This document shows positions 1 to 64,000 of a DNA stretch of 64,000 bases, in pieces; position 1 is the first letter of the stretch, and every line of letters starts with the position of its first letter. This DNA comes from Parvibaculaceae bacterium Mf 1.05b.01 (lineage in GTDB: Bacteria; Pseudomonadota; Alphaproteobacteria; Parvibaculales; Parvibaculaceae): NCBI GenBank assembly GCA_000509225.1, contig BAOK01000001.1:2136245-2200244 (forward strand), given 5' to 3'. The position numbers and the translations under genes were made by a program. Below the pieces are notes generated by a model. The model did not search any database and was not told the origin of the DNA. It worked only from the letters and a program-made list of their open reading frames with translations.

Positions 1-243
1 AACAGTCCCTTTGCGCCCGCCCTCGACCGGATCAAGGACTATATGATCGCAAACGGCAAAAAGGGTTTCCCACCTGAAAAGCTCGGCCGTGCGGTTTGGA
101 AAGCACTGACAGTAGCAAATCCGAAAACACGCTATGCGGTTGTGCCAGGACGCCTGATGAACTGGACCCTTCCGGGCCTGCTTCCCAAACGCACTGTCGA
201 TAAGATGATGGCCGGACGGTTGGGTCTTAAAAAGGAAGACTGA
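1..243 (+). CDS. C-terminal end of a short-chain dehydrogenase/reductase (partial)
   Basis: The frame is open from the first base of the window, so the N-terminal part, including the cofactor site and catalytic residues, lies upstream and cannot be inspected. The last 80 residues have the look of an SDR C-terminus: a helix ending in GRAVWKALTVANPKTRYAVV followed by a basic, leucine-rich tail with LPKRTVDKMM. That 'PKTRY' segment after the substrate-binding region is common in SDRs acting on lipid or steroid-like substrates, but the substrate cannot be told here. It ends at a TGA and is followed by a hairpin on the opposite strand. Family call is fairly safe, specificity unknown. Confidence 0.65.
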   Translation, partial: NSPFAPALDRIKDYMIANGKKGFPPEKLGRAVWKALTVANPKTRYAVVPGRLMNWTLPGLLPKRTVDKMMAGRLGLKKED

Positions 244-290
244 GATCACGCCTGGCGAAACGTCGCCGGTTTTGCTTTGCCCAAAAGAAA

Positions 291-317
291 GCCCCCGGCG
301 AGGGGAGCGCCAGGGGC
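291..317 (-). terminator. Rho-independent terminator of the aminotransferase gene
   Basis: A 10-bp GC-rich stem (gcccccggcg against cgccaggggc, one G-U pair) encloses a 7-base loop. Read on the minus strand the stem is followed by CTTTCTTTT, a U-rich tail, so it should end transcripts coming from the aminotransferase that stops at 486. Read on the plus strand there is no U-run, so it would serve the upstream SDR gene poorly. Confidence 0.6.
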
Positions 318-485
318 TGGGTGGGATCAGGCCTGCAGCGGGAGGGGGGGTGCTGCTTTGTTGGCCGATCGCCGTCTCATGCCAAAGAGATAAGATGGTC
401 CAAGTGATTTACAAGGGTGTTTTGTCTCAATCCGCGTTGAAAATTTGTTTTGCGACAAAATGACACCAAACGTTCTTCCTGGTCT

Positions 486-1844
486 TTAGGAACACGCATC
501 CAACACACGTCTGAACTTCTCAAACATTTCCATAATGTGGTCTTCCGTTGCCATAAGCGGCGGTGAGAAGGCGATGGTGTCCGCCGTCACGCGGATCATC
601 ATGCCTTCCTCATGAAAGGCCCGGCACATGGCGTCATAGCCCCGCTTGCCCGGCAAACCGTCGACAGCAGCTAAATCAAACGCGGCGACTAGACCGATGG
701 TTCTGATGTCGAGCATCAATGGATGGTCTTTGAGTGCATGCGCCGCGTCGGCCATGACCGTTTCGTTTGCTGCTGCCTGTTCAAAAAGACCTTCGTCCCT
801 ATAGAGATCCAAGGTCGCCAGCGCTGCCGCCATGGCCAATGGATGGCCGGAATAGGTGTAGCCATGAAAGAGATCGATTGCGTGGTCTGGTCCGCCGTCG
901 CCCTGGAAACTGTCATAGATCTCTTTCGACACCAGCACACCGCCCATGGGCACTGTGCCGCCTGTGACTCCTTTGGCAAAGGTCATGAGGTCCGGCGTTA
1001 CACCAAACCTTTCGGCCGCAGTCGCGGCGCCGAGGCGGCCGAACGCTGTAATGACCTCATCAAAAATCAGGAGAATGCCGTGGCGGGTACAAATGTCCCG
1101 CAAACGTTTGAGGTATCCTTGCGGCGGCGGCAGCACGCCTGTCGATCCCGCCATAGGTTCCACAATCACCGCGGCGACAGTTGAGGCATCATGGAGTTCG
1201 ACAATCTTCTCAAGCTCGTCAGCTAAATGGGCACCCCATTCCGGCTCGCCTTTGCTGAATGCCTGACGCTCCCGATTATAGGTATGCGGAAGATGATCCA
1301 CACCCGGCAGCAGGGAGCCATAGAATTTTCGGTTCGGCGAAATCCCGCCAACGGAAATGCCCCCAAAACCTGTACCGTGATAGCCGCGTGCGCGACCAAT
1401 AAACCGAGTCCGTGAGGCTTCGCCGTTCAAGCGGTGATAGGCGAGCGCCATTTTGAGTGCGGAGTCCGCTGCTTCCGATCCCGAGTTGCAGAAGAACGCA
1501 TAGTCGAGACCATCCGGTGCCATCGCCGTCAATCGGCTCGCGACCTCGAAAGCCTTCGGATGAGAGAATTGAAAAGTCGGTGCGAAATCCAACTCCGCGG
1601 CCTGCGCCTGGATCGCTTCGACAATCGGCTCTCGACAGTGGCCCGCATTGGAGCACCAGAGCCCCGCGGTCCCGTCCAGAACAGGCGACCCGTCGGGTTT
1701 GAAATAGTGCATATCCTTCGCACGTGAAACGATGCGCGGATCCCGCTTAAAATGCCTGTTGGGCGTAAAGGGGAGCCAGAAAGCTTCCAGGTCATTTGGC
1801 GCCCCGTTCGCCGACTGATTTTCTGTGGTTCCGGCCTCAGCCAT
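486..1844 (-). CDS. omega-amino acid:pyruvate aminotransferase (class III, PLP)
   Basis: A 452-residue class III aminotransferase very like the beta-alanine/omega-amino acid:pyruvate transaminases, which move the amino group from omega-amino acids or amines to pyruvate. The N-terminal LPFTPNRHFK and the DGTAGLWCSNAGH segment are characteristic of that group. GSEAAD near residue 122 binds the cofactor phosphate, FDEVITAFGR (261-270) holds the Asp that contacts the PLP ring nitrogen, and Lys291 in TFAKGVTGG is the Schiff-base lysine. It is divergent from the XRE-cupin regulator at 1968 with a dyad between them, suggesting control of amine or beta-alanine use. Exact substrate range (beta-alanine, putrescine, taurine) is not decided by sequence. 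Confidence 0.88.
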   Translation of the reverse strand: MAEAGTTENQSANGAPNDLEAFWLPFTPNRHFKRDPRIVSRAKDMHYFKPDGSPVLDGTAGLWCSNAGHCREPIVEAIQAQAAELDFAPTFQFSHPKAFEVASRLTAMAPDGLDYAFFCNSGSEAADSALKMALAYHRLNGEASRTRFIGRARGYHGTGFGGISVGGISPNRKFYGSLLPGVDHLPHTYNRERQAFSKGEPEWGAHLADELEKIVELHDASTVAAVIVEPMAGSTGVLPPPQGYLKRLRDICTRHGILLIFDEVITAFGRLGAATAAERFGVTPDLMTFAKGVTGGTVPMGGVLVSKEIYDSFQGDGGPDHAIDLFHGYTYSGHPLAMAAALATLDLYRDEGLFEQAAANETVMADAAHALKDHPLMLDIRTIGLVAAFDLAAVDGLPGKRGYDAMCRAFHEEGMMIRVTADTIAFSPPLMATEDHIMEMFEKFRRVLDACS

Positions 1845-1948
1845 TGCGTGTCCCTCGCCTCAACAGGTGTTTTCTCTCGCTGCAATGGGCCAATTGAACG
1901 CGTTGGACCGCGCCCACGCAACCAAGAGAGCACGTGACAAATGCCGCT

Positions 1949-1966
1949 CGTTTAGTAAATTAAACG
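1949..1966. promoter_or_regulatory. Dyad operator between aminotransferase and XRE-cupin regulator
   Basis: CGTTTA, 6 bases, TAAACG form a perfect inverted repeat ending one base before the ATG at 1968. Its placement in the divergent region fits a site for the XRE-cupin regulator. Because it abuts the start codon and no Shine-Dalgarno sequence is visible, the regulator mRNA may be leaderless or the site may block initiation directly. Confidence 0.5.
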
Positions 1967-1967
1967 A

Positions 1968-2573
1968 ATGACCAAGGATTTTCGTATCGCCCATGGGCAG
2001 GCCCAGGCTGAAACCAAGACAGAAGCGCCGGATATTGGACGGCGGCTTCGTGACCTTCGCAAGATGTATGGCTTTTCTCAGCGGGAGCTGGCCAAACGCG
2101 CCGGCGTCACCAATGGCACAATTTCGCTGATTGAGCAGGAGCGGATCAGCCCGTCGATTGGCTCCATGAAAAAGGTGTTGGATGGGTTTCCCATCAGCAT
2201 GACTGATTTTCTGACCCTCGACATGCAGCCCAATCGGCAGATCTTTTATGGTGAAAAAGATCAGAAGGAGATCGCAGGCGGCGATCCGATTTCCTTCAAG
2301 CTTTTGGGCAAGGATACGCGCAACCGCGCGATCCAGATGATGCACGAGAAATATCAGCCCGGCGCTGACACCGGAGAAGAGATGCTCGCTCATTCTGGAG
2401 AGGAATGCGGCATCGTGATTTCCGGCGAAATTGTTCTGACCGTTGGTGGAGAAACCCGCCTGCTGCAGCCTGGCGAAGCCTATTATTTTGACAGCCGCCT
2501 GCCCCATCGCTTCCGTAATCTGGGCAAAGAAGAATGCGTCATTGTATCTTCCTGCACCCCACCGTCTTTTTAG
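1968..2573 (+). CDS. XRE-family regulator with C-terminal cupin (PuuR-like)
   Basis: A 201-residue regulator. Residues ~24-78 form an XRE helix-turn-helix (RLRDLRKMYGFSQRELAKRA, then TNGTISLIEQ), and residues ~120-195 form a cupin beta-barrel (GEECGIVISGEIVLTVGG, LQPGEAYYFDSRLPHRFRN) expected to bind a small effector. The architecture is that of PuuR, the repressor of putrescine catabolism. Its position, divergent from an omega-aminotransferase and just before a lyase and a thioesterase on the same strand, suggests it controls both sides in response to an amine or amino-acid metabolite; that is inference. No clear ribosome-binding site precedes the chosen ATG, and the next in-frame ATG is inside the HTH, so this start is preferred. 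Confidence 0.85.
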   Translation: MTKDFRIAHGQAQAETKTEAPDIGRRLRDLRKMYGFSQRELAKRAGVTNGTISLIEQERISPSIGSMKKVLDGFPISMTDFLTLDMQPNRQIFYGEKDQKEIAGGDPISFKLLGKDTRNRAIQMMHEKYQPGADTGEEMLAHSGEECGIVISGEIVLTVGGETRLLQPGEAYYFDSRLPHRFRNLGKEECVIVSSCTPPSF

Positions 2574-2636
2574 AGGCGTGTTTCCGGACGTAAAACCTCA
2601 CAACATTTTTACTGGAAACACTCTGGAAGTAACTTC

Positions 2637-3515
2637 ATGCCAAATGCACCTCACTCACTCACCACTCTGCTAGACGCACCAGAGATCATTCTTGCTCCCG
2701 GGGCCTATGACGCGCTTTCGGCGAAACTGGCTGCGCAGGCCGGCGCCAAGGCTGTCTATATGACCGGCTTTGGTGTCGCTGGCTCCACGCTGGGTGTGCC
2801 TGACATCGGCCTCATGAGTGCCACTGAAATGGCAGACCGAGCGCGCGCACTGGCGGGTGCCGCTGCGCCGGTGCCTGTCTTCGCCGATGGGGACAATGGC
2901 CATGGCGGTCCGCTCAATGCAGCGCGCCTCACCCGCCTTTATGAGCAAGCGGGTGTCGCCTGCATTCAACTGGAAGATCAGGTCTTTCCCAAACGATGCG
3001 GGCATATGGAGAACAAAGAGATTGTGCCTATGAAAGACGCCGCCGCAAAAATTCGCGCGGCTGTGGAGGCGCGGAACAATCCGGACTTCAAAGTGATGGC
3101 GCGAACGGATGCGCGGGCAACGGACGGGTTTGATGAAGCGCTCAGACGCGGAGAAGCCTTCCTCAAAGCAGGCGCTGACATTCTCTTCATCGAAGCGCCG
3201 CGTTCCATGGAAGAGTTGGAAACAGTGGTGTCCACATTTAGAGGCACGCCCCTTGTGGCGAACATGGTGGAAGACGGCAAGACACCCTACCTCGATGGCC
3301 CAACCCTCCAAGAGATGGGCTACAAGATTGCGATCTTCCCCGTCTCGGCGCTTCTCTCCGTCACTGAGCGATTGCAGACTCTCTATGCGGACATGCTGGC
3401 TGCGAACAAGCTCCCCATCGATACGCCGCGCGTGACGTTTCAAAAATACAATGAAGTGATCGGGTTGGGCGACATGCTGGCCGAAGCTGCTGCCCTTGAA
3501 GGAAAAGATGCGTAA
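2637..3515 (+). CDS. Isocitrate lyase/PEP mutase family C-C lyase
   Basis: A 292-residue (beta/alpha)8-barrel enzyme of the PEP mutase/2-methylisocitrate lyase superfamily. The metal-binding segment FADGDNGHG (82-90) and the KRCGH loop (119-123), the flexible catalytic gate with its Cys, are both present, favouring lyase activity over PEP mutase. Candidates are 2-methylisocitrate lyase, oxaloacetate decarboxylase or a dimethylmalate-type lyase; no prpC or prpD lies nearby, which argues against a standard methylcitrate role. It follows the XRE-cupin gene by 63 bases and its stop overlaps the next start by one base, so the three probably form one transcript. Confidence 0.82.
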   Translation: MPNAPHSLTTLLDAPEIILAPGAYDALSAKLAAQAGAKAVYMTGFGVAGSTLGVPDIGLMSATEMADRARALAGAAAPVPVFADGDNGHGGPLNAARLTRLYEQAGVACIQLEDQVFPKRCGHMENKEIVPMKDAAAKIRAAVEARNNPDFKVMARTDARATDGFDEALRRGEAFLKAGADILFIEAPRSMEELETVVSTFRGTPLVANMVEDGKTPYLDGPTLQEMGYKIAIFPVSALLSVTERLQTLYADMLAANKLPIDTPRVTFQKYNEVIGLGDMLAEAAALEGKDA

Positions 3516-3943
3516 TGCCCAGTTGGAAGAATATACTCGACCGCATTCTGGATCAGGACATAGAGAAAGCCCCTCCTCATGTTCATGCATTGAAACTCTA
3601 TGACGGCAAGCTCACGGAAATTGGCGAGGGTCGGATCACCTATGAGTGGCCGGTGAACCCGGAATTCATGAATCCACAAGCGGTGTTTGGCGGTTATCTT
3701 GCGACCCTTGCGGACCAGACCTGTTCCTTTGCCTTGATGACTTTGCTTAAAGACGATCAGAACTTCACGACCGTCGATCTCAACCTTCACTATTTCCGGC
3801 CTGTGACCGGCGGCACGCTGACATGTGTCGGTGAGGTGGTGAACGTGTCAAAAACACAAGCCTACGTGGAAGCCACCTTCACCAATGATGATGGCAAGAT
3901 CGCGCTCAAAGCGCGGGCCGTGGAACGATTGCTGAAGGCCTGA
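3515..3943 (+). CDS. PaaI-family hotdog-fold thioesterase
   Basis: A 142-residue single hotdog domain of the PaaI/YdiI group, which hydrolyses acyl- or aryl-CoA thioesters in the cytoplasm. NPQAVFGGYLATLADQTCSF is the expected HGG-like active-site region: the long helix with an Asp (LADQ) is present, but Asn-Pro-Gln-Ala-Val-Phe-Gly-Gly replaces the usual His-Gly-Gly. The ATG shares its A with the TAA of the lyase gene, a sign of translational coupling, so the enzyme probably acts on a CoA ester linked to that lyase. Substrate unknown. Confidence 0.78.
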   Translation: MPSWKNILDRILDQDIEKAPPHVHALKLYDGKLTEIGEGRITYEWPVNPEFMNPQAVFGGYLATLADQTCSFALMTLLKDDQNFTTVDLNLHYFRPVTGGTLTCVGEVVNVSKTQAYVEATFTNDDGKIALKARAVERLLKA

Positions 3944-3946
3944 GCG

Positions 3947-5098
3947 TCAATACATGAACATCGGCTTGCCGAGAATCTGGTCTACACGGGGCCGGTAAGT
4001 TTCCGTGTCGTAGAAGGCGTCAATGTCAACGCGCTTCTCACCTTGAATGCAGGTATCGCCAGGAACGGTCGTGTATTTTCCGTCCTGCAGCGCCATCATG
4101 AGGCCGTGCTGCCCTTGCGCCAGCAGCTGAACCGCCATGGTGCCATAGGAGCGCGAAACCATCTGGTCGAGCGCATCCGGCGCACCCGCGCGCATGATGT
4201 ATCCCAGGTTCTGCGAAATGATATTGATGCCGGTGATGCGCTTAATCTCGTCACCGAGCATCTGGCCAATGCCGCCGAGCTTGCGATGCCCATAGGCATC
4301 CGCCTCACCCCGTTCAATGATTTCGCCCCCTTCCATCTGGGCGCCTTCAGACACACAGACCATGGCGTAGTTGGATGGGTTTGCGGCCCGGTCCGCGGCC
4401 AGCATTTCAGCCACGCGGTTTACATCAAATGGGACTTCGGCAATCAGTACCCGGTCAGCGTCTGCCAACGCGCCGGACATGAGAGCCGTTTCGCCGGAAT
4501 TTCGGCCGAAGAGTTCAACAACGGCAATGCGTTCATGAGAGCCGGTCGACGTGCGAAGCCCTGTAATAGCGTCAATGGAGCGGGTGACGGCGGTAGAAAA
4601 GCCAATGCAATAGTCTGTCCCGAAAACATCATTGTCCATGGTCTTTGGGATCGACATGGTTTTCATGCCCTCCTGATAGAGCCGCGCGCCATAGGAGAGT
4701 GTGTCATCACCGCCGATGGGAATGAGCGCATCAATGCCCACGCTTTCCATCACGCGCAGGACATGAGCCGTGCAATCGTATGTGCCATCCTCGTTCAGGG
4801 TAGCGTCTTTAACGAAGGATGGAACATCTTCCTTCTTTACCTTGCTCGGCTTCGTACGCGAGGTATGGAGGACCGTCCCGCCTGTCCGGTCGATCTTGCG
4901 AACACGGGACCGGTCTAACGGCATGAGCAGATGATCGGACCCGGCCTTATCATCCGGGTTGTAGTTGAGGGGACCCGCCCAACCGCGACGAAAGCCGACC
5001 ATCTCCCAGCCGAGTGTCTCAGCGGCCCTCGTTGCCGCTTTGATGCACGGGTTCAGTCCCGGCACATCGCCACCACCTGTCAAAATTCCTATGCGCAT
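3947..5098 (-). CDS. pfp: Pyrophosphate-dependent 6-phosphofructokinase
   Basis: A 383-residue phosphofructokinase phosphorylating fructose 6-phosphate. The nucleotide site starts with [13 protein letters not shown] at residues 4-16. Two positions decide the phosphoryl donor in this family: the GGDD motif (129-132) has Asp where ATP enzymes have Gly, and PKTMDND (151-157) has Lys where ATP enzymes have Gly. Both are the PPi form, so the reaction is likely reversible and able to serve glycolysis and gluconeogenesis. It is convergent with the thioesterase gene, three bases apart. Being single and monocistronic, it may be the cell's only PFK, but that cannot be seen from this window. Confidence 0.87.
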
Positions 5099-5173
5099 GA
5101 GATGTCTCCCCTAGATCGGCTTTTGGTCTCTCGATTAGGCCTCAGACGCGCCCTCAAATCAAACCACAAACAC

Positions 5174-5791
5174 TCAAAGACCATGTGCCAGGAGGGCATT
5201 TTCGAAGGTTTCCATTCCTGTCCAGATATACCCCTGCCAGCCACGCTCCCGCGCTGCCAAAACATTGCGCTCCTGATCGTCGAAAAAAAGAAGATGGGGC
5301 CCATCAAAGCCGGTGCGGTTTTCAACTGTTGCAAAAAAATCGGCGTCGGGTTTTGCATGTCCAATATCAGCGGAATAATGAATCGCATCAAAGTGATGTT
5401 CGAGTTCCAACCCATGCCAAAGGTAGTCCGCTCGCCGATGCTCCTGGTTTGTCGCAAGGTTGAGCCCCAGATTGGACCGAGATCTCAGTGTTTCCAGCTC
5501 GGCAAGAAGGTTGTGTTCCAACTTTGAATCCTGGCGGAACCAATAGTCCAGCATGTCGTCGACGCTCAAATGAGGCGCGATGTCGGCCAGCGTCTTTGCC
5601 AGAGGCTCTTCAATGCGCTGCCTGCCACACACAATCTCCGCCCATTGCTCTGTGAAAAAGGCCCGCTGGAAGAGTTCCGGGTCGAGGCCTAAGTCTTTGT
5701 CCATATCGGCATGCCACCAGCCGCCCTTGTCTTTGTGGCCGTTGACCAGTACGCCATCGACATCAAAGACCAGGGCACGAATATTATTCAT
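5174..5791 (-). CDS. HAD-superfamily hydrolase
   Basis: A 205-residue haloacid dehalogenase-type phosphatase. Motif I is FDVDGVLV (residues 9-16) with the nucleophile and acid/base Asp pair, motif II is probably the Thr in NLATNQ, motif III Lys lies in GHAKPDADFF, and motif IV is FFDDQERN. An alpha-helical cap follows motif I, as in phosphoglycolate-phosphatase-like members. Its start overlaps the stop of the D-threonine-aldolase-like gene by four bases (ATGA), so the two are co-translated. The substrate is not evident; a phosphorylated sugar or amino-acid derivative is plausible. Confidence 0.82.
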   Translation of the reverse strand: MNNIRALVFDVDGVLVNGHKDKGGWWHADMDKDLGLDPELFQRAFFTEQWAEIVCGRQRIEEPLAKTLADIAPHLSVDDMLDYWFRQDSKLEHNLLAELETLRSRSNLGLNLATNQEHRRADYLWHGLELEHHFDAIHYSADIGHAKPDADFFATVENRTGFDGPHLLFFDDQERNVLAARERGWQGYIWTGMETFENALLAHGL

Positions 5792-6933
5792 GCAGATCGG
5801 CCCCTGGCTTCGATCGGCCAGATATCGACCAGCATGTCATCCTCCAGCACATGATAGGCGTCATAGAGATTGACCGTGGGGTCGCAATGGGGGGTCACGG
5901 CGGTGAGGGTCGTGCCGAGCGCCAGTTTTTCATTGGCGCTGGAAAGCATGATGCCGCCCTGCTCATCGCCAAAGAAAAAATACTTTGCGTCATCAGGCGC
6001 GCCGTCACTCAGCACCGGGGGTTCCGCATCGGTTGAAAAGCTTTTGAACCCCGCATCGGTCGTCGCAAGTTTGGGTGTGTTGTTGGAGACGACACTCATC
6101 TGCACATGAAGCGATGTCTGAAAGGCATCGCCAAGTGAACGCCCATCCGGGCCATCCACATCATTATACTGCTTGTCCATGAAGACGTAGGAGCCGCCCT
6201 GCAGCTCAGTCAGCACATTTGCTTCCACATCAATGTCGAATGTGCCCGTGCCCCCGCCCGACAGAATGGCACACGCGATGCTGTCTGCTTCGAGCCGATC
6301 GCGCATGTCGCCCAGCATTTTCATGACGGCGAGGGATTTCTCGCGGCGCTCAGCAAAACCCTCAATATGCATCAGGTGACCGGCATAGGCCTGCAGACCC
6401 TTGAAATGAAGATGCGGGCTTTCTTCCATCTGTCTGGCAAGAGCATGAGCCTCGTCACCTGGCGCAATGCCGGTGCGGTGCAGCCCCACATCCAAGTCCA
6501 TCAATACCTGCAAGGGCTTGCCTGCGGCTTCTGCAGCGGCGGCAAGTGCCGTTGCATTTTCCGGATTATCGATGGCCACTATGAGATCATCAAGCTTTGC
6601 ATTCAGCGCCATGAGGCGTTCGATGGCGAACGGCGTGACGACGGGCGAGGTCAAGAGAACGCCGTCAATGCCCTCAGCGCCCAGCGCTTCCGCCTCGCCC
6701 AGCTTCGCGCAACAGACTCCGAGCGCTCCAGCGGCGATCTGACGGCGGGCGATTTCCGCGCATTTATGGGTCTTAGCGTGCGGACGCAAGTTCAACCCAT
6801 GTTTGGCACAATGAGCGGCCATCGCAGCGACGTTCGCTTCGAAGGCGGGAAGGTCAATCACCAGAGCCGGGGTCGCCATGCGGGTTCTGCTGCCAGGAAC
6901 CCCGACCAAAGGTGTATTAATAAAATCAGACAA
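5788..6933 (-). CDS. D-threonine aldolase/D-serine dehydratase-like PLP enzyme
   Basis: A 381-residue fold-type III PLP enzyme of the DSD1/D-threonine aldolase group, which cleaves D-beta-hydroxy amino acids to glycine plus an aldehyde or dehydrates D-serine. LRPHAKTHK near residue 55 carries the PLP lysine, the glycine-rich SGGGTGT binds the cofactor phosphate, and PHCDPTVNLYD near the C-terminus has the His and Asp that hold the divalent metal. It is the first gene of a two-gene operon with the HAD hydrolase. Aldolase versus dehydratase activity cannot be separated by inspection. Confidence 0.82.
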   Translation of the reverse strand: MSDFINTPLVGVPGSRTRMATPALVIDLPAFEANVAAMAAHCAKHGLNLRPHAKTHKCAEIARRQIAAGALGVCCAKLGEAEALGAEGIDGVLLTSPVVTPFAIERLMALNAKLDDLIVAIDNPENATALAAAAEAAGKPLQVLMDLDVGLHRTGIAPGDEAHALARQMEESPHLHFKGLQAYAGHLMHIEGFAERREKSLAVMKMLGDMRDRLEADSIACAILSGGGTGTFDIDVEANVLTELQGGSYVFMDKQYNDVDGPDGRSLGDAFQTSLHVQMSVVSNNTPKLATTDAGFKSFSTDAEPPVLSDGAPDDAKYFFFGDEQGGIMLSSANEKLALGTTLTAVTPHCDPTVNLYDAYHVLEDDMLVDIWPIEARGRSA

Positions 6934-7030
6934 ACTTATCCCCTCCCTTGTTAAGCCGTGCGATCCTATCGGCTTTCGGGCTTGCTACAAGGTTGGCACC
7001 CAAAAATGATGCTGATCGACGGAGAAAAAG

Positions 7031-8557
7031 ATGCGTTTGTTGACCACATTGGGGATCGTGTTGATTGCCAACCTTCTGGCAGCGCTGCCTGCTGCTGCAG
7101 AATTTCGTGCGGGATTTGGATCGCGCGTCGTCACGCCACAAAATTTCGAGAGCTGGACAGATGCGGATGGGGATGCCCAGTACAGCCCTGATATCGACAC
7201 GTTCAATGACGCTAACGGGAATGGCGTGTTTGACGCGGCCTGGATGGCCGGATTCCAGAATGGGCGCGCCGCGAATAATGTCCATGATGATCTGATGGCC
7301 GTCGCCGCCGTCTTTGATGATGGCGAAACACGGATCGGGATTGTGACTGCAGATGTGGTGGGCTTGATGGCAAACTTCGTTGCGTCAGTTCGCACAGCGG
7401 TCCCGCCTGAACTTGAGCTCGACTATGTGCTTGTCCACGCCACCCACAATCACGAAGGACCGGATACACAGGGTCTATGGGGTGCCGCTGATTTTGAAAG
7501 TGGCGTGAGCGAAGCCTATATGGCGCTGCTCAAGGCGGAGATGGTGGGCGCTTTGGAAGATTCTGTCGCCGCACTGGAACCCGCGCGCCTCAGCATGGCG
7601 ACGATTGACGGCTATGACGCCGCCCTTGGCACCATGGACACGCGCAAGCCGCTAATCCTTGATCCGGGCATCCGGGTTTTGATGCTCAAACGCCCAAGTA
7701 GCGATGAGGGGAATGACAGTGTCATCGGCACGCTCGTTAATTACGGCATGCATGTGGAGCTTGCCTGGGACAAAAATCTCTCCTTCACCGCGGACCTTGC
7801 TGGGTATCTTCGGCGCGGGCTGTCTGCGGGACTTGAGTATGACGGTGAGATTGTGCGACCGGGCATTGGGGGAACCACGCTGTGGCTCACGGGGAATATT
7901 GGCGGCCTGGCGACGGTCTTACCCGGCGAAGCGGTGACTGACCCCTGGACCCAAGAAGAGATCACAGAGTCAGGGCACGCAAAGGCACGTGCTTTCGGAT
8001 ACGGAGTTGCGACTGCTGTCCTCGACACAGTTCTCACGCCCGACGGATTTTACGAAGACCCCGCCCCGACCCTTCAGGTGGCGGCGCGATCTGTTGACGT
8101 GCCGCTTGCCAATTATCCGCTTGCAGCGGCCTCGCTTCTGGGTCTGCTGGATCGGGATTTCGACGTGGGGCTACTTCCACCTCAGCTTACAACAGAGACT
8201 GAGGTGGCGCTTTTGAAAATCGGTCAAGCGCGGGTCGCGGCCATCCCCGGTGAGCTCTATCCAGAGATCGCGGTCGGCGGGATCGAAAACCCATCCGGCG
8301 CAGACTATGAGATGGCGCCCATCGAAGTGCCGCCCTTCCGGCCAGCCATGCAAGGCCGCGTGAATCTCATGGTCAATCTGGCGAACGACGCGATCGGCTA
8401 CATCATTCCCAAAAGTGAGTGGGACAACGAGGCGCCCTGGATCTACGACTATGAGGAGGAAACCTATGGAGAGGTCGTCTCCGTTGGCCCAGATGGCGCA
8501 CCTTCGGTCCATGGAGCGCTCCTGCCGCTTTTGCAGGCGGACGGCGATACTCCCTGA
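7031..8557 (+). CDS. Secreted neutral ceramidase-like hydrolase
   Basis: A 508-residue protein with a clear Sec signal peptide (hydrophobic core about 5-20, cleavage after AAA-E near 23). The mature part resembles the N-terminal catalytic domain of neutral/alkaline ceramidases: HATHNHEGPDTQG in place of the family's ATHTHSGP zinc segment, a second His region NYGMHVELAWDKNLSFTADL, and PGELYPEI near the end. Ceramidases of this fold cleave the amide bond of ceramide outside the cytoplasm. The DANGNGVFD and TDADGDAQYSPD stretches look like calcium-binding loops. The canonical ceramidase Ser motif is not obvious, so the substrate may differ. It is transcribed alone, divergent from the aldolase operon. 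Confidence 0.62.
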   Translation: MRLLTTLGIVLIANLLAALPAAAEFRAGFGSRVVTPQNFESWTDADGDAQYSPDIDTFNDANGNGVFDAAWMAGFQNGRAANNVHDDLMAVAAVFDDGETRIGIVTADVVGLMANFVASVRTAVPPELELDYVLVHATHNHEGPDTQGLWGAADFESGVSEAYMALLKAEMVGALEDSVAALEPARLSMATIDGYDAALGTMDTRKPLILDPGIRVLMLKRPSSDEGNDSVIGTLVNYGMHVELAWDKNLSFTADLAGYLRRGLSAGLEYDGEIVRPGIGGTTLWLTGNIGGLATVLPGEAVTDPWTQEEITESGHAKARAFGYGVATAVLDTVLTPDGFYEDPAPTLQVAARSVDVPLANYPLAAASLLGLLDRDFDVGLLPPQLTTETEVALLKIGQARVAAIPGELYPEIAVGGIENPSGADYEMAPIEVPPFRPAMQGRVNLMVNLANDAIGYIIPKSEWDNEAPWIYDYEEETYGEVVSVGPDGAPSVHGALLPLLQADGDTP

Positions 8558-8612
8558 CGTGACAGACTCGTAAAAAGCTGAATCATTTCCGTCTCTTAGC
8601 GCCCTCCCGGTC

Positions 8613-8641
8613 TTGACAGGAAAGTCCAGACTCCCTATCTC
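8613..8641 (+). promoter_or_regulatory. groESL promoter (sigma-70/32-like)
   Basis: TTGACA at 8613-8618, preceded by TC, and TATCTC at 8636-8641, separated by 17 bases. The CIRCE element begins 13 bases further down, overlapping the expected start of transcription and the early leader, the normal arrangement for HrcA-repressed groESL. Confidence 0.6.
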
Positions 8642-8653
8642 TGCCCCACGCTT

Positions 8654-8680
8654 TTGGCACTCATCAAACTCGAGTGCTAA
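8654..8680 (+). promoter_or_regulatory. CIRCE element (HrcA operator) of groESL
   Basis: TTGGCACTC, nine bases, GAGTGCTAA. This matches the consensus TTAGCACTC-N9-GAGTGCTAA with one change in the left arm. CIRCE is bound by the HrcA repressor and gives heat-inducible groESL expression. hrcA itself is not in the window. Confidence 0.93.
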
Positions 8681-8738
8681 CAGCCATTGAAATCTGAGAG
8701 AATTCCTGCACTTTTGCAGGCTTCAAGGGAGATATCTC

Positions 8739-9044
8739 ATGAAATTCCGTCCTCTCCATGACCGGGTGCTGGTGCGCCGGGTTGAAGAAGACACGAAAAC
8801 CGCCGGTGGCATCATTATTCCTGACTCAGCTCAGGAAAAGCCATCTGAAGGTGAAATCGTTGCGGCTGGCACGGGCACAAAGTCTGAAGACGGCAAAGTG
8901 ACCCCATTGGACGTGAAAGCGGGCGACCGCGTTCTGTTCGGCAAATGGTCCGGCACCGAAGTTAAGGTCGACGGCGAAGAGCTGTTGATCATGAAAGAAT
9001 CCGACATTCTCGGCATCATCGAAGGCGGCAAGAAGAAGAAATAA
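8739..9044 (+). CDS. groES: Co-chaperonin GroES
   Basis: 101 residues, starting [14 protein letters not shown] as typical GroES. The mobile loop that docks on GroEL ([16 protein letters not shown], ~20-35) is intact, and [18 protein letters not shown] and ESDILGII complete the beta-barrel. It forms the heptameric lid of the GroEL folding chamber in the cytoplasm. The ribosome-binding site AAGGGAG lies just ahead of the ATG. It is first in the operon behind CIRCE, and a short Lys-rich tail (GGKKKK) ends the protein. Confidence 0.97.
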
Positions 9045-9048
9045 TCAC

Positions 9049-9078
9049 CCGCGCGGGTTTCGCCCAGCGCGGCTTTTT
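9049..9078 (+). terminator. Hairpin with U-run between groES and groEL
   Basis: CCGCGCGGG and CCC-a-GCGCGG form a 9-bp GC stem with a short loop and a single bulge, followed by CTTTTT. It has every mark of an intrinsic terminator yet sits in the 83-base gap between the two co-regulated chaperonin genes. It may attenuate transcription so that groES exceeds groEL, or act as a processing site as reported for Agrobacterium groESL mRNA. Confidence 0.7.
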
Positions 9079-9121
9079 ATTGCCTCAACTTCCCCAATGA
9101 TTGCCGTAACAGAAGGAATAA

Positions 9122-10777
<1,656 letters not shown>

Positions 10778-10844
10778 TCATGGCTGTCCGGGCACCCGCC
10801 CGAACGAGATAATGACAACTCAGGTCAACTGAGGCGTCAAACGG

Positions 10845-10879
10845 AACCCGGTCCTTGCGTATCTAGGACCGGGTTTTTT
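10845..10879 (+). terminator. Terminator of the groESL operon
   Basis: ACCCGGTCCT and AGGACCGGGT form a perfect 10-bp stem with a 9-base loop, followed by six T. The right arm overlaps the stop codon of the convergent gene at 10863. On the minus strand there is no U-run, so it works in the plus direction. Confidence 0.88.
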
Positions 10880-11642
10880 GTTGTCCGAGTTCCTGCGCTA
10901 TTCGCCGACTCAGTTCATCAACAGTCATAAAGTCCGCAATCACCTGTGGATGGAAACGTACCGGCCTGTCACCATCAAAAAGAGAATGTGCAACAACTGG
11001 GTCGAAATGAGCTAGGTTCATTTGTTCAGCCTGCAAATCCTCATACTTCGCAAGGTCACCATCTTCGAATGCATGCGATGCCTTCTCACCTAGTGACCGG
11101 TATTCATCTGCTTGTGTTGGGTCTATCATATAGGGAGGTATATACGGGGGTATCTGATGCGCGAGAGCATGTCTATATCCCTCAAGATACTCAAACCACT
11201 CATTGCATGACGCCAGGTAGTGCTGAAACTCAATAGAGAATGACCTTCTAACTCTTTTGTTGTTTGGTCGAAGTCCGATATCGACCGGTTTCAGAGGCTT
11301 CCCATCAGGCCTAGATACTCCCGTCTCTAAGACCCAAATCCACGCAAGGTTGTCGATACATCCAAAAACATTGAACAACATCGTTTGAATGTAAACTTCC
11401 GCGTCTTTGACACTTTCCCGGTGGGGTATTTCTATTTGGTTAGGCGGTATGACCTCGAAAACTCGCTCAACACATCGAGCGAGTGTCAATATTCGACGCG
11501 CAAAGCCGTGGCGGGCAAACTCTCTCGCTTTTTCGTTTTTAAAATCTCTGAAGCAATATTGCAGCATCACTTCATTCGCTCTCTGCGCAACTCCAGAGGC
11601 GTTCATCAACAGCTCATCAATCTGGTTCTCCGAATATGGCAT
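10863..11642 (-). CDS. Hypothetical protein with HEPN-like motif
   Basis: A 259-residue, largely alpha-helical, soluble protein that I do not recognise. It has no signal peptide or membrane segment. The centre contains YRHALAHQIPPYIPP, an Arg-x4-His arrangement of the kind seen in HEPN-fold proteins, several of which are ribonucleases of toxin or defence systems; the match is a motif only. Base composition around it is lower in GC than the neighbouring groEL and the gene stands alone between groESL and a repeat-rich gap, so it may be a recent acquisition. No antitoxin-like partner gene lies beside it. Confidence 0.55.
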   Translation of the reverse strand: MPYSENQIDELLMNASGVAQRANEVMLQYCFRDFKNEKAREFARHGFARRILTLARCVERVFEVIPPNQIEIPHRESVKDAEVYIQTMLFNVFGCIDNLAWIWVLETGVSRPDGKPLKPVDIGLRPNNKRVRRSFSIEFQHYLASCNEWFEYLEGYRHALAHQIPPYIPPYMIDPTQADEYRSLGEKASHAFEDGDLAKYEDLQAEQMNLAHFDPVVAHSLFDGDRPVRFHPQVIADFMTVDELSRRIAQELGQQKTRS

Positions 11643-11847
11643 GACTTATCCTATCGATGAACAACCACGCGCCTCAACCGAGATACGCCAGCAATTCTAA
11701 ATACATTGAACGTCACCGCCCGGCTTGTTCAGGTTGTCCAGGGCGAGGGTGCTCTGACGAGCTGAGATCGAAGGTTCTTGAGGAATACACGGTCTCCCCG
11801 CACAATGCAGATTCTGAGACTTATCACTCTTTCCGTGCTTGTTACTC

Positions 11848-11876
11848 TGGATTACCCGGACAAGCCGGGTAATGAC
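11848..11876. repeat. Dispersed palindromic repeat, copy 1
   Basis: ATTACCCGG, ACAAG, CCGGGTAAT inside the frame TGG...GACG. This is one of the short intergenic palindromes common in alphaproteobacterial genomes. It is closely related to the copy at 17220. Confidence 0.65.
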
Positions 11877-11914
11877 GAAGCGGTATTGGTCGCCGTCGTG
11901 ACACAAACTCAGAT

Positions 11915-11941
11915 GTCATCCCGCACTTGATGCGGGGTCCA
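11915..11941. repeat. Dispersed palindromic repeat, copy 2
   Basis: GTCATCCCGCA, CTTGA, TGCGGGGTCCA. The flanking GTCATCC...GGGTCCA is the signature of a widespread alphaproteobacterial intergenic palindrome. It is inverted in orientation relative to copies 1 and 3. Confidence 0.7.
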
Positions 11942-11973
11942 TTGAGCATTTCGGCATTGTTGAGAGTCAGAAT

Positions 11974-12002
11974 AGACCCCGGCTCGTAGGCCGGGGTGAC
12001 AG
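11974..12002. repeat. Dispersed palindromic repeat, copy 3
   Basis: ACCCCGGC, TCGTAG, GCCGGGGT followed by GACAG. The arms form a perfect 8-bp stem. Same family as copy 2 but in the opposite orientation, 33 bases away, so the two could also pair with each other. Confidence 0.65.
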
Positions 12003-12050
12003 CTGGTGCATGTAGAAAGTCTTGCGTGACCGACTGCATGTGTCGCCCCT

Positions 12051-12080
12051 GGATATGGGGAACAAGTCCGGCAATGACAG
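12051..12080. repeat. Degenerate dispersed repeat, copy 4
   Basis: GGATATGGGGAACAAGTCCG followed by GCAATGACAG keeps the outer frame (GGAT...AATGACA) of copy 1 but the arms no longer pair well. Confidence 0.4.
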
Positions 12081-12102
12081 TGGAGAATTCATAAATGCAG
12101 CG

Positions 12103-12142
12103 AAAAACCCCGGCCCTCATTTAGTAAGGACCGGGTTTTTTT
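12103..12142. terminator. Bidirectional terminator
   Basis: AAAACCCCGGCCCT and AGGACCGGGTTTTTTT make an imperfect stem (one bulge, one mismatch) with T-runs on both strands. It lies just past the stop of the membrane-protein gene at 12149, so its main job is probably on the minus strand. Its arms resemble the groESL terminator at 10845. Confidence 0.65.
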
Positions 12143-12148
12143 CCTGTC

Positions 12149-12802
12149 TCAGGCGTGCTGGTGAACCGTGACCGGCTGCACGCCTTTGACAGCCTGTATC
12201 ATGGACGCGAAGTGCAGCAAGATGAGCATTGGCACAATAAGGGCTGGGATGAGAACCAGGGGAAACAGGCCCATATCGACAGCCGTGACGCCATCAACCC
12301 AACCTTCAATTTCTACACGGGCAAGCGTGCCTGTCCCGACCGCGACCACAAAGTCCAGCAGACCAAAGATGTGAAAGCTCCAGAAGCGGCGGCTTTTGGT
12401 AAAGTTGGGTTTGTGCAGGAGCGCCAGGGCGACAAAAGGTGCCGCCAACCCTACTGCCATATCACCGAACCCAGCTGGAAATGCAAAGAAGCCTGGCAGA
12501 AGATTATAAAAGTAGAAGAAGACGAATACGCCACCCAGCATGCGCCAGCTGTGCAGTGTGATCAGCAAGACGGGATCAAGAGACAAGACCCACTTGCGGA
12601 ATGCAGGCGAAATCAGATAGCTCAGAACGCCCAACCCGACAGGCACAAGGATCGCCAGCAATGTGGGAAGATTGGGCGCGGTTGGCGCTACATTGAAAGT
12701 GCCTGCCAAGGCGAGCGCAAGGATGAAACCGCCCCAGAGCGCCAGAACTGCTCCTATCAGGGTCCAGGGTTGGGATGTTTGAGCATTAGAGTATGAGGTC
12801 AT
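12149..12802 (-). CDS. Six-to-seven-helix membrane protein, MarR-linked
   Basis: A 217-residue integral membrane protein with hydrophobic segments near residues 13-35, 45-65, 78-100, 105-130, 143-162 and 180-205. I do not recognise a characterised family. The segment PAGFGDMAVGLAA followed by FWSFHIFGLLDFVVAV and a last helix LIPALIVPMLILLH has a clear counterpart, in the same order, in the membrane protein at 15936. A MarR-type gene lies directly upstream on the same strand, and the palindrome at 12817 in the leader matches the one in front of that regulator, so expression is probably repressed by it. A transport or membrane-sensing role is possible but not shown. Confidence 0.7.
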   Translation of the reverse strand: MTSYSNAQTSQPWTLIGAVLALWGGFILALALAGTFNVAPTAPNLPTLLAILVPVGLGVLSYLISPAFRKWVLSLDPVLLITLHSWRMLGGVFVFFYFYNLLPGFFAFPAGFGDMAVGLAAPFVALALLHKPNFTKSRRFWSFHIFGLLDFVVAVGTGTLARVEIEGWVDGVTAVDMGLFPLVLIPALIVPMLILLHFASMIQAVKGVQPVTVHQHA

Positions 12803-12816
12803 CGTCTTTCTCCTTT

Positions 12817-12832
12817 AGTTGTATCTGCAACT
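12817..12832. promoter_or_regulatory. Putative MarR operator, site 2
   Basis: AGTTG, TATCTG, CAACT lies 15 bases upstream of the membrane-protein start. It shares the GTTG-N6-CAAC core and the YATMTR spacer pattern with the longer palindrome at 13328 in front of the MarR gene. Confidence 0.6.
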
Positions 12833-12872
12833 TTTTGAGCGCGATTGGTGAATCTAAGCGCCCAGGTTGGGC

Positions 12873-13310
12873 CTATCTGTTTTCTATGGGTTCAATCGTT
12901 TGAAGGATTGTGGTCAATGTCTGCCAGGTATCCTGCCCGAGTTCCCCGACAAATGACTTTTGGGCCTTGCGCCAGTGCGGCTTTGCCTTTTCAAGCAATC
13001 GCTCGCCTTTCCCACTGAGCGACAGGAGACGTATGCGTCGATCTTCCGCCTCAGCGACGCGCACCAGCTCTTCTTTTTCCAGAAGCCGCAGATTGCGGGA
13101 CATGGTTGTCTTGTCCAACCCCACATTATTGGCCAGATCGTTTTGCGTGATTTCACCGGCACCCTGGATTTTAGCCAGAAGCGTGAATTGGGTCGTCTTC
13201 AAACCCAGTGGCTGCAACGCCTGGTCATAGTGTCGGGCTGCCGTCCGTGCGGCCTTACGCAGGTTTTGGGACGTACAAAATTCCGGGTTCAAAATCTCTG
13301 ACTTGGCCAT
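12873..13310 (-). CDS. MarR-family transcriptional regulator
   Basis: A 145-residue winged-helix regulator. ITQNDLANNVGLDKTTMSRN (~54-73) is the recognition helix-turn-helix, EKEELVRVAEAEDRRIRLLS the wing with the family's DRR motif. Cys12 sits in the N-terminal helix, the region where OhrR-type MarR proteins carry their peroxide-sensing Cys, so a thiol-based switch is possible. It precedes the membrane-protein gene on the same strand by 70 bases, and both have matching palindromes upstream, suggesting autoregulation plus control of that gene. Confidence 0.85.
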   Translation of the reverse strand: MAKSEILNPEFCTSQNLRKAARTAARHYDQALQPLGLKTTQFTLLAKIQGAGEITQNDLANNVGLDKTTMSRNLRLLEKEELVRVAEAEDRRIRLLSLSGKGERLLEKAKPHWRKAQKSFVGELGQDTWQTLTTILQTIEPIENR

Positions 13311-13327
13311 AAGCGTCTCCTCAAGCG

Positions 13328-13349
13328 ATAGGTTGCATATACAACCTAT
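13328..13349. promoter_or_regulatory. Putative MarR operator, site 1
   Basis: ATAGGTTG, CATATA, CAACCTAT is a perfect 22-base palindrome 17 bases upstream of the MarR start. Its central GTTGCATATACAAC closely matches the site at 12817. Confidence 0.75.
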
Positions 13350-13453
13350 TGATCTGATTTCAAGGAAAATCAGTGAAAAATACGCTGACGCCTCAAAACG
13401 TCAGGGAGTCCGATGACTTTTGCATCAGATTTGGAATCTGAGTTTATCTGCCC

Positions 13454-13482
13454 TTGACTCAATCTGATGCCATTCTTATTTT
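13454..13482 (+). promoter_or_regulatory. Putative promoter of the TetR gene
   Basis: TTGACT at 13454 and TATTTT at 13477 are 17 bases apart. The operator at 13481 begins within the -10 element and covers the expected transcription start, an arrangement suited to repression. Confidence 0.45.
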
Positions 13483-13500
13483 CATATCGAACGATATGAA
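13481..13500. promoter_or_regulatory. TetR operator, site 1
   Basis: TTCATATCG, AA, CGATATGAA, a perfect 20-base palindrome. The same TTCATATC-N4-GATATGAA recurs at 14110 before the next gene. Confidence 0.8.
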
Positions 13501-13512
13501 ATGGAGACCCAA

Positions 13513-14094
13513 ATGGGCCGGAAGCAGGAATTTGACCCAGTAGACGCTACATCAAAGGCCATGCATCTATTTTGGGCGAAAGGCTATTACGACACGTCGA
13601 TCCGCGACCTGGTGGCGGCGACGGGCGTCAACTATTACGGCCTCTATAATGTATTCGACGATAAGCGTGGGCTCTTTCTTGCGGCCCTTGATCGCTATCG
13701 GGCCACAGTCACGACCCAGATATTGGCCTCGCTCACAGAGACTACATCACCGCTCACCGGCATTCAGAACGCATTTGATCGTGCCTATGATCTGATGAAG
13801 CCGACCAGGGGCCATGCCGGTTGCTTCATGTGCAATACCGCCATCGAGCTTGCGCCCCACGACACGGAGGCCGCCCAGAAAGTGCAGGCACACCTGAAAC
13901 AGCTCAAACTCGGCTTTCAGGCTGCCCTAGAGCGCGCCCAGGAAGCAGGTGAACTCTCCGGAAACGCCGATCCAAAGAGCCTTGGTGAATATCTTGCTAC
14001 CACGGCCTATTCCCTTGGCATGCTCGTGCGGGCCGGCATGTCACCGGCTTACGTCAAACGCCATGCTCAAAACGCACTGTCTATTCTGACCTAA
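13513..14094 (+). CDS. TetR-family regulator with CxxC in the ligand domain
   Basis: About 193 residues. The N-terminal HTH is FWAKGYYDTSIRDLVAATGV followed by YYGLYNVFDDKRGLF, as in AcrR/NemR-type repressors. The effector domain has GCFMCN, giving Cys104 and Cys107; NemR-like regulators sense electrophiles or oxidants through a Cys in this region, so the pair may be a redox switch. An upstream in-frame ATG at 13501 abuts the operator, but GGAG at 13503-13506 is spaced correctly for the ATG at 13513, so that start is preferred. Operators before this gene and before the downstream operon imply it controls itself and that operon. Confidence 0.85.
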   Translation: MGRKQEFDPVDATSKAMHLFWAKGYYDTSIRDLVAATGVNYYGLYNVFDDKRGLFLAALDRYRATVTTQILASLTETTSPLTGIQNAFDRAYDLMKPTRGHAGCFMCNTAIELAPHDTEAAQKVQAHLKQLKLGFQAALERAQEAGELSGNADPKSLGEYLATTAYSLGMLVRAGMSPAYVKRHAQNALSILT

Positions 14095-14109
14095 AAATTT
14101 TTTCCCCTT

Positions 14110-14129
14110 TTCATATCGATTGATATGAA
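14110..14129. promoter_or_regulatory. TetR operator, site 2
   Basis: TTCATATC, GATT, GATATGAA. Same arms as the palindrome at 13481. It stands 21 bases before the AhpD-like start, immediately behind the regulator gene. Confidence 0.8.
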
Positions 14130-14150
14130 ATAATCCAAGGAGTGCACATC

Positions 14151-14705
14151 ATGTCTTATCTCGAACAAACAAAGGACTTCAAAGGCGTCGCTGATGTCTT
14201 CATGCGCGATCCGGACCTTTATGGCCCGCTGCTGCAATTCATCGAAGCGGTGATGACCCGCCAGTCTGCGCTGACCGTAGCGGAACGGGAAGTGATTGCC
14301 TCTTATGTATCCCACATCAATGGCTGTGACTTTTGTGTCGGCGTGCACCACGCCACGCTGAAGTCTTTGAAGACTGACGAAAATGTGCTCGGTCAGCTCA
14401 CCGACGGGCCGCGCTCCTCGGCGATTGATGACCGCCTGAAAGCGGTTCTGACCTTTGCGGAAAAACTCACGCAGGACCCCCACGAGGTTGCGCCCGCCGA
14501 CATTACCCAGCTGCGCAGCGCCGGGTGGGACGATCAGGCCATTGAAGACGCGATCAATGTGGTTTCCCTTTTTGCCTATGTGAACCGGCTTGTAGACGCA
14601 ACGGGCGTGAAAGGTTCGCCGGACTATTTCGCCTATGTGGGTGACATGCTGGCGACCCAGGGATATGCCCCGCTCATCAAAATGGCCGCGCGGAAAGCGA
14701 GCTGA
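14151..14705 (+). CDS. AhpD-like carboxymuconolactone decarboxylase-family protein
   Basis: 184 residues of the AhpD/CMD all-helical fold ('peroxidase-related' group). Glu47, Cys59, Cys62 and His66 fit the AhpD catalytic spacing E-x11-C-x2-C-x3-H exactly, within SYVSHINGCDFCVGVHHATL, so a thiol-disulfide or peroxide-reducing activity is likely. AAGGAG at 14137 is eight bases before this ATG, which decides against a GTG at 14142. It is the first gene of a four-gene set controlled by the adjacent TetR operator; next start is 25 bases on. Confidence 0.85.
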   Translation: MSYLEQTKDFKGVADVFMRDPDLYGPLLQFIEAVMTRQSALTVAEREVIASYVSHINGCDFCVGVHHATLKSLKTDENVLGQLTDGPRSSAIDDRLKAVLTFAEKLTQDPHEVAPADITQLRSAGWDDQAIEDAINVVSLFAYVNRLVDATGVKGSPDYFAYVGDMLATQGYAPLIKMAARKAS

Positions 14706-14730
14706 CCCTTAACACACAAGGAGACCCCCC

Positions 14731-15147
14731 ATGACAGATACTCTTGGCTGGGCCGAGCCCGGCATCCGCTTTGAAGATGGCAGCAATCTTACCGACTGGC
14801 GGAAAATCGAAGAGAGCGGCGTGTGGCACTGGCAGTACGACACGCACGAGCTCACCTTCGACATTTACGAACATGACGGCCAATACTGGAAACTCTACCG
14901 GCTGCGTTATGTCGCACCTGATACAGCCGCCTACAGCTACCACTATGGCGGGCAGGCCTGCCGGATGGCAGAAGTCCGGTACAAACGTGCTGCCCGCTCG
15001 CCTCATTCTTCGAAACTTATGCAGAAGGGCCAGCTTGAGTGGGTCCGCACTTACGAAGTGGACTTGAGCCTCCACGACGTGGTGTTGGCCGGCGAGGAAA
15101 ATCCAGAATATGGCGCGCCATATGGCCGTGCGCCGTCGGCAGCGTGA
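14731..15147 (+). CDS. Hypothetical protein, second gene of the TetR-controlled operon
   Basis: 138 residues, soluble, with no signal peptide, and no family I recognise. It is rich in aromatic residues (WHWQYDTHELTFDIYEHDGQ, YWKLYRLRYV, YSYHYGG), suggesting a compact beta-rich domain with a hydrophobic pocket. AAGGAG precedes the ATG. Spacing of 25 and 14 bases to its neighbours puts it firmly in the operon with the AhpD-like protein and the atypical SDR, so a shared role in handling a reactive compound is a reasonable guess. Confidence 0.6.
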   Translation: MTDTLGWAEPGIRFEDGSNLTDWRKIEESGVWHWQYDTHELTFDIYEHDGQYWKLYRLRYVAPDTAAYSYHYGGQACRMAEVRYKRAARSPHSSKLMQKGQLEWVRTYEVDLSLHDVVLAGEENPEYGAPYGRAPSAA

Positions 15148-15161
15148 CGGGGGGAAGACCC

Positions 15162-15899
15162 ATGACCCGTCCCATCTGCCTGATTGTCGGTGTCGGCGAT
15201 GCAACCGGTACCTTTCTTGTGCGTCGCTTCGTCGAGGGCGGTTATGACGTGGCGATGATCGCGCGTAATGCTGAGCGCCTCGCCGCGTTGACAAAAGAAA
15301 TCCCGCATACACACGCCTATGTTTGTGACGTGAGCGACCTCAAGCGCTTCGAGAGCATCCTGGATCAGATCAGCGAAGAGCTCGGCCGGCCGCATGTGGT
15401 CATCCACAATGCTGTCTCCCACACGTTCGACACCTTTCTCAACGCCGACCCAGAAGATTTCGAGCACAACTTTCGCGTCAATGCGACATCGCTCCTCACG
15501 CTCGCACGACATGTCGCACCGGCGATGATTGAGGCCGGTGAGGGTTCGCTTGTGGTGACCGGCAACACGGCGTCTCATCGCGGTGTTCCCAAATATGCGC
15601 TCTTCGCTCCCACCAAAGCTGCTCAACGGGTTCTGGCAGAAGCCATGGCGCGCGACCTCGGCCCTAAAGGCATTCATGTGGCCTATGTCACTGTCGATGC
15701 TGCAATTGATGTCACCTGGTTTGATGCACAAAAAGAAGATGCGACCTGGCTGATGCCGCCTGAGGGGTGGCCCCACGCAAGAGTAGATTTCTTCGCGCAC
15801 CCTGCCGCCATCGCTGACGAAGTTTTCCATGTGGCACACCAGGATCGTTCTACCTGGAGTTTTGACCTCGTCATTCGCCCCTTTGCCGAGACCTGGTAA
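15162..15899 (+). CDS. Atypical SDR with Phe in place of the catalytic Tyr
   Basis: 245 residues with a Rossmann fold: GVGDATG in the cofactor loop, then HNAV in place of NNAG and VTGNTASHRG with the active-site region. Where classical SDRs have Tyr-x3-Lys, this one has FAPTK (LFAPTKAAQRVLAEAMARDL), so the proton-donating Tyr is Phe while Lys stays. Related SDRs with the same FAPxKAAQR signature exist, so this looks like a subfamily trait rather than an error. GGGGGAAG precedes the ATG at 15162; an open frame upstream overlaps the previous gene and is not used. Its reaction is unknown. Confidence 0.78.
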   Translation: MTRPICLIVGVGDATGTFLVRRFVEGGYDVAMIARNAERLAALTKEIPHTHAYVCDVSDLKRFESILDQISEELGRPHVVIHNAVSHTFDTFLNADPEDFEHNFRVNATSLLTLARHVAPAMIEAGEGSLVVTGNTASHRGVPKYALFAPTKAAQRVLAEAMARDLGPKGIHVAYVTVDAAIDVTWFDAQKEDATWLMPPEGWPHARVDFFAHPAAIADEVFHVAHQDRSTWSFDLVIRPFAETW

Positions 15900-15935
15900 G
15901 GCCGAACCATTCCGCTTAACCCATGGAGATATCCC

Positions 15936-16670
15936 ATGACCTTTTCCCTCACCCCGTTTCTTTTGGCTGGCCAGCTTGGCTTTGTGTTCTTCCTGTCCAG
16001 ACGTATCGCGGTGCAAAGCCACCGTCTTGACCTTCACCACGCTATCACGCTCTTTCTTTTGTGGGTTGCTGCCTATGGTGTCCTTACAAGCGTGCTGGGT
16101 GCGCGGGGCTTTTACATTCGTGACGACCTGATGCCCTATCTGCCCGGGCTTTGGCTTCAGGTCATCACCGTCGCGGTTTGTATCCTCCCCGTGCTGCTGT
16201 TTCACGACGTCCGCGCGGGTCTGGCGAAGCTGGTCGATGACACGCCGCTGCACTGGCTTGCCTATTTCCATACCCTGCGGATTTCTGCCTTGGGGACTGC
16301 GTATAAAACATCTACCGGTGAGTTCCCGCTCTACTTTGAGTTGCTTGTCGGCATACCGGATCTTCTGTTTGGTCTTTCAGCTCTATGGGTCGGTCATCAA
16401 TTGCGGAAAGATCAGCTTTCGCTGCGGACTTTTCTCATCTGGAACATTGTCGGCGCGTTGGTCATCGTGCCGGCCGCACCGCTCCTCCTACAAATGGGGA
16501 TGCCGGGCCCGCTGTATGTCTTCACTGACCTGCCGGACGCCCGGGCGGTCTTCACCTACCCCATGTCCATCGCGCCGATGATTGTTGTGCCTCTTTTTGT
16601 GCTCTTTAATCTGGGTGTTGCCCTTCAGCTTTGGGTGCGCATGCGCGCGCCCTCACACAAACGGGCCTAA
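15936..16670 (+). CDS. Membrane protein, TetR-controlled, resembling the MarR-linked one
   Basis: 244 residues with about seven hydrophobic segments (near 5-20, 34-52, 68-90, 108-125, 130-155, 165-190, 205-232) and a short Lys/Arg tail. From residue ~110 the order of features follows the protein at 12149: a helix after a conserved aromatic/Leu/Arg stretch, LLVGIPDLLFGLSALWVG, FLIWNIVGALVIVPAA and a last helix MSIAPMIVVPLFVLFN. It closes the operon begun by the AhpD-like gene, 36 bases after the SDR. Function unknown. Confidence 0.7.
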   Translation: MTFSLTPFLLAGQLGFVFFLSRRIAVQSHRLDLHHAITLFLLWVAAYGVLTSVLGARGFYIRDDLMPYLPGLWLQVITVAVCILPVLLFHDVRAGLAKLVDDTPLHWLAYFHTLRISALGTAYKTSTGEFPLYFELLVGIPDLLFGLSALWVGHQLRKDQLSLRTFLIWNIVGALVIVPAAPLLLQMGMPGPLYVFTDLPDARAVFTYPMSIAPMIVVPLFVLFNLGVALQLWVRMRAPSHKRA

Positions 16671-16680
16671 ACCTGTTCGG

Positions 16681-16715
16681 TGATGTCTCCTGCCATTTAT
16701 TGTCAGGAGACATCA
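16681..16715. repeat. Perfect 12-bp inverted repeat after the operon
   Basis: TGATGTCTCCTG and CAGGAGACATCA enclose an 11-base loop, ten bases past the membrane-protein stop. There is no U-run, so it could be a non-canonical terminator, an mRNA end-protecting stem or an operator for the GFA gene that follows. Confidence 0.6.
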
Positions 16716-16778
16716 TCCGCCACCCTGTTGTGCCGCGCTCCCTTCCCCATGTCTAAACGAACAATGAGGGAGCGTGGG

Positions 16779-17186
16779 ATGATCAAAGGAAGTTGTTTGT
16801 GTGGGGCGGTGACGCTGGAGATTTCGGGCACACCCAGTTCGCTGAGCTATTGCCATTGTTCGCGATGCCGGAAGGCAGCGGGTGTGTTTTCCGCGGTGCT
16901 AATTGGCCCCGTTGCAGATCTTAAAATCACCAGCGGGGAGTGCCACATTGCCCGGCTTGAGCCCGCCAGCCCGCACGTTCACCGGCGCGCCTTTTGCGAG
17001 CATTGCGGCTCATCCCTGGGTGACCTCGCAACCGATAGCGGCATCTATGTGGTTGCGGCCTCTATTCTCGATGAGGATCCAGGCATAAAGCCCATGGGAC
17101 ATATCCACACTGCGTCAAAGCCAGACTGGTATGAGATTACCGACGGGCTGCAACAGTTTGAGGGCGACTATGTTGCTCCTGATTAA
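16779..17186 (+). CDS. GFA/CENP-V-family zinc protein (S-lyase fold)
   Basis: 135 residues of the glutathione-dependent formaldehyde-activating enzyme (GFA, DUF636) family. Zinc ligands are visible as CLCG near the start, CHCSRCR (~28-34) and CEHCGSSL (~73-80). Most members have no proven activity; the founding one speeds glutathione-formaldehyde adduct formation. GGGAG at 16768 supports the ATG at 16779 over upstream in-frame starts. A second GFA protein is encoded at 38880. Placement behind a possibly electrophile-responsive operon is suggestive only. Confidence 0.82.
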   Translation: MIKGSCLCGAVTLEISGTPSSLSYCHCSRCRKAAGVFSAVLIGPVADLKITSGECHIARLEPASPHVHRRAFCEHCGSSLGDLATDSGIYVVAASILDEDPGIKPMGHIHTASKPDWYEITDGLQQFEGDYVAPD

Positions 17187-17539
17187 TCACTTCACCACCA
17201 ACTCTTGCGCTTGCCGCCCTGGATTGCCCGAACAATTCGGGCAATGACATTTGGAGAGAGGCCACCCACTCCAGACGTCTGCCAATGCATCAAGGAAGGC
17301 AGTGACGGTCGGCTCTGTGCCCGCATCCATGATGCATTACCGCGCTCATGGAGAAGTCCATATCTGCATGAATGAATCTCTCAAGGCGTGGATTTACCTA
17401 CGCGGGGCAGACACCAGACTGTAGGTGGAGCCCACCTCTCGCCGTTTGTCTGATTGAACCAGCAATCTGTCGCGTTCCGCTCTGGCCGCTTCCACCGCTG
17501 CCCCTCAAGTTTCCTCTCAGTCTCAAACCAGGAGGATAC
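17187..17539. other. 353-base intergenic stretch
   Basis: It holds one dispersed palindrome at 17220. The rest, up to the AGGAGG ahead of the HD-domain gene at 17540, shows no gene or strong hairpin. An open frame running in from 17372 is an upstream extension of the HD gene without a ribosome-binding site. Confidence 0.6.
17220..17249. repeat. Dispersed palindromic repeat, copy 5
   Basis: ATTGCCCG, AACAATT, CGGGCAAT, framed by TGG and GACA. It matches copy 1 (11848) in frame and arm layout. Confidence 0.65.
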
Positions 17540-18142
17540 ATGACCTTGACCATCCAGCTTCCGTCCGCACCCGACAGTCTGATCGCACAAGCCGCGACTT
17601 TGTTTCTGGCGGAGGTGTCTGCGCCCGAAATGGTGCATCACTGTCATAGAAGTTTTCTGTTTGCCGACCTCTTAGGCGAGAAGACTGGGCGGCGTGCCGA
17701 CAAAGAAGCGCTTTACATCAGCGCCCTGTTCCATGACCTGGGCCTCGACCACGCAACAGAAGGCGAAGAATCCTTTGAAGTTCGGGGCGGCAATGCGGCA
17801 GAAGCGTTCTTGCTCTCCCGCGGCGCTGACACTCGTCTTGCATCTTCTGTGAATACAGCCATCTCCCTTCATACAGACCTGGCGTCTGCGGACCATGATC
17901 AACCAGAGGTTGCCCTGCTTCACATGGGCGCCATGGTGGACGTTGTCGGCATGCGGATTGATGACATTCCCGCAAAAACGCTCGAGAGAATTCTGGAAGA
18001 GCATCCAAGGAGCGGGTGCAAATCGCACCTTAAGAACCTTCTAAACGCCGAAGCGCTGCGCCATCCGGCATCTAATATCGCAACAGCCCTGCGCGACCTC
18101 GACCTCGGGTCCCTGATCGATCAGGCACCGTTTGTCGATTAG
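17540..18142 (+). CDS. HD-domain hydrolase (cyanamide-hydratase-like)
   Basis: 200 residues carrying an HD metal-dependent hydrolase domain: HHCHRSFLFADLLG (His near 34-37), ALYISALFHDLGL with the HD doublet (~63), and ISLHTDLA with a later His. Spacing and the helix HRSFLFADLLG resemble the cyanamide hydratase/DDI2-like branch, which hydrates small nitriles, but many relatives are uncharacterised. AGGAGG lies seven bases before this ATG and fixes the start. It stands alone, with a short dyad after it. Confidence 0.75.
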   Translation: MTLTIQLPSAPDSLIAQAATLFLAEVSAPEMVHHCHRSFLFADLLGEKTGRRADKEALYISALFHDLGLDHATEGEESFEVRGGNAAEAFLLSRGADTRLASSVNTAISLHTDLASADHDQPEVALLHMGAMVDVVGMRIDDIPAKTLERILEEHPRSGCKSHLKNLLNAEALRHPASNIATALRDLDLGSLIDQAPFVD

Positions 18143-18147
18143 CCGCT

Positions 18148-18164
18148 TCAAAGATTTTCTTTGA
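18148..18164. repeat. Short perfect dyad after the HD gene
   Basis: TCAAAGA, TTT, TCTTTGA. The stem is AT-rich with only a 3-base gap, a shape more like a protein-binding site than a terminator. It lies between the HD gene and the SHMT gene. Confidence 0.35.
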
Positions 18165-18401
18165 CCTGAGACACGTCCTTTGCTTCAATCCCGGTGACCC
18201 GACTGGTCCAACATATTCCGCGTGACTGGCGAAAATCCTCTTCCTTTGTGTGGAGATGGATGTGGGAAACCCCTCTGATTTGCAGAGTGAACAACCACAA
18301 GGGAGCGCGGAAGCCGATTTCAAAGCCGTTCGCCTGGGCAGCCTTTTAAAGAAGAGCTGGCCGGGCGTTTGACATTTTGGCTTTGAAACGGAGAAACAGA
18401 T

Positions 18402-19664
18402 ATGGATCTCAATCGACTTCGCGACGACCTCTCGCATAAAGACCCAGACATTTTCTCAGCGCTGACCGCAGAAGAAGATCGGCAGCGCAAAGGGTTGGAA
18501 CTCATCCCGTCGGAAAACTATTGCTTTCCGGAAGTGCTTCCCCTGCTCGGCAGTGCCTTCACCAACAAATATTCCGAAGGATATCCCGGGCGGCGCTATT
18601 ATGGCGGGCAGCCCAACACCGATACTATCGAGACGCTTGCGCGGGAACGAGCCTGCAGCCTCTTCCGGGCTGAACATGCCAATGTGCAACCCCTGTCTGG
18701 ATCGCCGATGAACCAGGCTGTCTATCTGGGTCTTTTGGAACCTGGCGACACGATTCTAGCGATGGACTTGAGCCATGGGGGACACCTCACCCATGGGGCG
18801 CCGGTGAGCCATATGGGGCGCCTCTTCAACTTCGTGCGGTACAAGACCGTGGGCGCGAGAGGCGATCTAGACTATGACGCTTTGGAAAAATCCGCACTGA
18901 AGGAGAAACCCAAGCTTATTGTCTGCGGGCATTCTTCTTATCCGCGGGAAGTGAACTATGCCCGGTTTCAAGTGATTGCCGACAAGGTTGGCGCGCTTAC
19001 CATGGCTGATGTCTCTCATGTAGGCGGTCTCATCGCCGGCGACGCATTGCAAAATCCGCTCGACCACGGGTTTGATGTGATGACCACAACGACGCACAAG
19101 TCTCTCAGAGGGCCACGCGGTGGGCTCATTCTGTCCAAAGCGAAACATGCAAAAGCGATTGATGCGTCGGTCTTTCCGGGCCTGCAGGGTGGGCCGCATA
19201 TGAATCAGGTCGCGGCCACTGCCCTCACGCTGAAACTTGCTGCGGCGCCGGACTTTAGAACCTATGCACGGGCGGTGCTCGCCAATGCGCAGGCGCTGGC
19301 ACAATCACTCCGGGATCACCAGGTTCACCTCATTACTGGTGGCACCGAAAACCATCTGCTGGTGATTGATACGGTCGCAAGCTTTGGTATTGATGGGAGA
19401 CAGGCTCAAGAGGTCCTCGACAGGATTGAGCTCACCACAAACAAGCAGGTGATCCCGGATGATTCCAATCCCCCTATGCGACCATCCGGTTTGCGATTGG
19501 GAACGCCTGCCCCCACCGCGCGCGGCATGGGTGAAGCGGATATGGCAATCGTCGGCAGATTGATTGCATCGGCTCTCAGATCGCCAGAGGATGAAACACA
19601 CTTGGCGGGCCTCGCTGACGAAGTAACTGCGCTTACCAGCCGCTTTCCGGTTCCTGGACTTTAA
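18402..19664 (+). CDS. Serine hydroxymethyltransferase, divergent form
   Basis: 420 residues, PLP-dependent, interconverting serine and glycine with tetrahydrofolate in the cytoplasm. The active-site Glu is in LIPSENY, the PLP lysine in TTTTHKSLRGPRGG, the Asp/His pair in MADVSHVGG, and the substrate-carboxylate Arg in PSGLRLGTP. It differs from the standard proteobacterial enzyme in several normally fixed spots: LIPSEN for LIASEN, QPLSGSPMN for QPHSGSQAN, and HMG for NFSG. This suggests a second, laterally related SHMT with a special role such as glycine or methylated-amine catabolism rather than the housekeeping GlyA. It is monocistronic and convergent with the TetR gene. Confidence 0.83.
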   Translation: MDLNRLRDDLSHKDPDIFSALTAEEDRQRKGLELIPSENYCFPEVLPLLGSAFTNKYSEGYPGRRYYGGQPNTDTIETLARERACSLFRAEHANVQPLSGSPMNQAVYLGLLEPGDTILAMDLSHGGHLTHGAPVSHMGRLFNFVRYKTVGARGDLDYDALEKSALKEKPKLIVCGHSSYPREVNYARFQVIADKVGALTMADVSHVGGLIAGDALQNPLDHGFDVMTTTTHKSLRGPRGGLILSKAKHAKAIDASVFPGLQGGPHMNQVAATALTLKLAAAPDFRTYARAVLANAQALAQSLRDHQVHLITGGTENHLLVIDTVASFGIDGRQAQEVLDRIELTTNKQVIPDDSNPPMRPSGLRLGTPAPTARGMGEADMAIVGRLIASALRSPEDETHLAGLADEVTALTSRFPVPGL

Positions 19665-20302
19665 CCGGCCACGGTCACCGCGATGAGTTCGCGCCGGATC
19701 ATGTCTTGATAGACAGCCATGATCCGGTCGCCCTCTTTTCGGTCAACTGAAACCGCGAGACGGACCGCCATCCCTGTTAGTTGCATGACCAGAAAGCTGG
19801 CCGTTTCCAGTCGCTTCCAGGCTTTCTTTGGTGTGAACTTCTTGAGCGTCTCATAAACAATCGCACCATTGGCCCGGCTGTCTTCGATATCGAGCGCATT
19901 CAGAGTCTTGTCAGCCTGAATGCCAAACCAGATGTCACGCGCAACGGGCTCTGCAAGAAAGAGTTCGTAGTAAGCCATCAGGGTCGATTTCAGCGCGTCC
20001 TCGCCCTCTTCCAAGCATGTCACTTCGTCCATCGCCTGTGCAAGCCCATCATGCACCAGCTCCATGATCCGCTCTGCAAGCGTAATGATGATCGAGGATT
20101 TATCGGGGAAATATTGATAGACGGAGCCGATGGGCACCCCCGCCCGCGATGCAACATCACTCATCTTCAGATGCTCACTGCCGCTTTCCTCAATGAGGTT
20201 CCGGGCTGCATCCAGGATCCGTTCAAACCGTTCTTTTGCGCGGGCTTGCGTCGGGATCTTACGCACAGAGGTTCTTTTGGACGATGTGGAGACAGCGGGC
20301 AT
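19661..20302 (-). CDS. TetR-family regulator divergent from the FMO operon
   Basis: About 213 residues from the chosen ATG. The HTH is MSDVASRAGVPIGSVYQYFPDKSSII, typical TetR with YQYF; the C-terminal domain is helical and of unknown ligand. The frame is open further upstream (ATG at 20347, GTG at 20365), but those starts would lie inside the dyad and direct-repeat region, so 20302 is preferred with modest confidence. It is divergent from the FMO and SDR genes, which it most likely represses. Its stop overlaps the SHMT stop by four bases. Confidence 0.82.
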   Translation of the reverse strand: MPAVSTSSKRTSVRKIPTQARAKERFERILDAARNLIEESGSEHLKMSDVASRAGVPIGSVYQYFPDKSSIIITLAERIMELVHDGLAQAMDEVTCLEEGEDALKSTLMAYYELFLAEPVARDIWFGIQADKTLNALDIEDSRANGAIVYETLKKFTPKKAWKRLETASFLVMQLTGMAVRLAVSVDRKEGDRIMAVYQDMIRRELIAVTVAG

Positions 20303-20342
20303 GGTCGGGTCTTTGTCTTTGTCCGGAAGATTTTGCTTGATT

Positions 20343-20390
20343 CTCATAATATGAGGGTTTATCACTTTTTACAAATATGAGGAACCCTCA
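20343..20390. promoter_or_regulatory. Operator region between TetR and FMO genes
   Basis: CTCATAATATGAG (20343-20355) is a dyad. AATATGAGG occurs twice, at 20348 and 20374, 26 bases apart, and TGAGGGTT (20352) is mirrored by AACCCTCA (20383). The overlapping repeats suggest two bound dimers covering both promoters. Confidence 0.55.
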
Positions 20391-20405
20391 CAATTGGAGC
20401 TCGCT

Positions 20406-21767
20406 ATGACAGCCTCTTCCATTCCCAATCGCGCTTGCATTGTCGGCGCTGGCCCAGGTGGCCTTGCACTCGCGCGGACGTTCAAACTGCTCGGAATTGA
20501 TTTTGATATTCTCGAACGGCACTCCGATGTGGGTGGCATTTGGGATGCAGAAAACCCGGGCTCGCCTATGTATGCCTCCGCCCATTTCATTTCATCGAAG
20601 ACACAGTCCCACTATACGGACTTCCCGATGCCAGACGATTACCCGGACTATCCGTCTAACAAGCAGATCCATTCTTACATGCAGGCATTTGCGCACGAAT
20701 ATGGGCTTTACGATGAGATCACCTTCAACACGGAGGTGGTTGAGACGAAGTTTGAGAAAGACGGCTGGCAAGTAACACTCTCCACTGGCGAGACGCGCCC
20801 CTACCGGTGGCTCATCTGCGTGAATGGCACAAACTGGCACCCGACGCTGCCTGACTGGGCTGATGGTCCCTTTGACGGTGACGTCCGCCATGCCAATAGC
20901 TTCCGCCATATGGACGAATTTCGGGGGAAGCGGGTTCTGATCGTCGGGGCAGGGAATTCAGGGTGTGACATTGCCTGTGATGCGGCAGCCGCCGCGGACG
21001 ATGCATTCATTAGCTTACGACGGGGCTATCATTTTATTCCGAAACACCTCATGGGCAAGCCGGCGGATGTTTTCGCCCATGAAGGGCCCCATCTGCCCAT
21101 GTGGCTGACACAAAAGGTTTTTGGGCTGCTTTTGCGCTTCATCAACGGGGACCTGACCCGTCTCGGCCTGCCCGCCCCCGATCACAAGATTTTTGAAAGC
21201 CATCCGATCCTCAATACTCAACTGCTTCACTATCTTGGGCACGGCGACATCAAGGCGAAAGGCGACGTTGATCACCTGGACGGCCAGCATGTTGTGTTTA
21301 AGGATGGCAGTCGCGAGGAGATTGACCTTGTGCTTTGCGCCACGGGCTATGAGTGGAAAATCCCTTACGTTGACCCCTCCGAATTCACGTGGAAAGCAGG
21401 TCGCCCAGATCTTTATATGAATCTGTTTGTGAAGGGCCATGCCAATCTGTTTTCACTGGGCTTTATGGAAACCAATGGTGGCGCTTACAAGCTCTTCGAC
21501 AATATGTCTGATCTTATCGCCCGCGCGATTCTAGCGGAGCGTGATCAACCGAAGCAGGCAAAGCGTTTCCACAAACGGCTCGCCAGTTATCAGCCAGACC
21601 TCTCAGGCGGCGTCAATTATGTCGGCTCTGACAGGCACGCAACCTATGTCAATATAGATGCCTACAAGAAGGCGATGACTGATCTGCGCAAACATATGGG
21701 ATGGCCCGAAGTTCCTGATGGACATTACGATTCAGTTCGCGCGGCGAGGAAAGCGGAAGCCGCATGA
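20406..21767 (+). CDS. Flavin-containing monooxygenase (FMO/BVMO-like)
   Basis: 453 residues. FAD binds at VGAGPGGLALA near residue 10, NADPH at VGAGNSGCDIA near residue 180, and HANSFRHMDEFRGKRVL between them stands where the FMO fingerprint F-x-G-x3-H-x3 lies. Such enzymes hydroxylate nitrogen or sulfur or insert oxygen next to a carbonyl (Baeyer-Villiger). GGAG at 20396 supports the ATG at 20406. The stop overlaps the start of the SDR gene (ATGA), and the TetR gene is divergent, so the pair is an inducible oxidative pathway for a ketone or heteroatom compound. Confidence 0.83.
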   Translation: MTASSIPNRACIVGAGPGGLALARTFKLLGIDFDILERHSDVGGIWDAENPGSPMYASAHFISSKTQSHYTDFPMPDDYPDYPSNKQIHSYMQAFAHEYGLYDEITFNTEVVETKFEKDGWQVTLSTGETRPYRWLICVNGTNWHPTLPDWADGPFDGDVRHANSFRHMDEFRGKRVLIVGAGNSGCDIACDAAAAADDAFISLRRGYHFIPKHLMGKPADVFAHEGPHLPMWLTQKVFGLLLRFINGDLTRLGLPAPDHKIFESHPILNTQLLHYLGHGDIKAKGDVDHLDGQHVVFKDGSREEIDLVLCATGYEWKIPYVDPSEFTWKAGRPDLYMNLFVKGHANLFSLGFMETNGGAYKLFDNMSDLIARAILAERDQPKQAKRFHKRLASYQPDLSGGVNYVGSDRHATYVNIDAYKKAMTDLRKHMGWPEVPDGHYDSVRAARKAEAA

Positions 21768-22570
21768 GCAGATCCGTCATGATCACCGGTGCGGCGGGAG
21801 GTCTCGGCCGTGCTCTTGCAGAGGCATTGCGGGATCAGGGTGATCATCTGGTCCTAACCGACCGAACCGAGGAGCTGTCTGGGCTTTCCTCTGGTTCTGC
21901 GGCTGAGTTGATCGATGCAGACCTTTGCATCGACGAGGATCTGCAACGCCTTTGCACGCGCCTGGAAAGTGGCGAGCCGGCAATCGACCTACTGATCAAT
22001 AATGCAGGTATCGGCGTCCCGGGCTCGGTCTCGACACTTGATGAGGTTCTGCTCACCAAACATATCGACATTAACCTAACGGCACCGATGCGCCTTGCCC
22101 AAGCGGCGGCTCGGGGCATGTTGACCAGAGGCAAAGGTCAGATTTTCAACATTGTCTCTTTGGCAGGTCTCTTCCCCTTGAAAGATAGCGCGGCCTATAC
22201 CGCGTCGAAATTCGGTCTTCGCGGCTTCACCGCTGCGCTTGCGCTTGAGCTCGAACCTCACGGCATCAAGGTTGGGGGTCTCTACCCCAGTGCCATAGAC
22301 ACGCCGATGCTGCGTGAGGAGATGTCTCACCCGGATGGATCACCGCTCAACTTTGCAGGCAATGCGGATCCTCTTTCTGCAAAGGAGACCGCAAAGCGGG
22401 TCATGCAGGCCCTCGGCTCGGGTGACCTTGAAACCTGGCTACCAAAAAGCGAGGGGCGTATGGCGAGCCTCGTCATGGCCTTTCCAAAGAGCCTTCAGCG
22501 GGTATTTCGGTACATGGAGAAGCAAGGCAATAAGAAGAAACAGACCTATCTGGCCAGTCTTCATCCCTGA
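21764..22570 (+). CDS. Short-chain dehydrogenase/reductase, partner of the FMO
   Basis: 268 residues, classical SDR: TGAAGGLGRA binds the cofactor, NNAGIG follows strand 4, and Ser...Tyr-x3-Lys is intact as NIVSLAG and YTASK. It overlaps the FMO gene by four bases. In this arrangement the SDR commonly oxidises an alcohol to the ketone that the FMO/BVMO then attacks, but the substrate is unknown. The basic C-terminal tail (KQGNKKKQTYL) may bind membranes or stay disordered. Confidence 0.83.
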   Translation: MSRSVMITGAAGGLGRALAEALRDQGDHLVLTDRTEELSGLSSGSAAELIDADLCIDEDLQRLCTRLESGEPAIDLLINNAGIGVPGSVSTLDEVLLTKHIDINLTAPMRLAQAAARGMLTRGKGQIFNIVSLAGLFPLKDSAAYTASKFGLRGFTAALALELEPHGIKVGGLYPSAIDTPMLREEMSHPDGSPLNFAGNADPLSAKETAKRVMQALGSGDLETWLPKSEGRMASLVMAFPKSLQRVFRYMEKQGNKKKQTYLASLHP

Positions 22571-22588
22571 TGCTGCCGAGGCCGCTTC

Positions 22589-23569
22589 TTAGCGGCCCAG
22601 GCGTTTGATAAGTTGGTCGTGCAGGACATTCTCTGCCGCGAACAGATAATCTGCCTTGCTGGCCGACACTGTTTCCGCTCCTGCCTCGCGCAGGTGATCG
22701 GCAACAGCCTGAACCTGGGCGGTGGGACAGATAACCCGCACTTCACCGCCGCCCTTAAAGGTGCTGATGACGTCCGCAGCGCACTGATAATGACGATCCA
22801 GATCTTCCGCCATCTTTGCCGGATCAAAGGGTCCGCGAGCAGCCACAAGCATGTGGTTCTCAGCGCGATCTCTTGCATCCAAGCGGTCGAGAATTACCCG
22901 CGCCGCCTTGAGTTGAGTATCGCCCCAGACGGCGCTTAAAGACGCGACGAGGTTCGCCTCACTGCGAAGCATGACGCCATCGTCGAGGATTTTCAGATTG
23001 TTGGCGACGAGTGTCGCCCCTGTCGAGGTGATATCAACAATGGCTTCCGCGGACCCGGCAGCTGGCGCGCCTTCCGTTGCGCCCAGACTTTCCACGATCC
23101 GGTAATCATTGATGCCGTGGTCGGCGAAGAACATGCGTGTGAGATTGAAATATTTCGTTGCCACGCGCAGGCGCTTGCCGCGTTTTGCGTGAAATGCCAA
23201 CGCCACATCGTCCAGGTCAGACATTTTGTCGACGTCAATCCAGCTCTGCGGTACGGCGACGACCACGTCTGCATGGCCGAACCCAAGCTTGAGCAGCAGC
23301 TCAACGCTTTGGTCGGGGGCGGCAAGCTTTTCCCGGATCAGGTCTTCACCGGTAATCCCGAAGTGGATGGTGCCCTGTTCCAGGTTTCCCGCGATTTCTG
23401 ATGCCGACAGAAAGGCAATCTCCACATCGGAGACGCCTTTTAGCGTGCCGGTATAGCCACGCCCGCCATGCTGGGAGACTTTGAGACCTGCCCGCTTAAA
23501 AAACTCAGAGGCGTTTTCCTGAAGACGACCTTTGGAGGGGAGACCCAAAATGAGTTTGTCGGTGCTCAT
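22589..23569 (-). CDS. hisG: ATP phosphoribosyltransferase, catalytic subunit
   Basis: 326 residues; catalyses the first step of histidine synthesis, joining ATP and PRPP. It starts LILGLPSKGRLQE and contains FGITGEDLI and the PRPP loop region EAIVDITSTGATL. HisG here works with HisZ, encoded directly upstream with a four-base overlap, which is the hetero-octameric arrangement. It is longer than the minimal short form (~210 residues), with an extra C-terminal domain ending LLHDQLIKRLGR-like sequence, as usual in many alphaproteobacteria. Confidence 0.92.
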   Translation of the reverse strand: MSTDKLILGLPSKGRLQENASEFFKRAGLKVSQHGGRGYTGTLKGVSDVEIAFLSASEIAGNLEQGTIHFGITGEDLIREKLAAPDQSVELLLKLGFGHADVVVAVPQSWIDVDKMSDLDDVALAFHAKRGKRLRVATKYFNLTRMFFADHGINDYRIVESLGATEGAPAAGSAEAIVDITSTGATLVANNLKILDDGVMLRSEANLVASLSAVWGDTQLKAARVILDRLDARDRAENHMLVAARGPFDPAKMAEDLDRHYQCAADVISTFKGGGEVRVICPTAQVQAVADHLREAGAETVSASKADYLFAAENVLHDQLIKRLGR

Positions 23570-24747
23570 TTTACTTCTCCCTTATTGGTCGCCTGAAAGA
23601 GTCTTTCCAGCGCAATCGCACACCCGACAGCCTGAACAGGTTTCGGTGCACCGAGGCTCTGCAAGAGACCATCATATCGCCCACCGCCCATAATCACCGC
23701 ATCATTGCCCAGTTCCGGCACCCGCAGTTCGAAAACATGGCCCGTGTAATATTCCAGCTTCCGGCCAAAACCGGTGGAGAAGGTCGCACGTCCAAGATCA
23801 ACACCTGCGTCCGAGATCGCTGTCAGACGGACAGCCAGTTTCTCAAGTGCGGTGTCCGCAGAAATGCCGTTCTTTTTCAGAAGGCTTTCGACCTGATTGA
23901 CTGCGTCAGATGCTGGAACGGAAATCTTCATATAAGCGGCAATGATCGCGGCAGCTTCTTTGGGCATCTGCTCTGTTGTCGCCTCACCTGCTTTCTCAAG
24001 CAGGCGACTGGCAATCTCATCAACACCGCGTCCACCAACAGGGGCGATACCGCCAAGCTTCAGGACATCTGTTAGAAGCGTGGTGGCTTGTTCCTCATCA
24101 AGGCCAACAAGAACAGACAGAAGACCATTCCGGTCTTCACCACTTGCCTGCCCCTCGCCGTTTGAGAGATCGCTCAGCAGATTTGCAAAGAAGTCCGGTC
24201 GCCAGAACTGGCGACGCAGGCGTCCCTTCCAACCGTTTGGAATGTTGATCGCATCGATCAGCGCATCAAAGAGGGAGAGATCACCCAGCTCTACCTGAAA
24301 GTCTGTGAGGCCTGCGGCTTCGACCGCCGCGACACCAAGGCGGGTGATTTCAGCATCCGCTGCGGCTTCATCAACGGCGCCCAATATTTCGAGGCCACAC
24401 TGATTATATTCGCTCAGCTTTTCAGAGCCCACAGGCTGGTAGCGGTACACGGGTCCGCTGGCACATAGACGTCGAGGGGCTGCGCCATCTGGATCGTTTT
24501 CAAGATATAGACGGCAGACAGGAATGGTGAGTTCTGGTCGGAGGCAAAGCTCCTGGCCGCCCGCATCGGTAAAGAGATAGGTGCGTCGTCTGATGTCTTC
24601 GCCCGATCGGTCCAAAAATATGTCGGCTGGCTGGAGAACGGGTGCGGTTACTGGTTCGAATGAGGCAGCTTCGAAGGACGCTCGAACGGCCGTTGCCTGT
24701 TGTTCGCGTGCCTTGAGTTCGTCCCCAGTACTGGAAATGCTTGTCAT
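23566..24747 (-). CDS. hisZ: ATP phosphoribosyltransferase regulatory subunit
   Basis: 393 residues, a catalytically inactive relative of histidyl-tRNA synthetase that activates short HisG and passes on histidine feedback inhibition. Class II synthetase-like features remain: LRPELTIPVCRLYL, YRYQP with the weak motif 2, and the C-terminal FGRKLEYYTGHVFELR and MGGGRYDGLL. The ATG at 24747 is chosen because the upstream extension is basic, low-complexity sequence not found in the family. It is co-transcribed with hisG and probably with hisS, 184 bases upstream. Confidence 0.9.
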   Translation of the reverse strand: MTSISSTGDELKAREQQATAVRASFEAASFEPVTAPVLQPADIFLDRSGEDIRRRTYLFTDAGGQELCLRPELTIPVCRLYLENDPDGAAPRRLCASGPVYRYQPVGSEKLSEYNQCGLEILGAVDEAAADAEITRLGVAAVEAAGLTDFQVELGDLSLFDALIDAINIPNGWKGRLRRQFWRPDFFANLLSDLSNGEGQASGEDRNGLLSVLVGLDEEQATTLLTDVLKLGGIAPVGGRGVDEIASRLLEKAGEATTEQMPKEAAAIIAAYMKISVPASDAVNQVESLLKKNGISADTALEKLAVRLTAISDAGVDLGRATFSTGFGRKLEYYTGHVFELRVPELGNDAVIMGGGRYDGLLQSLGAPKPVQAVGCAIALERLFQATNKGEVK

Positions 24748-24931
24748 GGTCTTATCCCGCACCGTTCCCTGGAACCTTCTTTGGCGCGTTCCCGGAAGGT
24801 GACGTGACACCACCTCACCTGGCAACGCTTTGGGAACATGATTACGGGCTCCTGTCTAACATGGAAATGCAAAGAATTCTGAAAGAGTGTCGCCTGTCAG
24901 GCCCACATAACCGCCAGCTTGTGCCGGAATG

Positions 24932-26434
24932 TCAGTGAGCCTTGCTATGTCGGCCGAGAATTTCCTGCACATGCTCAACGAGCGCGGTCCGCGGCACAGA
25001 AACCTGTGCGTGGGCACTTTCCCGCCATTCCGCATTGTCTGTAATTTCTTCTGACTTTTGCGCGCCAAGGATCAGGTCTTTCAGTGTCACCTCGCCTTTG
25101 CTCCGCTCATCTTCGCCTTCAATGACAACCACAGGTGCCCCTCGACGGTCAGCATATTTCACCTGTGCCCGCATGCCCGATCCACCCAGATAGAGCTCCG
25201 CGCGAATGCCGACAGAACGAAGTTCTGCGACCATTTTCTGATAGCCGGGCATGGCGTCTTTATCCATGACCAGAACAATGACAGGGGCTGCAACGGTGTT
25301 TTCTTCAACCTTGCCGAGAGCTTCCAATGCCGCAAACAGACGGCTCACACCGATTGAAAAGCCGGTTGCCGGTACTTTTACGCCCTTGAAGCGTTCGACG
25401 AGATCATCATAACGCCCGCCACCGCCTACAGATCCGAAGCGGCGTTGCTCACCTTCTTCATCCGTTGCTTCAAAAGTGAGTTCCGCTTCGTAGACAGGCC
25501 CTGTGTAATAGCCAAGCCCACGCACCACGGCCGGATCAAACGCGACACGGTCTTCTTCATATCCAACGGCGGTCAGAAGGGCATCAATCTCACGCAGTTC
25601 TAGTACGCCTTCGCGGCCAATTTCGCTGTCACCAACAAGAGCCTCCATCGCGCTGCACACCGCATCGCGTGTTCCACCACCGGCTTCTGTGAAGGCGATT
25701 ATGCGTTCAATCTGATTGTCAGACAGTCCAGCACCTTCTGTAAAATCACCAGACTCATCTTTGCGGCCTGGGCCCAGAAGAAGGCGCACGCCCTCACTTC
25801 CCAAGCGGTCGAGTTTGTCGATGGCGCGCATCACCGTGAGATGCTGTTTTTCGAACTCCGGTCCTTCACCGACAATGCCGCAGGTCTCGAAGACGCCGTC
25901 CAGCACTTTGCGGTTGTTGACGCGCATCACATAGGAACTGCGCGGGATGCCCAGAGCCTCCAGGCAGTCGGCGGCCATCATGCACATTTCCGCGTCTGCT
26001 GCGGGACCTGGAGCGCCAACCGTATCGGCATCAAACTGGGTGAACTGGCGGAAACGACCAGGTCCTGGCTTTTCATTTCGCCAGACCGGACCGGTCTGGT
26101 AGCGCCGGAACGGCTTTGGCAAGCCATCGTAATTCTCCGCCACAAAACGGGCGAGCGGCGCCGTCAGGTCGTAGCGCAGTGACAACCATTGGTCATCATC
26201 ATCCTGAAAGGAAAACACCCCTTCATTCGGGCGGTCTTCATCTGGCAGAAACTTGCCCAATGCATCAGCATATTCAAAGGCTGACGTCTCTAGGGGCTCA
26301 AAGCCATAAAGCTCATAAACCTCCCGGATACGCGCAAGCATGGCTCCTTCCGCGCGGACCGTTGCCGCGGGAATATCCCTCAACCCCTTTGGCACGCGTG
26401 CCTTGGGGCGAAATGTCTTTTTCTTTTTAGCCAT
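24932..26434 (-). CDS. hisS: Histidyl-tRNA synthetase, alphaproteobacterial type
   Basis: 500 residues, class II. Motif 2 reads [20 protein letters not shown] followed by [10 protein letters not shown] instead of the standard bacterial FRHERPQ...FHQ; HisA is [17 protein letters not shown], and motif 3 is GGGGRYDDL with [10 protein letters not shown]. This is the type in many alphaproteobacteria whose tRNA-His lacks the extra G-1 base, so this enzyme is expected to recognise the anticodon rather than G-1. The C-terminal anticodon-binding domain is complete. It heads the hisS-hisZ-hisG cluster. Confidence 0.93.
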
Positions 26435-26638
26435 TTTTTGCTGCTTTGGGTCTTGCCGCTCTCGCCCGGAATTTCGCTTCTATTGGGCCGCGCAGTGGTA
26501 ACGCAAGCCCGCAGCTGCTGCAAGCCTCCCGCGCGCGGCAAACCTTTGCAGTCTCAGACTCTTTTGGATTTTCGACGCGGGTCCTTGTTGAAATGTTCCA
26601 CTTATGTTCCAATGCTGCAAAATAGGGAGAAAATGTTC

Positions 26639-27091
26639 ATGGAACAGCGCTACAGCATCATCACTTTTGGAACGTCTGATATGGCACGGACCCGGTCCTT
26701 CTATGAAGACCTTTTGGGTTGGCAGCCCTTCATGACAGAAGGCATGACGGCCTACGACGCTGGCGGGTTTGTGTTCGGGCTGTTTGGTCATGATGAGCTC
26801 GCCAAAGATGCTGACCTTAATCCAGCTGTCCCGGCAGCAGGCTATCAGGGCTTTGCGGTTGCCTATAATGCGCGGAGCGAAGCAGAAGTGGATGAGCTCC
26901 TGGCCCTTATTGGTGAGAAAGGCTCGACCTATGGGGCCAAGGTCCTGAAACCCGCCCATAAAGCTTTCTGGGGTGGATATTCAGGCTATTTCGCCGACCC
27001 GGATGGGCATGCCTGGGAAGTGGCGTTCAATCCCTATTGGAAATTCGAGGAGGATGGGCGCCTCATTTTGCCAAAGCCCGCAAAAGCCTAG
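26639..27091 (+). CDS. VOC (glyoxalase/bleomycin-resistance fold) protein
   Basis: 150 residues with paired beta-alpha-beta3 modules: YSIITFGTSDMARTRSFYED opens module 1 and FADPDGHAWEVAFNPYW closes module 2, the latter being the usual metal/substrate segment with Glu. The first-module metal ligand is not obvious (Thr for the usual His), so catalysis is uncertain. GGGAGA at 26625 is better spaced for the second ATG (26639) than the first (26633). It is divergent from hisS and followed by a weak terminator. Confidence 0.78.
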   Translation: MEQRYSIITFGTSDMARTRSFYEDLLGWQPFMTEGMTAYDAGGFVFGLFGHDELAKDADLNPAVPAAGYQGFAVAYNARSEAEVDELLALIGEKGSTYGAKVLKPAHKAFWGGYSGYFADPDGHAWEVAFNPYWKFEEDGRLILPKPAKA

Positions 27092-27151
27092 GCAGCGATA
27101 GCGATCTTCAGCGCTTACCAACAAGTTAATTGTTAAGGGATTGGCAAGGAT

Positions 27152-27177
27152 AGCGTCTGCCTTTGGGCTGACGCTTT
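27152..27177 (+). terminator. Weak terminator after the VOC gene
   Basis: AGCGTC and GACGCT make a 6-bp outer stem, with GCC/GGC closing the inner part after one mismatch. Three T follow. It is 60 bases past the VOC stop. Confidence 0.4.
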
Positions 27178-27329
27178 AAGCCCCTGAAAACAATAAGAAA
27201 ACTACTCCCCAGTGCCTCCCATATGACTTGTGCTTGGACACTGGAATGCACCTAAATAGCTCATTTCTTTACGCTCTGTTTACCAAGCAGGCCTCATGGT
27301 TAGCGAAAGCTTAATGATGAGACCATCGA

Positions 27330-28889
27330 ATGATTCGATCCGCCCCCACCCCGTCAGCCGTAGGGTCGTCTGCTCAGCAGGCGGTAACCGCGAGCCTTCA
27401 GCCTGCTCCTGTGCGCCTTTCGCTTGCGCTTGTCAGCGACGCTGCTCTGCCCGGTTCAATTTTTGACGGTCTAGATGCCGATATCACCCCAGTCGCCCGA
27501 TCGCGCGGCATCGCCCCCCTGCTTGCACCGGGGCTCGACGCCATTTTGTACGATATGGGGATTGGGTCGGACCGCGATTTCGACGCCCTGGCCCGGGTGG
27601 TCAGCCTCGGCCCCGACGTCCCTGTGATCGCGTTGTTTGAAACCCACGTCTTTAACCGCGCGACAGCGGCACGGGCCATCGAACATGGTGCGGATGATGC
27701 CTGTATCTTTGATGCCTTTCATGCGGAAAATCTGCTGACGCCGACGGCCATTGCCATCGCCCGATTTACCCGGCTTAAAACGGTATCGCCTTTGCCTGCA
27801 CAAGCGGTTGTGGCAGAGGAAACATCTGATGACCCGTCGCCTGTGACTGTGGTGCAAGAAGCCGCCGATGCAATGGTCATTCTCGATAATGATGGCAAGG
27901 TTGCCTTCGCTAACTCAGCTGCGGCTGATCTTTTGGGTCGTCCCCTGGAATCTCTTGCTGGTGAAAGACTGGACATGCCGACGACGCCCGGAGAACGCGA
28001 TATCCGGATCAAGCACCCCAGTGGAGAAGAGCGCACAGCTGACCTTCGGATTGTTGAAACTGAATGGGGTGGACAGCCTGCACGGGTCGCGGCGTTTACC
28101 GACACTACCGTGCGAAAGCAATTGGAACGCACGATCCGCGATGCGGAGAAGCAAGGCCTCACATCAGAGCGACGTACGAACAGCTTCTTCTCCAACGTTA
28201 ATCACGACCTGCGCACACCCCTCACGCACATTATCGGCTTCTCTGAGATTATGAAGGATGCACAGTTTGGTCCGCTCGCTGAGCGGTACCGCGACTATGC
28301 TCAAGACATCCATCAATCAGGCACAATGCTGCTGGACATGATAGAGGATCTTCTCAGCGTCGCTGAGTCAGAGCCTGATGACAGCTCTCTTGCAAACGAC
28401 ATTTGCAACCTTGACGCGCTCCTTGAGACTGTTGTGACAGCTCAGAGCCGGAGGGCGGCAGAGGCAGGCGTAACGCTATCCTTGCAACCATGTGCTGATG
28501 TGCCTGGATTTCGTGGGGATGCCAAGAAGCTGCGCCAGGGCATCTTCCGCCTCATCACTGAGCTGCTGCATACAACTGGATGCGGATCGCGTATCGAATT
28601 GGGTGTGAGTGAGAGCACTCAGTGCCTGACCATTGAAGCTGCCATTAACAGTCCAAACGGCGCTGAAATGGCGCTTCCCTATGACGACATCACCCAAGAT
28701 GGTTGTGCCTTGGTTGAAGACCCATTTGTCAGTGCTGAGGGGCGCAGCCGCCCGCGGGACATGGGGCTCGCCCTGTCTCTTACACGCAAAGTTGCTGAGC
28801 TTCACGGCGGCACACTCTCGATTGAGAGATCCTCAAAAGGCCATGCTGTCGTTGAGATGGTTTTGCCGGCTGCCCGGCTCGTGCGCTGA
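27330..28889 (+). CDS. Degenerate sensor histidine kinase (receiver-like, PAS, HisKA)
   Basis: 519 residues, soluble. Residues ~28-150 look like a receiver domain without its usual phospho-Asp context, ~170-260 a PAS domain (AADAMVILDNDGKVAFANSAA), and ~283-345 a HisKA dimerisation helix with His292 in FFSNVNHDLRTPLTHIIGFS. The ATPase lobe is eroded: the N-box that should read like NLLSNAIKFT is LITELLHTTG (Glu411 for Asn), and the G2 loop GTGLGL is RDMGLAL. It probably cannot use ATP and may act as a phosphatase, scaffold or pseudokinase, like DivL-type proteins. No cognate regulator gene is adjacent. Confidence 0.78.
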   Translation: MIRSAPTPSAVGSSAQQAVTASLQPAPVRLSLALVSDAALPGSIFDGLDADITPVARSRGIAPLLAPGLDAILYDMGIGSDRDFDALARVVSLGPDVPVIALFETHVFNRATAARAIEHGADDACIFDAFHAENLLTPTAIAIARFTRLKTVSPLPAQAVVAEETSDDPSPVTVVQEAADAMVILDNDGKVAFANSAAADLLGRPLESLAGERLDMPTTPGERDIRIKHPSGEERTADLRIVETEWGGQPARVAAFTDTTVRKQLERTIRDAEKQGLTSERRTNSFFSNVNHDLRTPLTHIIGFSEIMKDAQFGPLAERYRDYAQDIHQSGTMLLDMIEDLLSVAESEPDDSSLANDICNLDALLETVVTAQSRRAAEAGVTLSLQPCADVPGFRGDAKKLRQGIFRLITELLHTTGCGSRIELGVSESTQCLTIEAAINSPNGAEMALPYDDITQDGCALVEDPFVSAEGRSRPRDMGLALSLTRKVAELHGGTLSIERSSKGHAVVEMVLPAARLVR

Positions 28890-28989
28890 GGCAGATCAGG
28901 TACGGCGTCTCGCGTTCATTCGGAACCAAAAGAAGCGCTGAGAATGCACCTCTCTTGTTGCCTTGATGAGCCGCATAAACGCGAAGCCT

Positions 28990-29778
28990 TTAGTCAAACA
29001 AAGCGTCAATATCTGCCTGGCTGGCCCGGTCATCTGCTTCCGGCATTGAAGGTCCGCTGGCCAACGCCCGTCCTTCTGGAACATCAGCATCTGATGCGCC
29101 ATCGTCAGCTGCTTCAACACCGTCAAAACCAGCCTCGCCCCAGATGACCTGCATGCTTTCAATGCGCTCTTCAATATAGCGAAGCGCGTTCACCACCTTG
29201 GTAATCCGTTGGCCGGTAATGTCTTGAAAGTTACAGGCTTCAAAGATCGCGACGACCTGTTCCTGGATTTCAAGAGCCTGGCTCGCCGCAACACCTTCTA
29301 AGGTAGTGCTGAGCGCAGAAGCATTGCTATCGATCATCTCTACCGCACCCAGAATACCCTCTGTCGCGGCTTCGGTGCCGGCAACAACCTCATCAAGCTC
29401 ATCAGTCACTGACCTGATGCGTTCAGACGATGCACCGTCGTAGCGAAGGGCTACAATCTCACTTTTTGTTCGTTGAATGGCCGCTTGCATGAGATCCAGC
29501 TCAGACTTGAGCTTGGCGGCCTCTTTGATCTCTTCTTTATATTTATCAAGCAGTGCATCCGGCGCTGCATCTGGAAGCGCCAGATCAGCGACGGCACTGG
29601 TGTCCACGGAATGACCCAGTTTGCCAATAGCGTCCATAATCTCTTGATGGCGCTCCGCGGCAACACTATCTGGCACATGCGCTTCTGTCGCGAGCGCTAC
29701 AGGTTCGCCGGATTCAACGCGGTCACGCGTATGAATGTTCACGGTTTCAATTCTGAATCTTCTTCTCGGGTTGCCCAT
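28990..29778 (-). CDS. CheZ-family CheY-P phosphatase-like protein
   Basis: 262 residues from the ATG at 29778 (a GTG two codons earlier is possible). A long helical region (75-165) leads to ACNFQDITGQRITKVVNAL, where Gln185 matches the catalytic Gln of CheZ in FQDLTGQ. The acidic C-terminus ends ASQADIDALFD, much like the FliM N-terminal and CheZ C-terminal peptides that bind CheY. It would dephosphorylate a CheY-like receiver in the cytoplasm. No other chemotaxis or flagellar genes are in the window; the neighbour is the degenerate histidine kinase, convergent with it. Confidence 0.78.
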   Translation of the reverse strand: MGNPRRRFRIETVNIHTRDRVESGEPVALATEAHVPDSVAAERHQEIMDAIGKLGHSVDTSAVADLALPDAAPDALLDKYKEEIKEAAKLKSELDLMQAAIQRTKSEIVALRYDGASSERIRSVTDELDEVVAGTEAATEGILGAVEMIDSNASALSTTLEGVAASQALEIQEQVVAIFEACNFQDITGQRITKVVNALRYIEERIESMQVIWGEAGFDGVEAADDGASDADVPEGRALASGPSMPEADDRASQADIDALFD

Positions 29779-29973
29779 AAACACTCTCGCCCTGCGATCA
29801 CCGTGGTTCCATCAGTTGGTGAGGAACTCCCATCGCGACGTTACGAGGAATTCGCTAACAAGCGGTTTAGTCCCTTTGGGTTGGAGGCCGTTAACACTCT
29901 GGTCACTACGTTCTCTCGCGGGCGTCCGTAAAAGTGAATGGCGTATTGCAGGTGGTTGACTAAAGTGTGGGCC

Positions 29974-30957
29974 ATGTTTGCACAGTTCAAATCCAACGTC
30001 GGCTCTATCTCACCTGCCTATTTTGGTGTTGGCATGGGGCTTGGCGGCCTCGCAAGTGCCTGGCTGCAAGCCGCTTCGCTTTACCCCGGCGCGGCGGGCG
30101 TCGCCCATGCTCTGTTCCTGCTAACAGCTGTGATTGGTTCTACCGTCACTTTAGCCTATGGAGCAAAAGTGATGTTTCAATTCAAACTCGCCGTCGAGGA
30201 TTTCTGCGACACCAATATTGCCAACTTTTTTCCCGGGTTCACCATCTCTCTGTTGCTTCTGGCTTCTTGGCTTGACCAACAAAATTTTGCCCTCAGCGCG
30301 CCATTATGGAGTTTTGCAGCGATATTACATATCGGGCTGGCAATCTCTGTTTTGCGGATCTGGATTGTCCATAATGTTGAAATCACCATAGCCAATCCAT
30401 CGATGTTTGTTCCTATCGCTGGACTGTTTGTGGTGCCTGCAACTCTGCCCGATGATGGCTCTTCGACGATCGCCTTGTTCTGCTTTGCTGTGGCGCTTCT
30501 GTTTTGGCTGGCGCTTCTGCCGGTTGTTCTCAATCGCATCCTTTTTCATGGACAATTGCCGCAACAGTTTCTGCCGACCCTCTTTGTGTTGATCGCGCCA
30601 CCGGCTTTGGCAGCTTCATCGACAGCGGTGTTGTCAGGTGCTTTCACCCCTCTTTCAGAAGGGTTCTTCTTTGCCGGGCTGTTTATTGCCCTGCTTCTCG
30701 CCACAATGGCCCGACGGTTCTTCGCCCTGTCTTTCCATATGTCCTGGTGGGCCTTCACCTTCCCGTCTGCGGCCCTCGCGGGAGCGGCGCTTACACGATA
30801 CGCCATGATGAGCGAACCTGATTTGGGTGCTGGCGTGCTTGCCGTCGGCCTGCTTCTCATCGCAACGCTCATCATCGGCTTTGTCAGCTGGTGCACCTTG
30901 CGCGCGCTTATCTCTGGCGCGTTGTCCAACGCAGACAGAGTTCCACCCTCTGCCTAG
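29974..30957 (+). CDS. SLAC1/TehA-type anion channel or transporter
   Basis: About 327 residues with ten hydrophobic helices. It opens ISPAYFGVGMGLGGLASAW, the first-helix signature of the TDT/SLAC1 family that includes TehA (tellurite resistance) and plant anion channels, and has a mid-protein PTLFVLIAPPALA and FHMSWWAFTFPSAALA near the end. Such proteins conduct small anions or efflux C4-dicarboxylates or sulfite across the inner membrane. The ATG at 29974 is preferred to 29938 because the family begins close to ISPAYFG. Its stop overlaps the TonB stop by four bases (convergent). Confidence 0.82.
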   Translation: MFAQFKSNVGSISPAYFGVGMGLGGLASAWLQAASLYPGAAGVAHALFLLTAVIGSTVTLAYGAKVMFQFKLAVEDFCDTNIANFFPGFTISLLLLASWLDQQNFALSAPLWSFAAILHIGLAISVLRIWIVHNVEITIANPSMFVPIAGLFVVPATLPDDGSSTIALFCFAVALLFWLALLPVVLNRILFHGQLPQQFLPTLFVLIAPPALAASSTAVLSGAFTPLSEGFFFAGLFIALLLATMARRFFALSFHMSWWAFTFPSAALAGAALTRYAMMSEPDLGAGVLAVGLLLIATLIIGFVSWCTLRALISGALSNADRVPPSA

Positions 30958-31679
30958 CGTGCAAGCTCAAACCGGATGGGGATGGTGATGTCCAAGGTTG
31001 TGCGACCCAGATCTCGCGGCAGGGAAGGTAAGGGCTCGGCACGCTGCAGCATGTTCGCTACCTCACGGTCCAGCACGTCATAGCCACTGGATTTGGTCAC
31101 TTCGTAGCGCAGCACACTTCCCGCTGCGTTTACCGTGAATGACAATGTCGCAACCCCCTCAAGATTTCGGCGCCGTGCGGCTCTGGGATAGCGTTTGTGT
31201 CGTGCAAGCCAGCTCGCCAGCGTTGCCAGGTAATCCGCCTCCACATTTGCGTTCGAGATTCCAACCGACGCATTTGCCTGCCCGGTTTGCTCTGCGGTTG
31301 AGACGGATGCGGTTGGGGATGGTGTTGACGCTGCTTTTTCAGCAGAGACGCTTTGCGCCTCTCTGGGCGGTGTTGGGTCAGGCAAAGGGGCAATTGGCTC
31401 GACCACTGGCTCTCGCGGTGGCGTCGGCACCACAGGTTCCTGTAAACGCTCAATTGCCGGTTCGGGCTCCGGCACAACAGGTTTTTCCTCCTCAAGCGGC
31501 ACGGTCTCCGAACGGTCCTCACTTGGAACATTGCTGGGAGCCAGTGCCAGGCGCATGGAGCTCGCACCAGGCGCCTTGAACTCAATCGTGGGTGTCCACC
31601 ACCAGATGAAGCCCGCTACCGCATGAAGCAGCAGCGCTACAGACAAAACAATCGCCCATTCTTTGGAAGACCCAGACAT
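30954..31679 (-). CDS. TonB-family energy transducer
   Basis: 241 residues. One N-terminal membrane anchor (WAIVLSVALLLHAVAGFIWW, with the His expected for ExbD contact), a Pro/Glu-rich periplasmic spacer (~65-110), and a C-terminal TonB fold (YPRAARRRNLEGVATLSFTV, then VLRYEVTKSSGYDVLDREV). It would couple the proton gradient to outer-membrane receptors. No exbB, exbD or receptor gene is nearby, so partners are encoded elsewhere. It is six bases downstream of the ScfR/PccR-type regulator gene and likely co-transcribed with it. Confidence 0.88.
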   Translation of the reverse strand: MSGSSKEWAIVLSVALLLHAVAGFIWWWTPTIEFKAPGASSMRLALAPSNVPSEDRSETVPLEEEKPVVPEPEPAIERLQEPVVPTPPREPVVEPIAPLPDPTPPREAQSVSAEKAASTPSPTASVSTAEQTGQANASVGISNANVEADYLATLASWLARHKRYPRAARRRNLEGVATLSFTVNAAGSVLRYEVTKSSGYDVLDREVANMLQRAEPLPSLPRDLGRTTLDITIPIRFELAR

Positions 31680-31685
31680 TACGCT

Positions 31686-33143
31686 TTAGTCCGCTCCATC
31701 TGAGGGCGCGCCGAAAGCAGATACGCTACGCACATGTTCTTCGACATGCAGCTTGCGCTTAAGAGGCGGAAAGGCGCGCTGCGAACAGTCAAGGCGTTCG
31801 CATAGCCGGCAGTTAACGCCGATGGGTGTTGCGGCTTCTTCATTGTCCAGGTCATGACCTAAGGAATAGGCGAAATCACGGGCATGGGAAATATCGCACC
31901 CGAGGCCCACCACATATTGGTCGCCCGGCACGCCAATGCCAGATCCGGCACGACTTACCGTTCGGGCGATAGAAAAATAGCGCGTCCCATCATCCATGGC
32001 GACCACCTGCGTATAGACCTGCCCTGGCACGCGAAACGCATCATGCACATTCCACCGCGGACAGGTTCCGCCAAAGCGCGCAAAGTGAAACCCTGCTGCC
32101 GAGAAGCGTTTTGAGACATTACCGGCATTGTCGACGCGGATGAGGAAGAAGGGAATGCCCCTTGCTCCAGCGCGCTGCAATGTCGTCAGCCGGTGACAGA
32201 CCTGCTCGAAGCTTGTGCCAAAGCGTCTTCCCAGCAATCGAATATCATATTTGGTTTCCTGCGCCGTTCGGAAAAAGGCGTCATAGGGCATGAGCAAAGC
32301 CGCCGCGAAATAGTTGGCAAGGGCGATGCGTAGCAGCCGTCGCGCCTCATCATCACTCAGCCCCGATTGTTCAACAAGTTGCTCCAGGGTTTTGGCTTGT
32401 TCAAGAAAGCCGACCTGGTAGGCAAGCTGAAATGACCGGCCGGGCTGATCGAGCAATTCAGACAGGAACATGGTCTGGCGGTGCCGGTCATATCGACGCA
32501 ACTCACCCGACATGAAATCAGACGGAACGACCCGTGTGCTCACACCATGGGTATCGCGCAGATAATCGCGGAGGGCGACATAGGGCTCGTCAGCCGATAA
32601 TTTCGCGTTTGCGTAGAGATCTTCGGCAGCCTCATCAAGCTCTGGGAAATGGTTTGTGTGGGCGTTGATGAAATCGCGGACTTCTTCGATTGGCTGGCCT
32701 GTCCCCTGGGATGTGGTGTCGTCATCTCGATCAGCCAGGCGCTCGGCCAGCATTGAACTCGCCTCGACGGCCTCCTGATAGGAGCGGTAAAGGGTCGCTA
32801 CCGCATCAGCGATCGCCGGCGTGGCATCTGCCACCTCTTTCAGGTCCTGGTCTGACAGGCCTGTGTCCCGCATCAGCGGGTCGGAGAACACCTCTTTCAG
32901 CGCTGAAAGCGCCCTCGCCTCTTCATCGCCCCCCAGTGAGCGCAGATCCACATCGAAGACATCTGCCATCCGGAGCAGAATTTGAGCAGAAACCGGCCTT
33001 TGATTGCGCTCAATCAGGTTCAGATAGCTGGCGGAGATGGAAAGTTCCTCTGCCATGCGGGCCTGGGTCAGTCCTTTGTCTCGCCTGAGGCGTCGCACGC
33101 GAGGTCCCGCAAAGACCTTCTTGTCCTGCTTCTCATACGCCAT
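31686..33143 (-). CDS. XRE/IrrE-domain short-chain acyl regulator (ScfR/PccR/RamB type)
   Basis: 485 residues. An N-terminal XRE HTH (VRRLRRDKGLTQARMAEELS, SASYLNLIERNQRP) is followed by a helical IrrE/ImmA-like region (ALANYFAAALLMPYDAFFR) and the C-terminal DUF2083-type part with a Cys cluster (NCRLCERLDCSQRAFPP). Proteins of this build control acetate, propionate and glyoxylate-cycle genes (RamB, PccR) by sensing short acyl-CoAs. It is divergent from malate synthase and isocitrate lyase with a TTTAC/GTAAA repeat array in between, so it very likely regulates them. Confidence 0.88.
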   Translation of the reverse strand: MAYEKQDKKVFAGPRVRRLRRDKGLTQARMAEELSISASYLNLIERNQRPVSAQILLRMADVFDVDLRSLGGDEEARALSALKEVFSDPLMRDTGLSDQDLKEVADATPAIADAVATLYRSYQEAVEASSMLAERLADRDDDTTSQGTGQPIEEVRDFINAHTNHFPELDEAAEDLYANAKLSADEPYVALRDYLRDTHGVSTRVVPSDFMSGELRRYDRHRQTMFLSELLDQPGRSFQLAYQVGFLEQAKTLEQLVEQSGLSDDEARRLLRIALANYFAAALLMPYDAFFRTAQETKYDIRLLGRRFGTSFEQVCHRLTTLQRAGARGIPFFLIRVDNAGNVSKRFSAAGFHFARFGGTCPRWNVHDAFRVPGQVYTQVVAMDDGTRYFSIARTVSRAGSGIGVPGDQYVVGLGCDISHARDFAYSLGHDLDNEEAATPIGVNCRLCERLDCSQRAFPPLKRKLHVEEHVRSVSAFGAPSDGAD

Positions 33144-33164
33144 TTTTCGCGCTTTCCCGTTGCC

Positions 33165-33227
33165 AATCTTTACAAGATTTACATTTACTACAGAATCTCA
33201 CAGGAATCGTGTAAAGATTTTTACTTT
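33165..33227. promoter_or_regulatory. TTTAC/GTAAA operator array before the glyoxylate genes
   Basis: AATCTTTAC (33165) and GTAAAGATT (33211) are inverted copies. TTTAC recurs at 33169, 33178 and 33184, the first two four bases apart, and GTAAAGATTTTTAC (33211-33224) forms a local dyad with four central bases. The region is AT-rich, unlike its surroundings. Paired half-sites with a four-base gap recall the sites described for PccR-type regulators. Confidence 0.6.
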
Positions 33228-33345
33228 AATATTTTCAATGACTTATGAATCGTTGGACATTCTATTGTGCGAGTTGTATGACCCCGCTCAAAGCACCCTG
33301 ACGCTACGATCAGGGGCCACCCAGTGACAGCGGAGGTTTGAGACC

Positions 33346-34971
33346 ATGAGCCAGGCTCAGGTGAAGTCCAGCGTTGAGGGCGTCGAGATTGTCGGCGCGA
33401 TGAAGCCAGGATACGAACGCGTTCTGACCGATGAGGCGTTGGCCTTTGTCGCGGATCTGGAACGGAATTTTGGCGGTCGCCGCCGGGAGCTTCTGGAAGC
33501 CCGCGCCGAACGCCAAAAGCGGTTCGATGCAGGTGAACTGCCAGACTTCCTGCCTGAAACTCAGTCAGTGCGGGATGGCGACTGGAAAATCTCTCCCATT
33601 CCAAAAGATCTGTTGGATCGCCGGATCGAAATCACCGGTCCTGTCGACAATCGGAAGATGGTCATTAATGCGCTGAATTCCGGCGCCAACTCCTACATGA
33701 CTGATTTTGAAGATGCGGCGTCGCCGACCTGGGACAATATGATCGGCGGTCAGCTCAATCTCATGGATCTGTGGGCGGGCACCATCGGCTTCACCGATGA
33801 GACCAATGGCAAGACATATGATGCCCTGCCAAATGGTGAGCGGGCAACTCTTATCGTTCGCCCTCGCGGTTGGCATCTGGAAGAAGCCCATCTAAAAATT
33901 GATGGCCAGAACATGTCAGGTGGCATGTTCGACTTTGGCATGTATCTCTTCCACAGCCATGCCAATCTCAAAGCCAATGGCACAGGCCCTTACTTCTACC
34001 TTCCGAAGATGGAAAGCCATCTGGAAGCACGCCTGTGGAACGATGTGTTCACGCATGCTGAAAAGGCGCTGGGCCTTCCCGTTGGGACGGCGCGTTGCAC
34101 GATCCTGATCGAAACGCTGCCTGCAGCGTTTGAGATGGACGAAATTCTCTATGAAATGCGCGACCACATTGTGGGCCTGAATTGTGGTCGTTGGGACTAC
34201 ATCTTCAGCTACATCAAACGTCTAGGAAAAAATGCGAACTACATTCTGCCGGACCGGGCGCAGGTTGGCATGGGCGACGCATTCTTGTCCGCTTACTCCC
34301 TGCTGCTCATCAAGACCTGCCACAAGCGCGGCGCGTTCGCGATGGGCGGCATGGCAGCACAGATCCCTGTGAAGGGCGACGATGCAGCCAATGAAGCAGC
34401 CTTTGCAAAGATCCGCGCCGACAAAGAGCGCGAAGCCAATAATGGCCATGATGGCACATGGATCGCCCACCCGGGCATGGTCGATGTGGTGAGCGAAATC
34501 TTCGGCAAGCTGCCGGAGACCAATCAGCTCGCGCGCCAGCGTCAAGATGTGCATGTCGGCCAGAAAGAAATGATCGAGCCGCACAAAGGCGAGCGCACTG
34601 AAGAAGGGTTGCGCGATTGCTGCCGTGTAGGTGTTCAGTACATTGAAGCCTGGCTTGGTGGCCGGGGTGCTGTGCCGCTTTACAACCTTATGGAAGACGC
34701 GGCGACGGCAGAAATCAGCCGCACACAAATCTGGCAGTGGCTCTATCACGAAGTTGATCTTGCTGACGGACAGAAGGTTACGAAAGAACTCTTCGAAACA
34801 CTGCTCGACGATGAAATGAAGAAACTTGAAGAAACGCTCGGCGAAGAGCGTTGGACATCCGGCCATTTTGACGAGGCGATCTCTATGTTCGCCGAAATGG
34901 CGACATCCCGGGATTGCGAGGAATTCCTCACCCTTCCGGCCTATGAAATTCTCGTCAAAAGCGGGAACTAA
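33346..34971 (+). CDS. aceB: Malate synthase A
   Basis: 541 residues, condensing acetyl-CoA and glyoxylate to malate. It belongs to the short A form (about 530-550 residues), not the longer G form often found in alphaproteobacteria. Key parts: GANSYMTDFEDAASPTWDN, the catalytic Arg in VRPRGWHLEE, ETLPAAFEMDEIL with the Mg-binding Glu, GRWDYIFSY, and the base Asp in LYNLMEDAATAEISR. It precedes isocitrate lyase by 60 bases, forming the glyoxylate shunt operon under the divergent regulator. Confidence 0.95.
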   Translation: MSQAQVKSSVEGVEIVGAMKPGYERVLTDEALAFVADLERNFGGRRRELLEARAERQKRFDAGELPDFLPETQSVRDGDWKISPIPKDLLDRRIEITGPVDNRKMVINALNSGANSYMTDFEDAASPTWDNMIGGQLNLMDLWAGTIGFTDETNGKTYDALPNGERATLIVRPRGWHLEEAHLKIDGQNMSGGMFDFGMYLFHSHANLKANGTGPYFYLPKMESHLEARLWNDVFTHAEKALGLPVGTARCTILIETLPAAFEMDEILYEMRDHIVGLNCGRWDYIFSYIKRLGKNANYILPDRAQVGMGDAFLSAYSLLLIKTCHKRGAFAMGGMAAQIPVKGDDAANEAAFAKIRADKEREANNGHDGTWIAHPGMVDVVSEIFGKLPETNQLARQRQDVHVGQKEMIEPHKGERTEEGLRDCCRVGVQYIEAWLGGRGAVPLYNLMEDAATAEISRTQIWQWLYHEVDLADGQKVTKELFETLLDDEMKKLEETLGEERWTSGHFDEAISMFAEMATSRDCEEFLTLPAYEILVKSGN

Positions 34972-35031
34972 TCGCACTACCACTCAACCGATAGCTCGAC
35001 TGAGTGTCACCTCTAACCAAAGGACAATGCT

Positions 35032-36327
35032 ATGAGCAAAACGTTCTACGATATTATCCCTAGCGCCCCAGCTGGTCGCTTCGACGACGTCGAGCGCAAC
35101 TACACAGTTGAAGAAGTTGAAAAGCTTCGCGGTTCTTTCCCAATTGAGCACACGCTCGCAACACGCGGCGCCAACAAGCTGTGGGAAGGTCTTCACACCG
35201 AAGACTACATCCACTCACTTGGCGCTCTTTCCGGCAACCAGGCCATGCAGATGGTCCGCGCTGGTCTGAAAGCGATCTACCTGTCAGGTTGGCAGGTTGC
35301 TGCAGACGCTAACACAGCTTCTGCTATGTATCCTGACCAGAGCCTCTACCCAGCAAATGCAGGCCCCGAGCTTGCTAAGCGCATCAACCGCACTCTGCAG
35401 CGTGCCGACCAGATCGAGCATTCTGAAGGTGGCGCAACACGCGACTGGTTCGTTCCAATCGTTGCTGATGCGGAAGCTGGTTTCGGCGGACCTTTGAACT
35501 GCTTTGAAATCATGAAAGCTTACATCGAAGCGGGCGCTGCTGGCGTCCACTACGAAGACCAGCTTGCTTCTGAGAAGAAGTGCGGCCACTTGGGTGGTAA
35601 AGTTCTCATCCCAACAAAAGCGCATGAGCGTAACCTGAACGCTGCACGTCTTGCTGCAGACGTCATGGGCACACCAACGCTTATCATGGCGCGTACAGAT
35701 GCTGAATCTGCGAAGCTCATCACGTCTGACGTTGACGAGCGGGATCACGAGTTCATCGACTTCGATGCTGGCCGGACACCTGAAGGTTTCTACCGCCTGA
35801 AAGACGGCACGGGCGTTGATCACTGTATCGCTCGTGGCAAGCAGTTCGCGAAATATGCTGACCTTCTGTGGTGGGAAACATCTGTACCGAACCTCGACGA
35901 TGCGAAGCGTTTCGCCGAAGAAGTTCGCAAGGATCATCCTAACCAGATGCTCGCTTACAACTGCTCACCTTCCTTCAACTGGGAAGCAAACCTGGACAAG
36001 GACACAATCGCCAAGTTCCAGCGTGAAATCGCAGCAATGGGCTACAAGTACCAGTTCGTTACGCTTGCTGGCTTCCACCAGCTCAATTACGGCATGTTCC
36101 AGCTCGCATCGGGCTACCGTGATCGTGGCATGGCTGCTTACTCCGAACTGCAGCAGGCAGAATTTGCTGCTGAAGGCGACGGCTACACAGCGACACGTCA
36201 CCAGCGCGAAGTTGGCACAGGCTATTTCGACATGGTTTCTGTGGCTGCTGCTGGCGGCGAAAGCTCAACGACGGCTCTGGGTGAGTCAACAGAGAGCGCG
36301 CAGTTCAAGACAGACGCTGCTGAATAA
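35032..36327 (+). CDS. aceA: Isocitrate lyase
   Basis: 431 residues, cleaving isocitrate to glyoxylate and succinate. [22 protein letters not shown] (metal-binding Asp/Glu) and the active-site loop [14 protein letters not shown] with its Cys are intact; [10 protein letters not shown] and the C-terminal GYFD...SSTTAL segment follow the norm. AAAGGACA lies before the ATG. Codon use is strongly biased to the C-ending set seen in groEL, pointing to high expression. It is second in the aceBA operon and followed by a strong terminator. Confidence 0.96.
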
Positions 36328-36353
36328 TCTCAGACCTCATTGTCTGAAAAGAG

Positions 36354-36381
36354 ACCCCGGCGGGCAACTGCCGGGGTTTTT
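36354..36381 (+). terminator. Terminator of aceBA
   Basis: ACCCCGGC and GCCGGGGT (8-bp stem, 8-base loop) followed by five T. An almost identical hairpin with the same flanks lies at 37001. Confidence 0.88.
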
Positions 36382-36446
36382 CTTTACCGGATTTCGCCAC
36401 AATGCCCCCACATTAAAGTAGCAATTTCAGTTAATACTCTGCGGAG

Positions 36447-36466
36447 CGTGTCCAATTGGAGACACG
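36447..36466. promoter_or_regulatory. Dyad upstream of the C1q-like gene
   Basis: CGTGTC, CAATTGGA, GACACG. It is 24 bases before the start codon, with GGAGG in between at 36478. It could be an operator or a leader stem. Confidence 0.45.
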
Positions 36467-36490
36467 ATCCTTTCAACGGAGGCATAACCC

Positions 36491-36961
36491 ATGATTGCTT
36501 TTTGTGCACACCCCACTGGAAACATTACCCTTCCTACTGCTGCAAACTACAATCAAGTCATCCTGCCTGATGTAGCGCCAGGCGGCTCAGATCCGCACAA
36601 CGGGTACAACTTGGGAAGTCGGTATGACACTTCGACGGGCACGTGGAGTCCGGTGCAAGGCGAAGAGCCCGCTGCACTCGTGTCTTTCGCGGGACAGGTG
36701 TGGATACCTAATGCAGGGCCTTTGGGCTCCGGTCAGAATTTCGTAGCCCGTATAGTGAAAAATGGATACCCGGGAGGTATAACCGTTGGCGCGGCAATTG
36801 CTTCCAAAGGACCGTTTGCCAATGATTGGGTAATCACGCTTTCGATGCAGGATCTGGCGACAGCTGGTGATGAGTATGGTCTCTATGTGTTCACGCAGAT
36901 CGCGCCTGCAATCATAGACGGCCACCCACTGCACACGTTTTGGAATGGCAAAGTCGGCTAA
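36491..36961 (+). CDS. C1q-like jelly-roll domain protein
   Basis: 156 residues without signal peptide or membrane segment. The pattern resembles a single C1q/TNF-like beta-sandwich: SRYDTSTGTWSPVQG corresponds to the family's 'YD-x-G-x-F-x-P-x-x-G', followed by a strand, VARIVKNG, and a C-terminal TFWNGKVG like the closing F-x-G strand. Such domains occur as trimers in phage tail fibres and secreted adhesive proteins. GGAGG precedes the ATG by eight bases. The gene sits between two near-identical terminators, which suggests a self-contained inserted or duplicated cassette. Family call is by pattern only. Confidence 0.45.
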   Translation: MIAFCAHPTGNITLPTAANYNQVILPDVAPGGSDPHNGYNLGSRYDTSTGTWSPVQGEEPAALVSFAGQVWIPNAGPLGSGQNFVARIVKNGYPGGITVGAAIASKGPFANDWVITLSMQDLATAGDEYGLYVFTQIAPAIIDGHPLHTFWNGKVG

Positions 36962-37000
36962 CGACGTTCCATCAGGAAAACTATGGATCGCCAGATAGAG

Positions 37001-37029
37001 ACCCCCGGCGGGCAGCTGCCGGGGTTTTT
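37001..37029 (+). terminator. Terminator after the C1q-like gene, twin of the aceBA terminator
   Basis: ACCCCCGGC and GCTGCCGGGGT with five T. GAGAC...CCCGGCGGGCA, CTGCCGGGGTTTTTCTTT is shared with 36351-36384 apart from one extra C and one A-to-G change. Confidence 0.88.
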
Positions 37030-37129
37030 CTTTGCGTGATTGCCCGCTGTCCCAGCACTGACGGTTGCACATTTGCAGTTCATCCATTTAGCTGTAGGAA
37101 GAATTCAGGCATTCAACAGGGAAGACGCT

Positions 37130-37600
37130 GTGGGAGAGACATCGCCACTCACCCCCGCCATTGATATCACCAGTCACGTTCAGCGCCCCGTGCATGAACT
37201 CTGGCCGATCGTGACGTCCGCAGCGGGGGTCAATGCTGAGCTCAGGCCGCTGATTTCTATGACATTCCCATCTGGTGGATTTGACTTTTCCACTGCTCCA
37301 CTCAACCAACCACTATTCAACTCATGGATTTTGTTGTGCGGAATTCTGCCAGTCGACAGGCACACATTCATGCTCCATGAGATCGGACCGTCGCATTTTG
37401 TTGAAACGTCTCACACGCTGCTTCAAAAACGCTGGCGACACGAGCGGTATCTGACGGACCAGGGGGATAACACAGAGATACGTGACGTGGTGACCGTGGT
37501 CCCGCGCTTGACGTTCATGCGACCGCTCACAAATCTTGTCGTTGCGGCGATTTTTCGCCATCGGCACAAGCGGCTCGCGCGTCTTTACCCTTCAGCATAA
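37130..37600 (+). CDS. SRPBCC/START-like ligand-binding protein
   Basis: About 156 residues that look like an SRPBCC (Bet v1-like) fold: an opening strand with RPVHELWPIVTS where such proteins have the 'pa..vW..l' helix, a middle beta-sheet (SWILLCGILPVDRHTFMLHEI, FVETSHTLLQKRWRHERYL), a strand DVVTVVPRL, and a terminal helix ending FRHRHKRLARLY. These proteins bind hydrophobic ligands or act as cyclases. The GTG at 37130 has GGGAAG five bases upstream, better than a TTG at 37040 whose extension overlaps the terminator zone. Function unknown. Confidence 0.52.
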   Translation: MGETSPLTPAIDITSHVQRPVHELWPIVTSAAGVNAELRPLISMTFPSGGFDFSTAPLNQPLFNSWILLCGILPVDRHTFMLHEIGPSHFVETSHTLLQKRWRHERYLTDQGDNTEIRDVVTVVPRLTFMRPLTNLVVAAIFRHRHKRLARLYPSA

Positions 37601-37714
37601 CCAAGGTTCCGCTGCGTACTGATGCTCCTGACCCAAGGCTTCAGATTTCAGTTGGTCAGACGGGCTTCCTCCCGATAGGCTTCTGGCAACAAAAATTTTG
37701 GTAGGGAGAAGATC

Positions 37715-38866
37715 ATGTCGGATACAGCCACGCTGGATATTAAGGGAGATGTCGCACCGGGATTTGAAACCGTGCGGGATGCCTTCGCCAATAATTTTGT
37801 GAATGCGGGCGAAGTCGGTGCCTCCTTCGCCATCTGGAAAGACGGGAAATACCTAGTCGATATCTGGGGCGGCCATGCGGACGCCGACAAGACAAAAGAG
37901 TGGCAGCGGGACACGCTTCCCAATGTCTGGTCAACCACAAAGGCTGTCGGGGCGCTTTGCCTCGCCCTCCTCGTAGAACGCGGTCAACTTTCCTATGACG
38001 ACAAAATCACCAAATACTGGCCGGAGTTCGGCGCCCACGGCAAAGACCAGCTGACGGTAGGTCAAGTGCTGTCGCACCAGTCCGGTGTCTCAACCGTACG
38101 TGAGCCGCTCACCACTGAAGACCTTTATGATCATGATGCGATGGCGGCAAAGATGGCTGCAGCAGAGCCGCTCTGGGAGCCCGGCACGCGCTCTGGCTAC
38201 CATGCGCTCACCTTCGCCTTCCCAACCGGTGAGCTTGTGAAACGCATTACCGGCAAAACCATCGGCCAGTTCTTCCGTGAGGAAGTTGCGGAACCCTGGG
38301 AAATCGACTTTCATATCGGCTTGCCCGAAAGCGAAGAACCACGCATTGCCGAGATGATTGAAGCAAAGAAAGCCCAGTCGCTTGACGAAGCGGGCCTCAA
38401 TGATGTGCAAAAACTCACCTTTGCGAACCCTGCACCGTCTGCCCTTGCCCCCAACACACGGGCTTGGCGTGCGGCAGAACTGTCGTCCGCCGGAGGTCGC
38501 GGGTCAGCGAGCGCTCTTGCCAAACTCTATGGTGCCGTTGCGACCGATGGCACACTTAATGGCAAAAAGCTGATCAGCGCTGAAACACGCGAGAAGCTCT
38601 CTAAAGAACAAATCTTCAATGAAGACCTGGTGTTGGGCCTGCCCGGCAGCTGGGGTGCCGGTGTCCTGCGCAATCTCGGTGGGCTTCTCTACGGACCCAA
38701 TGAAGCCACCATCGGCCATTCCGGCTGGGGTGGGTCTTTCGTTTTAGGCGACCCTACCGCCGGGGTTGGCATTGCCTATGTGATGAACCAGATGGGTCCT
38801 GACCTTGCCGGTGATCCCCGCGCCATGGGATTGCTCGCTGCGGCCTATGAAGGGCTCAGCGCGTAA
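37715..38866 (+). CDS. Serine beta-lactamase-fold esterase (class C-like, EstB type)
   Basis: 383 residues. The nucleophile motif Ser-x2-Lys is WSTTK near residue 72, the Tyr motif is YHALT (~168), in the Y-x-A form used by EstB-type esterases rather than Y-x-N of beta-lactamases, and GHSGWGGS near the end stands in for KTG. No signal peptide is present, so it is probably a cytoplasmic carboxylesterase rather than a periplasmic beta-lactamase. It stands alone; the GFA gene is convergent. Confidence 0.83.
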   Translation: MSDTATLDIKGDVAPGFETVRDAFANNFVNAGEVGASFAIWKDGKYLVDIWGGHADADKTKEWQRDTLPNVWSTTKAVGALCLALLVERGQLSYDDKITKYWPEFGAHGKDQLTVGQVLSHQSGVSTVREPLTTEDLYDHDAMAAKMAAAEPLWEPGTRSGYHALTFAFPTGELVKRITGKTIGQFFREEVAEPWEIDFHIGLPESEEPRIAEMIEAKKAQSLDEAGLNDVQKLTFANPAPSALAPNTRAWRAAELSSAGGRGSASALAKLYGAVATDGTLNGKKLISAETREKLSKEQIFNEDLVLGLPGSWGAGVLRNLGGLLYGPNEATIGHSGWGGSFVLGDPTAGVGIAYVMNQMGPDLAGDPRAMGLLAAAYEGLSA

Positions 38867-38879
38867 AAGGATTGGGTGT

Positions 38880-39344
38880 CTAACCCAGTTCCATCAGCTT
38901 CGCATAACGCTCAGCGATGGGCGCATAGTCGGTTGGCTGCCCGTCATACAAGAGAGCGTCTTTGGGTGGTGTGAACCATTCAAGGGCACTTGACTGCCAG
39001 GTGTGTGCCGCTGGCGTCGCCCATTTGCGATCATCGAGCGTACCACCACGCAGAGAGTACACGCCTTGCGAGGGTTCGCTGCCATGGCGGATACGCCCCC
39101 CACAGGCGGTGCAGAATTCACCATAGCGATGGGCGCCACTTTCAACTGTCCAATCGATCCGACTGAGCTCACCCTGTTCGATCTGCATCGTATCCTGCAG
39201 GATGACGCAGGAGGTGGCGAAGGCACTGGCTGAGATGCGCTGACACTCGGTGCAGTGACACGCATAGGCCATGATCGGCGGCGCGGTGAGCACATATCTT
39301 ACGGCACCGCATTGACACCCACCTGTCAGTTTAACCTCAGACAT
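38880..39344 (-). CDS. GFA-family zinc protein, second copy
   Basis: 154 residues with the GFA (DUF636) zinc ligands: GGCQCGAVRY near the start, CHCTECQRISASAF (~33-46), and CTACGGRIRHGS (~85-96). AAAGGGTG sits before the ATG at 39344, so the upstream extension is not used. It shares the fold but not close sequence with the protein at 16779. Biochemical role unknown. Confidence 0.83.
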   Translation of the reverse strand: MSEVKLTGGCQCGAVRYVLTAPPIMAYACHCTECQRISASAFATSCVILQDTMQIEQGELSRIDWTVESGAHRYGEFCTACGGRIRHGSEPSQGVYSLRGGTLDDRKWATPAAHTWQSSALEWFTPPKDALLYDGQPTDYAPIAERYAKLMELG

Positions 39345-39469
39345 GTTCACCCTTTCGATCTGATGCATCGTCGCTGTGTCATGTTGCAATCCACCGACGC
39401 TCTTTCAAGCGCCAATAGACAGGCTCGCCGTTAGGCCAATTGAGCTTAACGATCTGGCGGCGCACCATC

Positions 39470-40837
39470 TCATGCGTTCTTCAAACGTCGTTCATCCAGC
39501 TCGGCGCGGATGATCGCATGGGTTTCATCGTCCAACCGGTAGAACCAGATGGCGAAGATGCCGATGGCCATAGCAATCACAGGCCCAAGCGCCACCATAA
39601 AGAGAATGCCATTCAGCGCTTCGGGTGTTTGCGGCTGGTTCGCCACATAGCCTGTCATGCTGAGAATGAGGCCCGCCATCGCCCCGCCAATTGCCATGGC
39701 AAGTTTTTGAAAAAAGCTGGCCGCAGCATAAATCGCACCATCAGCCCGCACCCCCTGTTTCCATTCCGCATACTCAATTGTATCGGGCAACATGGACCAG
39801 CCCATCACTGTTGGCGCTGCAAAGAAGAAGCCGCCGAGGATTGAAATTGCGAATATGGCTGGGATCGCGTCATAAGGCGTTAGGTAAAGGGCTACGCCCG
39901 ACAGAATCCCCATGACTGAACCCCAGAAATAGGTTCCTTTCTTTCCGATACGCTTTGCGATCCAAGGCGTCACAATCACGCCGAGAAGATGGGCGGCCGC
40001 CAGCGAAGGCATGTAGAAGGCGATTAAGTCTTCCCGCCCGAGGTTGTACACAAAATAATAGATAATCGCAGACGAGCGGATGGTGAACGCCATCATGCCC
40101 ATCCAGAATGCAATGATAATCAGCCAGAGCGGCAGATTGCCGGAGAGAGCACCAATACTTTCAGCGACCGTCGGCGGTTTCGCCAAATTCGAGACTTCGG
40201 TTTCTGTCGTTGTCGCAAATGTAAAGGCCAGCAGCAGAATGGCAGCGATACCATAGATGCCGATGGTCATTTGATAGCCGATAACGCCGCCGCCAAAAGC
40301 CTCAACCAATGGCCATGTTGCAGCGGACACGATCAAACCGCCGACCATCGCAAATGCCATGCGATATGCTGAGAGGATCGTCCGTTCCTGCCCGTCATCG
40401 GTAATCACCGCCGTTAAGCCTGAATAAGGAATGCTTACGACTGTGTAGGCAATGCCAAACAGAATATAGGTCACATATGCGTAGGCGATCTTTCCGCTAT
40501 CGCCGAGATCAGGCGCTGAGAAGGTAGCAACTGCAATGAGAGCGAGCGGCGGGCCACCAATCAACAGGTAAGGTCGAAACTTTCCCCACCTGGTCCGGGT
40601 CCGGTCCGCGATCATGCCCATCATCGGGTCTGTGATGGCGTCAACGACCCTCGCGACAAGAAATATCGACGCTGCCGCCGCTGGCGAGATGCCAAACACG
40701 TCGGTGTAAAAGAAGAGCAAGAAAATCAATGCCGACTGGAAGAAAAGATTGACGGCAAGATCCCCGACGCCGTAACCGACATAGGTCCCCACGCCAAGCT
40801 TCCTTGTTCCGCTCGTCGCCAATGTTGCCTCTGTCAT
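39470..40837 (-). CDS. MFS transporter of the GPH (glycoside-cation symporter) family
   Basis: 455 residues, twelve membrane helices. The GPH signature DAITDPMMGMIADRTRTRWG, then KFRPYLLIGG after helix 2 marks cation:sugar symporters such as MelB and relatives. The second half has GWSMLPDTIEYAEWKQGVRADG, also typical, at the helix 10-11 loop. It imports a glycoside, pentoside or hexuronide with a cation; the glycosidases at 42343, 59424 and 61483 are possible clients, though none is adjacent. A second GPH protein lies at 47961. Confidence 0.85.
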   Translation of the reverse strand: MTEATLATSGTRKLGVGTYVGYGVGDLAVNLFFQSALIFLLFFYTDVFGISPAAAASIFLVARVVDAITDPMMGMIADRTRTRWGKFRPYLLIGGPPLALIAVATFSAPDLGDSGKIAYAYVTYILFGIAYTVVSIPYSGLTAVITDDGQERTILSAYRMAFAMVGGLIVSAATWPLVEAFGGGVIGYQMTIGIYGIAAILLLAFTFATTTETEVSNLAKPPTVAESIGALSGNLPLWLIIIAFWMGMMAFTIRSSAIIYYFVYNLGREDLIAFYMPSLAAAHLLGVIVTPWIAKRIGKKGTYFWGSVMGILSGVALYLTPYDAIPAIFAISILGGFFFAAPTVMGWSMLPDTIEYAEWKQGVRADGAIYAAASFFQKLAMAIGGAMAGLILSMTGYVANQPQTPEALNGILFMVALGPVIAMAIGIFAIWFYRLDDETHAIIRAELDERRLKNA

Positions 40838-41000
40838 TTTGCCCCCAAGGATGGTGCTTGTTGTTACTCAACAGGCGACCTGTTCGTATTTGGCCGTAAG
40901 GTACCGCATTACATCAAAGGATGTAGTTATTTCCGCGCTGGCACTTGGCGCTCACCACTCCCCGCGCTATAGGGTCGTGAAACAGATTGAGGGGGCTTCC

Positions 41001-41486
41001 ATGTCTATATCTTTGGCAACAACCGACCTGAGCGATGCCCATGCGGACAATATTGCTCATGTCGATCCGATCTTCTTCGACTATGGCGGTGAAACCTCCT
41101 TTCACGGTCCCATCACCACGCTCAAAGTGTTTGAAGACAATGCACTTGTCCGTTCCGCTGTCGAAGGTCCGGGCGAGGGTCGTGTGCTTGTGGTCGATGG
41201 TGGCGGTTCTATGCGTTGTGCCCTCTTTGGTGGCAACCTTGCTCAGCTTGCCGCTCAAAATGGATGGGCAGGTGTTTTGATCTTTGGCTGTGTCCGTGAC
41301 AGAGATGAGCTTGAGGCTGAGAAGGTTGGTATCAAGGCCATTGGTCACCATCCTCGCAAAAGCATCAAAAAGGGTCTCGGGGATATGGATCTCCCCGTCA
41401 CTTTTGCCGGTGTTGCCTTCACTCCTGGCGCCTGGCTGTATGCCGACCGGGACGGCGTGATTGTCTCACAAATCCCGCTGACCTAA
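41001..41486 (+). CDS. RraA-like protein (HMG aldolase/RNase E regulator family)
   Basis: 161 residues. RraA-fold features: TTDLSDAHADN at the start, GGGSMRCALFGGNLA, and GWAGVLIFGCVRDRDEL, where G-x-VRD holds the residues that bind metal and pyruvate in 4-hydroxy-4-methyl-2-oxoglutarate aldolases. The size and GCVRD match the group annotated as RraA, which includes both E. coli RraA (RNase E inhibitor) and small aldolases, so either role is open. GGGGG lies before the ATG at 41001. The final YADRDGVIVS is the usual C-terminal strand. Confidence 0.85.
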   Translation: MSISLATTDLSDAHADNIAHVDPIFFDYGGETSFHGPITTLKVFEDNALVRSAVEGPGEGRVLVVDGGGSMRCALFGGNLAQLAAQNGWAGVLIFGCVRDRDELEAEKVGIKAIGHHPRKSIKKGLGDMDLPVTFAGVAFTPGAWLYADRDGVIVSQIPLT

Positions 41487-41530
41487 CCCATAGCTGCTCC
41501 TCCCAATTTTCTTGCATTTTCTTCTTGCGA

Positions 41531-41552
41531 TTCATTATCACTTTCATTATCA
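41531..41552. promoter_or_regulatory. Tandem TTCATTATCA repeats (Fur-box-like) in a promoter
   Basis: TTCATTATCA occurs at 41531 and 41543, twelve bases apart. On the minus strand this reads GATAAT, six bases, GATAAT, close to the array of hexamers in a Fur box. The first copy lies between a TTGCGA (41525) and a TATCAA (41548) that are 17 bases apart, a possible promoter of the next gene. Confidence 0.35.
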
Positions 41553-41586
41553 AGATGGAGCGACATGACCTCAAGGAGCCATACAG

Positions 41587-42087
41587 ATGAAAGTGCTGGA
41601 TTTCTCTCCCCGACCGGACGGCAGGCAAAAGACGCCGGCGCAGTACCAGCCTGGCACAGACCTTTCAACACTGAGCTTTGCGGAGCAATTTGTGGTTTGG
41701 GCGACCCGAGCGTCCCGCATGGGGGCTGAGAGTGGATGTGGCCGGGTCAGGCTCGAAGCAGCATTTGCAGCCATCGACGCCCCGGAATCTCTCCCTCGAT
41801 TTCTCGATTTTCTAACGGACCTTGAGGCGCAATTCGGGCGACCGCTTGGGTCCCCATGTTTCAAACGACAGTCCCTCCAGACTGACGAAGCCCGTATTCT
41901 CACCCTGGTCGATCAATTTCAAACGATGGCGATGGGAGAAGGACCGGCACCCTCAAACCTTTCAGATGCCGCGCTCCAGTCGGGACAACATCTGGCCCTC
42001 GCTCTTAGTTCAGCAGGTGTGCAAATGCAGCCGGTGTTCCATGTTCACCAACATACCTGGACGAGAGGCATGCCCATTCTTCACTAG
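41587..42087 (+). CDS. Hypothetical protein
   Basis: 166 residues that I do not recognise. It is predicted soluble and mixed helical, with LSFAEQFVVWATRASRMGAE and LEAAFAAIDAPESLPRFLDF as clear helices, and a His-rich end (VFHVHQHTWTRGMPILH) that could bind metal or be a flexible tail. AAGGAG is eight bases before the ATG. It is monocistronic, preceded by the Fur-box-like repeats and followed by a hairpin overlapping its stop. An iron-related role would fit the repeats but is speculative. Confidence 0.62.
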   Translation: MKVLDFSPRPDGRQKTPAQYQPGTDLSTLSFAEQFVVWATRASRMGAESGCGRVRLEAAFAAIDAPESLPRFLDFLTDLEAQFGRPLGSPCFKRQSLQTDEARILTLVDQFQTMAMGEGPAPSNLSDAALQSGQHLALALSSAGVQMQPVFHVHQHTWTRGMPILH

Positions 42088-42176
42088 AGCCATACCAGTT
42101 TTGTACATCTCAAAATCGGGCTCTAGTCACTTTTTATCGCGTTTTCGGACGGATAACCGGACCCACGTTCGTCCTA
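42084..42176. repeat. Degenerate copy of an alphaproteobacterial intergenic element, with hairpin
   Basis: CTAGAGCC (42084) and GGCTCTAG (42119) form an 8-bp stem around a 27-base loop, followed by TCACTTTTT, a plausible terminator for the gene that ends inside it. The sequence after it (CGCGTTTTCGGACGGATAACCGG and on) resembles the GCGTTTTC-ACCGGTTCCCACTTTT element scattered in many alphaproteobacterial genomes. GCGTTTTC (42138) is mirrored by GAAAACGC at 42210. Confidence 0.5.
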
Positions 42177-42229
42177 ACCTCAGACCGGTGGCGGCGTTGT
42201 CCTCACCCTGAAAACGCTTAGACCTATTG

Positions 42230-42337
42230 CGGGGAGGTGGTCCCCCGTATGGCTCCTGTTCGTTCGCAGGCCTATAGGAGCCACCAAGCGCGTGCCCTGG
42301 TTCGACCCTCCTCCTCGAGTCAATGGCACGCGCTTTT
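42230..42337 (+). ncRNA. Candidate small RNA with anti-Shine-Dalgarno loop
   Basis: Three stem-loops stand in a row with no gene: CGGGG/CCCCG (42230-42247), TGGCTCCT/AGGAGCCA (42250-42283), and a perfect 11-bp stem AAGCGCGTGCC/GGCACGCGCTT (42286-42335) ending in TTTT, a Rho-independent end. The loop of the third stem displays CCCTCCTCCTC (42306-42316), complementary to Shine-Dalgarno sequences. Small RNAs with CCUCC-bearing loops are known in Rhodobacter (CcsR) and rhizobia. No convincing promoter was seen, so the 5' end is a guess. Confidence 0.42.
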
Positions 42338-42342
42338 AGTTT

Positions 42343-43563
42343 CTAAACCGCGTTGGCTTTTGCAATGGCGCCCAACCAATGGGCACTCGGTTTCACCGTC
42401 CGTGTCTGTGTGATGCGGTCAACGGCGATCAGACCGAAGGTTGGCTTGTAGCCCAACATCCATTCGAAATTATCCAGCATGGACCAGTAACAATAGCCAC
42501 GGACATCAATACCGTCGGCGATGCAGTTCTGAACACCTTTAAGTGCCCTTTCCACATAAGCGCGGCGCCTGCTGTCATCTTCAGTCCCAATGCCGCTTTC
42601 TGTCACAATGGTCGGCAGACCGGTATAATCAGCCGTGTAGCGAATGGTGGCTTCAAGCGCTTCTGGATAAAACTCATAGCCCATCTGTGTTTTCTCAACA
42701 TCATCTGACACTTTGAGCTTACCCTCTGGACCATAGATCGACCGGGAATAGGTCTGCACGCCCACAAAGTCGTCACCCTTGGTGATGTCGAGGAATGCAT
42801 CAATACACCGGGTCCGGGCTGCGTCACGCAATGCTTCCCCTCCCTCAATCGCCTGCTCATCCTGTATGGCAAGTGTGACGCCGACAGGGGTTTCCGGCGC
42901 TCTTGCGCGGATTGCCTCCACCGTGAGGCGGTGACCTTTTTTCATTCCTTCTGCAGCACCTTCAATGTCGCCAATGAAGAAGGAGGAAAAGTCGTCAGAC
43001 CCGCACCGCTTTTGTGCCGCCTCAAGGAACGGCGCCAGGCGCGCCTGATCGCCCAGCATTCCGTCGTGAAAGAACCGCATGGGAATATTGATTTCATTAA
43101 TGGTGCAGACCTGTCCCCAATAGTCTCCCAGCACGTCCGCCATAATGCCTGCATAGTTTGCGAAATGAGCTGGCCCGTCTTCTGAGGCAAAACCGCCTTC
43201 GCGCGCGAACCAGAGGGGTGATGTAAAATGGTGAAGCGTCACAATGGGGGTGAGGCCCTGCTCTCTCACAAACGCTGTCATGCGCCGATAATGCTCAAGA
43301 GCCGCGTTCGAAATCTCGCCTTTTTCAGGTTCCACCCGCGCCCACTCAACAGAAAAGCGATAGGCATTGAACCCGAGTTCTTTCAGCAGTCGCACATCCT
43401 GTTCATAGAGATGGAACTGATCACACGCATCTCCCGAAGGCTCTTTGAACATTGTTGGCTCGGTGTGCTCCATCAACCAGAAGTCGCTGGAGGTGTTGTT
43501 GCCTTCAACCTGATGCGCCGCGGTTGCGGTTCCCCAGATGAAGCCTTCAGGAAACTTGGTCAT
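42343..43563 (-). CDS. Glycoside hydrolase family 1 beta-glucosidase
   Basis: 406 residues, a (beta/alpha)8 barrel cleaving beta-linked glucosides or related sugars. The start FPEGFIWGTATAAHQVEGN is the GH1 N-terminal signature. The acid/base Glu157 is in CTINEINI (usual TFNEP), and the nucleophile Glu322 is in VTESGIGT (usual TENG). DNFEWMLGYKPTFGLIAVD near the end binds the sugar. At about 400 residues it is shorter than most GH1 enzymes (430-480). No signal peptide, so it acts on imported disaccharides. It is followed 24 bases upstream by nitronate monooxygenase on the same strand. Confidence 0.88.
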   Translation of the reverse strand: MTKFPEGFIWGTATAAHQVEGNNTSSDFWLMEHTEPTMFKEPSGDACDQFHLYEQDVRLLKELGFNAYRFSVEWARVEPEKGEISNAALEHYRRMTAFVREQGLTPIVTLHHFTSPLWFAREGGFASEDGPAHFANYAGIMADVLGDYWGQVCTINEINIPMRFFHDGMLGDQARLAPFLEAAQKRCGSDDFSSFFIGDIEGAAEGMKKGHRLTVEAIRARAPETPVGVTLAIQDEQAIEGGEALRDAARTRCIDAFLDITKGDDFVGVQTYSRSIYGPEGKLKVSDDVEKTQMGYEFYPEALEATIRYTADYTGLPTIVTESGIGTEDDSRRRAYVERALKGVQNCIADGIDVRGYCYWSMLDNFEWMLGYKPTFGLIAVDRITQTRTVKPSAHWLGAIAKANAV

Positions 43564-43587
43564 CTGCCCCTCCCCGGGTCTACGACG

Positions 43588-44526
43588 TCAGCCGAAATTC
43601 TTGTTCTCCGCACACGCGCCCATGCGACTTGTGATTTCGAAAAACTCAGCCACCGTTTCATCAATGATCTGCTGAACCGGTTTGATTTCATCAATGAGAC
43701 CAACCGATTGGCCGGCCAAGCCAACGCTCGCTTCCATGTCTCCTCCGAAATAGAGATCGAGAATGTTTGCAAACGTATCGGCGGGCATCAGACCGTCTTC
43801 ATGAATTTTCGCGGTACGTTCTGTCTTCAGCGCACGAATGCAGGGCGAGGCCTTTTTGTTCAAAACCCAGGTCCCGGCTTCGTTCGCTTCAATGATTGCC
43901 TTTTTGTAGTTTGCATGTACCGGGCTTTCAGCAGCACTCACAAAGCGGGTTCCCATCTGTACACCTTCTGCGCCAAGTGCAAAGGCCGCAGCCATGCCCT
44001 TACCGTCTGTGATGCCGCCAGCTGCGATCAATGGAATATCGACCTTCGCGCGGATCGCCTGCAACAGAACCAGCGTGGAAACTTCCTCTGGATTTTTGAA
44101 ACCGCCGCCTTCGGCGCCTTCAACAACAAGGCCGTCAACACCTGCTTCTTCGCATTTGACTGCAGCGTCAACGGTGGGCACCGCGTGATAGACAGTGATG
44201 CCTGCTTCTTTCAGAGGACCAATAAATTTTTTTGGGCTCCCCGCAGAAGTTGTGACGAACCTCACACCGCTCTCACAGACAAAATCGAGGATGGCCTTTT
44301 CGCGCAGGAAAAGAATAGGCAGGTTCACACCAAAGGGTTTGTCCGTGATTTCCTGCATTTTGCGGATTTCCGCCTGACAAGCCTCCGTTTCCCCAGACGA
44401 GGTCTCAATGATCCCCATGCCACCAGCTTCACATACGGCGGACGCCAATTGCGACCGAGCAATCCAGCCCATTGGGGCCTGCACGATAGGGTATTTCGAG
44501 CCCAGATGTTCGCAAACGCGGTTCAT
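43588..44526 (-). CDS. Nitronate monooxygenase (2-nitropropane dioxygenase family)
   Basis: 312 residues, FMN-dependent TIM barrel. VQAPMGWIARSQLASAVCEA at the start, PFGVNLPIL, VVEGAEGGGF (phosphate-binding), PLIAAGGITDGKGMAAAFAL and GAEGVQMGTRFV make the flavin site. The group oxidises alkyl nitronates or propionate-3-nitronate, though many relatives are enoyl reductases or have no known substrate, and the catalytic His is not certain here. It could be co-transcribed with the GH1 gene 24 bases downstream, but no functional link is evident. Confidence 0.82.
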   Translation of the reverse strand: MNRVCEHLGSKYPIVQAPMGWIARSQLASAVCEAGGMGIIETSSGETEACQAEIRKMQEITDKPFGVNLPILFLREKAILDFVCESGVRFVTTSAGSPKKFIGPLKEAGITVYHAVPTVDAAVKCEEAGVDGLVVEGAEGGGFKNPEEVSTLVLLQAIRAKVDIPLIAAGGITDGKGMAAAFALGAEGVQMGTRFVSAAESPVHANYKKAIIEANEAGTWVLNKKASPCIRALKTERTAKIHEDGLMPADTFANILDLYFGGDMEASVGLAGQSVGLIDEIKPVQQIIDETVAEFFEITSRMGACAENKNFG

Positions 44527-44625
44527 TGTTATTTCTCCGTCACAGCAGTTTGAATTTCGATGGCGGGAGTAAAGCGGGAAGGTCTCGCCACGGCAAGGGA
44601 TATTGCAGTGACCGGCTCAATAGAA

Positions 44626-44650
44626 GAGGCGCTCCCATCAGGAGCGCCTC
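44626..44650 (-). terminator. Terminator after the histone-H1-like gene
   Basis: GAGGCGCTCC, CATCA, GGAGCGCCTC, a perfect 10-bp stem. On the minus strand it is followed by TTCTATT, a weak U-run, 28 bases past the stop at 44678. Confidence 0.65.
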
Positions 44651-44677
44651 GTCCGATCAACTTCTACTGAACTGTTT

Positions 44678-45091
44678 TCAGGAAAAGTGCTTATAGGCCT
44701 GTTTTACCGCTTTGGAGAGATCGCGATAGGCTGCTTCTATGCCTTTGCGCACATCGTCATAGGCGAGCTCACTTTTCGTCGCGAGCGTTCCGACCTGTTT
44801 CTCCAGGCGGGCGCGTTCCGCATGCAACTGCTTGACAGTCTTGTCATACCGGGTCTGCGCCTCCTTCAGAACTTTCTTGCCTTCGCGTTCAACCCTATCA
44901 ATCTCCTTGGAAATCACCTTAATTTGCTGATCGAGCTTCGTCTGATGCGTGGCTCGTTTGTTCGATGTCACGGGTTTGGCTGCAGCTCTTTTCTTGCTCG
45001 GTGCTTTTTTTGCCACTTTTCTTTTTGTGGCGGGGCGTTTAGCAGCCTTCTTCTTTGCCGTTTTTCGCTTTGGGGTTGCGGTAGCCATCAT
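44678..45091 (-). CDS. Histone H1-like/AlgP-like basic protein with coiled coil
   Basis: 137 residues in two parts. Residues 1-45 are almost wholly Lys, Ala, Pro and Arg (repeats like TAKKKAAKRPATKRK), as in histone H1 tails and bacterial AlgP/HctB proteins that bind DNA. Residues 50-137 form a long charged helix (coiled coil) with KEIDRVEREGKKVLKEAQTR and DLSKAVKQAYKHFS. A role in chromosome compaction or as a DNA-tethered scaffold is likely by composition. GAGGAGG precedes two adjacent ATG codons, so the first residue is uncertain by one. Confidence 0.68.
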   Translation of the reverse strand: MMATATPKRKTAKKKAAKRPATKRKVAKKAPSKKRAAAKPVTSNKRATHQTKLDQQIKVISKEIDRVEREGKKVLKEAQTRYDKTVKQLHAERARLEKQVGTLATKSELAYDDVRKGIEAAYRDLSKAVKQAYKHFS

Positions 45092-45235
45092 CTGCCTCCT
45101 CAGGCTTGTCTCACATTCCTAAAAAGAGAGCGTCTATCGGCCACCCTCCAAAACCGATCATCGTACTGCCTCAAGTGTCGGTCACTTTTCAGTTCAGTGA
45201 ATTGACACATGTCAGTCTTCGGGAAAGACTTACGC

Positions 45236-46174
45236 ATGATATCCAGCATGCCACCAATCAGCTTCCCCGTCACCTGTGCGCTGTTCGTCGCATTTGCATC
45301 CACTCTAACCCTGGTTGCTTCTGCACGTGCGGCGGACCCACTCCTGGAAGAAAAGGTGGACTGCGCTAACTGCCTCCAGTTCGAGAGGATTGAGCCTGCG
45401 ACCTTCACGATGGGATCAGATGTACAAGGCGGCCAGATGGGGCCAGACGAACTCCCCGCCGTTGAAATCACCATAGCCAAACCCTTCATGATGGCTGTGA
45501 CACAGGTGACCCGCGCACAGTTTGCTCTATTTGCTGAAGCAACCGGTCATCGGACGCGGCTTGGATGCTGGACCTATACGCAATATGGCTGGGCACAGGA
45601 TGAAACAACAGATTGGCGCGCTCCGGGTTTTGACCAAACAGAGTTTGATCCCGTGGTCTGCGTGTCACGTGAAGATGCGCTTGCTTATATTGCATGGGCG
45701 TCCGACCGTGATGGAAAACCTTATCGACTTCCAAGTGAAGCAGAGTGGCATCTCGCCAGCGCTGCAAACCTGCCCGAGCCCTTTTGGAGCACGCGATATG
45801 ACGTCTGCAATTTTGGCAATGTTCCTGACCTCACCTCAAAGAACAAGACAGCCAAGGCCGGGGAACCCTGCGATGATGGCGCGCTTTACACAGCACCCGT
45901 CGCCAGCTACCAGCCGAACCCCAATGGCCTCTATGACATGATCGGCAATGCCTGGGAGTGGACGGCTGATTGCTGGACCGGCAGCTATGAGGATCTGCCC
46001 GCCGACGGATCCCCGCTCTCAGATGCAGCATGCCAGGAATTTGCTTTAAGGGGACACTCCTGGACCGACGCGCCTGGGCCCGTTCGGCCTCAGACCCGTT
46101 ACTCTCTTTCGCCTGTTGCGCGGCAATCCATGGTGAGCTTTCGCCTTGCAATGGATGTGCCTGACGCTGATTAA
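45236..46174 (+). CDS. Exported sulfatase-modifying-factor (SUMF1-like) domain protein lacking catalytic Cys
   Basis: About 312 residues with an N-terminal signal peptide (VTCALFVAFASTLTLVASARA, cut near ARA-AD). The body is an FGE-sulfatase/SUMF1 C-type-lectin-like fold: FTMGSD, FMMAVTQVTRAQFALFAEATG, YRLPSEAEWHLA, LYDMIGNAWEWTADCW. In true formylglycine-generating enzymes the C-terminal strand carries two copper-binding Cys; here that stretch (ALRGHSWTDAPGPVRPQTRY) has none, so it is probably not a maturase. GGGAAAG before 45236 supports this start over 45209. No sulfatase gene is near. Confidence 0.78.
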   Translation: MISSMPPISFPVTCALFVAFASTLTLVASARAADPLLEEKVDCANCLQFERIEPATFTMGSDVQGGQMGPDELPAVEITIAKPFMMAVTQVTRAQFALFAEATGHRTRLGCWTYTQYGWAQDETTDWRAPGFDQTEFDPVVCVSREDALAYIAWASDRDGKPYRLPSEAEWHLASAANLPEPFWSTRYDVCNFGNVPDLTSKNKTAKAGEPCDDGALYTAPVASYQPNPNGLYDMIGNAWEWTADCWTGSYEDLPADGSPLSDAACQEFALRGHSWTDAPGPVRPQTRYSLSPVARQSMVSFRLAMDVPDAD

Positions 46175-46176
46175 GC

Positions 46177-47913
46177 CTATTCTGCGGCAAGCGTTGAGGG
46201 CGGCTCCTGCGCACCCCGAACAAGCCTCCCAGGCAGGGCGCCTGTCGCCTCCCCATCACGGCGGATCACTTCACCACTTACGATCGTTGCAACATAACCA
46301 TCGGCGTGCTGCATAAGGCGGCGGGTGTTGGCAGGCAGATCAAAAATCATATGCGGCGGATGGAGCCTGAGTTTCTTAAAGTCGATGACGTTGAGGTCTG
46401 CTTTATACCCCGGCGCGATCAGACCACGATCCATCAGCCCCATAGATATTGCGGTGTCACGGGTCTGTCTTTTTACGAGCCAGGCAAGGTCAAACCGATC
46501 GCCGCGCGTCCTATCCCGGGCCCAATGCGTCAACATATATGTCGGAAAACTGCCGTCACAGATGGCGCCCACATGAGCGCCGCCGTCTGAGAGACCGGGA
46601 ATTGTGTAGTCGCTTTCGAGCATCTCTTTGGTCGCATCGAGTGAGAATTCCGCATAGTTCAGGAATGGGAAATAGAGAAATTCGCGCCCCTCGTTCTGCA
46701 GCAAGATCTCGTAGGCCAGCTCATCTGGCCGCTTGCCTTGACGCGCTGCAACAGCTGCAACGCTGGTTGATGGCTCAGGTTCATAGTTTGGTGGATCGCC
46801 AAGCTGGAACATCTTGTCGTAAGAGCTGGCGATATGGTTTGCAAACACATTGCCCTTCTGCGGCTTTTCGGAGAGAAGCTGGTCACGGAAGGTGGACTCA
46901 CGCATCTTCGCCACCCGTTCTGCAAGCGGCTGGTCAGCAATTTCTCGATAAGACGGGTAAGTGATGAACGGATGCACAGAGCCCTGCAGACCCAGCAACA
47001 ATCCAACTGGGCGGTTCGCGACCTGACCACGCATCTCCAACCCGGCGCGGTTTGCCTCTTCAAGCTTTGCCAGCAGCTCTCTGTAGCGTCCCGGCATGAC
47101 GTCAGCCTGCGCCAAGGAGAGGCTCAATGGCCGGCGCGAAAGACGAGCCATTTCTGTCAGTGTTTCGAACTCGACCTGAAGGTCCGCAAAATCGCTCACC
47201 AGCTGCAACACACCTGCACCGGATTTTCCCATTTCCTCGGCGATGCCCAACAATTCTTCGCGGGCGGCATCATAGGTAGGGACAGCGTCCCCTTCGGCGG
47301 TTTTGTGCAGGATCGTTCGGGATGTCGTAAAGCCCAGCGCACCGGCCTCCACAGCCTCTCTGTTGAGGCGTGCCATCTCCGCAATGTCATCACCGGTCGC
47401 TTTCTCAAGTGCTGCCCCTCGTTCGCCCATGACATAGACACGGAGCGCGCCGTGAGGGACCTGCGCTGCGACATCAATGTCATGCGCCCGTTCTTCGATG
47501 GCATCGAGATATTCCGGAAAGGTTTCCCAGTTCCAGCTGAGCCCCTCATGGAGTGCCGCGCCTGGAATATCTTCCACGCCCTCCATCAGACTGATCAGTG
47601 TCTTGTGATCCTGCTTGCGTACCGGTGCAAAGCCAACACCGCAATTGCCCATGACCACTGTTGTCGCCCCATGCAGTGACGAGGGCGTTACGAAGCTGTC
47701 CCAGGTCACCTGGCCATCATAATGGGTGTGAACGTCGACCCAGCCCGGTGTCACCAGTTTGTCCGTTGCATCAATCTCTTCGGCTGCTGATCCTTCAACC
47801 TGACCGACGGCCGCAATGCGCCCCGACTTGATCGCGACATCTGCACGGAAGCCATCGGCACCTGATCCATCGAGCACCGTGCCGTTTCGAATTATCAGAT
47901 CAAAATCACTCAT
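46177..47913 (-). CDS. N-acyl-D-amino-acid deacylase (amidohydrolase family 3)
   Basis: 578 residues, a metal-dependent amidohydrolase. VTPGWVDVHTHYDGQ has the His-x-His metal pair, VMGNCGVGFAP the Cys and Gly region of D-aminoacylases, and LSDGGAHVGAICD the later Asp and His. The small beta domain is made by both termini (IIRNGTVLDGSG and ADLNVIDFKKLRLHPP). The known enzymes release D-amino acids from N-acyl forms; related ones act on dihydropyrimidines or polyketide amides. It is convergent with the preceding gene (3-base gap) and 48 bases below the GPH transporter gene, likely co-transcribed with it. Confidence 0.85.
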   Translation of the reverse strand: MSDFDLIIRNGTVLDGSGADGFRADVAIKSGRIAAVGQVEGSAAEEIDATDKLVTPGWVDVHTHYDGQVTWDSFVTPSSLHGATTVVMGNCGVGFAPVRKQDHKTLISLMEGVEDIPGAALHEGLSWNWETFPEYLDAIEERAHDIDVAAQVPHGALRVYVMGERGAALEKATGDDIAEMARLNREAVEAGALGFTTSRTILHKTAEGDAVPTYDAAREELLGIAEEMGKSGAGVLQLVSDFADLQVEFETLTEMARLSRRPLSLSLAQADVMPGRYRELLAKLEEANRAGLEMRGQVANRPVGLLLGLQGSVHPFITYPSYREIADQPLAERVAKMRESTFRDQLLSEKPQKGNVFANHIASSYDKMFQLGDPPNYEPEPSTSVAAVAARQGKRPDELAYEILLQNEGREFLYFPFLNYAEFSLDATKEMLESDYTIPGLSDGGAHVGAICDGSFPTYMLTHWARDRTRGDRFDLAWLVKRQTRDTAISMGLMDRGLIAPGYKADLNVIDFKKLRLHPPHMIFDLPANTRRLMQHADGYVATIVSGEVIRRDGEATGALPGRLVRGAQEPPSTLAAE

Positions 47914-47960
47914 TTTTTCCTCCGGTCACAGCGGCAGCCAGCTACTCGCTGACCTGCCGA

Positions 47961-49370
47961 TCAGCTTGTTTCGCCAGCGCGGGTAAGAGACGCAGCTTCT
48001 GCTTGAAGGCGTGCTGTTCTTCGCTCTATCAGGCCGCGCAATCGCGCCTGACGCTCGGCAGTGAGCGGATAGTTCCAGGTGAGCCAGAGCGCTCCAATAA
48101 AAAAGATGGCTGGCATGATGGCATAGTTGATTGCCAGCCAGTTCAGCTCCGTCGCCCCATTGGCGCCTGCATCACCGGATGGATTGAAGCCGAAAAACGC
48201 GACGACGTTCAATGAAATGCCGGTGCCGAAAGCCGTTGCCAGCTTTGCGGTCATGCCGGAAATCGCAAAGAAGGTACCTGCCCGTTCACCTTTAGATCTG
48301 GCTGTGTCCACATCAACAACGTCTGCGAGCATTGAAAGCGGCAGGAATTGCAGACCGCCGAAGCAAAAGCCTTTGGCAATGAAGAGCAAGGTGAACGGGG
48401 TCACATCGCCTGGCCCAAGAAAGTAGGTCGCGATGGAGATCGCCGCGACGGTCGCCATGCACACCGCAAAGGCTTTGTGTTTTCCCATCTTCCGGCCAAG
48501 CCATAGCCAGAACGGAATGGCTGCGAGCCCTGCGCCAAAGTAGATGAAGTAAAGTGAGCCGATGCTGTTAATGCCAATCACGTCGCGCATGAAGAAAAGA
48601 GACAATGCATTTCGGAACGCCTCACCACCGGTGACGATGAGCACAATGGCGAGAACGCGCACCATGGGACCATTGCGCAGGACAAGCCTCAAGCCATCCA
48701 GAAGCGGTACGTCTTTTCGAGTTTCCGACTTAGGTTCGACGACACGCCACACAACGAGCAATACAAGAGAAGGCATCAGGATCACGATGGCCCATGCCAT
48801 AGCTTCGAGCACGAGCCCGGGGTCACGCCCGGCGCCCTCGCCGTTCACCAGCTCTACGCCAAACGGGATCGCCGCAGCAAAAGCAAGACCGACAAGGATG
48901 AAAATTTCTCGGACTGCTGTGATACGGCTGCGCTCATTATAGTCAGGCGACAGCTCTGCTCCCCAAGCGTAATAGGGGATGTAAACCATGGTCGCGCCCA
49001 GAAACATGATGCTGATCCACACGACCAGATGCATCGGGCCAACCGACGTGAATCCCAGCTGATTTGGCAGGAAGAGCATGATCACGCCCAATGCAAGGAT
49101 AGGCAGGCCCGCGACCATGAAGGGTTTGCGTCGCCCCATGGGCAGTTTTGACCTATCCGACAGAAACCCGATGACCGGGTCGGTCACCACATCCGTAAGG
49201 CGCGCCAGCATGATCATGGTGCCCACGACCGCCAACGACACGCCCAGCTCACCGGCGTAAAATGCCGGCAGCCAAATGGCAATCGGGTAGCCGAACATGG
49301 CCGTGGGCAGGCCCACTGATCCATGCAGGATGGTGGCGCTTCGACTGACGCCCGAAGGTGTTTTGCTCAC
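47961..49370 (-). CDS. MFS transporter of the GPH family, second copy
   Basis: 469 residues, twelve helices. TDVVTDPVIGFLSDRSKLPM then GRRKPFMVAGLP is the GPH/MelB-type motif between helices 2 and 3, and LPLSMLADVVDVDTARSKGERAG, the loop 10-11 signature, is present. Together with the deacylase below and the arylesterase-like gene above on the same strand (17 and 48 base gaps), it suggests import of a conjugated compound that is then hydrolysed inside; sugar specificity should not be assumed. The C-terminal tail is Arg/Ala-rich. Confidence 0.84.
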   Translation of the reverse strand: MSKTPSGVSRSATILHGSVGLPTAMFGYPIAIWLPAFYAGELGVSLAVVGTMIMLARLTDVVTDPVIGFLSDRSKLPMGRRKPFMVAGLPILALGVIMLFLPNQLGFTSVGPMHLVVWISIMFLGATMVYIPYYAWGAELSPDYNERSRITAVREIFILVGLAFAAAIPFGVELVNGEGAGRDPGLVLEAMAWAIVILMPSLVLLVVWRVVEPKSETRKDVPLLDGLRLVLRNGPMVRVLAIVLIVTGGEAFRNALSLFFMRDVIGINSIGSLYFIYFGAGLAAIPFWLWLGRKMGKHKAFAVCMATVAAISIATYFLGPGDVTPFTLLFIAKGFCFGGLQFLPLSMLADVVDVDTARSKGERAGTFFAISGMTAKLATAFGTGISLNVVAFFGFNPSGDAGANGATELNWLAINYAIMPAIFFIGALWLTWNYPLTAERQARLRGLIERRTARLQAEAASLTRAGETS

Positions 49371-49386
49371 AAAGATGTCCTAGGTG

Positions 49387-50439
49387 TTAGTTGGATACTG
49401 AAAGGTCACAATCTAAGAATTTGGATTCGATAATGGCGCCAATAATCAGGCGATCCTGAAAGATCGCGCCCGTGCTCGCAGCCGACAGGTCTTCGCCGAG
49501 GCTCAGAAAGATCGTTTCAACCTTCCCACTCTCTGGGTCAACTTTCACGATGTGTGAGGGCGCGTTCTGCGTTGGGTCACCAAAATGGGCAAGCAGCTCC
49601 AGCGCTTTGGGATGCAGCGCAATCAGCAACTGACCGTCCGGGAGAAGCTCAATATTGTCCGGCAAGCCCGGCAGATCAATTGTCTTGCGATGTGTCAGGT
49701 CACCGGAAGAGAGATCGCGGTCATAGACATGGACGGCACCCCCACGAGCAGCGCTCAGATAGAGTGTTGCGCCATCAGCGCTCACATTGATCCCGTTTGC
49801 GCCTTTGACGCTGGGGGCCGCGGTTCTGAAATCGGTGCCGTCATACAGAACCGCGTCCGTCATGGGGAGCCCCAAAAAGTCTTCAAAGGGTCGCATGACA
49901 TCATCGGCAAGAAAACGATGATCGTTGGAGAAATAGAAGGCATCGGGCGAAACGGCCACCAGATCATTGGGCGTGCGTAGAAGCTCGCCGGTCACGGTGG
50001 TGACTTTTTGCAGGCTGCCCTCATCCATGTCAAAAATGTCGACGGCTTGTTCGTTGTTGCCGTGGTTGATCACGAAGAGACGTCGTGAACCATCTTCCCC
50101 GATATAGAGCGAAATGCCATGGGGTTGAAAACCAGCATCTGCATCCGGTGTTACATTGACCGGCACAGCTTCCGGATCGTTCAGATCATAGGTCCAGATA
50201 GCACCTGGCGTTGGACTGCCGCCAATCGCACTTACCCGGTCATAGCCGGAGAGATAGACGATGCCTGTCTCAGGATCGATGGTGTGATCTTCCGGCCCGA
50301 CAACACCCGGCACGATGGTGCATTGCCCTGCCATTTGGGGTTCCAGATCGCGAAACATGCCCGCCGTTGAAGCGAATTCATAGCCGCGCCAAAGAACAAC
50401 CGCTAACACCAAAACCAGTATGATCAAAAACGTGCGCAT
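49387..50439 (-). CDS. Paraoxonase/arylesterase-like beta-propeller lactonase
   Basis: 350 residues. An N-terminal hydrophobic stretch (FLIILVLVLAVVLW) is a signal anchor, so the protein faces the periplasm. The remainder resembles the six-bladed propeller of PON/arylesterases: GPEDHTIDPETGIVYLSGYD matches the calcium-binding 'ED' segment, FQPHGISLY and VINHGNNEQAVDIFD the catalytic His region, and TPNDLVAV and NGINVSADGATLYLS the Asn and Asp calcium ligands. Likely a lactonase or ester hydrolase. First gene of the run arylesterase - transporter - deacylase. Confidence 0.78.
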   Translation of the reverse strand: MRTFLIILVLVLAVVLWRGYEFASTAGMFRDLEPQMAGQCTIVPGVVGPEDHTIDPETGIVYLSGYDRVSAIGGSPTPGAIWTYDLNDPEAVPVNVTPDADAGFQPHGISLYIGEDGSRRLFVINHGNNEQAVDIFDMDEGSLQKVTTVTGELLRTPNDLVAVSPDAFYFSNDHRFLADDVMRPFEDFLGLPMTDAVLYDGTDFRTAAPSVKGANGINVSADGATLYLSAARGGAVHVYDRDLSSGDLTHRKTIDLPGLPDNIELLPDGQLLIALHPKALELLAHFGDPTQNAPSHIVKVDPESGKVETIFLSLGEDLSAASTGAIFQDRLIIGAIIESKFLDCDLSVSN

Positions 50440-50513
50440 ATGTCCCCACCCCGAGCGTTTGCTTTTAGGCAGGATGCTGCCGTGATGAGCGTCAAATGTC
50501 TAGGAAATGCGGA

Positions 50514-51140
50514 TTACCCTTCACTTGGTGGTGATATTCGCAGTCCCGCGACAACTAGCCCGACCATCAACCGTGCCGCTGCGCTTGCATTTGCTTCTGA
50601 AGCCTCGCGCGCCAACAGACCTTCGAAAAAATGTTCCAAAAGGTCTACCGTGCTTTCCGGTGTCATCCCCCTCGCAGAGAGGGCCAGTTCCTCCGAGTCG
50701 TCGCCCTCGCGGATGATCTGTTCCATCGCCATACGGGCCTGAAGGCCGGAGTCACGGCTATCGCCTCCCTCCCGTTTTTTTCGCTCAGCCAGCAGCTCCC
50801 TGCCATAGGGCGACACAAAGAGAAGCGCATAATCTCGTCCGGCACGCGCCTCAAAGACGGCCAATAGTCGATCTTCTATTGCCCCGGGTTGTTCCAGCGC
50901 CCGCTCAATGGCCAGCGAAATGTCTTTGTGAATACGGTCCGTGACCGCCTTAAACACAGCGTCCTTGTTCTTGAAATAGTGATAGATGGCGGGACGTGAG
51001 AGCCCTACTTCCTCGGCAATATCGCCAAAAGACGTGCGCCGGTACCCCTGCCGAGCAAAGAGCGCAAACGCTTTGTCCAGAATCGCCGAACGCTGCTCTG
51101 CGCCCAACTGCTTGGGTTTTGGCGCGGGTTGCGCTGGCAT
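50514..51140 (-). CDS. TetR-family regulator of the acyl-CoA locus
   Basis: 208 residues. HTH: TSFGDIAEEVGLSRPAIYHYFKNK, a standard TetR recognition helix with AIYHYF; the N-terminus (PAQPAPKPKQLG) is a short basic tail. The C-terminal ligand domain is unknown. It is divergent from the DUF1330-like gene and the acyl-CoA dehydrogenase with a dyad in between, so it probably senses a fatty-acyl or steroid-type CoA ester or its precursor. It is monocistronic. Confidence 0.84.
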   Translation of the reverse strand: MPAQPAPKPKQLGAEQRSAILDKAFALFARQGYRRTSFGDIAEEVGLSRPAIYHYFKNKDAVFKAVTDRIHKDISLAIERALEQPGAIEDRLLAVFEARAGRDYALLFVSPYGRELLAERKKREGGDSRDSGLQARMAMEQIIREGDDSEELALSARGMTPESTVDLLEHFFEGLLAREASEANASAAARLMVGLVVAGLRISPPSEG

Positions 51141-51185
51141 GTGGACCTCCGGTTACCAGTTCGCGTTTGACAGATTATTCCAATT

Positions 51186-51212
51186 GTGTCAATTAGCACT
51201 ATAGATTGACAC
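51186..51212. promoter_or_regulatory. Dyad operator between TetR and acyl-CoA catabolic genes
   Basis: GTGTCAAT, 11 bases, ATTGACAC, perfect arms. The right arm contains TTGACA, a good -35 for the plus strand, and the left arm its mirror for the minus strand, so one site could block both promoters. Confidence 0.6.
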
Positions 51213-51253
51213 TTTTGACTTTTTTTGTCGATTCTATCTAACCGGAGATGCTT

Positions 51254-51709
51254 ATGACCAGATCGAAAGAAGACCTTCTATCCGAGCTCACCCGTTTTTA
51301 TGGCACTGACCCCAACATGCCATCCGCCGCCCAGTGGGCTCATTTGTTTGACCTGCCTGCCGACGCCCCTCTTGCAGCCGTGAATCATGTGAAGCTCCGA
51401 GACCAGGCGCAGTACGCGCCTGGTGAAAAGGAGCCTGCAGCAACCGGGTTAGAGGCAATGATGCGGTACAGTTCGGTCAGCACGCTGCGGGCTGCAGCTG
51501 TTGGCGGCGCGTTCCTTCTCACCGGCTTCCACCAGGGCGCCATTATCGGCCCGGCGACGGACTGGGACCTCATCATCGTTGGGCACTTCCCAACACCTGC
51601 CGCCTACCTTTCCCTGTTTGTCGACCCGGACTATCAGGCGGCATTCCATCATCGTCGCGCCGCTGTCGACACCTGGCGCGCTGTTCTTTCAACGGGCAAC
51701 GCTGCGTAA
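51254..51709 (+). CDS. DUF1330-like dimeric alpha/beta-barrel protein
   Basis: 151 residues. The C-terminal half, DWDLIIVGHFPTPAAYLSLF then VDPDYQAAFHHRRAAV, follows the ferredoxin-like alpha/beta pattern of DUF1330 and related dimeric barrel proteins, in which a conserved aromatic/acidic pair lines a pocket. The N-terminal MTRSKEDLLSELTRFYGTDP is an added helix. GGAG six bases before 51254 selects this ATG over the one at 51248. It is the first gene after the TetR operator, 78 bases ahead of the acyl-CoA dehydrogenase, but its reaction is unknown. Confidence 0.62.
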   Translation: MTRSKEDLLSELTRFYGTDPNMPSAAQWAHLFDLPADAPLAAVNHVKLRDQAQYAPGEKEPAATGLEAMMRYSSVSTLRAAAVGGAFLLTGFHQGAIIGPATDWDLIIVGHFPTPAAYLSLFVDPDYQAAFHHRRAAVDTWRAVLSTGNAA

Positions 51710-51729
51710 AGAACCCATCGCTCGCCAGT

Positions 51730-51769
51730 GCCTGAATGGTTGGGTAGAATGGACCCAACCATTCAAGGC
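51730..51769 (+). repeat. Strong stem-loop in the acyl-CoA dehydrogenase leader
   Basis: TGAATGGTTGGGT and ACCCAACCATTCA pair over 13 bases without mismatch around a 7-base loop, extending to GCC/GGC past one bulge. It lies 19 bases before the ATG, ahead of the ribosome-binding site AGGAG. There is no U-run, so it is more likely an RNA structure, pausing site or operator than a terminator. Confidence 0.65.
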
Positions 51770-51787
51770 ATTTAGGAGACTGCGCCC

Positions 51788-52987
51788 ATGGACCTCTCAA
51801 CCACACAAGAAGATGATGCTTTTCGCGCGGAGGTGCGCAGCTTCCTGGAAGACACCCTGCCACAAGATGTGAAAGAGGCGCCGTCTGTCGGGGTTGCGAT
51901 TGAAAAGCCGCTTCTAAAAAAGTGGCACAAGATTCTCGCGGACAAAGGCTGGGCAGCCCCTCATTGGCCCGTCGAACATGGCGGTACAGGTTGGACCATC
52001 ACCCAGAAGCACATCTGGGATGAAGAAGTGAGCCGTGCCAGTGCGCCGCGCCTGATGGCGTTCGGCCTCTCCATGGTGGGGCCTGTCATCTATGCATTCG
52101 GCAATGAGGACCAAAAAGCACAGCATCTTCCAGGCATCCTGAATGGCGATGTCTGGTGGTGCCAGGGCTATTCAGAACCGGGGTCCGGTTCTGACCTCTC
52201 ATCTCTCAAGACAAAAGCCGTCCGCGACGGTGATGACTACATCATCAATGGTCAGAAGATCTGGACCTCTTATGCTCATGAAGCTGATTGGATTTTCTGC
52301 CTCGTGCGCACAGACGATAGCGGCAAGCAACAGGAAGGCATCAGCTTCGTCCTGATCGACATGAAAACGCCGGGTGTTGAAGTGAAGCCCATTGTCTCCA
52401 TTGACGGCCTCCATCACCTGAATGAAGTGTTCTTCACTGATGTCCGCGTCCCTGTGGCAAATCGCATCGGCGAGGAAGGCAAAGGCTGGACCTATGCCAA
52501 GTTTCTGCTGGTGAATGAGCGCACAGGCATTGCCGGTGTTGCCCAATCCAAAATGGCCGTCGACCGTCTAAAATCCATTGCCAACACGGAGACCAATGGC
52601 GATGGAGAACCGCTCTGGGCGCAGGACGGTTTCCGCCGCAAACTGTCAGAGATTGAAGTGAAGCTTCAGAGCCTTGAATATACGGATCTGCGTATCCTCG
52701 CAGACGTGGCCACGGGCAAAGACGCAGGACCTGAAAGCTCAATCCTGAAAATTATCGGCTCGGAAGTGCAGCAGGAATTAGCAAGCCTCACCGTTGAGGC
52801 ATTGCAGCATTATGCGCTGCCCTCTCACGTGGATGATCTGGAAGGGCGGACAAATCAGGAGCCCGTGGGTCCTGACTACTCGCTGCTTCCTGTCGTCAAT
52901 ATGGCGTTTGGGCGCGCGTCGTCCATCTATGGTGGCTCCAACGAAATCCAGCGCAATGTGATCGCGAAAGCAGTGCTGGGGTTTTAA
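51788..52987 (+). CDS. Acyl-CoA dehydrogenase
   Basis: 399 residues, FAD-dependent, introducing the alpha-beta double bond into acyl-CoA. WCQGYSEPGSGSDLSSLKTKAV and WTSYAHEADWIFCLVRTD form the acyl-CoA/FAD middle domain; the C-terminal FGRASSIYGGSNEIQRNVIA holds the FAD contact. At the point where medium-chain enzymes carry the catalytic Glu (Y-E-G), this has Y-G-G, so the base must be elsewhere, as in the FadE-like enzymes that act on bulky or steroid substrates. The next gene, an SDR, is convergent. Confidence 0.88.
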   Translation: MDLSTTQEDDAFRAEVRSFLEDTLPQDVKEAPSVGVAIEKPLLKKWHKILADKGWAAPHWPVEHGGTGWTITQKHIWDEEVSRASAPRLMAFGLSMVGPVIYAFGNEDQKAQHLPGILNGDVWWCQGYSEPGSGSDLSSLKTKAVRDGDDYIINGQKIWTSYAHEADWIFCLVRTDDSGKQQEGISFVLIDMKTPGVEVKPIVSIDGLHHLNEVFFTDVRVPVANRIGEEGKGWTYAKFLLVNERTGIAGVAQSKMAVDRLKSIANTETNGDGEPLWAQDGFRRKLSEIEVKLQSLEYTDLRILADVATGKDAGPESSILKIIGSEVQQELASLTVEALQHYALPSHVDDLEGRTNQEPVGPDYSLLPVVNMAFGRASSIYGGSNEIQRNVIAKAVLGF

Positions 52988-53002
52988 CGCCCCAGTAGAG
53001 CC

Positions 53003-53902
53003 TTATTCGCCCATGCCCTGATCGGGTCTGCGGTCCTTCATCATTTTCTCGACAATGGGGCCGAGTTTGGCCGGGTCGAAGCGGGCGTTCTGTTCCACCA
53101 TGGGTCCCCGGTGCCAACCTTCATAGACGCAGAGCCGACCGCGCATGCTCTCAAACACCTGCCCGGTCACATCTTTCGACTCTGAACTGCCAAGCCAAAC
53201 ACAGATCGGCGCAATATTGCCGGGATCACGGGGGCTCCAGGTGCCCTCCGGCACCTCTTCCGGTGGTGGCCCCAGATCTTCTGTCATGCGTGTCAGTGCG
53301 CCGGGCGAAATCGCATTCACTGTAATGCCGTAACGCATCAGTTCTTTGGCGGAGATCACGGTCATGGATGCAATACCAGACTTTGCTGCGCCATAATTTG
53401 ACTGTCCCTGATTGCCGAACAGGCCGGAGACACTGGTGGTGTTAATGATGCGGGCGTTGTTTGTTTCGCCTGCTTTTGCCCGCTCCCGCCAATAGGCAGA
53501 TGCGTGGCGCATGGGACAGAAAGTGCCACGCAGATGCACGCGGATCACCGCGTCCCATTCATCGATCGACATGTTGACCAGCATGCGGTCGCGCAGGATG
53601 CCCGCATTGTTGACGACAACATCCAACCCACCGAATGTATCAATGGCTTGTTGGATCATTGCGCCGGACTGATCCCAGTCGGCGACGTCTGCGCCGTTGG
53701 CAATCGCCTCGCCGCCTATGGCGCGAATTTCTTCCGCCACCTCTTCGGCCGCACTGACATCTTTGCCCCCGCCGGCGCGGTCACCACCCAGATCATTGAC
53801 CATGACCTTGGCGCCTTGTCTCGCAAACTCCAGACAATATTCCCGCCCGATGCCGCGGGCCCCACCCGTGACAATGACACTGCGTCCTTCACAAATACCC
53901 AT
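53003..53902 (-). CDS. Short-chain dehydrogenase, hydroxyacyl-CoA type
   Basis: 299 residues, a classical SDR with extended C-terminus. TGGARGIGREY binds the cofactor, NNAGILRDRML follows strand 4, and the catalytic triad Ser-Tyr-Lys is in NTTSVSG and YGAAK. The size and the NDLGGDRAGGGKD insertion after strand 2 are found in SDRs of peroxisomal multifunctional-enzyme type (D-3-hydroxyacyl-CoA dehydrogenase). With the acyl-CoA synthetase 38 bases upstream on the same strand it fits beta-oxidation of a long or cyclic acyl chain. Confidence 0.84.
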   Translation of the reverse strand: MGICEGRSVIVTGGARGIGREYCLEFARQGAKVMVNDLGGDRAGGGKDVSAAEEVAEEIRAIGGEAIANGADVADWDQSGAMIQQAIDTFGGLDVVVNNAGILRDRMLVNMSIDEWDAVIRVHLRGTFCPMRHASAYWRERAKAGETNNARIINTTSVSGLFGNQGQSNYGAAKSGIASMTVISAKELMRYGITVNAISPGALTRMTEDLGPPPEEVPEGTWSPRDPGNIAPICVWLGSSESKDVTGQVFESMRGRLCVYEGWHRGPMVEQNARFDPAKLGPIVEKMMKDRRPDQGMGE

Positions 53903-53940
53903 GACATCCTCCCATAATTTTCAGATCAGTTTGATTTTCC

Positions 53941-55527
53941 TCAGATAGATTTGCCGTGGCCTTCCCAGTAAGGCTCGCGCACTTGCCGGCGCACAATTTT
54001 GCCTGTGGGCAGACGCGGCAAATCGTCGGCAAAATCGATGGAGCGCGGGCGCTTGTAACCAGGCAGATGCTCCGCGGCGAAGGTAAGCAAATCATCCTTG
54101 GTCGCCTGGGAGGCTTCTACGCCTTCTTCCAGCTGGATGACGGATTTCACTTCCTCACCCCATTCCTCGTTCGGAACGCCGATGGTCGCCACATCGGCGA
54201 CCGCTGGATGACGGAGAAGTTCCTGATCCACTTCAGCCGGATAGATGTTGACGCCGCCGGAGATGATCACCTCTGCCGACCGGCCCGTCAGAAACAGGAA
54301 CCCGTCCTCATCGACGTAGCCCATGTCTCCCATGGTGTAATAGTTGCCACGATAGGCGCCGTCGGTCTTCTCCGGTGCTTTGAAATACTCAAACCGCCCT
54401 GTTTCGGGTGCTTTGAAATATATGGTGCCAATCTCGCCCGCAGGTATTTCAACACCCGCATCGTCCTGAACTTCAACAGTGACGCCTTCCAGCGCACGGC
54501 CGACTGTCCCGCGCTTCGTGAGCCATTCTTCTGACTCCACAAATATTCCGCCGCCTTCGGTCGCCGCATAATATTCATAGACTACGTTGCCGAGCCATTT
54601 GATCGTATCCTCTTTCACATGAACCGGACAGGGCGCTGCTCCGTGCAGAACCCAGCGCAGGCTGGAGACGTCATAGCTGTTGCGAACATCATCGGGTAGC
54701 GAGAGAATTCGATGCAGCATGGTCGGGACCACATGGGTGTGAGTGACTTTGTACTGGGCCACAAGCTTCAGCGTTTCTTCCGCATCCCACTTGTCCATCA
54801 AGACCACACCTACGCCGGACATCAAAGGGAAGTTGAGATTGAGAGCCAGCGGCGCTGCGTGATAGAGGGGCCCTGTTGAGAGCGCCACGTCTTTTGTAGG
54901 GTCAAAGGCGGCAGTCTCTCGCAGCTTGACGAGCAATGGGGAGACAGGTGGCGCAGCTTTCCGATAAACACCCTTGGGATGGCCCGTCGTGCCTGACGTG
55001 TACAGCATCTGAGTGCCTGCCGTTGGATCCTCAATATTGTGGGCTGGCTCTGCATCCAGCGCATCATCGTACGAAGTGAATCCCTTGATCTCTCCTGCTA
55101 CGGCAAGTTTCTGAACCAGATGGGGCGACATGGCGGAAGCTTCTGCGGCTTTCTCGGCAAATCGCGCGTCGGCGATGAAAGACTTCGCCTCGCAGTTTTC
55201 GACAATGTAGCCGATCTCTTCTGCGGTCAGGTGCCAGTTGATCGGGGTGAGGCGCATGCCACATCGGGAGACAGCTATACAAGCCTCAACGAACTCCGGC
55301 CGGTTGGCACAGAGAAGCGCGACTGCGTCACCTTCTTTCAGCCCTGCGCTGCGCAACGCTCGCACGAGCTGATTGGACCGCGCATTGAGGTCGGCATAGG
55401 TCCGGTCACCGAGCGGCGAGAGAATGGCTGGGCGATCCGGCGCGGCTTCCGCGTGGAGGGCGATCACCATGCCGCAGGCGGCGGCCTCCTCCGGTGTCAT
55501 AGAAAGCTTTACGGTAGATGCTGTCAT
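53941..55527 (-). CDS. AMP-forming acyl-CoA synthetase (fatty-acid/steroid type)
   Basis: 528 residues, two-domain adenylate-forming enzyme. Motif I is MLYTSGTTGHPKGVYRKAAP, the gate YYAATEGG, then YTMGDMGYVDEDGFLFLTGR, and the C-terminal PTGKIVRRQVRE with the lysine needed for adenylation. It activates a carboxylic acid with ATP and CoA. The ATG at 55527 has GAGGAT before it; the further upstream open frame is not needed. First of an operon with the SDR. Confidence 0.9.
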   Translation of the reverse strand: MTASTVKLSMTPEEAAACGMVIALHAEAAPDRPAILSPLGDRTYADLNARSNQLVRALRSAGLKEGDAVALLCANRPEFVEACIAVSRCGMRLTPINWHLTAEEIGYIVENCEAKSFIADARFAEKAAEASAMSPHLVQKLAVAGEIKGFTSYDDALDAEPAHNIEDPTAGTQMLYTSGTTGHPKGVYRKAAPPVSPLLVKLRETAAFDPTKDVALSTGPLYHAAPLALNLNFPLMSGVGVVLMDKWDAEETLKLVAQYKVTHTHVVPTMLHRILSLPDDVRNSYDVSSLRWVLHGAAPCPVHVKEDTIKWLGNVVYEYYAATEGGGIFVESEEWLTKRGTVGRALEGVTVEVQDDAGVEIPAGEIGTIYFKAPETGRFEYFKAPEKTDGAYRGNYYTMGDMGYVDEDGFLFLTGRSAEVIISGGVNIYPAEVDQELLRHPAVADVATIGVPNEEWGEEVKSVIQLEEGVEASQATKDDLLTFAAEHLPGYKRPRSIDFADDLPRLPTGKIVRRQVREPYWEGHGKSI

Positions 55528-55632
55528 TCGATCCTCCCCGATCCCTTGACCCATATGTCTAATTTTTATAGTTGCTGGGGATATTGGACGGTCTAGTCTG
55601 GCCGCCGTCAAGCTCAAGCCCCCGGAGTCTCC

Positions 55633-56697
55633 ATGTCAGCGTCCCAAACCAGCCGCTCAGCAGCCCTGATCGCCTTTGGCTCAATAGTCTTTCTCGCGGG
55701 AGCCCACGCTGCCGAGCAGGACAAGCCGGACACGTCAAGACAATGGGCATTTGGCACGGTGCAGGTCGAAAACGACCTATTTGCGAATGCCGCCAATACA
55801 GACAGGCACTATACCAACGGCCTGCAGGCATCGGTCCTGTCCCATCCGCTGAACCTGACCGGCTGGCAAAAAGAGGTTGCGACAGCCCGCGTCCCGTTTG
55901 GTCTTGATGATGCACGTCCGACCTCCCACCGGGTGGGATTGGCGCTCGGCCATTCGATTTTCACGCCGGACGACACGGACGTCGTCGGCCTTCTTGCATC
56001 CGACCGTCCCTATGCGGCCTGGCTGCATCTCACCTTCACACTGCAGACCCTCTGGGCGACAGATGGGCACGGCACCTTTCAAGACCAATGGAAGTTCGAT
56101 GTTGGCGTGGTCGGCCCTGCGGCTGGAGGCGAATTTGTCCAAAATAATTGGCATCAATTAATCGGTGCTGATGAGGCTGCTGGCTGGGACAATCAACTCC
56201 GGAACGAACCAGGTGTTAACGTCACCTTTGAACGGGCATGGAACAGTCCAGACCTCTCTCCCTCAGAGCTTGGTGGGTTACAGATTGACGGCATTCCCTA
56301 TGTCGTTGCCGCCCTTGGCAATGTTCAGACCTATGCCGGTGGTGGCGGCATCATTCGTATCGGACCAGACCTGCCGGACGATTTTGGCCCCGCGCGTATC
56401 TATCCAGGCGTTGGCGGCTCCGAACAGTTCACACCGTCAGAAGGTGGCATTGACTGGTATCTCTTTGCAGGGGCTGAAGGGCGCGTCGTCGGCCGAGATA
56501 TGTTTCTGGATGGAAACCTTTTTCGCGACAGTCACAGCGTGGATAAAAAATACTTTGTCAGCGACCTCAGGCTTGGCGCAGTGGCGATCTGGGGGCGGAC
56601 CCGCGTGAGCTTCACCCATGTCTATCGGACGAAGGAATATTCCCAGCAACCCAAGCCTGATCAGTTTGGTTCCATGACCGTCGGCTTCGCCTTTTGA
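55633..56697 (+). CDS. LpxR-like lipid A 3'-O-deacylase
   Basis: 354 residues with a signal peptide (ALIAFGSIVFLAGAHAA). The body is a beta-barrel of the DUF2219/LpxR family: VQVENDLFANAANTDRHYTNGL gives the Asn-Asp active-site pair and the Ca-binding Asp/Thr, DRPYAAWLHLTF is the second conserved strand, and GPAAGGEFVQNNWHQLIG supplies the catalytic His. It ends in FAF, the usual outer-membrane barrel terminus. LpxR removes the 3'-acyloxyacyl chain of lipid A. It is divergent from the acyl-CoA synthetase. Confidence 0.84.
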   Translation: MSASQTSRSAALIAFGSIVFLAGAHAAEQDKPDTSRQWAFGTVQVENDLFANAANTDRHYTNGLQASVLSHPLNLTGWQKEVATARVPFGLDDARPTSHRVGLALGHSIFTPDDTDVVGLLASDRPYAAWLHLTFTLQTLWATDGHGTFQDQWKFDVGVVGPAAGGEFVQNNWHQLIGADEAAGWDNQLRNEPGVNVTFERAWNSPDLSPSELGGLQIDGIPYVVAALGNVQTYAGGGGIIRIGPDLPDDFGPARIYPGVGGSEQFTPSEGGIDWYLFAGAEGRVVGRDMFLDGNLFRDSHSVDKKYFVSDLRLGAVAIWGRTRVSFTHVYRTKEYSQQPKPDQFGSMTVGFAF

Positions 56698-56758
56698 TTG
56701 CAATCGCTCCGCGCGATACACTCCGGTTTAACAAAGAAGAAATCGGGGATAGTCACAA

Positions 56759-58216
56759 ATGACTGCAATGCCAATCGGCCAAGCCATTGCCTTCTGGGCG
56801 GCAAAAGACGCTCACGCGCCTGCCATCACCCATGAAGGGCGCACGGTCACACGTGCTGAATTTGACGCGCGCACCAACAGACTGGCGCGTGCCTATGAAG
56901 CGCTGGGCGTTGTCGAAGGCGATTTGGTGACCATAGGACTGCCCAACAGCATTGAGTTCTATGAAGCGGCCTTTGCGGTCTGGAAGCTGGGTGCGACCCC
57001 CCAGCCGGTCTCCGCGAAACTTCCTCACGTGGAACGGCAGGCCATTATTGAAGTGGCGAACTCCAAACTCGTGATCGGAGCCGAACCTGGTGCCCATGGC
57101 GATTTCACCTGTCTTGCGGCGGGATATGAACCAGACGGCTCCCTGTCAGATGCCCCCGTTCAGACAAAAATCTCCAAACACTGGAAAGCACCCACCTCCG
57201 GCGGCAGTACGGGGCGACCCAAAATCATCGTGGCGGCGGAACCTGGTGTGTTTGACCCGGAAGAAGCACCGCTTGGTATGGAGGTGGACAAAGCGCAGCT
57301 GGTGCCCGGCCCGCTCTATCACAATGCGCCCTTCAGCTTCTCCTGCCGGGCACTTATCTGCGGCAACCACATCATCATCATGACGCGCTTTGATGCGGAG
57401 GAGACGCTGCGTCTTCTGGAAGAGCATCGTGTCGACTGGGTGATGATGGTTCCGACCATGATGCAGCGGATCTGGCGCCTGCCGGAAGAAGTCCGCACCA
57501 AGTACGATCTATCCGCACTGCGCATGGTGCTGCACCTGGCGGCTCCCTGCCCTGCCTGGCTTAAGGAAGAGTGGATCAACTGGCTGGGGGGCGAGCGCAT
57601 TCACGAACTCTATGCTGGCACCGAAGCACAGAGCGTCACCTGGATCACCGGCACCGAGTGGCTGGAGCACAAAGGGTCGGTCGGGCGACCGATGGCTGGT
57701 GGGCAGATGAAAATTCTGGATGAAAACCGTAATGAACTGCCCCCTGGAGAGGTAGGTGAGGTTTTCATGCGCCCGGACAAGGGACAGGGCACGACCTATC
57801 ACTATCTGGGTGCTGAACCCAAGGCCATTGAAGGTGGTTGGGAAAGCCTCGGCGACATGGGCTCCATGGATGAAGACGGATTCCTCTATCTCGCAGATCG
57901 GCAGACAGACATGATCCTCTCCGGCGGGGCCAATATCTATCCTGCTGAGACGGAAGCAGCCATTGATGCGTTTCCAGGCGTGCGCTCAAGCGCCGTCATC
58001 GGCCTGCCGGATGATGATATGGGCAATCTCGTCCACGGTATCATTGATGCGCCGGGCGGTATTGATGTCGACGCCTTGCAAGCGCACCTCGTCGAGACCC
58101 TGTCGCGCTACAAGATCCCACGCACATTTGAATTTGTTGATGCACCTGTGCGGGACGATGCTGGTAAGGTGCGCCGCTCGCAGCTTCGTGCTGAACGCAT
58201 CGCCCAAAAGCAATAA
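56759..58216 (+). CDS. AMP-binding acyl-CoA synthetase, bile-acid-CoA-ligase-like
   Basis: 485 residues. The phosphate loop reads TSGGSTGRPKIIVAAEPG, with the GGSTGRPK form seen in bile-acid and related CoA ligases rather than SGTTGxPKG. PGPLYHNAPFSFSCRALICG, LYAGTEAQSVTWITG and SLGDMGSMDEDGFLYLADR are further adenylate-forming motifs, and the C-terminal VRDDAGKVRRSQLR carries the adenylation lysine. With the first synthetase, dehydrogenase and SDR it suggests breakdown of a steroid-like or branched acid. It is 36 bases before the DUF819 gene. Confidence 0.86.
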   Translation: MTAMPIGQAIAFWAAKDAHAPAITHEGRTVTRAEFDARTNRLARAYEALGVVEGDLVTIGLPNSIEFYEAAFAVWKLGATPQPVSAKLPHVERQAIIEVANSKLVIGAEPGAHGDFTCLAAGYEPDGSLSDAPVQTKISKHWKAPTSGGSTGRPKIIVAAEPGVFDPEEAPLGMEVDKAQLVPGPLYHNAPFSFSCRALICGNHIIIMTRFDAEETLRLLEEHRVDWVMMVPTMMQRIWRLPEEVRTKYDLSALRMVLHLAAPCPAWLKEEWINWLGGERIHELYAGTEAQSVTWITGTEWLEHKGSVGRPMAGGQMKILDENRNELPPGEVGEVFMRPDKGQGTTYHYLGAEPKAIEGGWESLGDMGSMDEDGFLYLADRQTDMILSGGANIYPAETEAAIDAFPGVRSSAVIGLPDDDMGNLVHGIIDAPGGIDVDALQAHLVETLSRYKIPRTFEFVDAPVRDDAGKVRRSQLRAERIAQKQ

Positions 58217-58251
58217 TTGAGAAAAAATAATCGATAGATCAGGACGGCTTT

Positions 58252-59427
58252 ATGACTTCGTTGATTTCCCCAGACAATATCTACGCTCTACTGACCGTCT
58301 TCCTGGGCCTTGCTGCCTTCGGCTTCTGGTCGGAACGTACAAAGATCGGCCAGACATTGTCGGGAGTCATCCTGGTGATCCTGGCAGGCCTTGCACTTGC
58401 GAACTTCAGGATCATTCCCTTCTCCGCACCGTTCTACGATCTGGTCTGGGGCTATGCGGTATCGCTTGCGATCCCGCTCCTTCTCTTCCGGGCGGACTTC
58501 AAGAAAATCCTGCCTGCCACGGGACCGATGCTGATCAGCTTCGTGATTGCGGCCATTGGCACGGTCCTGGGTGTCTTTGTTGGCGCGTCACTCATAGACA
58601 TGGGCAGCAGTGGTGCAGACATTGCCGGAACCATCGGCGCCAGCTGGATTGGTGGCTCGATGAATTTCGCGGCAACCTCACAAGCGCTCGGCATGAATGA
58701 CGGGAGCCTGCTCAGCGCCATGGCCGCTGCAGACAGCGTTGGCGGTACACTCTTTCTGATGGTACTGGTTCTGTTGCCAGCGTCGCTTGCGGTCCGGCGT
58801 TTCTTTCCATCCAAAATCATGGAGGAGACAGCAAGCGTTGAAGGTGGCGCGGTCGATCATGGATCCAAAGAGCTCAACATGGTGCATATCGCGCTCTTCC
58901 TGTCGGGCGCTGCGCTCTGCTGTTTCCTGGGATATGGCACAGCAGCACTTATTGGCGGATGGGGTGCAGACCAGGGGATTGGCTGGCTCGCTGACTTCAG
59001 CCGCTACGGCGTTCTGTTCATCACCATCTATGCGCTTCTCGTTGCGAACCTGTTTTCTTCCAGAATCGAGCCCATGAGCGGCGATTTCCCGCTCGGCATG
59101 TTGTTCATGTATGTCTTTTTCGGCGTAATGGGCGCCGGCGCTGACGTGATGGCCATGATTGATCGTGCGCTCCCGATTTTCGGCTTTGTCGGGATTATGG
59201 CGAGCGTTCACCTGCTGGTCGTTCTTACAGCAACCAAACTCTTCAAGATCGATCTGGCTGAAGCGCTCATCGCGTCGAACGCCGTGGCACTGGGCCCAGC
59301 TCCGGCAGCGGCACAGGCCGCCGCACAAGGCTGGAAGCCCCTTGTTACGCCAGGCGTCATGCTTGGGGTTCTGGGCTATGCCACCGCCAATTTTATCGGC
59401 GTTGCGATGGCGGGATGGCTCTCTTAA
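58252..59427 (+). CDS. DUF819-family membrane transporter
   Basis: 391 residues with about eleven membrane segments. GTIGASWIGGSMNFAATSQA is the conserved central motif of DUF819 (YjcL-like) proteins, repeated in the second half around VALGPAPAAAQAAAQGW. The family is thought to be a cation-coupled transporter but its substrate is not established. It is 36 bases below the acyl-CoA synthetase and may export or import a pathway acid; its stop overlaps the GH42 gene stop by four bases in convergent orientation. Confidence 0.8.
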   Translation: MTSLISPDNIYALLTVFLGLAAFGFWSERTKIGQTLSGVILVILAGLALANFRIIPFSAPFYDLVWGYAVSLAIPLLLFRADFKKILPATGPMLISFVIAAIGTVLGVFVGASLIDMGSSGADIAGTIGASWIGGSMNFAATSQALGMNDGSLLSAMAAADSVGGTLFLMVLVLLPASLAVRRFFPSKIMEETASVEGGAVDHGSKELNMVHIALFLSGAALCCFLGYGTAALIGGWGADQGIGWLADFSRYGVLFITIYALLVANLFSSRIEPMSGDFPLGMLFMYVFFGVMGAGADVMAMIDRALPIFGFVGIMASVHLLVVLTATKLFKIDLAEALIASNAVALGPAPAAAQAAAQGWKPLVTPGVMLGVLGYATANFIGVAMAGWLS

Positions 59428-61379
59428 GCCAACCGTTCAATCGCAACGTCTGCGCCTGCCAAGTCCAGCGATCCCAAAACAAGCTCACCTGATACGCAAT
59501 CGGCGATTGAAACTCTTTGCGGATTATAATTGACGAAGACCCGGAAGTTTCCCCTTGTGCGTGTCCGCACACCAAAGGGCAGATCAAGGATCGATAACCC
59601 CGCTGCGGCGACACGCACATCCAGGAAATCTCTCAGCAGAGCCTCATCCGGCCAACCTGCAATATAGTAGGCGTTCTTCTTGCGCGTAATCGCAGGGTGC
59701 CCGTCTGTGGTATGAGCCACTGCCTCAGCGTCGCCTTCCACATATTCGCGCCAGCGATCAAATGTGTAGATCTTGGATCTGTAATCGACCTCTACAGCTG
59801 CAAACTCCCGGAAGCTCTCCGCACGGGTCACCTTTATTCCCAAAAGCTCACTCAAAGGTCCCGGAGCCAGGTTGGCAGGAATTTCGTGGGAGACTGTCCG
59901 ACTGCCGGTACGCGGCAGAACAATCAGATCGCCGTCAAAATTGGTTAGGCGCATTGCCATCTCGTCACGCACGTGGATCTGGCTCGGAAGCACCACCAGT
60001 TTGTACCCGTCGAGGGGTGCGTCAGGCGAAACAAAATCAACGTTCAACCCCTTTTCACGCAACGCGCGGTAGATCGCGAGCGTCTGAACAATGTAGCTGA
60101 AATTTTGTCCCTGGGGTTGGTTCAGCAATGCCCAGTGACTGTCGTAGGAATAGACAATCGCAACATCCGCCTGGGTGGCGGCCTCAATATCACCTAGGGT
60201 CTTCAGCTCTGTCCCCAACTGGGTGACTTCGTGCAACGCCCGGTCCGGCACACCGTCAGGACGATTGAGCCCGGCGTGGAACTGCTCCTGCGCAAAGGGT
60301 GCCTGGCGCCAGCGAAAATAGGACACAAGCTCAGCGCCATGCGCAAAGGCTTCCCATCCCCAGAGTCGTTGCATGCCCGGCAGTGGGTCCGGGTTGTAGG
60401 GCGCCCAGTTCACCGGGCCTGGCTGTTGTTCCATGATCCAGAAGCGCCCGCGGCCGCAGGCGCGGTAGAGATCATGATGGTAGGCCTGAATGTCCGGGTC
60501 ACCGGTTCGGACAAAATGCTCTTTGTTCTCACGGACGAACGGCATCACATCAAGCGACCCAATCGGATAGCTGTCCCAGCTCGCCACATCCAGCTCTTCA
60601 CTGACCGAGAAATGATCATACTCGGTCACAAAGGTCATGAAATTGTGGACCAGATCACGGCCGGGAGAAAGCTCGCGCAGAATGTCTGTTTGGACTTTGT
60701 TGAAAGCCTTTACCTCATCTGAGGCGAAGCGGCGATAATCCCACCGATGGGCCGGGTTGGTCTCTGTGACGGCCTGGTTGGGCAGTTCAATCTCTTCAAA
60801 GCTGAGATATTCCATGCTCCAGAAGACATTGCCCCAGGCTTCATTGAGGGCGCCGATGGTTTCATAGCGCGCCTCAAGCCAGGTTTGGAAATTGGATTTC
60901 GCCGCTGGTGTGTAGGAGTGGGTTGTGTTGTGGCAGCCATATTCATTGTCGGTCTGCCACGCGACGACGGCTGGATGATCACCAAACCGCTCCGCCATAG
61001 CTCGGGTGATCCGGGCGCATTCTCGGCGGTAGCCCATGTGAGAAAAACAATAGTGTCGGCGGGAGCCGAACCCGCGGGTTCGTCCCTCGCGGCTGATCGG
61101 CAGCATGTCGGGCATTTTATCAATCAGCCACTTTGGCGGCGTTGCCGTCGGCGTCCCCAAAATGAGTTTCAAGCCCGCGTCACCCAAAGTATTGATCGCG
61201 CTGGCGAGCCACTCAAAATCATAGGTTCCGGGTTCCGGTTCGAAGCGGGACCAGGCAAACTCCCCAACGCGCACATGGGTGATCCCGGCCTTTACCATAT
61301 CGGCTGCATCCTGCTCCCACATGACCTCCGGCCAATGCTCAGGATAATAACAAACACCCAGCTCTGGTTGCCGCGCCAT
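59424..61379 (-). CDS. Glycoside hydrolase family 42 beta-galactosidase
   Basis: 651 residues. GVCYYPEHWPEVMWEQDAAD opens the TIM barrel, the acid/base Glu146 is in WQTDNEYGCHNT, and the nucleophile Glu317 in RFWIMEQQPG. The middle trimerisation domain (VAIVYSYDSHWALLNQPQG) and small C-terminal beta domain are both complete. GH42 enzymes cleave terminal beta-galactosides, often from oligosaccharides. No signal peptide. It is divergent from the GH4 gene, 103 bases apart, so one promoter region serves both. Confidence 0.9.
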   Translation of the reverse strand: MARQPELGVCYYPEHWPEVMWEQDAADMVKAGITHVRVGEFAWSRFEPEPGTYDFEWLASAINTLGDAGLKLILGTPTATPPKWLIDKMPDMLPISREGRTRGFGSRRHYCFSHMGYRRECARITRAMAERFGDHPAVVAWQTDNEYGCHNTTHSYTPAAKSNFQTWLEARYETIGALNEAWGNVFWSMEYLSFEEIELPNQAVTETNPAHRWDYRRFASDEVKAFNKVQTDILRELSPGRDLVHNFMTFVTEYDHFSVSEELDVASWDSYPIGSLDVMPFVRENKEHFVRTGDPDIQAYHHDLYRACGRGRFWIMEQQPGPVNWAPYNPDPLPGMQRLWGWEAFAHGAELVSYFRWRQAPFAQEQFHAGLNRPDGVPDRALHEVTQLGTELKTLGDIEAATQADVAIVYSYDSHWALLNQPQGQNFSYIVQTLAIYRALREKGLNVDFVSPDAPLDGYKLVVLPSQIHVRDEMAMRLTNFDGDLIVLPRTGSRTVSHEIPANLAPGPLSELLGIKVTRAESFREFAAVEVDYRSKIYTFDRWREYVEGDAEAVAHTTDGHPAITRKKNAYYIAGWPDEALLRDFLDVRVAAAGLSILDLPFGVRTRTRGNFRVFVNYNPQRVSIADCVSGELVLGSLDLAGADVAIERLA

Positions 61380-61482
61380 ACCACTCGCCTCCCCATGCGT
61401 TTTTTTGAGCTGGCAGCTTTTACCAAATTGACCCGCGCTGCAAGTTGCCCGAAGCTCTGCCCGGTTCTATTCGGAGTTCAAA

Positions 61483-62796
61483 ATGACCAAAGTTTGTTTG
61501 ATCGGCGCTGGCAGCACCGTCTTCATGAAAAACATTGTGGGTGACGTTCTGCTGAACGACATGTTCGCGGACTGCACGATCGCACTTCATGATATTGATC
61601 CTGAGCGGCTGGCAACCTCCAACATGGTTGCGCAGAAGATTGCATCGTCTCTCAATGTCAGCCCGACCATCCTCGCCACGGAAGATCGCATTGAGGCGCT
61701 GCGAGATGCGGAATTCGTGATCCTGATGATCCAGGTAGGTGGTTTTGAGCCTTGCACCGTCACCGATTTTGAAATCCCGAAGAAGTATGGCCTCCGCCAG
61801 ACCATTGCCGACACGCTTGGCGTTGGCGGCATCATGCGCGGCCTGCGGACTGTGCCCGTCCTGCTCGATATTGCCGAGGATATGCGTCAGCACTGCCCTA
61901 ACGCACTCATGCTGCAATATGTGAACCCGATGGCGATCAATTGCTGGGCGCTCGCCCAGCTCGCGCCGGACATCCGTCAGGTGGGTCTATGTCACTCCGT
62001 GCAAGGGACGGCGTATGAGCTTGCGCAGGACCTCGGCGAAGATTTTAAATCGATCCAGTATCAGTGCGCCGGGATCAACCACATGTCTTTCTATCTCACA
62101 TTTGAGAAACGGCACGAAGACGGACGGATTGAGGATCTCTATCCCCGGCTAAAAGATCTTGCCGCGACCGGAGGCGAGCCGGCAGCCAACAAAGTGCGTT
62201 ATGAGATGTTGAAACGCACCGGCTATTTCGTTACGGAATCCAGCGAACATTTTGCCGAATATGTGCCCTGGTTTATCAAGCGCGACCGGCCTGACCTGAT
62301 CGACCAATTCAATGTGCCGTTAGATGAGTATATCCGCCGATGTGAAGAACAAATCGCCGGTTGGCGCACGCAGGAGAAAGAGCTCGCTGACGCCAACAAG
62401 CTCACCATCAGCTATTCTGGTGAATATGCGGCGCGCATCATGCGGGCTGTCAAAACAGGCCGGCCCACCGTAATCAATGGCAATGTGCCTAATCATGGCT
62501 TGATCGACAATTTACCGGGAAACGCGTCGGTGGAGGTTCCCTGCCTCATTGACCATAGAGGGGTTACGCCCACGCGGGTCGGGACACTTCCCCCCCATCT
62601 TGCGGCGATGATGCAGAGCAATGTGAACGTGCAGTCTTTAGCGGTTGAGGCTTTGGCAACTGGCAAGCGAGAACATGTCTATCACGCAGCCATGATGGAC
62701 CCGCATACCGCTGCGGAACTCTCATTGGATCAGATTTGGGCGCTCACCGACGATCTGATTGAAGCCCATGGCGATTGGCTGCCCGCGTTCCATTGA
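61483..62796 (+). CDS. Glycoside hydrolase family 4 alpha-galactosidase-like enzyme
   Basis: 437 residues of the unusual NAD- and metal-dependent GH4 family, which breaks glycosidic bonds by oxidation and elimination. CLIGAGSTVFMKNIVGD is the NAD site, MLQYVNPMAINCW the Asn that holds substrate, and Cys170-His171 in LCHSVQGTAYEL plus INHMSFY bind the Mn. The CHSVQG signature is that of alpha-galactosidases (MelA type). It is divergent from the GH42 gene and convergent with galK, so the locus joins alpha- and beta-galactoside cleavage. Confidence 0.88.
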   Translation: MTKVCLIGAGSTVFMKNIVGDVLLNDMFADCTIALHDIDPERLATSNMVAQKIASSLNVSPTILATEDRIEALRDAEFVILMIQVGGFEPCTVTDFEIPKKYGLRQTIADTLGVGGIMRGLRTVPVLLDIAEDMRQHCPNALMLQYVNPMAINCWALAQLAPDIRQVGLCHSVQGTAYELAQDLGEDFKSIQYQCAGINHMSFYLTFEKRHEDGRIEDLYPRLKDLAATGGEPAANKVRYEMLKRTGYFVTESSEHFAEYVPWFIKRDRPDLIDQFNVPLDEYIRRCEEQIAGWRTQEKELADANKLTISYSGEYAARIMRAVKTGRPTVINGNVPNHGLIDNLPGNASVEVPCLIDHRGVTPTRVGTLPPHLAAMMQSNVNVQSLAVEALATGKREHVYHAAMMDPHTAAELSLDQIWALTDDLIEAHGDWLPAFH

Positions 62797-62803
62797 GGAC
62801 AGG

Positions 62804-63856
62804 TCAGAGCTCAACCGCCCAAGCGGCAGGACACTCTGTTGAGACGGCATGCCACCACGGCTCTAGCTCACTTTCTGCGACCAGGGCAACAATGCACCCG
62901 CCAAAGCCCGCGCCGGTCAATCGCGCACCAAGTGCGCCCGCCTCCCGTGCCGCGGCGACCAGCCGGTCGAGGCTGCCTGTGGAAACTTCAAAGTCGGCGC
63001 GGAGAGACTCATGGCTCTCGTTCATAAGGTCGCCCAACAGGGACATATCAGCCTTTCGCAGCGCCTCTGTCGCCCTCAATGTTCGGGCCTGCTCAGACAG
63101 GACATGGCGCACCCGCCGCGCCACAAGCGGGTCGCTCAGTTTCTTGGCAATCTCGACTGATTGTGACTTCAGCGGGTGCGGTCTTAGCTCTTCTGAAGCC
63201 GCATCCAGTGCGGCACGGCGTTCATTGTAGGCACCGTCGGTGAGCTGCCTCGCCTCACCGCAATGAATGACCGCAATTGACCAGCCTGCGGGTAGCGCGA
63301 CCTGGTCCCATTCCAGCGTTTCACAATTGAGCGCCAGCGCATGACCCTGGTCGCCTACGGACACGGCCATCTGGTCCATGATCCCACATTTGACACCGCA
63401 GAACTCATTCTCAGCTTTCTGTGCCAGGAGGGCGATGTCTGTGTCTGAGCGATCCTGGCCGGTAAGCGCGAACAGCGCCTTCAACGTCGCTACTTCAAGC
63501 GCCGCTGACGAAGAAACGCCTGCGCCAGCGGGCAAGTCAGACTCGACCATCAAGTTCATCGGTGGGATGGTTGTGCCTGCTTTTTCGGCCATCACAAGGG
63601 GACCTGCCACATAGTCTGCCCAATGGTCTTTCTTCCCGTCCTGCAGATTGATGTCAATCTTGGCTTCTTCGGCAGTGCTGAAAGCATGAATGCCGGACGC
63701 TGCTGGCCCCGCGGTCACCGTTATGCCCTTTGTGAGGGGCATAGGCAGCACATTGCCGCCAATCAGGTCCGTATATTCACCGATAAGATTGACCCGTCCG
63801 GGCGCAAAGCAGGTTACGGCTGCTTCCTGCCCGAATACATCTTCGTGACTCGTCAT
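62804..63856 (-). CDS. galK: Galactokinase
   Basis: 350 residues of the GHMP kinase fold. The galactokinase signature is GRVNLIGEYTDLIGGNVLPM (21-40), the ATP loop LPAGAGVSSSAALEVA (~109-124), and motif 3 GARLTGAGFGGCIVAL near the end. CGVKCGIMDQMAVSVGDQGHAL holds the base Asp. It phosphorylates galactose at C1, feeding the Leloir pathway, using galactose released by GH42 and GH4. Its ATG overlaps the galT stop by four bases. It stops seven bases before the GH4 gene end. Confidence 0.94.
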   Translation of the reverse strand: MTSHEDVFGQEAAVTCFAPGRVNLIGEYTDLIGGNVLPMPLTKGITVTAGPAASGIHAFSTAEEAKIDINLQDGKKDHWADYVAGPLVMAEKAGTTIPPMNLMVESDLPAGAGVSSSAALEVATLKALFALTGQDRSDTDIALLAQKAENEFCGVKCGIMDQMAVSVGDQGHALALNCETLEWDQVALPAGWSIAVIHCGEARQLTDGAYNERRAALDAASEELRPHPLKSQSVEIAKKLSDPLVARRVRHVLSEQARTLRATEALRKADMSLLGDLMNESHESLRADFEVSTGSLDRLVAAAREAGALGARLTGAGFGGCIVALVAESELEPWWHAVSTECPAAWAVEL

Positions 63857-64000
63857 CCACCCACTTCCACATTGCGCAGCGCTTCAGCGGCAGCTGCAGG
63901 TGGCACATCCACCAGAAAGACCCCACTTACCTGTTCCACGCTCGCGAGAAATTTCAGCTTGTCCTCCGCCCGCCGGATGGGCCAGACCTGCAAGGTAAAG
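63853..64000 (-). CDS. galT: Galactose-1-phosphate uridylyltransferase, C-terminal end (partial)
   Basis: Only the last 48 residues are in the window; the gene continues past the right edge. The end reads VWPIRRAEDKLKFLASVEQV then LVDVPPAAAAEALRNV, matching the GalT C-terminus, where RR-x4-LK-x-LA and a 'D-x-P-E-x-AA-x-x-LR' helix are conserved. Together with galK (four-base overlap) it makes the galTK operon, converting galactose 1-phosphate to UDP-galactose. The active-site His-Pro-His part lies outside the window. Confidence 0.86.
   Translation of the reverse strand, partial: FTLQVWPIRRAEDKLKFLASVEQVSGVFLVDVPPAAAAEALRNVEVGG

Follow-up and report, generated by a model that had tools for sequence, protein, structure and literature searches.

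A conserved three-hairpin RNA behind a gene with a Fur-box-like motif, possibly a Shine-Dalgarno-masking 3' UTR, in one genus of Parvibaculaceae

Three stem-loops behind a gene of unassigned family

In the 64,000-nucleotide stretch of DNA analyzed here (the window), a plus-strand gene at 41587-42087 encodes a protein of 166 amino acids that belongs to no assigned family. Three stem-loops, identified from the sequence and by folding, lie side by side downstream of it on the same strand (42228-42342), and we refer to them as the unit and to the upstream gene as the carrier gene, whose mRNA presumably holds the unit in its 3' UTR. On the minus strand, a gene for a family 1 glycosyl hydrolase ends at 42343. 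An earlier note had proposed three stem-loops in a row at 42230-42337, and sequence, fold and shuffling bear this out: the minimum free energy of a 141-nt segment was -57.1 kcal/mol vs. -43.6 ± 3.7 kcal/mol for 200 dinucleotide shuffles (z = -3.67). For the unit folded in six homologues, z ranged from -4.2 to -6.1, and none of 200 shuffles was equally low in any of them.

Hairpin 1 (42228-42249) has the stem GCGGGG-AGGUGGUC-CCCCGU at 42229-42248, with AGGUGGUC as its loop, to which the consensus adds one closing pair; its core GCGGGGAGGUGGUCCCCCG is invariant in all six homologues. Hairpin 2 (42250-42283) consists of eight perfect pairs, TGGCTCCT/AGGAGCCA, which the fold extends to 10, and carries AGGAG in its 3' arm; both its stem and its loop are rebuilt in G006, the most distant homologue. 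Hairpin 3 (42286-42335) is built of an 11-bp outer stem, a bulge, an 8-bp inner stem and a 9-nt loop. The 11 outer pairs, AAGCGCGTGCC/GGCACGCGCTT, are perfect and enclose 28 nt, including one bulged C. Within these 28 nt, positions 42298-42305 pair with 42315-42322 and narrow the loop to CCCUCCUCC (42306-42314), an anti-Shine-Dalgarno (anti-SD) loop in which 8 of 9 positions, among them the core CUCCUCC, are invariant in 6/6 homologues. The earlier description of the last hairpin as a perfect 11-bp terminator with a U-run stands, with the correction that the 28 nt enclosed by the outer arms do not form a single open loop; the inner stem leaves 9 nt and holds the anti-SD motif tightly.

The outer stem of hairpin 3 runs into the U-rich tail TTTTAGTTT (42334-42342, the first two T being part of the stem), so that a G+C-rich stem of 11 bp is followed by a U-run in the form of an intrinsic terminator. 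The same tail is found in four of the five closest genomes, with TTTTACTTT in the remaining one and CTACTTTTT in G006. Because the stem of hairpin 3 has no T-run after it on the minus strand, the predicted terminator is read as one for plus-strand transcription. An automated terminator scan did not report hairpin 3 because it allows loops of 3-8 nt and the loop here has 9.

Occurrence and constraint among relatives

When 98 related genomes were searched at the DNA level, there were five strong matches, the window included (E = 1.9e-71 to 1.7e-34), all from the window's genus (g1), and a sixth, weak one in G006 (E = 0.01); the best E-value among the other 35 genomes with a match at E ≤ 1 was 0.036. 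A covariance model built from the six homologues located the unit in 6 of 40 genomes of the order, one copy each and all in g1, where the six matches are given by construction and the informative part is the 34 misses. With this model G006 scored E = 3.2e-16. In a seventh g1 genome, G005, the sequence behind the carrier gene homologue is mostly N, and the unit is present in 6/6 readable genomes of the genus. A pattern scan of the named genomes returned three records, each already among the six unit-bearing genomes. The unit was unmatched in phage and plasmid collections at E ≤ 1e-5, and the exact hairpin 1 was not found in viral contigs. None of the Rfam 15 covariance models matched it at the gathering score, and at E ≤ 10 the region 42050-42420 gave just two minus-strand snoRNA matches (E = 0.7-0.95), both outside the unit. 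The sole Rfam match in the window at the gathering score is a ZMP/ZTP riboswitch (RF01750, 18212-18346, plus strand, 52.9 bits).

In pairwise comparisons of the five closest genomes (ten pairs), identity is 84-97% over the 107 nt of the unit, against 27-75% at fourfold sites of the carrier gene. Between these genomes and G006 the unit is 70-75% identical. The pair of the window and G003 alone is not discriminating, since a repeat-bearing stretch (131/144 identical, see below) is nearly as conserved there as the unit (101/107).

The conservation of the stems in relatives, on which the earlier note had staked its proposal, was found in the six genomes: nine of 38 base pairs, counted over all six homologues, show two-sided compensatory changes with pairing kept, a result seen in 0 of 500 shuffles, with the reservation that there are only six sequences and these are related, that the structure was derived from them and the test is biased towards it, and that many of the two-sided changes stem from G006 alone. 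Structures slid along the alignment gave one or two two-sided pairs. The two-sided changes include the top pair of the inner stem of hairpin 3 and its outer stem, whose pairs are kept in 6/6 genomes and at whose base G006 has CG/GC in place of AU. Conservation within the unit is highest in hairpin 1; all eight loop positions and nearly the whole stem are invariant in the six genomes, as are 20 of the 21 columns 2-22. By alignment, the conserved sequence elements are the core of hairpin 1 and the CUCCUCC loop, and not hairpin 2, because the latter is rebuilt in G006. Judged on these comparisons, the three hairpins are a real, selected and genus-specific structured RNA. What they support of the earlier proposal is a conserved structured plus-strand RNA with a predicted end at ~42337 and an exposed anti-SD loop, whose CUCCUCC is the same in 6/6 genomes.

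The carrier gene and its Fur-box-like motif

The unit lies behind a homologue of the carrier gene in each of the six genomes. The distance from the stop codon to hairpin 1 is 6 nt in G001, G002 and G004, 42 nt in G006, 141 nt in the window and 144 nt in G003, which places the unit in 3' UTR position directly in the first three genomes and at somewhat greater distance in the fourth. In G006 a spermidine synthase gene, and not the glycosyl hydrolase gene, lies downstream. As the downstream gene differs, the unit is linked to the upstream one. Gene and unit are presumably co-transcribed, and the unit is probably not a free-standing sRNA, as had been supposed, but the 3' tail of the upstream gene.

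The greater distance in the window and in G003 is due to a dispersed repeat of ~135 nt that splits gene and unit at the stop codon (42085-42220, plus strand, ends approximate, delimited by alignment with the empty sites of G001, G002 and G004). It is absent from these three genomes by alignment and from G006 by distance. The repeat starts with a hairpin (42083-42127), three nucleotides after which comes TTTTT (42131-42135) in a terminator-like arrangement, and ends in ...CTGAAAACGC; it has complementary ends, GCGTTTTC...GAAAACGC, around an internal hairpin. Copies of its 3' end occur elsewhere in the window genome (G000) and in the genomes of relatives: with up to 2 mismatches allowed, G000 has 13 sites for a 16-mer from this end (1 for the control), of which some may be due to chance and five are the same variant, CTTATCCTGAAAACGC. 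The element resembles a MITE or a palindromic intergenic element, and its insertion here may have duplicated TAGA. Its hairpin could weaken read-through from the gene into the unit in the window and G003.

Homologues of the carrier protein were found in 28 of 61 genomes, distributed over three genera of the family. The window's member had no Pfam match above the cut-off and no NCBIfam match. An AlphaFold2 model shows five helices (pLDDT 79.5), and no fold in the PDB matched it at E ≤ 0.001. The protein alignment comprises 25 of the 28 homologues, leaving out L062 (wrongly framed), L077 (contig end) and L057 (Ns). These helical proteins of ~170 amino acids make up an uncharacterized family, perhaps iron-linked, whose genes are preceded by a Fur-box-like motif in three genera. 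The covariance model found no copy of the unit in the g2 and g5 genomes that have a carrier gene homologue, so the gene does not need the unit; other stable folds lie behind some of the homologues in other genera. On the simplest view, an older gene would have acquired the RNA in a single genus.

Upstream of the carrier gene, a putative Fur-box-like operator, TTGCGATTCATTATCACTT (41525-41543, plus strand), overlaps a candidate promoter, TTGCGA-N17-TATCAA (41525-41553), whose hexamers were assigned by eye and agree with the consensus at 8/12 positions, the threshold of our promoter scan being 9/12. Within TTGCGATTCATTATCACTT and its flank falls a block, 60-41 nt ahead of the gene, that is 94% identical. 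The carrier homologues of all three genera are preceded by a motif, TTGCRANTNATTMTCANTT. Of 26 homologues, 22 have it with at most one mismatch, 36-51 nt ahead of the assumed start, three with three mismatches and one with four; these counts cover 26 of the 28 homologues, leaving out L062 (wrongly framed) and L077 (locus truncated at a contig end). Among 570 control segments taken from these loci, none contained it at ≤3 mismatches; since the motif was written post hoc from these sequences, the comparison speaks for conservation and not for the identity of the binder. Fur is the proposed binder of this predicted operator. The best 19-mer in the window's upstream region agrees at 13/19 positions with the classical Fur box; among 5000 random segments of 130 bp from the window, 18 reach 13/19 and 157 reach 12. 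Three FUR-family proteins and one Hfq are encoded in the window genome. At two genes of Caulobacter, Fur sites are described as overlapping the -35 and -10 elements (PMC3751524), which is the arrangement proposed for the carrier gene.

In favor of a Fur-family site, the motif at ≤2 mismatches also precedes rubrerythrin genes (G000, G003 and G015), a TonB receptor plug gene (G022) and, in G015, a PNPOx/DUF2470 gene and two genes for solute-binding proteins; in G000 it lies between an ApbE gene and a gene without a Pfam match. Other loci, next to an MFS transporter gene or a DUF2061 gene, have no evident iron gene, and the Pfam scan of neighbours covered ORFs at 10 of 24 motif loci. There are four matches at this threshold in G000 and five in G003, vs. 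two each for the reversed motif, and 15 vs. 0 in two g5 genomes. At ≤1 mismatch the motif is unique to the carrier gene in G000. The case for it as a genome-wide Fur site in the window's genus is thin.

Some of these loci are of interest in their own right. In the window genome, a rubrerythrin gene immediately follows a FUR-family gene, and the interval between the two holds a Fur-like motif (L118 and L097, G000:C1:70649-71586). The motif precedes rubrerythrin in G003 as well and, farther off, in G015. In G003 a second Fur-like motif with two mismatches (L098, G003:C1:97093) is located ~2 kb from the first and adjoins an MFS transporter gene.

Possible function of the unit

The CUCCUCC loop is predicted to pair with a generic SD sequence at -8.4 to -10.6 kcal/mol across three loop variants. 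CCUCC would fit almost any strong SD, which leaves specificity unaccounted for. Pairing within the unit was considered as well. The AGGAG arm of hairpin 2, suggested earlier as a switch that turns the loop on and off, would bind the loop of hairpin 3 at -6.5 kcal/mol if free, but it is locked in a 10-bp stem and its AGGAG is lost in G006, and the suggestion is weak. Hairpin 1 is the more conserved possible partner of that loop. Its predicted loop-to-loop energy is -5.3 kcal/mol in the window, -3.8 in G001 and -4.3 in G006, and would reach -12.4 kcal/mol if its stem opened. Such kissing is unsupported, as 17.4% of shuffled loops equal or beat -5.3 kcal/mol. No internal switch within the unit is demonstrated by these predictions.

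Structure, covariation, constraint, linkage to the gene and the conserved operator-like motif can be read from the sequences; past structure, constraint and linkage, every functional step is our own inference. The reading we favor, with confidence just short of even, is that the unit makes up the 3' UTR of an mRNA under Fur control and that this UTR, intact or after processing, works as an SD-masking sRNA during iron starvation. When iron is scarce, Fur would leave the promoter of the gene at 41587-42087, and carrier gene and 3' UTR would be made as one transcript that stops at hairpin 3. The 3' tail of ~110 nt may then act in trans, either on the mRNA or after release as an sRNA by cleavage near the stop codon. 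The loop of hairpin 3, CCUCCUCC, held open by the inner stem, would pair with the purine-rich SD of target mRNAs, presumably those of iron-related genes, and so block ribosome binding, an iron-sparing action like that of IsrR or FsrA.

It is also conceivable, though rather improbable, that the unit is a 3' end device only, that is, a terminator and exonuclease barrier for the mRNA of 41587-42087 without targets in trans. Its place behind the stop codon and its intrinsic terminator would suit such a device, and carrier homologues in other genera manage without the unit. For a terminator, however, a stem and a U-run suffice; it has no need of eight unchanging loop positions in hairpin 1 or of an invariant CUCCUCC in hairpin 3. 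These loops stay the same while neighbouring fourfold sites drop to 27% identity, and the two-sided changes in the top pair of the inner stem and in the outer stem also point to more than termination. A stand-alone sRNA with its own promoter near 42200, which in the window strain the repeat could supply, appears unlikely. It would explain why the three hairpins still fold in the window and G003, where a repeat with a terminator-like hairpin parts them from the gene, but in three genomes stop codon and hairpin 1 are a mere 6 nt apart. An embedded conserved promoter is not apparent at the end of the gene, as the final two complete 15-codon blocks have third-position identities (0.39 and 0.51) that do not rise above those of the rest of the gene (0.36-0.65). 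A sigma-70 consensus scan of 41450-42420 gave zero plus-strand sites, in a test that also misses the proposed promoter of the carrier gene and has other promoter types outside its scope.

A stem as such would not account for the invariance of hairpin 1, the most conserved part, across six genomes, and hairpin 1 might mimic an SD for the 16S rRNA tail or for sRNAs with anti-SD loops. The RNA would then act as a decoy for ribosomes, or as a sponge, balanced by hairpin 3. With the universal 16S tail GGAUCACCUCC, GGAGGUGGUCC pairs over 11 nt (one G-U), and the predicted duplex has 12 pairs at -23.0 kcal/mol. Against this, the match is a post hoc one: chance alone would give 0.52 such 11-mers in the window, where one was found, and 41 of 100 shuffles contain at least one. 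Much of GGAGGUGGUCC sits in a G-C stem that must open, and a pattern scan for the 16S tail in these genomes gave 0 matches, so that the tail could not be read from them. We therefore regard the decoy as quite doubtful. A separate scan of G000 with the pattern CCTCCTCC (55 forward and 51 reverse matches) tells little, the reversed control being the same word. As for a small coding gene in place of an RNA, starting at GTG 42237 with 58 codons (42237-42413), the frame is open in the window, and a comparison of the window with four relatives puts 18 of 39 differences on third positions (9 on first, 12 on second). The coding reading was rejected because the 21 variable columns, each counted once, split 7/7/7 over the codon positions, though the pairwise tally is 18/39; besides, an ATG at 42249 exists in only 2/6 genomes and the changes track base pairing. 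We consider it scarcely credible.

The SD-masking 3' UTR that we favor would belong functionally with the Fur-regulated, iron-sparing sRNAs, a class that comprises RyhB, PrrF, FsrA and IsrR. IsrR of Staphylococcus is described as Fur-repressed, with three stem-loops, an intrinsic terminator and three C-rich regions that pair over the SD, and FsrA of Bacillus as carrying a C-rich motif that pairs over the SD (PMC9410917). The unit resembles IsrR in its three stem-loops with an intrinsic terminator and in having a C-rich region, and a Fur-box-like motif lies upstream of its gene, as a Fur-type operator does in the two Firmicutes systems. In contrast to these, the unit sits at the 3' end of a protein gene and has one C-rich loop, its iron link and targets are putative, and it has no Rfam-detectable relation to either. 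It would thus work like IsrR or FsrA without being homologous to them.

Among alphaproteobacterial RNAs, the cuckoo family, with SmelA075, SmelA099 and CcsR1-4, shares with hairpin 3 a hairpin that has a CCUCCUCC-type loop. In SmelA075 and SmelA099 of Rhizobiales each hairpin bears CCUCCUCCC, and the anti-SD loops are described as pairing with the SD (PMC3927594), and CcsR RNAs are described as co-transcribed with an upstream small protein gene, as in ccaF1-CcsR (PMC10253847). When the family is defined by these two descriptions, the unit falls outside it. The CCUCCUCCC loop, present in each of several hairpins in cuckoo, CcsR and SmelA075, occurs in hairpin 3 only, the loop AGGUGGUC of hairpin 1 and that of hairpin 2 being different, and the adjoining gene, a DUF1127 gene at CcsR/CIN1 loci, is here an unrelated one without a Pfam match above the cut-off. 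The CcsR-type kinship suggested in the earlier note was dropped on these grounds and for want of an Rfam match at the gathering score, which equally tells against its other suggestion, the alpha-r sRNAs. By any test made, SmelA075/SmelA099, ccaF1-CcsR, IsrR and FsrA are not homologues of the unit.

Similar in size to the unit is RusT of Caulobacter crescentus, an sRNA of 118 nt with a terminator hairpin that is linked to iron starvation (PMC11005374). Like the unit it is alphaproteobacterial, but it is described as free-standing between lolA and xth and under NtrYX control, its authors having found no Fur site (PMC11005374), whereas the unit is the tail of a gene with a Fur-box-like motif. UdsC of Rhodobacter is described as arising from the 3' UTR of a hypothetical-protein mRNA; together with PcrX it represents the class of 3' UTR-derived sRNAs proposed for the unit, and the accessible descriptions of the two mention neither an iron link nor an anti-SD loop. 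The titles and abstract openings consulted on this point showed no Fur-linked UTR-derived sRNA in alphaproteobacteria.

A bolder version, in which a Fur-driven 3' UTR carries both an SD mimic in hairpin 1 and an anti-SD mimic in hairpin 3, we regard as a long shot. If true, one transcript would engage the anti-SD of the ribosome and mask the SDs of other mRNAs during iron stress, and the RNA would be a two-sided regulator of translation and an sRNA in an alphaproteobacterial Fur regulon. A conserved anti-SD RNA attached to a gene with a Fur-box-like motif makes it possible to test, concretely and cheaply, for a Fur-dependent RNA arm comparable to RyhB or IsrR in some Alphaproteobacteria, and for the origin of such arms inside 3' UTRs, the carrier gene occurring in three genera of the family and the RNA in one only.
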